Source: a virus
Virus record (IMG/VR): IMGVR_UViG_3300033827_000015
Location: 1-25,489 of that record
Direction: 5' to 3' (one strand)
DNA: 25,489 nt
The notes beneath the pieces were generated by a model, which saw only the letters and a list, made by a program, of their open reading frames with translations, had not been told where the DNA came from and did not search any database. Positions within the stretch are counted from its first letter, which is position 1, and every line of letters begins with the position of its first letter. The position numbers and the translations under genes were made by a program. Shown here piece by piece: positions 1-25,489 of this stretch.

Positions 1-1
1 G

Positions 2-3000
2 CGTGTGGACAGGGGTGATAGAGGACAGATGCACCCGGATGTGATTGATGAGGCGGAGAAGCACGCATTACCTACGTTTTTGAAGTTGCGGGACGAGTAC
101 AAGGGCGACCCCAGAGTGAAGTTTACGATCGTCGATAATGACGACGATGCGAAGGCCCCGGCGATTGCGAGCCCGGAGTTAGAGGAGAGGTTGGCGCGCA
201 CGGGGTGGAAGGAGGAGGGGAAGAGGTACGTGGCGTCGGGGACAACAGGACCTGCGGGCGAAGGGACATTGCCGGCGCCGAGGTATTCCATGACAACTGC
301 CCCCACAGACGCCCCCGCCCCGCAATGGTACTCACAACTGCGGAGCGTCATCGACGCCAAGCTCCCCTCCTCCATGCCCGTCAACGATCTGCGCACGGCG
401 CTCAAGTCCTGGGCACAGAAGGGGGACTATAAGGCGGAGGAGCTGAAATGGTCAGGGGTTGACGAATGGCTGGCGGGGCAGACAGGGAAGGTGACGAAGC
501 GGCGGTTGATGGAGTTTATGCGGGCGAACCAGCTTGAGGTGAAGGATGTAATGTATGGACCGCCGGCGTTCGGCGGCCTCACCACCCCCGGCGGCATACC
601 GGGGACATACCGTGAGATGCTGCTGACGTTGCCTGAAGCTCGCCCTAATGCAGAGGATATTCTGCTGCGTGATGGCGAGATCAACGCCCGGAATAAGCAA
701 GACATAGCGCAGTCTTACTTGTCTTCCCACTGGCCCGACACCATCAACGTCGTCGCCCATATTCGTATGGACGATCGCATAGACAGTCAGGGCCGCAAGG
801 TGCTGCATATCGCCGAGGTACAAAGCGACTGGCACCAGGCGGCGGCAGCCCTTCGCACCCAGGAAATAAGACGATTGATCGCCGATGGGATGAGCGTGGA
901 AGAAGCGCAGAAAGAAACGCCGCAGGACTTCGGCTACAAAAAACCCGAAGAGGGGATGTCTTCCGACGGCTGGGAAGACCTTCAGTATGACGACGACTGG
1001 TTGGCCAGGTGGATACATAATAGCAACGCTCCCCCCGACGCCCCTTTTAAAACCACCTGGCCCATGCTCGCCATGAAACGCATGCTACGCTATGCGGCGG
1101 AGAACGGGTATGACGGCGTATCATGGGATACGGGGCAGACGCAGGCGGACAGGTATGATCTTAGTAAGCAGATCGGCAGAGTACGATTCACACACACGAG
1201 CGGCGGTGCGGGAGCGGCGCCTGGTGAAGTCGGGCCAGGGACGTTAAAAGCCTGGGATTTGGATGGTCGTCGTGTGATAGATGCCTACATCTCCGATCCG
1301 GCCAGGATAAAAGACTACGTTGGTCAAGAAGTCGCGCAAAGATTAGTCGATCAGGAAGGCATACACCGGAGAATATCCGCCGGTATGGGAGAATACGAAA
1401 GGGAATTAACCGGATTGGAGCTCAAAGTCGGCGGCGAGTGGCATAAGCGGCTGTACGACGAACGCATCCCGCAGGAGTTGAATAAATATGTGAAAAAGTG
1501 GGGTGCGCGGGTTGGAACGGCGAATATACGTGCTGAACAACCCTGGGAAGTGGATACCGCTACCGCATCTAGCGATATTGATTCCCGCGCGTTGACCGCT
1601 ACCGTTCCCTTCCTCCCCATCACCGATGCCATGCGCGAGTCCGTCATGACCAGGGGCCAGCCGCTATTTTCACAAACAACAACGGGCACAGGCGCTCCCA
1701 CAGGCGCCCCCACCTGGACCGCCGACCATTTCCGTTCCGCTTTCCCCGGCCAGGATGTCACCACCACCCCCGACGGCAAGTTCAACATCACCCTCAACAA
1801 TGGCAAGGTCATCGTTGCCGACCCCGCCGCACGTATCATCCTCAACCCGGAAACCCTCCCCGCCGCTGGCACCGTCCCCGCCGCTGGCACCGTCCCCGCC
1901 GCCGTCCCCGCCGTCCCCGCCGTCCCCACCGTCCCCGCCGGCTCCTGGGAAAACTTCGGCTACGGCGGTCTTATCCGCCTTACAGAACACTCGACAACGG
2001 ATACGTTGCCGCACGAAGCCTATCACGCCGCCGAAGACCTCAGCAACCTTACACCGGCCGACATCGCCGCCGCGCGCGCTAAGTACGGCGACGCTGAAAG
2101 CCGTGCGGACGCTTACGCCAAGTGGTTGTCGGAAGGGCGGGCGCCGGGCGAAGGGTTCTTCAGCCGTATCTGGCAGGCTATGATGAGACTACGGGATGCG
2201 CTGTTCGGACCTCGGGCGGAAACGGGATTTGAAAAAGTAGCGTCAGGCAGAGCATGGCAGCCCGTGGACATGGACGCCGCCGCTGTTACCGACGCCGCAA
2301 TCAACGCCAAAGGCGGAGTGATGGCCGCCATCGAAAACGGGGACGCCCCCATGCGTTATTCCATCCGCACCCCCGCGACCGACGCCAACGACGCGCTCCC
2401 CAAAGACAAGCGCGAACTCCCCTGGGTCGCCGACGCCAACGCCGCTCTCCGTCCCTTTACCGCTAAAATGAGCGCAGCCTTCAAGGAAATCGCGCCCCTG
2501 TTCACCAACTTTGTACGCGGTATACAACTCGCCGTGGCGCCCGGCGCCGCCGGTGGCAAGTACACCGAAGCCGCCGACATTTTCAAGGGCGCGCACGGCG
2601 CCAGGGAGCGTGCAACGCAAACAGCCGAAGAAAGCATTAGACCTTTGCGTAAAATATTCCAGAAAATGGGCGTAGGAGCGACGGGCGTCAAGGCTGCGAT
2701 GCCATTCATGGACGAACAGGGGCAGTTGACGAACCCCGGTCCCGCATACATGGTATGGGCGAATAACGGCCGCCCGTCATTGGCGGGTACGCCGTTCGAG
2801 CATCTGGCCCCGAAGTTCGAAGCCGCTTATAAGCTGCAGGTTACCGCGATAGACGGGATGTTAAAGTTTTTGAAGGAATCCGGCAAACCTTTGACGGTGA
2901 TGCGGGATGATCCCGACAACCCCGGCAAACTAATACCTGAGCCGATAACTTCGTCGGCGGATTATTTCCCCGACATCCTTACCAAAAGCAGCCGCCGCGC

Positions 3001-5410
3001 GTTCAACCAAGCCGTGGCGGAATACGTCGAACAACACCCTGAGCTTCGTAAACCCGCCCCGGAGAAGGACGGCGTGGCCATTCCCGACTGGGCCGCTGTC
3101 GATCGCGCCGCGCTCGCCGCGCGCACAAAGGAATTAGACGCCGCCGGGGAAGGCAGCGACTCCGACCTCGGGCAGCAATACCTCAGTCACCGGAGCCTTA
3201 GCGGCCCCGAGGATTATACCCACGCAAAACTGTTCAAAGATATCCAGGACGCCTATGATGTGGGCCTTAGACCCGTTAGCAATAACCCAGGCGATTCGCT
3301 GCGCCTGCTTACCGCCTCCATGGGCCAGTCGGGAATGGGGGCAAGGCTTGAGGCGGAGTACCGCAAAACAGGCGGGGAGATTTCGACTAACAACAATGGC
3401 GAGCCCATTGATCCCGTCACGTTCAAACGCATTCCCAGTGGCAAGATGATGGAAGACCCCGATAAGCCGGGTGAACAAGTCCCCATGACGATGCCGGCTA
3501 TTGACAGAAACAGCGGCGACTGGGTGAAACAGGGCGACTTGTGGTATCGCAACGCCAACCACGAGCTTGTACACAGGGGTTATACCTGGATGACAAAGGA
3601 GGTCGCTGCCAGCGTTGACAACTACCGGTCCAAATCTATACGCGCGGATAAAGACTTTGGCCCGGCGTACAACGCGTTCATGCGATTCGGCCAGATGCTC
3701 AGCCAGGGGCAGTTGATGGGATTTTTCCACGTCGGGTTCATGTCCGGCGCCAGCTACACGTCCAACCTCGGCCACGTCATGGGCGATCTTTACAAGATGG
3801 GGTATGACAAGGCGCACGGCAATACCCCCCGTGTGACGCTGGCCGGCATTAAGGATGCTGCAGTGCATCTCCTGGCGTCTCCGGTGAACGACATCCGGCA
3901 GGGGACGAAGTTGGTGGACGCCCGTTACCATCCCAGGGACCCCGACCTGTTCAAGGTGAACGACGACGACAATATCACCGAGCGTGTTCACAGCTTTACC
4001 GACCCCAAGGACCAGGAAACGATGTTACTGGCGGGGGTGGTGAAGGTAGGGGAGCTTGCGGGATGGCGGCATAAAATGGACCCGGCGCTACGGACGCACG
4101 GTGGTGAGAAATTCATGGACGCCTGGTGGAGCGGCGACAAATCCGCCATGGTGATGAACTCCCTGCCGGCGTTTACCGAAGCCGTAGCCGCGCCCACTAT
4201 GGGGTATGTAGTGCCGCGTATGAAAGCCGGGCAGGTGTACGAAAAGCTCGCCCGCGTCATTCGCGACAACCCCGGTAAGACAGCGAAGGAGTTACAGCCG
4301 CTCGCCGTGCGCGCCTACAATACTATCGAGGCGTTAATGGGCCAGGTGGACTACACGCGGCTGGGAATGCGCAACTGGGTGAAAAACCTGATACAACTCT
4401 TCATCAGAGCGCCGGGATGGACGGGGGGCACAGGGTCGTACTTCGGCGGGGCGCTGGTAGATACGATCAAACTCCTGCATGAATGGCAGCGTACGGGGAA
4501 GGCGCCGGCTGAGATCCCCGACCGCGTAATGGGCACGTTCGCGCTGCTGGCGGGGGCGGCGGTGTTAAACGGCGCCGCTACTTACGCCTTTACCGGGCAA
4601 CCGCCAAAAGACATGGACTACTGGGCGTTTCGCACGGGGGATAAGGACGAGTACGGCCGCGATGAGCGCATGATGTTCCCGATGTACACCAAAGACCTCA
4701 TGTCCTGGGAGCAGCACCCCGGCGCCACCGCTCTGGGTAAAATGCACCCTATGCTCTCAGCTATCGCGCAGGCGATTTACAACAAGGACTATTACGGCAC
4801 GCAAATCATGGAGCGCGGGTCCGGGTTCATATCACAACTAAGCGACCTTGGTAAGTTCGGCATCAGGCAATTCGAGCCGTTCGGCGTGCAGGGGCTGATG
4901 AAGGTGGCGGAGCGCAGCGGGGGCCTGGAGTATACGGCGCCGCAAAGACTGCTGGCGCCCATGGTGGGGATCATGCCGGCGCCGTCACTGTACAATAAGA
5001 CGCCGGCGGAACGGCTGATGACGGAAATGGGGGCGGAGGAGCGGCCGTCCGGCACCATGACCAAGGCGCAGCGCGAACACTTCGACCTGCTGCATCAAAT
5101 CCGCCGTGACTTCATGGTGGGGAACACGACGGAGGCGGAAGCGCGGATGCAGGGGGCGGTGCAGCAAGGGGTTATCAATCGCCGTGAGATTGGCGATCTG
5201 CGCAAAATGTCAACGCAGACGCCGGCGAGCTACGCCTTCAAAAGACTCAACGCGGATGATGCGCTGCGCGTATGGGAGGTTATGGATGACGAGGAACGGC
5301 GCGTGGCGCTAAAGGAGATGACGATGAAGATGATATCGCTTATCAAGAACGCCAGTCCGCAGAAAAGAAACGAGTTGCTGCCGAAGTTCAAGGCGGCGCT
5401 GGGGAGGTAG
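2..5410 (+). CDS. Giant phage polyvalent-type protein, 5' end cut by window edge
   Basis: The reading frame is open from the left edge, so the true start is outside the window; residue numbers here count from the GTG at 5. About residues 202-376 hold a block typical of large phage polyvalent proteins (YREMLLTLP at 202, QSDWHQ at 273, then an APFKTTWPMLAMKR segment from 346). A low-complexity Ala/Val/Pro linker near 618-645 is followed by HEAYH at 670-674, an HExxH zincin-like metallopeptidase signature. The C-terminal third is helical, with a hydrophobic stretch near 1508-1531. Polyvalent proteins are known in phages and conjugative elements and are thought to be delivered with the DNA; protease activity and injection are inference. 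It is the only complete plus-strand phage gene-like frame and converges on the polymerase gene with 13 bases between stops. Confidence 0.85.
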   Translation, partial: RVDRGDRGQMHPDVIDEAEKHALPTFLKLRDEYKGDPRVKFTIVDNDDDAKAPAIASPELEERLARTGWKEEGKRYVASGTTGPAGEGTLPAPRYSMTTAPTDAPAPQWYSQLRSVIDAKLPSSMPVNDLRTALKSWAQKGDYKAEELKWSGVDEWLAGQTGKVTKRRLMEFMRANQLEVKDVMYGPPAFGGLTTPGGIPGTYREMLLTLPEARPNAEDILLRDGEINARNKQDIAQSYLSSHWPDTINVVAHIRMDDRIDSQGRKVLHIAEVQSDWHQAAAALRTQEIRRLIADGMSVEEAQKETPQDFGYKKPEEGMSSDGWEDLQYDDDWLARWIHNSNAPPDAPFKTTWPMLAMKRMLRYAAENGYDGVSWDTGQTQADRYDLSKQIGRVRFTHTSGGAGAAPGEVGPGTLKAWDLDGRRVIDAYISDPARIKDYVGQEVAQRLVDQEGIHRRISAGMGEYERELTGLELKVGGEWHKRLYDERIPQELNKYVKKWGARVGTANIRAEQPWEVDTATASSDIDSRALTATVPFLPITDAMRESVMTRGQPLFSQTTTGTGAPTGAPTWTADHFRSAFPGQDVTTTPDGKFNITLNNGKVIVADPAARIILNPETLPAAGTVPAAGTVPAAVPAVPAVPTVPAGSWENFGYGGLIRLTEHSTTDTLPHEAYHAAEDLSNLTPADIAAARAKYGDAESRADAYAKWLSEGRAPGEGFFSRIWQAMMRLRDALFGPRAETGFEKVASGRAWQPVDMDAAAVTDAAINAKGGVMAAIENGDAPMRYSIRTPATDANDALPKDKRELPWVADANAALRPFTAKMSAAFKEIAPLFTNFVRGIQLAVAPGAAGGKYTEAADIFKGAHGARERATQTAEESIRPLRKIFQKMGVGATGVKAAMPFMDEQGQLTNPGPAYMVWANNGRPSLAGTPFEHLAPKFEAAYKLQVTAIDGMLKFLKESGKPLTVMRDDPDNPGKLIPEPITSSADYFPDILTKSSRRAFNQAVAEYVEQHPELRKPAPEKDGVAIPDWAAVDRAALAARTKELDAAGEGSDSDLGQQYLSHRSLSGPEDYTHAKLFKDIQDAYDVGLRPVSNNPGDSLRLLTASMGQSGMGARLEAEYRKTGGEISTNNNGEPIDPVTFKRIPSGKMMEDPDKPGEQVPMTMPAIDRNSGDWVKQGDLWYRNANHELVHRGYTWMTKEVAASVDNYRSKSIRADKDFGPAYNAFMRFGQMLSQGQLMGFFHVGFMSGASYTSNLGHVMGDLYKMGYDKAHGNTPRVTLAGIKDAAVHLLASPVNDIRQGTKLVDARYHPRDPDLFKVNDDDNITERVHSFTDPKDQETMLLAGVVKVGELAGWRHKMDPALRTHGGEKFMDAWWSGDKSAMVMNSLPAFTEAVAAPTMGYVVPRMKAGQVYEKLARVIRDNPGKTAKELQPLAVRAYNTIEALMGQVDYTRLGMRNWVKNLIQLFIRAPGWTGGTGSYFGGALVDTIKLLHEWQRTGKAPAEIPDRVMGTFALLAGAAVLNGAATYAFTGQPPKDMDYWAFRTGDKDEYGRDERMMFPMYTKDLMSWEQHPGATALGKMHPMLSAIAQAIYNKDYYGTQIMERGSGFISQLSDLGKFGIRQFEPFGVQGLMKVAERSGGLEYTAPQRLLAPMVGIMPAPSLYNKTPAERLMTEMGAEERPSGTMTKAQREHFDLLHQIRRDFMVGNTTEAEARMQGAVQQGVINRREIGDLRKMSTQTPASYAFKRLNADDALRVWEVMDDEERRVALKEMTMKMISLIKNASPQKRNELLPKFKAALGR
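1858..1939 (+). repeat. Tandem GTCCCC-rich linker repeat
   Basis: Two adjacent 18-base copies (1862-1879 and 1880-1897) are followed by several 9-base GCCGTCCCC units. They encode an Ala/Val/Pro-rich flexible linker between the N-terminal block and the HExxH region of the giant protein. Such runs can change in copy number by slippage; that is inference. Confidence 0.8.
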
Positions 5411-5423
5411 ATAGGAGCTGGCC

Positions 5424-8081
5424 TCACGCCGTCCCAGGATACGCCTGCATGCTCCCCCAGCGCCGCCCCACCTTGGCATCTACCTTGACGGGGATACTCA
5501 ACTTCACCGCCGTCTCCATAATATGCAGCAGCAGCGGCACCAGCGTCTCCAAGTATTCCGTGCTGCACTCGAACTCCAACGAATCATGAATCTGAATAAG
5601 CGGCTGAAACACCACACCCTGCCGCTGCCATTCCCGGTACACCGGCACCAGCTCCCCCATCGCCCGTTTTATTATTCCCTGCGCCCCGGACTGTATGGGG
5701 TGATTACCGGCTTCCCTCAACGCCTCCTCCCGCAGCCACTTGTTCCCCGACTTCGCGCCGGGTATCCATCTCCTTCTACCAAATATATCCTCTACCCACC
5801 CATACCTCTTAGCGTGGTCATGCGTAGCATCCATAAATGTCCTTACGCCTGGGAACAATCTAAAGTATTCTTTTCTAAAGTCATCACATTGCCGCGCAGT
5901 CCAATTAATCCCCATAGTAGCAAGAGCAGACCTCAAGCCCTCCGATTGCATACCATACGCTAGCCCGAAATTAAGTGTCTTGGCGCACCTGCGCTGCCAA
6001 CCCTTCAACTCGCTCATAGGTACGCCAAAGGCATCGGCCGCCGTCTTCTTATGCAAATCCAGGCCTTCTCTAAAGATGGATAGCATCCTGCTATCCTGTG
6101 ACGCGTGCGCCAACACTCTTAATTCGATCTGTGAATAATCCGCGCTCACCAATAGGCAGCCATCCTCGGCCATATACCCGTCTCGTACCCGCTTACCCTC
6201 CTCGGAGCGCACCGGCTGCGCCATCAGATTTGGCGACGACGACGATAGTCTCCCCGTGCTCGTCCTCGTTATCCTGAATGTGGTGTGCAGACGGTTGGCG
6301 GCGTCCGCCATCTGCGGGATAGGCCGGGCGTATGTCCCGTTGAGCTTGACATACGATCTGTAATCCTGCACCAGCCGTATAACTTCCACCTTTCTTTCAC
6401 CTATGGCGGCGGGCATCTCGGAGAGCCGCGACAGTATTTTGTTGTCAGTCCCGCCCCCGCCCCCGCCCCCGCCCCTGCCCCCGCCCCCGCCCCGGCCGCC
6501 GAGATCGAGTTTGTCCTTATCATACAACAACGCCCCCACCTGCGGCGGGGAGGCGGGATTGAAGTAGTCCAGCGCTACGCCCATGCCCCGCAACTTTCTC
6601 AACAGCTCATCCAAAACAGCGTCCGCCTTTCCCTGCAAATACGCGCTAAGGTCGCGGAAATGCTGCGGGTCGATGCGTATGCCCTTTATCATCATGTCGC
6701 TCACCATGGGAATTACCGCCATGTCCGCCGCGAAGGCGTCTTCAAGACCGGCGGCTACGATCATATCCCACAGTACAGGCCAGACACGGAGCGTGGCGTC
6801 CGCGTCCCGAGCGCTGTAACGGATGGCGGCGGCGCGGTCGATGTCGCTCAAATCCCCTGCCGGCATCTCACCTATGGCATCCTCCACCATCCCGCGCCCC
6901 TCCTCCACGTCAATATTCAACCATCTCTGCCTTGGGTTCGCATCCTTTGTCTCCGCATCCTTTAGTATCCGCAGTATCTTCTTTGTAATCGACTGCGGTT
7001 TTTTGACATGGGGTTTGCCCTTGACCCAGAGGAAAACGTGCTCAGGGGCGGGGAAGGGGAGCATGGAGGCTATTGCGAGGTATTCCATGGCTTTGCTGCG
7101 AGTGGCCGGAGCAACCATATCCGCGTATGAAATCATAGTCATATTACAATAGCGGTAGGCAAGGGACTTCAACCCTTGAGCCTCGGACTGCAGCAAATAA
7201 GCCGCGATCATCGAATCCACCACCCTGGCGGGGCGGATACCGGCTTGATCCAGGACGGGGCCGTCAAATAAATAGTTATGGAAAAGAGTGAGGACTGCGG
7301 GTGAGGCTAAATGCCGCGCCAGAATGGACAGCGTCTCAGGCTGGTCGTGCATTATCACGCGCGCCGTGCCTGGGGATACTGAAAACGACAGGCACCAGAA
7401 TTTCCCGGCTTTCGTTTCAGTGTCCACGGCGACTAGAGTGGATTCCTTTAAATACGCGGGGATGCTCGAGGCGCCGGCGGTGTAGTCTTCCTTTCCCGCC
7501 CAGGTATCCTCTACACGGCGGATAGGACGTTTCCCGCTGATAATCTCCTTTACCGCGCGGAAATCAGCATGCACCAGCAGCATCAAAGCGGGGTTGTGAA
7601 GGCCGGCGGCGGGGTGGTAGACAGGGATGACGATACGCCCGTCGGCCAGCGGATATGGCAAACCGTGAACGTCACTCATATCCACGTCGCCAAGGAAGCG
7701 GCGCGTGGCGATCCTGCCCATGGCGATGATAAAGCGCGGGTCAACGGCGGCGATGTCCATGTCCAGCCATATGCCGCAGTTGGCGATCTCCTCCGGCGCA
7801 GGATCGCGGTCGCCGCCACTTTTTCCTCTCCCCGGCCAGCAGCGGCAAATGTTCGAAATGTAAACCGAGCACCGTGGCATGCCGTTGCGGTTGAGCAGAT
7901 CGGTGAACTCCGTACCCGCAGGGGCGCGTTCGACAAACGGGTAGCCGGCGGCGTCCTCCATCCTGCCGGGGGCTTCGCCGACGAACATAGTAGAACAGGG
8001 TACGGGGCCGACGCCCCATATTATTTGATGTCTGCTCTTGACAAGTTCCGGACAGCGAATGCAATTATTTGCATGTTTCAC
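5424..8081 (-). CDS. Uracil-DNA glycosylase / 3'-5' exonuclease / family A DNA polymerase fusion
   Basis: A three-domain 885-aa replicative polymerase. Residues 1-180 resemble family 4/5 uracil-DNA glycosylases: cysteines 7, 10, 79/81 and 102 could bind a 4Fe-4S cluster, with GEAPG at 35-39 and HPAAGL at 156-161. Residues 210-440 are a DEDDy proofreading exonuclease (D220/E222, N269 to D273, Y422-x3-D426). Residues 455-885 are Pol I-like: motif A DYSQIELR at 648, motif B KTLNFGLAYG at 701-710, motif C HDSLE at 832. All key residues are present, so it is probably active. An unusual Gly/Arg run fills about 528-544 in the thumb. I chose the GTG at 8081 because it overlaps the stop of the preceding gene (GTGA); the frame also runs open to an upstream start at 8168. 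It is the last gene of the minus-strand block. Confidence 0.93.
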   Translation of the reverse strand: MKHANNCIRCPELVKSRHQIIWGVGPVPCSTMFVGEAPGRMEDAAGYPFVERAPAGTEFTDLLNRNGMPRCSVYISNICRCWPGRGKSGGDRDPAPEEIANCGIWLDMDIAAVDPRFIIAMGRIATRRFLGDVDMSDVHGLPYPLADGRIVIPVYHPAAGLHNPALMLLVHADFRAVKEIISGKRPIRRVEDTWAGKEDYTAGASSIPAYLKESTLVAVDTETKAGKFWCLSFSVSPGTARVIMHDQPETLSILARHLASPAVLTLFHNYLFDGPVLDQAGIRPARVVDSMIAAYLLQSEAQGLKSLAYRYCNMTMISYADMVAPATRSKAMEYLAIASMLPFPAPEHVFLWVKGKPHVKKPQSITKKILRILKDAETKDANPRQRWLNIDVEEGRGMVEDAIGEMPAGDLSDIDRAAAIRYSARDADATLRVWPVLWDMIVAAGLEDAFAADMAVIPMVSDMMIKGIRIDPQHFRDLSAYLQGKADAVLDELLRKLRGMGVALDYFNPASPPQVGALLYDKDKLDLGGRGGGGGRGGGGGGGGTDNKILSRLSEMPAAIGERKVEVIRLVQDYRSYVKLNGTYARPIPQMADAANRLHTTFRITRTSTGRLSSSSPNLMAQPVRSEEGKRVRDGYMAEDGCLLVSADYSQIELRVLAHASQDSRMLSIFREGLDLHKKTAADAFGVPMSELKGWQRRCAKTLNFGLAYGMQSEGLRSALATMGINWTARQCDDFRKEYFRLFPGVRTFMDATHDHAKRYGWVEDIFGRRRWIPGAKSGNKWLREEALREAGNHPIQSGAQGIIKRAMGELVPVYREWQRQGVVFQPLIQIHDSLEFECSTEYLETLVPLLLHIMETAVKLSIPVKVDAKVGRRWGSMQAYPGTA
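6450..6494 (-). repeat. GGGGGC hexamer repeat inside the polymerase gene (G-quadruplex-prone)
   Basis: On the coding strand this is a run of G4-G5 blocks separated by single C, CA or CC bases. It encodes the polyglycine loop of the polymerase thumb. More than four G-runs with one- or two-base spacers is a textbook G-quadruplex motif; folding is inference. Confidence 0.85.
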
Positions 8082-8275
8082 CGCACCCGGCCCCGCTGTC
8101 CGCCCCACGCCCCTTCTACTGTTACCAACCCGGCGATGTCGCGCACGCCCTTCCAGCAGGCGTGGCAAAGAAGGAGACTGCGGATACGATTAAGGCCGAT
8201 CTTCATGCCGGGGAGGCGGGCGGTAACGGCGTGGCCGCATACGCATACGCCCTTGCTGACGATCTTGGCGTTCAT
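8078..8275 (-). CDS. Small putative zinc-binding protein (65 aa)
   Basis: A 65-residue protein with a C11-x-C13-G-H15 group and a C37-H-A-C40 group, spaced like a single zinc site. The start is supported by a strong ribosome binding site (GGAGG, then TTTT, then ATG) that overlaps the end of the upstream ERCC4 nuclease gene. Its TGA stop overlaps the GTG of the polymerase gene by four bases, so the two are likely translationally coupled. Function unknown. Its position between a nuclease and the polymerase suggests a role in DNA metabolism, which is inference. Confidence 0.65.
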   Translation of the reverse strand: MNAKIVSKGVCVCGHAVTARLPGMKIGLNRIRSLLLCHACWKGVRDIAGLVTVEGAWGGQRGRVR

Positions 8276-8283
8276 AAAACCTC

Positions 8284-9021
8284 CTACTTTCCCCCGCTCA
8301 ATTCCTTCACAATAGTCCTGGCAATCCCCTTGCCAACGCCCTCCACCGCCATGAGTTCTTTTTCCCCCGCCATGACGAGTTCGAGTACGCTGGCATACTT
8401 AGCCGCAATCGCCTGCGCCCGTGTCCACCCGACATCCGTGATCTCCTTCGCCACCCGCGCCACTAACGGCGGGCGAAACAACTGCACGACAGGCGATGGC
8501 GCATGCGCGTAGGAGTAAAACGCCAAATGAGCGGCGTGGTCGCTCCAACCCTTCTGCCACCAATTATATATATCGGATAAGTACATGCCAGTCTCTTCTA
8601 TCGTACTTGTCCGCGCTACCAATATCCCGCAGTTCACAGCCATACTATGGAGGAAGTTGGTGATCGTGCGCAGCATATATCTGCGCCTGCCATGCCGCAT
8701 ATCCACCCACGCGCCGTGTTTGAACACCTGCAAAACACCATTGGCCGGGTTAGGCCTGAATATGCCCTCCACAATCAGAATCGTCCGCCAGTATGAAGGG
8801 AGCAGGCCGAGGAGCTGGGAACCAGACAGGCGGCCGCTGTCGATAGAACTCACGAGGTCGGAGATTGTCTTCCTTTCGCAACCGATCGCCGCCGGACCGT
8901 CAGGACCGTTACCCAGCCATGCGAAGTCACCGTATTCCAGGCGGGTGAGTTCAAACGGCGTGCCTTTGGGGATATGGGCCGCCAGCTCCCTGGAGCCGAC
9001 GCGGGAATCAATCAGCAGCAT
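8284..9021 (-). CDS. ERCC4-type structure-specific nuclease with helix-hairpin-helix tail
   Basis: A 245-aa protein of the XPF/ERCC4 nuclease family. The N-terminus shows D5, G31-D32 and the signature E49-R-K51-x3-D55, the metal-binding core of this fold. The C-terminus (about 205-243) carries a helix-hairpin-helix with the GVGKGIA loop, expected to bind branched DNA non-specifically. Eukaryotic XPF works on flaps and forks. Here the enzyme probably trims branched intermediates in phage replication or annealing-type recombination. It is followed 8 bases later by the small Zn protein. The start is the first ATG in frame; the ribosome site upstream is weak. Confidence 0.85.
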   Translation of the reverse strand: MLLIDSRVGSRELAAHIPKGTPFELTRLEYGDFAWLGNGPDGPAAIGCERKTISDLVSSIDSGRLSGSQLLGLLPSYWRTILIVEGIFRPNPANGVLQVFKHGAWVDMRHGRRRYMLRTITNFLHSMAVNCGILVARTSTIEETGMYLSDIYNWWQKGWSDHAAHLAFYSYAHAPSPVVQLFRPPLVARVAKEITDVGWTRAQAIAAKYASVLELVMAGEKELMAVEGVGKGIARTIVKELSGGK

Positions 9022-9048
9022 TGTCTATTCCGCCATCTCGCGGTTTTT

Positions 9049-9306
9049 TTAGCGCCGTGCGGTCAGCCATCGGACTAAATCCTCTCGCCGGTAACCTATA
9101 CTCCTGCCGTGGCCAACACGCTCCGGGCCGTTGCCTGCCGCGTCCAAATTTTGCATCGTTCCGCGTGAGTAAGGCAGGCCAAGGCTGGCGACATATTGCG
9201 CCCATTTGTGACGCCATATGATCGGCGGAGCCTCGGTTAGAAGGAAGCTCCAATCAATTCGGGGAACATTACTGGGAAGGCAGATTCTTGAATCGGGCTT
9301 TTTCAT
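9049..9306 (-). CDS. Excisionase/AlpA-like helix-turn-helix protein
   Basis: An 85-aa basic protein. Its second half reads SRGTMQNLDAAGNGPER, then GRSIGYRREDLVRWL, the usual layout of MerR/AlpA/excisionase-type winged helices: a helix-turn-helix, a GxGP turn, then a YRREDLxxWL wing. I chose the ATG at 9306 because GGGAG lies 7 bases upstream; the frame is open further, to 9369. It may regulate the neighbouring genes or act as a recombination directionality factor. No integrase is visible in the window, so this is open. It lies 27 bases before the ERCC4 gene. Confidence 0.72.
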   Translation of the reverse strand: MKKPDSRICLPSNVPRIDWSFLLTEAPPIIWRHKWAQYVASLGLPYSRGTMQNLDAAGNGPERVGHGRSIGYRREDLVRWLTARR

Positions 9307-9378
9307 TTGCAGACTCCCTGATGTCAAGGGGAGTCGCTGATCCAGGCAAGCCTGCACCGACAGCGACACCCGTATTAG

Positions 9379-9594
9379 TTAGTCAATCCCTTCCTGGGCG
9401 GCAAACCACCCTGGAATCTCTATCTCCACGTCGTCCAGGGCCTCGGCATCGGCATCGCCGCTTAGCACAAGGCTGCGGGGAATCCAGTACTCGGGGCCAT
9501 CACCCAGCCGCACTAGCATTGCCAGGTCTGTGCCCGCCACCACGAGGCCTTCCACGAGAACACGCTCATCCACATCGTCTCTGTATCTGCTCAT
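9379..9594 (-). CDS. Small acidic phage protein (71 aa)
   Basis: A short acidic protein with a predicted beta-rich middle (TDLAMLVRL, then EYWIPRSLVL) and a conserved-looking tail (EIEIPGWFAAQEGI). This resembles a widespread family of small phage proteins placed among replication genes, whose function is not known to me. GGGGGAG lies 8 bases before the ATG. The ATG overlaps the stop of the upstream gene (ATGA), so it is probably coupled to it. Confidence 0.65.
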   Translation of the reverse strand: MSRYRDDVDERVLVEGLVVAGTDLAMLVRLGDGPEYWIPRSLVLSGDADAEALDDVEIEIPGWFAAQEGID

Positions 9595-9920
9595 TTGTCA
9601 AGCTCCCCCGCCCTTAGTATTTGCCCTGCTATATCCAGCGCCTGCGCTACCATTTCCGGCCTATGCACTATAAGGCTAGCCAGCAGCGCCACACGCATCT
9701 CAGTCGGCCCATGTATCAAGCTGCGACAGGGAAAGGCGGACATGCTATCACCGGGGCGCTTGACCTTCTCGGGCAGCAGCACCCCGCACATGACGATATA
9801 GCCGGGGAAATATTTGCGCAGCCCCTTTTCCATCTCAGCAAAAAAACTCCGCGCCTCTTCCGGCCACATTGCGTCAATGTCGACGTTTGCCATTTTCGTT
9901 TCCAACTGCTGCGGGTCCAT
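9591..9920 (-). CDS. Hypothetical phage protein (109 aa)
   Basis: Unrecognised. The ATG at 9920 is preceded by GAGGAG at a good distance; the longer frame to 10013 would run deep into the ATPase gene and is unlikely. The protein looks alpha/beta, with an aromatic-rich middle (RKYFPGYIVMCGVLL) and a helical C-terminus. It sits between the Sak4-like ATPase and the small acidic protein, overlapping the latter by four bases, so it belongs to the same translational chain. Confidence 0.6.
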   Translation of the reverse strand: MDPQQLETKMANVDIDAMWPEEARSFFAEMEKGLRKYFPGYIVMCGVLLPEKVKRPGDSMSAFPCRSLIHGPTEMRVALLASLIVHRPEMVAQALDIAGQILRAGELDK

Positions 9921-9939
9921 AATAATACTCCTCTCCCCC

Positions 9940-10683
9940 CTAAGTCCAAGCATCCACTGGCGTCCCTTCAATACACAACGACGCCAGGAACGGAAAATTG
10001 CACGCATCACCACCCAATACCTCCCCGTCCAGTTCCGGATTCAATCTATTCTTGGTGATCTCGATTTCCCATCCGCGCCCGTCCTCTATCCTCTGCCGCC
10101 TGATCTCCACTACCGCCTCGACAATCTTCTCCACGCCGGAAAATCCGGCAGGTTCAAAGTCGCGGGTTTTCTTATCATTAATATAGACGCTGCGGAGATG
10201 CCGGGTAAGGACTACGTTTTTGTCCGCGTCCAATGCCTGTCTAAGGACACGCGCGTACTCCGCCGAAACCGGCCCGTACATGTACGGCATCACCTGGCTA
10301 AGTTGCCCGAAGCGGCCGAGACGAATAAGCTCGTAGCTCTCGGTCTCCGCGTCGATAACAACGGTCCTGACGTCCTTCGCTTTCAACGCCATTGTCCACG
10401 CGTTACAAAACCTTTGCCACTCCCTGGCCGCTTCTTCCTGCACATTCGGCACACGCATGTCCGTAACCATTACTACCTTATTAGCCGCGAATTTCTGGAC
10501 AACACCCGATAACCCGACATCAAAATTAAACACGGCGATAGGGCCGGGGGCGGTAAGCGCGAAATGCGATTTCCCGGCGCCCCTGTGTCCGTTGACGGCC
10601 ATTATTATCCGCTTGGGCATGGATGTGTCCGCCTGGTAAAAACCAAAATTTTTGAGGCTGTGTGTGTTATTTACCGCCGCCAT
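9940..10683 (-). CDS. Sak4-like RecA-fold ATPase (single-strand annealing/recombination)
   Basis: A 247-aa P-loop protein. Walker A is GHRGAGKS at residues 32-39, and Walker B is RTVVIDAETE at about 106-115. The length and the position beside a PD-(D/E)XK nuclease match phage Sak4/AAA_24-type proteins, short RecA-like ATPases that promote annealing or strand exchange together with a single-strand-binding protein. The start ATG follows GGGGGTG. Upstream lies a 41-aa membrane peptide, then the nuclease. Family assignment is by motif and context, so a relative such as a RecA-like core protein is possible. Confidence 0.82.
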   Translation of the reverse strand: MAAVNNTHSLKNFGFYQADTSMPKRIIMAVNGHRGAGKSHFALTAPGPIAVFNFDVGLSGVVQKFAANKVVMVTDMRVPNVQEEAAREWQRFCNAWTMALKAKDVRTVVIDAETESYELIRLGRFGQLSQVMPYMYGPVSAEYARVLRQALDADKNVVLTRHLRSVYINDKKTRDFEPAGFSGVEKIVEAVVEIRRQRIEDGRGWEIEITKNRLNPELDGEVLGGDACNFPFLASLCIEGTPVDAWT

Positions 10684-10695
10684 CCTGCACCCCCG

Positions 10696-10821
10696 TTAAA
10701 TGTTTGACCAGCGCATCGGCCTCGCCACCCGCAGCTCCGCCGCCTGGGCGTCCTGCTCGTACCCACGCACCAGGAAGCCGACGGCGGTGCCGAAGAGTAA
10801 ACAGAGTACGTTCCACAACAT
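10696..10821 (-). CDS. Small single-pass membrane peptide (41 aa)
   Basis: The sequence starts MLWNVLCLLFGTAVGFLV, a plausible transmembrane helix at residues 3-18, followed by a charged tail rich in Glu, Gln and Arg. AAGGAG stands 9 bases before the ATG and overlaps the end of the upstream nuclease gene, whose stop lies one base away. Function unknown. Small phage membrane peptides of this shape are common and often toxic or superinfection-related, but nothing here proves either. Confidence 0.55.
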   Translation of the reverse strand: MLWNVLCLLFGTAVGFLVRGYEQDAQAAELRVARPMRWSNI

Positions 10822-10822
10822 T

Positions 10823-11389
10823 TTAAGCCGCTCCTTTCCCAGGTTGTTGTTCGTATTGTACCAGCATCGCCCAGTTCTGCGCCAGTTCCTGCTCCGTAAA
10901 CTCGATCCTGGCTTCCCTGTAGCTTGGGCCGCTCCCCTTGTAATCCCCCATGCAATAACATATCTTGAAAACCGCCACCCGCAGCCCCAGCATATGGCAG
11001 TATGCTTTTACCTGGCTCATCCACGCCCAATTCCCGGTTGGTAGATTTTTGCTGCTTTTCCACGTGAATTTCCACTCCATCACTACGGCCGGTTCAACAC
11101 CCAGGGGGTCGGGACCTATACCGTCCGGCGAACCGGCAAGCCCGTCCATCTCCACCTCTCCAGGGCGGAAATCACACATCCGCTCCGCTAAAACGTGAGT
11201 GAACACCATTTCCCACATAAACCCGATATCCCCGGCCAGGTTTATGTCCCAATTATTACTTCCGTCGTATTTAGGGATAAGGCCGAGTTGTTGTCCTATG
11301 CCGCGTATTATTTCCGACACATGCGGCCTGTCCGTGCTTCTGGGCAATCCACTTCCTATGGCGGGGAACGGTTTATCTTCATAGGTCAT
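10823..11389 (-). CDS. PD-(D/E)XK nuclease, YqaJ/Cas4/RecB-like
   Basis: A 188-aa nuclease. Motif I is G56-x3-E60 (GFMWE), the core is SPDG at 87-90 with E105-W-K107, and QVKAY at 126-130 is the downstream helix typical of RecB/YqaJ-like enzymes. These act as phage recombination exonucleases or end-resection nucleases, which suits the Sak4-like ATPase that follows. I start at the ATG at 11389 because it overlaps the stop of the upstream gene as ATGA; a longer TTG start at 11428 lacks support. No four-cysteine Fe-S cluster of classical Cas4 is obvious. Confidence 0.83.
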   Translation of the reverse strand: MTYEDKPFPAIGSGLPRSTDRPHVSEIIRGIGQQLGLIPKYDGSNNWDINLAGDIGFMWEMVFTHVLAERMCDFRPGEVEMDGLAGSPDGIGPDPLGVEPAVVMEWKFTWKSSKNLPTGNWAWMSQVKAYCHMLGLRVAVFKICYCMGDYKGSGPSYREARIEFTEQELAQNWAMLVQYEQQPGKGAA

Positions 11390-11616
11390 TTGCATACGCG
11401 TCGTACCGCACCGGGGCAATCCAGGCAAAGGCCGCGTATGCCGGCCAGGTGGAACGCCGTCCTCACCGACACCGACTTCGCCGTTTCACTGTCCTCCAGC
11501 ATCGCTTTTCGCAGCCGGCATACGGCGGGGCGGATGTACAGATGAGGACGGCGGCGGCAACGGTGCGTGGCGACGGCGTCGACCATCTGCGTGGTGATGT
11601 GGTTGATTCTGTTCAA
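11386..11616 (-). CDS. Small Cys/Arg-rich phage protein (76 aa)
   Basis: Unrecognised small basic protein, with a helical middle (RLRKAMLEDSETAKSV) and a cysteine cluster near the end (CLDCPGAVRRVC) that may bind metal. GGAGG lies 7 bases before a TTG at 11616, which I take as the start. An ATG five codons earlier, at 11631, has no ribosome site, and its own sequence contains that GGAGG. The stop overlaps the nuclease start by four bases, so the pair is likely coupled. Confidence 0.55.
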   Translation of the reverse strand: MNRINHITTQMVDAVATHRCRRRPHLYIRPAVCRLRKAMLEDSETAKSVSVRTAFHLAGIRGLCLDCPGAVRRVCK

Positions 11617-11713
11617 ATGCTCAGCCTCCATTGGGGCGGGTGCGCGCCGCGCTCAGGATCGACCCCACAACGGGGCCGAGGGGCTGACTTTCCCTGGCGC
11701 GGCACACGCCTTG

Positions 11714-12526
11714 TCACTCTACGCTGGATACGGAACCATCCGCATAACGCCAAAGTCCGGCCGCCGCCATGTCCCCCAGCCAATTATCGTCGAAAACCAG
11801 CTTCATAATCTGTGTGCGATCTGCGTCTTGCTGAAAGGCGCGGAATGCTCCAGTCGGCAAGTCCTTTTTAGGCACCGACCCCTTTTCAGCGATCAGGCCG
11901 GCGACAAACTCCATGGCCTTGGTTTCGGCATTGGCATCGCCGCTAGCAGCACTCACAGCCGGTTCACTATGCGCCGCCGCCTTCCCCTTTTTACCCTTTT
12001 TGGCCGCCGCAGCTTCCCACGGCATCTTCGCAATGCTCTCCACTACGAGCACCGTGTCCTCGTACTCCGTCCCGTCTTCCCTTCTCCTGGGCGTGATCGC
12101 CTTACTCATCGCCGGCGCCTGTACCATGTGACATACCAGGCCGGTGAGCTGCGTAGCGTCCTGCACCATTTCCTGCAGCTTCTCCTTGGCGAATCCATTC
12201 TCCCGCAGACTCACCATTAGCTGAAACAGCCGCGACTTGTTGTGAATGGCCGCGCCTTCTTTGAGCGCAATCAATCCCTTTCCGCCCTCGGCGACAGTCA
12301 TACCGTCGATATTACCGGCTTTGTAGTATTGACGCTGGAGTTCTTCGCCACTCTCGACATCTTCGAGCGTAATGCCGAGCGCCGGGACCAGCACGCCGGC
12401 TTTTTTGCCGCCGTAGTCGTAAATCTCGAACTTGACATCGCGCCATACGACGTTGATGTCGTTGAGTAATCCGCCCGCCTTGCAATCGTCCGGATCAAAC
12501 GATATGTACTGCTTTGGTTCTGGCAT
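11714..12526 (-). CDS. Phage DNA-metabolism protein, possibly ssDNA-binding-like (270 aa)
   Basis: No catalytic motif is seen. Residues 1-150 look beta-rich (INVVWRDVKFEIYDYGGKKAG), then QRQYYKAGN, then a mixed block with KSRLFQLMVSLRENGF. An Ala/Lys linker near 180-205 joins a C-terminal helical domain with acidic patches. Proteins with this N-terminal layout recur beside Sak4-like ATPases and nucleases in phages, where a single-strand-binding partner is expected; I infer such a role from context only. AAGGAGAG stands a few bases before the ATG. It begins the recombination cluster that continues through the nuclease and ATPase. Confidence 0.6.
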   Translation of the reverse strand: MPEPKQYISFDPDDCKAGGLLNDINVVWRDVKFEIYDYGGKKAGVLVPALGITLEDVESGEELQRQYYKAGNIDGMTVAEGGKGLIALKEGAAIHNKSRLFQLMVSLRENGFAKEKLQEMVQDATQLTGLVCHMVQAPAMSKAITPRRREDGTEYEDTVLVVESIAKMPWEAAAAKKGKKGKAAAHSEPAVSAASGDANAETKAMEFVAGLIAEKGSVPKKDLPTGAFRAFQQDADRTQIMKLVFDDNWLGDMAAAGLWRYADGSVSSVE

Positions 12527-12659
12527 ACTGCTCTCCTTGTGGGGTTAGTTGGTTTGTTGTTGGGTAGTTGCCATCATATCACCCGCCGCCGTTGTCCCGC
12601 AACCTTTTTTGCCGCCGCCGCCGCCGCCCGCCTCTACCACCCGGCTGAACCTGGCGGCA

Positions 12660-12847
12660 TCAATCGAGTATCGCCCATGCGATCACCTCAGCCAACGGCA
12701 CCCTGGCGCCGCCCACGACCAGGGCCAATCCGCAGTTGGCGGCGGCCATTGGCGCAGCTCGTCGTCATTGACCAGGACAGGTATGCCTTGATTCGCTCCC
12801 ACCCGGTTTAACAGTTCAATTAGTGTGTTTACTGCAGTCGGCGCCAT
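12660..12847 (-). pseudogene. Small phage gene, apparently frameshifted
   Basis: From the ATG at 12847 a 54-codon frame begins MAPTAVNTLIELLNRVG and ends at 12683. From about 12740 the more protein-like reading moves to another frame (LVVGGARVPLAEVIAWAILD), ending at 12660. A single indel near TGGCCCTGG would join both into one protein of about 60 residues. An AAGGAGG lies 23 bases upstream of the ATG, too far to be its normal ribosome site. The rest of 12527-12880 holds only a GCC-rich run, a run of six T and no gene I can support. Confidence 0.35.
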
Positions 12848-12880
12848 AATCTTTTGCGGATTGGGGACTGCCTCCTTTAG

Positions 12881-13186
12881 GTGGCAGAGGAAAATCCGCC
12901 CTTTCTGAAATTAGAGGTTGACATTTCCGTCCAGGGCTGTTCTCGCTGTGGTCATACTGAACCGGCTAACAGACATAGACATCGTTTCCTCTGCAAGGCG
13001 TGTGGCTACGAACTCCATAGTGATCTTAACGCCTCTCGCAATATTCGCATGAGAGGCATTCTCGCAAGGCAAGCTCTTTGCGAGAACGGGGCGCCGTCAA
13101 ACGCCCCTAAAGCTCGGAATGTTGATCCAGGCTCGAACCCTGGGGAGTTCGCGGGCAAGCCGTCTGCTTTAGCTGACGGTAATTGA
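12881..13186 (+). pseudogene. 3' fragment of an IS605-family tnpB
   Basis: Only the C-terminal part of a TnpB remains: the zinc ribbon (CSRCG, then CKACG) and the third RuvC motif DLNASRNIR, followed by a basic tail. The two earlier RuvC acidic residues and the N-terminus are gone, so it cannot cut DNA. It is on the plus strand, opposite to all its neighbours. It ends in the same right-end hairpin as the complete element nearby, so its right border is preserved and its left border was lost by deletion. Confidence 0.85.
13157..13179 (+). repeat. Right-end hairpin of the tnpB fragment
   Basis: The stem CCGTC/GACGG with an inner GC/GC and a TTTA loop is the usual subterminal hairpin of an IS200/IS605 right end. 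All 23 bases are identical, in inverted orientation, to 13654-13676. Confidence 0.85.
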
Positions 13187-13312
13187 TTCCTCCTTCTCGT
13201 CCATTCGCAGCCGGTCGATCTCGTCAACGGTAGCGATGCTATCTGCTTCCTCTCTTAGCTTTCCGGCCCCCGAGCGGATGATTAGTCCCATTCCCATGTT
13301 GAGCATCTGCAT
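13169..13312 (-). CDS. Small ORF ending in the IS remnant (47 aa)
   Basis: A 47-codon frame whose start overlaps the end of the zinc-ribbon gene by 31 bases and whose stop lies inside the right-end hairpin of the tnpB fragment. Its C-terminus reads EIDRLRMDEKEE. This closely matches the end of the dNTP pyrophosphohydrolase-like protein at 18487 (EIDRLQMDEK), at both protein and DNA level. It may be a real small gene whose 3' end was replaced by the insertion, or a leftover of a second pyrophosphohydrolase-like gene. No clear ribosome binding site. Confidence 0.4.
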   Translation of the reverse strand: MQMLNMGMGLIIRSGAGKLREEADSIATVDEIDRLRMDEKEESITVS

Positions 13313-13467
13313 TGCGGACACCAGAAGCCAGCGTAGTCCTCCTGCGGATCGCAGAGAAGGTCAGCGCTCAGTCCAACCCAGCCGCAACCGGTGCAGTAAA
13401 CACGGATATTTGGCCATTCACCGGGGCAATCTTCCCGCAGTGATATCCCGTTCTTTGGTGCGCCCAT
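13282..13467 (-). CDS. Small zinc-ribbon protein (61 aa)
   Basis: The motif YCTGCGW, then about 20 residues, then WCPQC gives two CxxC pairs, a classical zinc ribbon. The short tail is rich in Trp and acidic residues. The ATG follows directly on the TGA of the interrupted DUF551-like gene, with GGGGAGGGGG just upstream serving as ribosome site, so it was once the next gene of the operon. Function unknown; zinc ribbons of this size in phages may bind DNA, RNA or a host protein. Confidence 0.65.
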   Translation of the reverse strand: MGAPKNGISLREDCPGEWPNIRVYCTGCGWVGLSADLLCDPQEDYAGFWCPQCRCSTWEWD

Positions 13468-13639
13468 TCATTCCCCCTCCCCGCCCTCCGCCATGCGATT
13501 CTTCGGCGCCTCATTTGGCGGCTCCGGTACTGGTATCCAGTGGGTAGGAACCCATGTACTCCCGGATCCCAGGATTACGTAGGTAATTTTACCCTCTTCC
13601 CATGAATCACGACGGTAGCAGACCTGCATAATTCCACTG
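13468..13639 (-). pseudogene. 3' half of a DUF551-like gene split by an IS
   Basis: The frame downstream of the insertion encodes VCYRRDSWEEGK, then THWIPVPEPP. That ending (THWxPLPEPP) is the hallmark C-terminus of the phage DUF551 family. The N-terminal half with WQPIETAP lies on the other side of the IS at 15247-15386. Joining the two sides keeps the frame and gives a protein of about 103 residues. Function of the family is unknown. Confidence 0.75.
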
Positions 13640-13653
13640 TTGACGTGACTACT

Positions 13654-13676
13654 CCGTCAGCTAAAGCAGACGGCTT
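13654..13676 (-). repeat. Right-end hairpin of the complete IS
   Basis: The same 23-base imperfect palindrome as in the tnpB fragment, here containing the tnpB stop codon (TAG) in its centre. In this family it is the TnpA recognition hairpin and the 3' part of the omega RNA scaffold. The bases that follow it would be the guide. Confidence 0.82.
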
Positions 13677-14815
13677 CCTGGGACACTCGGAGCAACCTCC
13701 AAGTTAAGTCCCACAGGCTTAGTCCAAGCCTGAACACCACGAGCAAGAATATTTCTTGCAGCGTTGTGATCTCGGTTTAACACAAGTCCACAGTGAGGAC
13801 AGTTGTGAATACGAACAGACAAAGATTTTTCGACAATTTGCCCACAAGAGGAGCAGATTTGACTTGTGTTTTTAGGGTTTACACCTATCACAGTGACACC
13901 AGCACTTTCAGCCTTGTGTCTCAGGATGCTCTGGAACGATGCCCAAGCAACGTCAGAGATCGAACGGGCGAGTCTACGGTTCTTGACCATACCTTTGATG
14001 TTCAAGCTTTCCATAGCAATCATCCCGTATCGACGGATCAATTCATTAGAAGTTTTGAAGTGAAACTCTCTGCGAACATTCTTTACTTTAGCGTGAAGCT
14101 TTTGAACTTTCTTAATAGCCTTGCGCCCATTACTTCCAAGCTTCTTTTTTCTAGAAAGGCTACGTTGTCGCCTTCGCAATTCAGGAAGCTCAGCCTTGAG
14201 GAATCGTGGATTAGCGACATGCTCACCATTACTAGTGACAAGGAAAGAGTTAAGCCCAACATCAATACCAATCGAAGGATTAACAGAGGGAGCAATAACA
14301 ACATCTCCCAGGTCACAAGAGACAATCAAATACCACTTTCCAGCTTCTCGCTTCAAGGAAAGAGTTTTGATCGTGCCCTCGACTGGACGATGCAAACAGA
14401 CTCGGATTATTCCAACGTGTTGAACTCTCAATCTATTAGCAGTCAGGCGAATTCCATCACCGTGAGAGGGAAACTCAACAGAATCAAAGAAGTCCCTTCC
14501 TTTGAATCGTGGGTATCCAGGTTTGGCCCCTGTCTTGATACGACGAAAGAAAGCCTGGAAGGATTTGTCCAGTCTTCTCATAGTAGCTTGAGCAGAAGAG
14601 AAGTTAATTCTAGCAAAATAGTCGTTAGTAGTCCTTTCAGCCTTGAACCAAACAGACTGCTCAGTGTATTTGATCGACTTCTTTTCCAGTTCGTAAGCAT
14701 CTTTCTTTTGAGCAAGGCAGGCATTATACAGGTGTCTGTGAGTCTCAAGCATTATCCCAAGCTCACGCTCCTGATTTTTGTTAGTCCAAAGCCTGTATTT
14801 GAAAGCCTTTCTCAC
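13661..14815 (-). CDS. tnpB: RNA-guided nuclease TnpB (IS605 OrfB)
   Basis: 384 residues, the usual length. The RuvC residues are D185 (GIDVGLNS), E269 (AMESLNIKGM) and D349 (RDHNAARNIL). The zinc ribbon is C321-x2-C324 and C339-x2-C342. All are present, so it should be an active omega-RNA-guided nuclease that helps the element persist at its donor site. The start is a GTG directly after the tnpA stop, so translation is coupled. Base use is visibly less GC-rich than the phage genes, a sign of separate origin. Confidence 0.95.
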   Translation of the reverse strand: MRKAFKYRLWTNKNQERELGIMLETHRHLYNACLAQKKDAYELEKKSIKYTEQSVWFKAERTTNDYFARINFSSAQATMRRLDKSFQAFFRRIKTGAKPGYPRFKGRDFFDSVEFPSHGDGIRLTANRLRVQHVGIIRVCLHRPVEGTIKTLSLKREAGKWYLIVSCDLGDVVIAPSVNPSIGIDVGLNSFLVTSNGEHVANPRFLKAELPELRRRQRSLSRKKKLGSNGRKAIKKVQKLHAKVKNVRREFHFKTSNELIRRYGMIAMESLNIKGMVKNRRLARSISDVAWASFQSILRHKAESAGVTVIGVNPKNTSQICSSCGQIVEKSLSVRIHNCPHCGLVLNRDHNAARNILARGVQAWTKPVGLNLEVAPSVPGSRLL

Positions 14816-15214
14816 TTACTTTCCCTTTTGTGCCTCTATGTATTTTCTAATCGTATATTCGGAAACGTGTCCAACAGACCCGGCATAATAAGACCTAGAC
14901 CAAAGTGTCGGAAGTTTAGACTTCAAGGAAGGAAACTCCTGTCTCAAGATCCTAGAAGTATAACCTTTGAGCCTATTCACAATCTCAGCAACTCCCATTG
15001 TCGGATCAGAGGAGATAAACAGGTGAACGTGGTCAGGCATAATTTCGATGCTTTCGATGCTCATTCCTCGCTCAGTCGCCTTCTCATAAAGAAGAGCGAC
15101 AAGTCGATTAGCAATTTCACCCGTGAGGACTTTCCGTCTATATTTAGGGCACCACACGATGTGAAACTTGATATTAAAGACTGCTCCAGCGTTTTTGGCG
15201 TATCTCGTTTTCAT
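14816..15214 (-). CDS. tnpA: Y1 HUH transposase TnpA (IS200-like)
   Basis: 132 residues from the ATG at 15214. The HUH motif is H62-V-H64 (PDHVHLF), and the catalytic tyrosine is Y125 in RKYIEAQ. It cuts and rejoins single-stranded ends at the hairpins and excises the element as a circle during replication. The frame is open to an ATG at 15250, but that codon lies at the outer edge of the left-end hairpin, so I prefer the later one, which matches family length. Its TAA is followed at once by the tnpB GTG. Confidence 0.93.
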   Translation of the reverse strand: MKTRYAKNAGAVFNIKFHIVWCPKYRRKVLTGEIANRLVALLYEKATERGMSIESIEIMPDHVHLFISSDPTMGVAEIVNRLKGYTSRILRQEFPSLKSKLPTLWSRSYYAGSVGHVSEYTIRKYIEAQKGK

Positions 15215-15222
15215 ACTAAACA

Positions 15223-15245
15223 ATATATACACGCCGGGTATATAT
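15223..15245 (-). repeat. Left-end hairpin of the complete IS
   Basis: A perfect 8-bp stem (ATATATAC/GTATATAT) with a 7-base loop, 8 bases upstream of tnpA. Its position next to the predicted left tip and the TTGA(C) flank fits the TnpA-binding hairpin of this family. Confidence 0.8.
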
Positions 15246-15246
15246 G

Positions 15247-15386
15247 TCAAGGATCTTTTTCAACTTTGATACAAAAGGGAGGTAAAGCGCATTCCTCAGG
15301 CGACAGTCCCCTGCGCGAAAATCATTATGGCAGGCCAAAATCGTCCGTTGGTCTACCGGTGCCGTCTCTATCGGTTGCCATTTCAT
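15247..15386 (-). pseudogene. 5' half of a DUF551-like gene split by an IS
   Basis: Starts MKWQPIETAPVDQRTIL, the characteristic WxPIETAPxD opening of DUF551-type phage proteins, with AAGGGGGAAG placed before the ATG and the helicase stop 15 bases upstream. The frame runs into the left end of the IS and stops inside it. The other half is at 13468-13639. Confidence 0.75.
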
Positions 15387-15401
15387 TTGCTTCCCCCTTT
15401 C

Positions 15402-16976
15402 CTACAGTTTCGGCAGCGGGTCCGGAATATCCCGGCATCTCGAATACGCCTGCATAAACCACTTTGGGGCCAGATAACCGTACCTGTAAAAGAACCAGGC
15501 GCAGTTGTCGTCAACAATCAGCGTCTGGCATTTATCACCCTCCGACCGGTTTGCGCGCCCGCTGGCCTGCACCAGATCCATCATAGCGACATACGCCCCG
15601 TAGTCTTCGTCGCCCTTGCACCTCGCCGCCACTAATTTGTCGCGCGTATCCGGGTAGGGGAGCTTACCGATAATTTGAAATTCACACTCCTGCATTGGAA
15701 AGTCCCAGCCTGTGCTGACACTGGGGCTCACCAGGACCGCCGGCGGAGCGTGCTTCCTACGCTTGAAATCCGCTATCCGCTGCTCGGTGTCCCTCTTGCC
15801 ATGGCTCATCATAATCGCCCGGTGCTCGCTGTCGCGCAGCAGCATATCGCGGCGGGCGTAGCTGACGGTATGGACAATGCCGTTCCTGTCCCGCCGCTGC
15901 CCTATAATTTGATCTATACGCCGTACCCACAGCCGCAGCCCTTCCGGCGATGTGCGGTGATTCATGCGAATGGTGGGGACGTGCCATACCCGGCGCCAGG
16001 GAATAGGAAATGAGTGCGGGTATTCCGTCAACACGGCGTCCTCGTCCCCTATACCCAATAACCCCAATGTTTTGCGGTTGAGCGTCGCCGACATCAACAC
16101 CACCCGCTCTACCCCGCGCCACAACACCCCCTCGGTGAACGTGCGCGGCCAGACCGGCCCCGCCCGCATTCCGCCCCCGCCGTCCTCCACTTCGACTATC
16201 CACCCCGCGCCGGCGTTTTCCAACTTCTCCAACGTCTGCGCCAACCCGCGCAGTTGCAGGTATTCACGCATCCTGCGAGGACTTCCACCCTCCTCATCCC
16301 TCAGCTCCTCCGCCATGAGGTCGGATACCGGCTTGAGCCTCGCCCCGGCCCCCTTTGCCCATGACGACCACTCTTCAATAGTATTAAGGCCGGACTTAGG
16401 CCACCAGCGATACAGCAGGCTGTCGCTTTTCCTCAGCTCTACCTGTAAATGGTTGCTGACCCCCGTGTCGATTCCATGCGCCTCGTCGGCGACCAGCAGG
16501 TCGAAACGGCCCAGTGGGACGCCGGCGGCCATCGCCGACTGCCAATAACTGTAATTTGTAACGACCATTTGAGCCGCCGCCGCCCGCCGCACAGCCCGCT
16601 GGTATTCACAGCGGCCGCGGTCGGGGCATGGCACGCCCGCCGCGCAGACGCCCTGGTCGCAATTAACGCCGGGAGAATTAATACAGCTATAGTTGTTGCG
16701 CCCGCGCACATCTACCATGCCGACGCTTGCAAAGTCGCGAAGGAGCTGGGTCTGCAAGCCTTTGCTCGATGTGAGATATAGCAGGCGTTTGCCGGAAATC
16801 AGCGCCGCCGCCACCGCGCATATCGACTTTCCCCCGCCCGTCGGCATCACCAGCCCTGTGAATCGCCGTTCGGCGTCCAGGATCTGGAGGATCGCGGCGG
16901 GTTGATGCTGCCGCCATTCCGTAAACCTGGCGGGGAGGGAAAAGGCTGCGGGAGGGGGGAGCGCGGACATGATCAT
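15402..16976 (-). CDS. XPD/DinG-type Fe-S DNA helicase
   Basis: A 524-aa superfamily 2 helicase. Walker A PTGGGKS is at 45-51. Five cysteines at 98, 106, 111, 117 and 123 sit where XPD and DinG carry the 4Fe-4S cluster. TNYSYW is at 140-145, DEAH at 164-167, MSATL in the second half, and motif VI QASGRANR at 470-477. It should unwind DNA 5' to 3' like its relatives and may act at forks or on recombination intermediates. The ATG overlaps the stop of the upstream gene (ATGA); a second ATG two codons later is also usable. A copy of its first 17 codons lies 573 bases upstream in the direct repeat. Confidence 0.92.
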   Translation of the reverse strand: MIMSALPPPAAFSLPARFTEWRQHQPAAILQILDAERRFTGLVMPTGGGKSICAVAAALISGKRLLYLTSSKGLQTQLLRDFASVGMVDVRGRNNYSCINSPGVNCDQGVCAAGVPCPDRGRCEYQRAVRRAAAAQMVVTNYSYWQSAMAAGVPLGRFDLLVADEAHGIDTGVSNHLQVELRKSDSLLYRWWPKSGLNTIEEWSSWAKGAGARLKPVSDLMAEELRDEEGGSPRRMREYLQLRGLAQTLEKLENAGAGWIVEVEDGGGGMRAGPVWPRTFTEGVLWRGVERVVLMSATLNRKTLGLLGIGDEDAVLTEYPHSFPIPWRRVWHVPTIRMNHRTSPEGLRLWVRRIDQIIGQRRDRNGIVHTVSYARRDMLLRDSEHRAIMMSHGKRDTEQRIADFKRRKHAPPAVLVSPSVSTGWDFPMQECEFQIIGKLPYPDTRDKLVAARCKGDEDYGAYVAMMDLVQASGRANRSEGDKCQTLIVDDNCAWFFYRYGYLAPKWFMQAYSRCRDIPDPLPKL

Positions 16977-17013
16977 ACCTTTAATCGTTCTCTGAGTTTA
17001 GCCACTGCGTAGT
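16926..17013. repeat. 88-bp direct repeat, copy 1
   Basis: Identical to 17499-17586. This copy spans the functional overlap between the end of the 172-codon-frame gene and the start of the helicase gene. Confidence 0.93.
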
Positions 17014-17449
17014 TAAGGGCGTCTTTTGTGAAAGTATCATTGACCAATTTGTTGAAAGACTCCTTGAACGTCCGTACGTTTGCCGCGACGACCCCATCAA
17101 CCGCTTTCGTGAAGGCATTCTCGTCAGAAGAAAATGTCTTCTTCTTGTAAGTCATCTGGTCATTGACAGCCCGTACCAACTCGGTGCGAAAAGTGGTTGG
17201 CTTGCTCCCCTCGCGGTCTCCCCATTGGTCTACCTTCACATATGGGTCATCAAGAACAGCATTGACAAGTTCGGGCATCTTTTTTTCAATAGCTCTTGCA
17301 AGTTCCTGGTTGATAAGGTTGCTCACCTGAGCTGTTATATTCTTGCCGATACCTTGAAGGATTGTTTCTTTTACTTTCTCCTCAATGGATTCTCGAAGGA
17401 ATTCCGGGTCACCAAGTAACTCATGAATGTCAATTTCTATTTTCTGCAT
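16973..17449 (-). CDS. Hypothetical helical phage protein (158 aa)
   Basis: Unrecognised, mostly helical and rich in Lys and Glu. It has an N-terminal segment MQKIEIDIHELLGD, a central NQELARAIEKKM helix, and a C-terminus KLRERLKV that looks like a natural end. I start at the ATG at 17449; the frame continues to a TTG at 17491 just inside the repeat border (172 aa), without a better ribosome site. Its end is inside direct repeat copy 1 and overlaps the helicase start by four bases. The last 13 codons are duplicated upstream at 17546-17586. Confidence 0.68.
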   Translation of the reverse strand: MQKIEIDIHELLGDPEFLRESIEEKVKETILQGIGKNITAQVSNLINQELARAIEKKMPELVNAVLDDPYVKVDQWGDREGSKPTTFRTELVRAVNDQMTYKKKTFSSDENAFTKAVDGVVAANVRTFKESFNKLVNDTFTKDALNYAVAKLRERLKV

Positions 17450-17498
17450 ATCTGCTACCGATCCTTTTTTCTTAACTTTCGTTAACTGCAACGGCTTC

Positions 17499-17586
17499 CC
17501 TGGCGGGGAGGGAAAAGGCTGCGGGAGGGGGGAGCGCGGACATGATCATACCTTTAATCGTTCTCTGAGTTTAGCCACTGCGTAGT
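17499..17586. repeat. 88-bp direct repeat, copy 2 (non-functional ends)
   Basis: A perfect second copy. Read on the minus strand it holds the last 13 codons of the downstream gene (YAVAKLRERLKV) and the first 17 codons of the helicase, both detached from their genes. The helicase-like start here runs into a stop after about 24 codons. Copy 2 meets the stop of the Cys-rich gene at 17586. Confidence 0.93.
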
Positions 17587-17822
17587 CATGGTCTCCCCGC
17601 GAGTCCGCAGTATCCCCGAGCCGGCATCTTTTCATAATTTGGGTCGTCAATCTCCCCATCCGCAACGTACTGGCGTCCGCTCTCTTTGTTCTTGTAAATA
17701 TATTCACTCCATTGCCAGAGCATACATTCGTCACCCAGGCAGAGAGCCCGACACCCCCCGCCAACGATGTTACTCACCAGGGGGCAGAGTTTGGTCTTTG
17801 CCTTTTCAACCGTTGTTATCAT
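17586..17822 (-). CDS. Small Cys-rich phage protein (78 aa)
   Basis: Contains CRALCLGDECMLWQW and a GYCGLAGRP end. Such C-x-LG-x2-C-M-W and GYCG patterns recur in small phage proteins of unknown function that may bind a metal. AGGAG lies 6 bases before the ATG, within the end of the previous gene. Its TGA overlaps an ATG (ATGA), but the frame that ATG opens is now only a short scrambled piece of the 88-bp repeat. The gene that originally followed has therefore been displaced. Confidence 0.65.
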   Translation of the reverse strand: MITTVEKAKTKLCPLVSNIVGGGCRALCLGDECMLWQWSEYIYKNKESGRQYVADGEIDDPNYEKMPARGYCGLAGRP

Positions 17823-17831
17823 AAATTCTCC

Positions 17832-18107
17832 TCAACGTAGCCCGTAGGCCGGTTCAAACTTGACTTCTTCCGGGGCCGCATCTTTCTTAGCTATTGGTCG
17901 CAGCATGAGTTTTTCTATGGTGCTCCGCTCGACAAAGAAGGATTTGATTGTGTCCAAACCCGAAGTATGCCCTGAGTTGTCGTCGAGGGCGTTCATGGAC
18001 ACCTCGACCTCCCATACTTGGACATTATCTTCGTGCCATTGGCGAGGGTACTCATAGGTCTTGTTCGTGTCATCGGTGGTTACGAAAGTCTTCTTTTCTC
18101 GCGGCAT
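17832..18107 (-). CDS. Hypothetical phage protein (91 aa)
   Basis: Unrecognised. The ATG at 18107 shares one base with the upstream stop (TGATG), and GGAGGTGAAG serves as ribosome site. The longer frame to 18131 would use a start inside the upstream gene. The protein looks beta-rich (VQVWEVEVSMNALDD), then helical, with a short acidic-to-neutral tail. No motif is seen. Confidence 0.6.
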   Translation of the reverse strand: MPREKKTFVTTDDTNKTYEYPRQWHEDNVQVWEVEVSMNALDDNSGHTSGLDTIKSFFVERSTIEKLMLRPIAKKDAAPEEVKFEPAYGLR

Positions 18108-18307
18108 CACTTCACCTCCTCCATACACCAACAGATTTCTGAATCAATATCTACCGCCAGCCAAGGGAACCCGCTCAACGGATGATTTCCCTTAAGCTTT
18201 TCAATTTCATCGAAATTGTCGAACTGAACAATGTTTTCGTTGTCATCGACGATTGCAACGACATGGCCGTTGTTTTCTCGCAGATCTACCAAGGCTATAC
18301 TTGTCAT
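18107..18307 (-). CDS. Hypothetical phage protein directly after a G16 run (66 aa)
   Basis: Starts MTSIALVDLRENNGHV right after the G run, giving a compact protein with a beta-rich start and a DFDEIEKLKG-type helix (FDNFDEIEKLKG), ending ICWCMEEVK. Function unknown. The nearest AGGAGG is on the far side of the G run, about 17 bases from the ATG, which is too far for good initiation at this tract length. It may be made alone, when the tract is shorter, or fused to the preceding protein as the present sequence reads. Its stop overlaps the next ATG by one base. Confidence 0.55.
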   Translation of the reverse strand: MTSIALVDLRENNGHVVAIVDDNENIVQFDNFDEIEKLKGNHPLSGFPWLAVDIDSEICWCMEEVK

Positions 18308-18490
18308 CCCCCCCCCCCCCCCCACCTCCTCCTTGCTCCAAGTCTCCGGGCAAATTTTCCAAATCCGGCCACAAACCCTGCACCGGCCTTCAATGTATCC
18401 GCTAATCCGCCTCGGCTCGATCTTCACGATGCCGCCCATGATGCACAGGTCCTGACATGTACACTCCATCGTCTTTGTCATAGTCATCAC
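18107..18490 (-). CDS. Zn-binding phage protein read through a G16 tract into the next ORF
   Basis: As sequenced, one 127-codon frame joins two units. Residues 1-56 form a cysteine-rich domain (C10-x-C12, C16, C37-x2-C40, C47) that looks zinc-binding. Residues 57-61 are Gly from the G run. Residue 62 is the Met of the next protein. With one G fewer the first unit would end at a TGA overlapping that Met codon as ATGA, the joint used throughout this operon. The fusion is therefore probably either a tract-length error or a length-dependent switch. The start ATG overlaps the pyrophosphohydrolase-like stop by four bases. Confidence 0.5.
   Translation of the reverse strand: MMTMTKTMECTCQDLCIMGGIVKIEPRRISGYIEGRCRVCGRIWKICPETWSKEEVGGGGGMTSIALVDLRENNGHVVAIVDDNENIVQFDNFDEIEKLKGNHPLSGFPWLAVDIDSEICWCMEEVK
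18308..18323 (-). repeat. G16 homopolymer at a gene junction
   Basis: Sixteen consecutive G on the coding strand, lying between AGGAGG and an ATG. Runs of this length are prone to slippage in vivo and to error in sequencing. Confidence 0.9.
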
Positions 18491-18822
18491 TCTGCTCTCC
18501 CTTCCCCCTTCTCATCCATTTGCAGCCGGTCTATTTCGGCGGCTATCAGAGCACCGGCGATTGCCAACCCTTCTATTTTGTCGGGACGCCCGTGCTCAAC
18601 GATATAATGCATCCAGGCCATATCCTCGAGGGGAGCATAGTAGCCAAGAAATTCGTCAACCGTTATGCTCGCCGAGTCCACTTCATTTAATGCCCTCAAA
18701 ATCAGTGCGGCAGCGACGACGAGAAGCTCTTGTTTGGTGTGCCCTTCATCATGTTTGAGTGTGTAACCTTTATTCTTTAACTGCCGCTTCCGTTCTGCGG
18801 CTATCAACTCGGCTCCGGTCAT
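18487..18822 (-). CDS. dNTP pyrophosphohydrolase-like phage protein (111 aa)
   Basis: Starts MTGAELIAAERKRQ and ends GALIAAEIDRLQMDEK. This ERxRQ ... HDEGH ... AAEIDRLQ layout is that of a common small phage family often annotated as dATP/dGTP diphosphohydrolase-like (DUF550-like). Members of related folds clean or reshape the nucleotide pool. The catalytic metal ligands would be the acidic residues of the helical core, which I cannot assign with certainty. GGAGGAG stands 5 bases before the ATG at 18822. The frame is open up to 18930, but that part overlaps the repeat array. It is the first gene of the long downstream chain. Confidence 0.65.
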   Translation of the reverse strand: MTGAELIAAERKRQLKNKGYTLKHDEGHTKQELLVVAAALILRALNEVDSASITVDEFLGYYAPLEDMAWMHYIVEHGRPDKIEGLAIAGALIAAEIDRLQMDEKGEGRAE

Positions 18823-18911
18823 TTTGGCTCCTCCGGTCCCCAGTACCGCCGACCTCACGGCCTCATACTCAATAAACATATTCCCCCCTCCCCCGGAAAT
18901 GTGTGTAACCC

Positions 18912-19079
18912 GCGTAATCTCCATGTTCATTTGTAACCCTTATGCCTCATCGTAACCCTTACTACCCATGTTACCCCCACGCTAATTTGTAACCCTTACA
19001 GCTCATCATAACCCTTATTACCCGCGTAATCTTCATGTTAATTTGTAACCCTTACAGCGCATCATAACCCTTATTACCC
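18912..19079 (-). repeat. Three tandem 56-bp iteron-like repeats
   Basis: Units are 19024-19079, 18968-19023 and 18912-18967, slightly diverged. On the minus strand each contains two copies of TAAGGGTTAC or TAAGGGTTAT, giving six in all. The array fills the gap between the 226-aa gene and the pyrophosphohydrolase-like gene. The 397-bp gap (18823-19219) holds no convincing gene. A replication origin with iterons, or an operator array, are both possible. Confidence 0.88.
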
Positions 19080-19081
19080 CT

Positions 19082-19111
19082 GTTACCCCACTAAAACGTA
19101 TTTGGGGTAAC
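19082..19111. repeat. Inverted repeat beside the 56-bp array
   Basis: GTTACCCC and GGGGTAAC are perfect 8-bp arms around a 14-base AT-rich spacer, using the same GGGTTAC-like word as the array. A further 10-bp palindrome lies at 19173-19182 (ACCCGCGGGT), next to an AT-rich stretch at 19183-19215. Together these look like protein-binding and melting sites. Confidence 0.7.
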
Positions 19112-19219
19112 ATGGGTTACTAAGGTTACGTCGTGTTGATTTTATTGAGGAAATCGGGATTGTAACCCTGTAACCCGCGGGTATATTAAATACTATATGA
19201 TATAATAGGGGTGTATTCA

Positions 19220-19900
19220 TTATATTACCTCCCACACATTTTCAACGAACTCCCCGTCGTCGTCGTCTTTCGGCGCGATCTCCTGAAATTTTCTCTGCAT
19301 GAACTCGTTTTTGTATTCCACATCGACAGTGAAGTTTTTAATAATCGCCAATATCTTCTGCTGCGTCGCCGCCCCGATTATGGGTGAGTGGACGACGCCA
19401 GCTAATATCGCAATCTGCCGCACATGCCGCAACGAAAACCCCGCCATGGCCGCGAACCTGTCAGCCTTGACCACCACGCCTTCCAATAATCTCACCGGCC
19501 AGGTTCTTTTCTGGCTGCTTTTGAACTCGACCGCCCAATCCCTGGCCACCGCTTCCTTGTCCTCGCGTAAACACCCCTTGGCCAGCAACACCTTTCCCCG
19601 CAGGCTGTTAATGCGTTCCACCGCCGTGCCCAGTCTCAGGGTAAGGTTGTTGACGCCGATGTCGATGGCGCAGGTGGCGACTTTGGAGGCGGGGATGTGG
19701 AGATAGCTGGAAAGGCCGTTGATAACGAAGGGGATGTTATGGTAGATGCTTTTGAACATATATGTTTTGTAGTCCTCATCCGCCCCCAGGTTGTAATGCC
19801 GGACTACCTCTTCAATGGGGGTGATGATGTAGGTTGCCGCCGCATCCGGATCGAAATTGATGAATCCGCCGCCGCTGTCGCCGTTGCCTATTTGCTCCAT
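19220..19900 (-). CDS. Unknown protein upstream of the repeat array (226 aa)
   Basis: I do not recognise a family. The N-terminus is Gly-rich then mixed; the middle has helices around SSYLHIPASKVATCAIDIGV and RLGTAVERINSLRGKVLL. A possible helix-turn-helix is around FSLRHVRQIAILAGV (about residues 155-169), and the C-terminus is acidic (DDDDGEF). GAGGAG precedes the ATG. It is the gene immediately before the 56-bp repeats, so a DNA-binding initiator or regulator acting on that array is an attractive guess, but only a guess. Confidence 0.6.
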   Translation of the reverse strand: MEQIGNGDSGGGFINFDPDAAATYIITPIEEVVRHYNLGADEDYKTYMFKSIYHNIPFVINGLSSYLHIPASKVATCAIDIGVNNLTLRLGTAVERINSLRGKVLLAKGCLREDKEAVARDWAVEFKSSQKRTWPVRLLEGVVVKADRFAAMAGFSLRHVRQIAILAGVVHSPIIGAATQQKILAIIKNFTVDVEYKNEFMQRKFQEIAPKDDDDGEFVENVWEVI

Positions 19901-20024
19901 GCGCCTTCTCCTCGCGTTCTGGCCGTCCGGACGTAGTTGAACCGGTCCTGATACCCGTTCGTTGATTCTCGTCTCACTTTTGCAGCACAGAGTCCGCTAT
20001 CGTTGAACAAAAGGTAGAAAAACC

Positions 20025-21227
20025 TCATGCTCTTTGTGTGCCACGGGCTACGGTAAAATGCCCATCCAAGAAACGTTGAAGTATGTTCATGCTTGCATTG
20101 TGGTCAGCGTCATCCGCATGCCCACAAACGGTGCATTTGAATACCTCTCCGTTTCTTGACTTCTTGTTGATTGCTCGGCAAGAATTGCACGTTTGAGAAG
20201 AATAAGCAGGTTCTACAAAGGCGAGAAACACACGGTGTTGCTCTGCCTTATCCGCCATCCTCCTGTACAGCAAATCTATATTCCAGTGACCAAGCAACTT
20301 TCGGGTCGCCTTTCCAACTCGTCCTCTGGTCTGCTGTGTTATGTTCAGGATATTCTCCATCACCACAACATCAGTATCCCAAGGGAACCTGTTCGTCACA
20401 AACCCAATATAGTCCTTAATCTCCTTACGAGTCTGGTTCCAGTTATGCGAGTTTTGTCGCCGCCCGTTCAGCTTGTCCAGCTTTGAACGTAACTCCGTTC
20501 CAAGCTCTTCTCCATCGCTGGTGGTCAGCAGTTTGTTTATCCCGATGTCCACCCCAACTGCTTGTCCTTGCTGACTAGTCTTCGGGTCGTCTTTCTCCCA
20601 AAACACATCAGCGTAGTATCGACCTGAAACGTCTCTTCGTAGGCAAACAGACTTTCTCTGTGTCCAACCTGTCTTCTTGAAGTGTCTGCTCCGCTCGTGA
20701 TGTTTCGTCGGAAGAATAAGACTTTCCCTGTTGCCAAAAATGCTTCCCAAGCGTACCCACAAGTCGAACTCAGAAGACTTATTTGCATCTTGAATACGAA
20801 CAAGGTCGGAGTTCAGGTCAATGGTGTTTCCATTGAACACCGGCATCTTTATCCTATGTCTGAAGGCTTTTCCTTTCGACCACTCAGACCATCGGCTTGA
20901 TAAAATACCAAACACGTCTCGGTTGCGTTCTTTAGCTTTACTGTAGGCTTTCTTGTACGCCTGATAGGTCTTCTGCCTATCCTTCTTCGCAACAGACTTG
21001 AGTATCCTTATTGCTTGATTGGCGGCACATTTACGAGCCTTGCCCATCATCCATGAATCAACCTGAACATAAACTTCCGAATTGGCTTTTCCGGGGAGAC
21101 TGTCAGTATTCCAGTACAATTCAACGAAGGCATTGACGACACGAGCGTACTCGGCAAAGAACGAATCCAGCTTTTGCCGTTTCGCTGCTGTAGCGAATTT
21201 CAGTGTATGCTCTACTCGCCGTATCAT
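20025..21227 (-). CDS. tnpB: Stand-alone TnpB nuclease (IS605 OrfB family)
   Basis: 400 residues, of a different subfamily from the first TnpB. The RuvC residues are D227 (GVDIGINK), E291 (VVMENILNI) and D375 (DADHNASMNIL). The zinc ribbon is C347-x2-C350 and C365-x2-C368. All catalytic residues are kept, so it is not a dead, regulator-type TnpB. There is no tnpA beside it. GAGG lies about 9 bases before the ATG. The usual right-end hairpin is not obvious in the 124 bases after its stop; a hairpin of that type is found upstream instead. It sits between the excisionase-like gene and the 226-aa gene. Confidence 0.92.
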   Translation of the reverse strand: MIRRVEHTLKFATAAKRQKLDSFFAEYARVVNAFVELYWNTDSLPGKANSEVYVQVDSWMMGKARKCAANQAIRILKSVAKKDRQKTYQAYKKAYSKAKERNRDVFGILSSRWSEWSKGKAFRHRIKMPVFNGNTIDLNSDLVRIQDANKSSEFDLWVRLGSIFGNRESLILPTKHHERSRHFKKTGWTQRKSVCLRRDVSGRYYADVFWEKDDPKTSQQGQAVGVDIGINKLLTTSDGEELGTELRSKLDKLNGRRQNSHNWNQTRKEIKDYIGFVTNRFPWDTDVVVMENILNITQQTRGRVGKATRKLLGHWNIDLLYRRMADKAEQHRVFLAFVEPAYSSQTCNSCRAINKKSRNGEVFKCTVCGHADDADHNASMNILQRFLDGHFTVARGTQRA

Positions 21228-21286
21228 TTCTGTTCTGCCTCTTTTTTCTTCCTGCGGTTCTCTGCGCTACGTTTCCCGTGAATACT

Positions 21287-21346
21287 CCCCTGACTAAAGT
21301 CAGAGGCTTCTAGGGATTTTCACCCACCGCTTGTATCCCCAAGCGG
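21287..21346 (-). other. Double hairpin resembling an IS605 right end / omega RNA tail, upstream of tnpB
   Basis: On the minus strand, hairpin 1 (21346-21327) has a perfect 7-bp stem CCGCTTG/CAAGCGG. Hairpin 2 (21306-21287) has an 8-bp stem CCTCTGAC/GTCAGGGG with one G-T pair and a TTTA loop. The context AAGCC-hairpin-GGAGTA is the same as at the right end of the complete IS. Right ends normally follow tnpB; here it precedes one. It is either the scar of an older element or a guide-RNA-like transcript placed 5' of its nuclease. Confidence 0.6.
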
Positions 21347-21382
21347 AGAATAAGTCTGCTCTCTGTGTTGTGGAGGGTATCG

Positions 21383-21412
21383 AGGATACCACGGGGCAGG
21401 GTGCGCTGTCAA
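21383..21412 (-). promoter_or_regulatory. Sigma-70-type promoter
   Basis: On the minus strand TTGACA (21412-21407) is followed after 18 bases by TATCCT (21388-21383). It is the best consensus match I see in the window. It would transcribe the double hairpin, the stand-alone tnpB and possibly the 226-aa gene beyond. Confidence 0.55.
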
Positions 21413-21508
21413 TTCACAAATTATGGATATAATTAACTTTTTGTGTCAAATTATTGACGGGTACACCCGCCGGATGGCCGGCGGGCGCAATGCGCGACTC
21501 CGCCACCA

Positions 21509-21718
21509 CTACCTCTTCCGCTTCCCCGTCCTCCGCGTACTCAGCCGCATATTAGCCGCGACGAACGCAGCAACATCATCATCGTTATACACTACTCGGC
21601 TGCCCAGCTTGATGTACGCGGGGCCACTCCCGACCCCGCGCCACTTCTGCAGGGTTTTGACGGACAAGCCCAGCAGTACGGCCAGTTCCCGTTCATTGTA
21701 ACACTTAATCGTCGGCAT
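21509..21718 (-). CDS. Excisionase-type helix-turn-helix protein (69 aa)
   Basis: Reads NERELAVLLGLSVKTLQKWR, then GSGPAYIKLGSRVVYNDDDVAAFV: a helix-turn-helix followed by the short GxGPxY...GxxVxY wing typical of HTH_17/AlpA/excisionase proteins. The tail is Arg/Lys-rich. The ATG shares one base with the preceding stop (TGATG), and GGAGGGG is well placed. It likely regulates transcription or excision. No integrase is visible nearby. It is followed by the promoter region. Confidence 0.8.
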   Translation of the reverse strand: MPTIKCYNERELAVLLGLSVKTLQKWRGVGSGPAYIKLGSRVVYNDDDVAAFVAANMRLSTRRTGKRKR

Positions 21719-22311
21719 CAATCATCCCCTCCTTTCTTCCATCGCATCTCCAGCACATCCTTACTATGCTCCTTATTCCCCGCCGCCATTGCGGACTCGA
21801 TGACCGCTACATCCACACCCAGGTCGAGCAGCGCCCGCGCCATCGCGCTCTTGTCAAAACTCGCCCCCCGCCATTCTTTCATGCTCATCCTGCCAATGCC
21901 GTCCAATGCGACCGCCGCCTCCCCCATGACGCTTAGCATAGCCATCAACTGCGTGTCCACCGCCCCGCGCAGCTCCTTTCCCCTTTCCGTCAACACCTTC
22001 CCCATCCGCTCCAGCACAGCGGCGACAAATCGTGTGCGCACCGCCTGCGGGAAGTCCGGCAAGCCGGAGTTTTCGGCCTTCAGCAGCAGGCCGGCGGGGA
22101 TTGGCAACGGGCGCTGCAACGCCGCCCTCACCTGCCCCGCCGCCTCAGCCAGCGCAGTTGCCAGCCTTGCTTCGGTGCCGTCCGCTAACAGGTCGCCGTC
22201 GCCGTCGCCGTTGCCACCGCCGCTGCTGCTGCTATTACCGCCCGTTGCCGCAACCTCCATGCCCGCTTGTTCCTGTTCACCTTCTCCCTGTTCCCGTCCT
22301 TTGCCAGCCAT
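21718..22311 (-). CDS. Hypothetical phage protein with low-complexity N-terminus (197 aa)
   Basis: I start at the ATG at 22311, preceded by AAAGGGGAG. Residues 1-50 are Gly/Glu/Ser/Asp-rich and disordered-looking, with a GD run from a CGTCGC repeat. Residues 55-190 are helical and ordered (RTRFVAAVLERMGKVL, then DTQLMAMLSVMGEAA, then LLDLGVDVAVIESAM). Function unknown. The same frame is open up to 22983, but that stretch crosses a better-coding frame and is unlikely to be translated as such. The first 127 bases overlap the end of the preceding gene. Confidence 0.6.
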   Translation of the reverse strand: MAGKGREQGEGEQEQAGMEVAATGGNSSSSGGGNGDGDGDLLADGTEARLATALAEAAGQVRAALQRPLPIPAGLLLKAENSGLPDFPQAVRTRFVAAVLERMGKVLTERGKELRGAVDTQLMAMLSVMGEAAVALDGIGRMSMKEWRGASFDKSAMARALLDLGVDVAVIESAMAAGNKEHSKDVLEMRWKKGGDD

Positions 22312-22625
22312 GCTGCTCCCCTTTCCGCCTGTTTGTGTTGCCGCCGGCAGTCCAGATCGGTGTTTTCGATCTTCACATAGTATGCCCGAATGCACCCTAT
22401 CGCCGTCGCCAATATGTCCCTCGCCACCAACCCTTCCGCCGCCATTACCCGCCGGCATACCACGCACTGCCCGCAATGCAGTAGCCGGTCGGCTTGAAAT
22501 CCCCGCAGCATTACGAGGTTGCCCGTTCGCTGCAGTTCCCTGGCCGCCGCCACCGCCATGCCGACATTGACGCTGCATGCCGCCAATGACAGCCGCGCAT
22601 TGTACTGACTGCATAGTATTTGCAC
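22185..22625 (-). CDS. Hypothetical phage protein with Cys cluster (146 aa)
   Basis: Of the overlapping frames here this one has the most natural composition: LLHCGQCVVCRR (C-x2-C-x2-C), then a helix around RDILATAIGCIRAYYVKIEN, then a strongly basic segment, then a repetitive Ala/Thr end over the CGTCGC repeat. The start is a GTG with AAGGTGG upstream. A TAG stands 13 codons before it. It overlaps the next gene by 127 bases, which is unusual, so an indel in the low-complexity region or a shorter true C-terminus is possible. Function unknown. Confidence 0.5.
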   Translation of the reverse strand: MQILCSQYNARLSLAACSVNVGMAVAAARELQRTGNLVMLRGFQADRLLHCGQCVVCRRVMAAEGLVARDILATAIGCIRAYYVKIENTDLDCRRQHKQAERGAAWLAKDGNREKVNRNKRAWRLRQRAVIAAAAAVATATATATC

Positions 22626-22755
22626 CGTCCCACCACCTTGTGTATGTGTGCATTGCCGCTGCTATTGCCACCGCCACTCTACTACCTTTCCACTGTGCGC
22701 TTATGCCCGGCGCTATTTCACAGCCGCCCCCCCCCCCTTGCTCTTGTTTGCTCAT
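22626..22755 (-). other. Possible gene start with C11/G11 tract (frame uncertain)
   Basis: AGGAGACAAC precedes an ATG at 22755 (MSKQEQ), followed at once by eleven G (22727-22737) and then a natural-looking stretch (AQWKGSRVAVAIAAAMHTYTRWWDG). At eleven G the frame stays open for a long way. At ten or twelve it stops within a few codons. The reading may really continue into the 146-aa frame through an indel near 22620. Confidence 0.35.
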
Positions 22756-22794
22756 GTTGTCTCCTGATACTACCTGCCGCCGGCTTGTGTCAAC

Positions 22795-22871
22795 AAAAAA
22801 AAAACAATCACAGCGGCAATAGGCGGGGGCGGCGGCGGCCGGGGCGCATTTTCCCTGCCGCCCACTGCCGC
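22795..22871 (-). terminator. Candidate intrinsic terminator
   Basis: On the minus strand GCGGCAGTGGGCGG (22871-22858) can pair over 14 bp, with two G-U pairs, with CCGCCTATTGCCGC (22826-22813). Eight bases later there is a run of ten T (22804-22795). The loop is long and the spacer longer than ideal. The surrounding 22756-22943 holds no gene I can support. Confidence 0.35.
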
Positions 22872-22943
22872 CCTCGCCTCTGTGAAGCACCTGAAGGGGT
22901 CCAGGAGGCACGATCGCCCCCTGACCCGTAGTTGAGGACGCCC

Positions 22944-23720
22944 CTAGCAAGCGTCGAAGCTGCGCTGGTTCTGCTTGACCCAAACCGCGTCTACGTCTGC
23001 CTCCGCGTCCACTAACATTGGCATTACAACCCCTACGAGTTTGCCCGCCGTGTCCCGGAATGCGATAGGGTGTCCGTCCCCCTCTGCAAACATCTTTGCA
23101 CCGGGGTGTTCAGAAAGTACAACATCCAGCAGTTTTGGGTCAGCAAAAATATCGTCCCCCGCAGCGTTAACCAGATACGCCAACGGTTCCTTGCTATACG
23201 GGGATTTGAACTCGGCGGCGTGTATTATCTCCGGGGCGTTACCGGAAACCAGCGTATGCACATCGCGATCCATATTAACCGCCAATGCTTTTTTGCCGGG
23301 GCCGGGTAGAATCGCCATGGCGGTGTCGGTAATGAACCCATCCCTTGTTACCCCGATAACATCGCCGCCAGCCCGCCGAATCCATGTTGCCTTGCGCGGC
23401 TTGAATTCGTTGTAATACGATACGCCCTCACTCGATATTCGGCCTGCTGAGCGCCCGGCAGGCAGGGACTTCAACGCCTGGGGGCTTGCCTTGGTTGTGG
23501 TGGGGAAAACCGCATTAACCCTCGCCTTGAACTTCTCCAGGGTTTCCCTATTATGGGGTATGGTGTATTTAACACCTCCAGGAACTTCAAAAATAATTGT
23601 ATCCAGCGCGCCGCCGCCATCATCGCCGCCGCCGTCGATAGCCTTGATGCTTTTTGCCCTTGCGATTGCGCCGTCTATCTCGGTGAGAAGCCGCCGTTTC
23701 TGCTCTTTGCGTGTCATCAT
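22944..23720 (-). CDS. Phage polyvalent-associated hypothetical protein (258 aa)
   Basis: The ATG at 23720 (twin ATG) follows AAAGGATTGG. The N-terminus is basic and helical (RKEQKRRLLTEIDGAIARA), then a Gly/Asp linker, then a mixed domain (IIFEVPGGVKYTIPHNRE). The C-terminal block has DDIFADPKLLDVVL, then HPGAKMFAEGDG, then GVVMPM. The C-terminal pattern (nPkllD ... PGAK ... GvvMPM) recurs in large phage and plasmid proteins of unknown function. The stop is followed by a GC-rich gap with the candidate terminator. Confidence 0.65.
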   Translation of the reverse strand: MMTRKEQKRRLLTEIDGAIARAKSIKAIDGGGDDGGGALDTIIFEVPGGVKYTIPHNRETLEKFKARVNAVFPTTTKASPQALKSLPAGRSAGRISSEGVSYYNEFKPRKATWIRRAGGDVIGVTRDGFITDTAMAILPGPGKKALAVNMDRDVHTLVSGNAPEIIHAAEFKSPYSKEPLAYLVNAAGDDIFADPKLLDVVLSEHPGAKMFAEGDGHPIAFRDTAGKLVGVVMPMLVDAEADVDAVWVKQNQRSFDAC

Positions 23721-23788
23721 GGCCAATCCTTTCCCTGTTAAACGTTTGCCCGCTAAGTCCGCCGGGCACATTCATCCACGCCGCCCGG

Positions 23789-24586
23789 TTACTGCCGATA
23801 CAGATAATACGTCACGCCCGCAACCTCCCGTTTTTCCTCGATGCCATCATACCCCGCCAAGCTATGCCCGCGCCCGTCCATTTTTGCATACCGTTTCCAT
23901 GCGTCACGGTCAAAGTATGGCTCCACATGCGCCGGAATTTCCAGGCACTCGGCAATATAGCTATCCAACCTGTCATTCCAGGCGTTGTCCGCCTCACTGT
24001 CCGTCAATACCGCATACGTCCGCCCTGCAACCATATATTCATTGTCGCTTTCTTCCACGTCGCATACGGCGCAATCCTCCTGCATCGCCGCCGCAATCGC
24101 CTTGTGCGGAGCGTCGAACAAGTCCAGACAAATTTCATACTCCGGGCTTATACAGCCGCCCTCCGCATCATACGGGTCCACAAATCCCCGCGTCAAATCG
24201 CCGGGAATACAGGCAATGACTGCGTACACCGCCGCCGCCTCCGCCCGCCATCGCGTTTCCAATCCTGCCTTGAACTCTGCGAGTCCCGGGGCTGCAAAGC
24301 CACCAAACGCCTTTGCCTCGTCCAGGGATATGCGCAAGTGGCGGGCCAGCATAGCAAGCCTGCCCTCCTTGGCGTAATATTCCGCATTCGCCCAAGCGTG
24401 CATAGGCGCGCCGGTTTTACAGTCACTGAGATGCATTCGCGCAATCGGCGCAAAGCGGGGATCAATGGCCGCTATTTCCTCGCCAACCGCACCAGAGGCA
24501 CCGCCCATATCCCCCGTTATACTGAAATACCCGCCGGCGTCAATGACGACCGCCGTAAATTTCGCATGCTTAAATATCTTTTTCAT
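23789..24586 (-). CDS. Phage/plasmid hypothetical protein, DGRGHxLxxYDG family (265 aa)
   Basis: Two recognisable halves. Residues 40-100 carry ARMHLSDCKTGAPMHAWANAEYY, a pattern seen in phage hypothetical proteins (HLxDxxGxPMHAxxN). The C-terminus has YAVLTDSEADNAW, then KMDGRGHSLAGYDGIEE, ending in YYLYRQ. The latter is a widespread phage and plasmid segment without known activity. The ATG at 24586 lies after AAAGGGG; a GTG three codons upstream is also in frame. Presence of both segments in one protein may be a domain fusion. Confidence 0.7.
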   Translation of the reverse strand: MKKIFKHAKFTAVVIDAGGYFSITGDMGGASGAVGEEIAAIDPRFAPIARMHLSDCKTGAPMHAWANAEYYAKEGRLAMLARHLRISLDEAKAFGGFAAPGLAEFKAGLETRWRAEAAAVYAVIACIPGDLTRGFVDPYDAEGGCISPEYEICLDLFDAPHKAIAAAMQEDCAVCDVEESDNEYMVAGRTYAVLTDSEADNAWNDRLDSYIAECLEIPAHVEPYFDRDAWKRYAKMDGRGHSLAGYDGIEEKREVAGVTYYLYRQ

Positions 24587-24608
24587 CGCCGCCACCCCTT
24601 TGCCGTTG

Positions 24609-24728
24609 TTACCGCCCCTGCCATGCTACCCATGCGCACGCCGCCGCCGACATTAGTATAAGCCTCAACAGCCATCGGCACATTTGCATTTGCCAGTCGT
24701 CCTCATGCCTGTTCGCCGCCGTTTTCAT
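24609..24728 (-). CDS. Small membrane peptide (39 aa)
   Basis: GGGGAG lies 5 bases before the ATG, and the start overlaps the stop of the preceding small gene as ATGA. The sequence has a charged N-terminus and then a hydrophobic stretch (WLLRLILMSAAACAWVAW) long enough for one membrane pass. Function unknown. Confidence 0.5.
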   Translation of the reverse strand: MKTAANRHEDDWQMQMCRWLLRLILMSAAACAWVAWQGR

Positions 24729-24823
24729 ACTATCTCCCCGCTTTCCGTAAACTCATACTCATTCGCGTCAATCGCCGCCCTTATCGCCTCTTCGCCGGTC
24801 AAATACTCGTATTCCGCCTCCAA
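24725..24823 (-). CDS. Very small phage protein, EYEYLT-EEA family (32+ aa)
   Basis: Reads LEAEYEYLTGEEAIRAAIDA, then NEYEFTESGEIV, a short acidic motif seen in small phage proteins next to the DGRGHxLxxYDG family, as here. The frame is open back to 24856, with codons for KRWIYRA before this point, but has no ATG or GTG. TTG at 24823 is the only usual start I find. The gene overlaps or abuts the end of the pentapeptide protein, so its 5' end may have been altered by rearrangement. Confidence 0.5.
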   Translation of the reverse strand: MEAEYEYLTGEEAIRAAIDANEYEFTESGEIV

Positions 24824-24842
24824 TGCGCGGTATATCCACCGC

Positions 24843-25489
24843 TTAATTAATAAGACCTACCGTCTTTAAATCCACTACACCGACCCGTTCACAACGGTGA
24901 ACCCGGAACTTACCATCGGTTGCTGTAGGTATGGCGGCGATATCGGCTGCTGTAAATTCCATTATTAAAATGGCATAATCTTCTTGCCACTCTTTAATAC
25001 ACCAATCCAGGGTAGCCAGGTTAATCCCTCTCCCACACTGTTCTCCTTCATTGATATCAGCATCGGAAACTGAGAATGTGTGGTTTTTCAGGTAGTTAAT
25101 TCCACCATTATAAGGGCCTTCCCCCTTTGAGTTTATTAGTTTATAGGCTCTAATCTTACTTGGTTGATCTAGTAGTAAGAGTAAAGGGGTACAGAGATAT
25201 TTGTTTATTCCTTTAGCCCCTCTCAGGTTAGCCCCTCTCAGGTTAGCCCCTCTCAGGTCAGCCCCTCTCAGGTTAGCCCCTCCCAGGTTAGCCCCTCCCA
25301 GGTCAGCCCCTCTCAGGTCAGCCCCTCCCAGGTCAGCCTCTCTCAGGTTAGCCCCTCTCAGGTCAGCCCCTCTCAGGTTAGCCCCTCCCAGGTTAGCCTC
25401 TCTCAGGTTAGCCCCTCTCAGGTTAGCCCCTCCCAGGTCAGCCCCTCCCAGGTTAGCCTCTCTCAGGTTAGCCCATCTCAGGTTAGCCC
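24843..25489 (-). CDS. Pentapeptide-repeat protein, 5' end beyond the window
   Basis: The frame enters from the right edge with 18 pentapeptides of the type A(N/D)L(R/G)G, which fold into a right-handed quadrilateral beta-helix. A C-terminal domain of about 125 residues follows ([17 protein letters not shown], then [21 protein letters not shown], then [21 protein letters not shown]). This C-terminal domain recurs in phage pentapeptide proteins. Some pentapeptide proteins mimic DNA and bind gyrase; most are uncharacterised, so no function is assigned. Codons are AT-richer than downstream genes. The stop TAA lies at 24843. Confidence 0.85.
25218..25487 (-). repeat. 18 tandem 15-bp units encoding pentapeptides
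   Basis: Eighteen near-identical 15-base units (GGGGCTAACCTGAGA-like on the minus strand). They differ only at a few positions, giving N/D, R/G and G/E changes. Such DNA identity suggests recent expansion or active unequal recombination. The array continues to the window edge. Confidence 0.92.

Follow-up and report, generated by a model that had tools for sequence, protein, structure and literature searches.

Phage P4 carries two separate sites in one genome, ori1 and crr, which share iterons, and it encodes the alpha primase-helicase. In the origins of SaPI Rep and SCCmec Cch2, the helicase gene is immediately followed by the iterons (PMC7581432), and the mapped origin of plasmid pRN1 consists of a stem-loop of ~100 bp on the 3′-side of the replication/initiator gene (PMC4234260). 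The locus described here lies in a stretch of viral DNA of 25,489 nucleotides, which was analysed at its full length and is referred to as the window. Like the SaPI Rep and SCCmec Cch2 origins, it comprises short repeated words and inverted repeats in non-coding DNA 3′ of a gene; however, their gene encodes the initiator helicase, whereas the gene at this locus encodes an orphan protein of 226 aa. Similarly, a stem-loop of ~100 bp on the 3′-side of a gene is shared with pRN1, this gene again being the orphan. The layout is also reminiscent of the inverted GAGGCAAAC pairs with a 9-bp spacing on the 3′-side of the BPP-1 primase, although the word is another one and GTAACC is absent from BPP-1. 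In contrast to pRN1 and, by prediction, to BIP-1/BPP-1, an adjacent primase-helicase is absent from this locus, and the stem-loop element is present in two copies separated by 14 kb. In this respect the phage resembles P4 with its two separate iteron-sharing sites; yet P4 has the alpha primase-helicase, and the two sites of the present phage share a nearly identical core of ~88 bp.

The features of the locus are compiled in Table 1. The exact word TAACCCTTA, which reads TAAGGGTTA on the minus strand, was found at positions 18934, 18953, 18990, 19009, 19046, and 19065, the base following TAAGGGTTA being C in four and T in two of the six cases, and no exact copy of TAACCCTTA was detected in the rest of the window outside 18934-19073. 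Within 300 bp we counted six TAACCCTTA words versus at most one in shuffles of the window, and nine GTAACC/GGTTAC words versus at most three. The autocorrelation of the array shows peaks at lags of 56, 19, 9, and 37, indicating a decayed 9-bp step beneath the 56-bp units, the same step as in the array at the second copy of the stem-loop element. In the pairs of the stem-loop the words are spaced by 9 and 8 bp, and within the array the distances are 19, 28, and 37 bp. The whole repeat layout, comprising the units, the inverted repeat, the palindrome, and the AT-rich flank, spans ~18904-19197 and far exceeds that seen in shuffles. The initial annotation had described three 56-bp units with six words, which Tandem Repeats Finder, exact matches, and shuffles confirm; the inverted repeat of the array word, the 10-bp palindrome, and the AT-rich stretch that it had placed beside these units were likewise recovered.

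Table 1. Positions of the repeats and of the adjoining genes in the window.
Feature	Position	Strand	Remarks
Iteron-like array, 2.9 x 56-bp unit	18929..19089	-	Six TAAGGGTTA words with spacings of 19 and 37 bp; Tandem Repeats Finder: period 56, 2.9 copies, score 217, same span
Outlying copy TGTAACCCGCG	18904..18914	+	Same sequence again at 19169-19179
95-bp stem-loop element GGGTTAC(3)GGTTAC...GTAACC(2)GTAACCC	19103..19197		Inverted repeat of the array word
Smaller second inverted repeat	19065..19128		26-bp arms, 81% complementary, 12 bp apart; connects the hairpin with the final unit of the array
10-bp palindrome ACCCGCGGGT	19173..19182		At the stem edge
AT-rich flank	19180..19230		A+T content as high as 78% over 50 bp; candidate site of unwinding
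Next gene downstream	18487..18879	-	~130 aa, provided that it starts at 18879; hits to phage families without an assigned function, phrog_6628 among them
Orphan gene of 226 aa, terminating at the element	19220..19900	-	AGGAG ribosome-binding site before the ATG

When folded as DNA, the 95-bp element surpasses 200 of 200 shuffles (z -4.3). Its words occur in both orientations and adjoin AT-rich DNA. The same phage is represented by a longer contig of 74,885 bp, termed G001, in which positions 65758-40271 correspond to positions 1-25489 of the window, with a single difference in the length of a C-run near 18323. This contig harbors the second copy of the element at 32493-32586, in the same genome orientation as the first. 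The ~88-bp cores of the two copies differ at two bases, and their flanks are unrelated. Both copies are intergenic and located between genes of one direction, and the second one is adjoined by a 9-bp array of ~12 GGGTAACAC units as well as by a serine recombinase gene.

The array is positioned directly 3′ of the 226-aa gene and 5′ of a replication operon, which encodes a DEAD-type helicase (524 aa), a Sak4-like annealing protein, an ERCC4 nuclease, and a family-A DNA polymerase. The open reading frame of 147 aa at the other end of the array probably starts at 18879 rather than at 18930, a GGGGGAGGGGGG ribosome-binding site preceding position 18879, and because of this probable start the non-coding gap extends over ~18880-19219 (~340 bp). 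It was initially taken for the largest gene-free gap of the window but is only among the largest, since 21228-21717 and an IS-disrupted region at ~12.5-13.6 kb are longer. Matches to the SU10 portal and adaptor indicate that other genes of the phage recall SU10-like phages. Searching the viral contigs with the helicase and the polymerase for relatives retrieved only the same phage, and a search for a host link via the IS200-type transposase yielded only distant matches in Verrucomicrobia.

Several further features of this genome were observed. The C-run comprises ~15 residues at 18310-18325 inside an open reading frame (18107-18490) and is one base longer in the window than in G001; the tract is either slippery and phase-variable or was misread in sequencing. 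An exact direct repeat of 88 bp (16926-17013 and 17499-17586) flanks a gene of 172 aa, and the pair looks like the result of a duplication or an insertion of this gene. An identical sequence of 75 bp, probably an end of the IS200/IS605 type, is found at 21278-21352 of the window and at 4687-4761 of G001, in each case beside a TnpB gene. Moreover, the phage carries carbon-metabolism genes for a transaldolase, a class II aldolase, and an RpiB-type isomerase (G001 5639-9199; L008) and also encodes a PfkB-type kinase domain. A pentapeptide-repeat protein is encoded by a 15-bp tandem DNA repeat (window 24843-25489, G001 40024-40917); the end of the window inside this gene is probably an assembly break.

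The gene adjoining the array had been described as unrecognised, and in line with this we obtained no relative of its product in any collection searched, that is, nothing usable in Pfam, PHROGs, NCBIfam, PDB, or the phage, viral, and genome searches. When compared with helicase profiles, the protein matched neither. With regard to the possible HTH mentioned in the initial annotation, a single HTH-like pattern is present at residues 145-164, within a basic segment (residues 131-205, pI 10.7), whereas neither a homolog nor a confident fold was obtained. The pattern is the sole match among 50 phage proteins and occurs in 0.6% of shuffles; because it was written after reading the sequence, it serves as a lead only. 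The structure prediction that had been suggested as a check gave an AlphaFold model with a pLDDT of 37, computed without relatives, which is worthless.

We then surveyed the distribution of the word. In the viral contigs scanned, GGTTAC pairs of opposed orientation occur at at least 120 loci, and at least 75 of these contain seven or more sites in 400 bp. Among the matches listed, 38 of these 75 clusters have a primase-helicase of the VapE, DUF5906 (NrS-1-like), or DUF927 type within 1 kb, and in all 38 cases with a primase-helicase, again among the matches listed, the cluster is located on the 3′-side of the gene. With a hexamer of equal base composition as the control, we found such a primase-helicase at none of 26 clusters. 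With regard to the remaining clusters, seven of the eight adjacent proteins tested carry D5_N, DUF5906, PriCT_2, NrS-1 HBD, or AAA_25 domains.

A second test was independent of the word: 75 VapE loci were picked by the protein alone, and the 300 bp 3′ of the gene were inspected. A word occurring at least five times and in both orientations was present 3′ of VapE in 74 of the 75 loci versus 15 of 375 control windows, the independent cases being fewer than 75 because the loci are partly related. The spacing between words of the same orientation is 8-10 bp in 220 of 267 instances at the VapE loci, and the repeated word differs between the respective phages (GGAACC, TGTACC, GTAACC, and others). 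We also observed that the repeated words 3′ of VapE-like genes, placed every 9-10 bp in both orientations at nearly every locus, often surround a TATATA stretch (viral contigs L226-L305). In the literature searched by word, we found no account of GTAACC/GGTTAC as an origin motif; the sole match to GGTTAC was a PCR primer.

Since many phages display this word and layout on the 3′-side of their primase-helicase genes, the array is most like an iteron/stem-loop origin. We therefore tentatively propose, as the likeliest of the readings considered, that the array and the 95-bp stem-loop could together constitute a replication-origin-type site of the phage. At such a site, a protein specific for the GGGTTAC words would attach to them, both in the direct array and in the opposed pairs; once bound, it would bend or open the AT-rich and stem-loop DNA alongside and would load the replication enzymes, the phage encoding its own family-A DNA polymerase and helicase. 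We infer binding by a phage protein, the start of replication, and the 226-aa protein as the binder alike. Accounting for the initial proposal of an iteron origin with its initiator, the origin half is supported by the primase-helicase survey and by pRN1, while the initiator half is unproven.

Several observations count against an origin. The turn in GC-skew that had been predicted at 18.9-19.2 kb is absent; the nearest one is located at ~30.3 kb, near the second copy, and coincides with a change in gene direction. Moreover, a second site is present 14 kb off, whereas paired sites lie in one locus in 21 of 22 comparable phages, and the words of the array are mostly spaced by 19 and 37 bp and hence sparser than the typical 9-10 bp. 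Neither tblastn nor Pfam or profile searches revealed a primase-helicase of the VapE, DUF5906, or DUF927 type in the 75-kb contig G001, which is possibly incomplete. As the searches for this cognate gene were negative, we do not file the array in the family of primase-helicase origins.

The region 5′ of the next gene is taken up by the array, the adjacent protein combines an HTH-like pattern with a basic segment, and a weak promoter-like match on the minus strand (19166-19139) lies within the element. These features would suit an operator array, through which a phage regulator, be it the 226-aa protein or a different one, would control the minus-strand early operon from ~18880. We consider this rather unlikely, as the promoter-like matches barely exceed those in shuffles (4 vs. 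1.5) and as the 226-aa gene, the array, and the next gene follow one another in one direction, which is not the arrangement of a divergent regulator. Nor would an operator explain why the word is associated with primase-helicases.

Arrays of the same word are not confined to viral contigs, since some chromosomes of Verrucomicrobia and Omnitrophota hold many intergenic, inverted 9-bp GGTTAC arrays; in one such genome, double words number 218 compared to 3 for the control. These arrays consist of 9-bp GGTTACATG-type units and often follow straight after a stop codon (L322-L335). They resemble the phage element in the word, the opposed arms, and the 9-bp step, but they are dispersed in the chromosomes, and no link to replication genes was seen. 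Given the near-identical core and the unrelated flanks of its two copies, the phage element might likewise be a host-type dispersed intergenic repeat, in which case an inverted 9-bp array, mobile or slipped, would recently have inserted at both places and would play no part in phage replication. This explanation is unlikely: the triple word is absent in 144 of 145 sampled genomes from the phylum of one array-bearer, which may not be that of the host, and neither the separate amplified array of 56-bp units nor the site beside the replication operon would be explained.

A variant of the origin reading, which we judge to be distinctly unlikely, is that replication proceeds from two paired stem-loop/iteron sites, with a small initiator, the 226-aa protein, replacing the primase-helicase.

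A distance of ~110 bp separates the serine recombinase gene (PF00239) from the array at the second copy, and the copies of the element are in direct orientation. A recombination or resolution site of this phage enzyme would thus allow excision of 14 kb or multimer resolution. Such a function is very improbable, and the reading is weak because the related recombinase loci examined are devoid of such an array nearby; the recombinase was rejected as the owner of the array on the same grounds. In addition, a comparison of the contig of the window with G001 showed no rearranged junction. Finally, a structured RNA in the transcript, e.g., an antitermination or attenuation element, is hardly credible: read on the strand of the adjoining genes, each copy folds well as RNA (z -3.0 and -4.4), but there is no Rfam match, a terminator-like tail is absent, and the 56-bp array would be left unexplained.

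Returning to the tentative assignment as a replication-origin-type site, the recurrence of a word every 9-10 bp, in both orientations and on the 3′-side of a primase-helicase gene, offers a simple rule for finding origins in uncharacterised phages. If the array and the stem-loop of the present phage are indeed an origin, the iteron/stem-loop layout would here be separated from the usual primase-helicase, and a different protein must read it.
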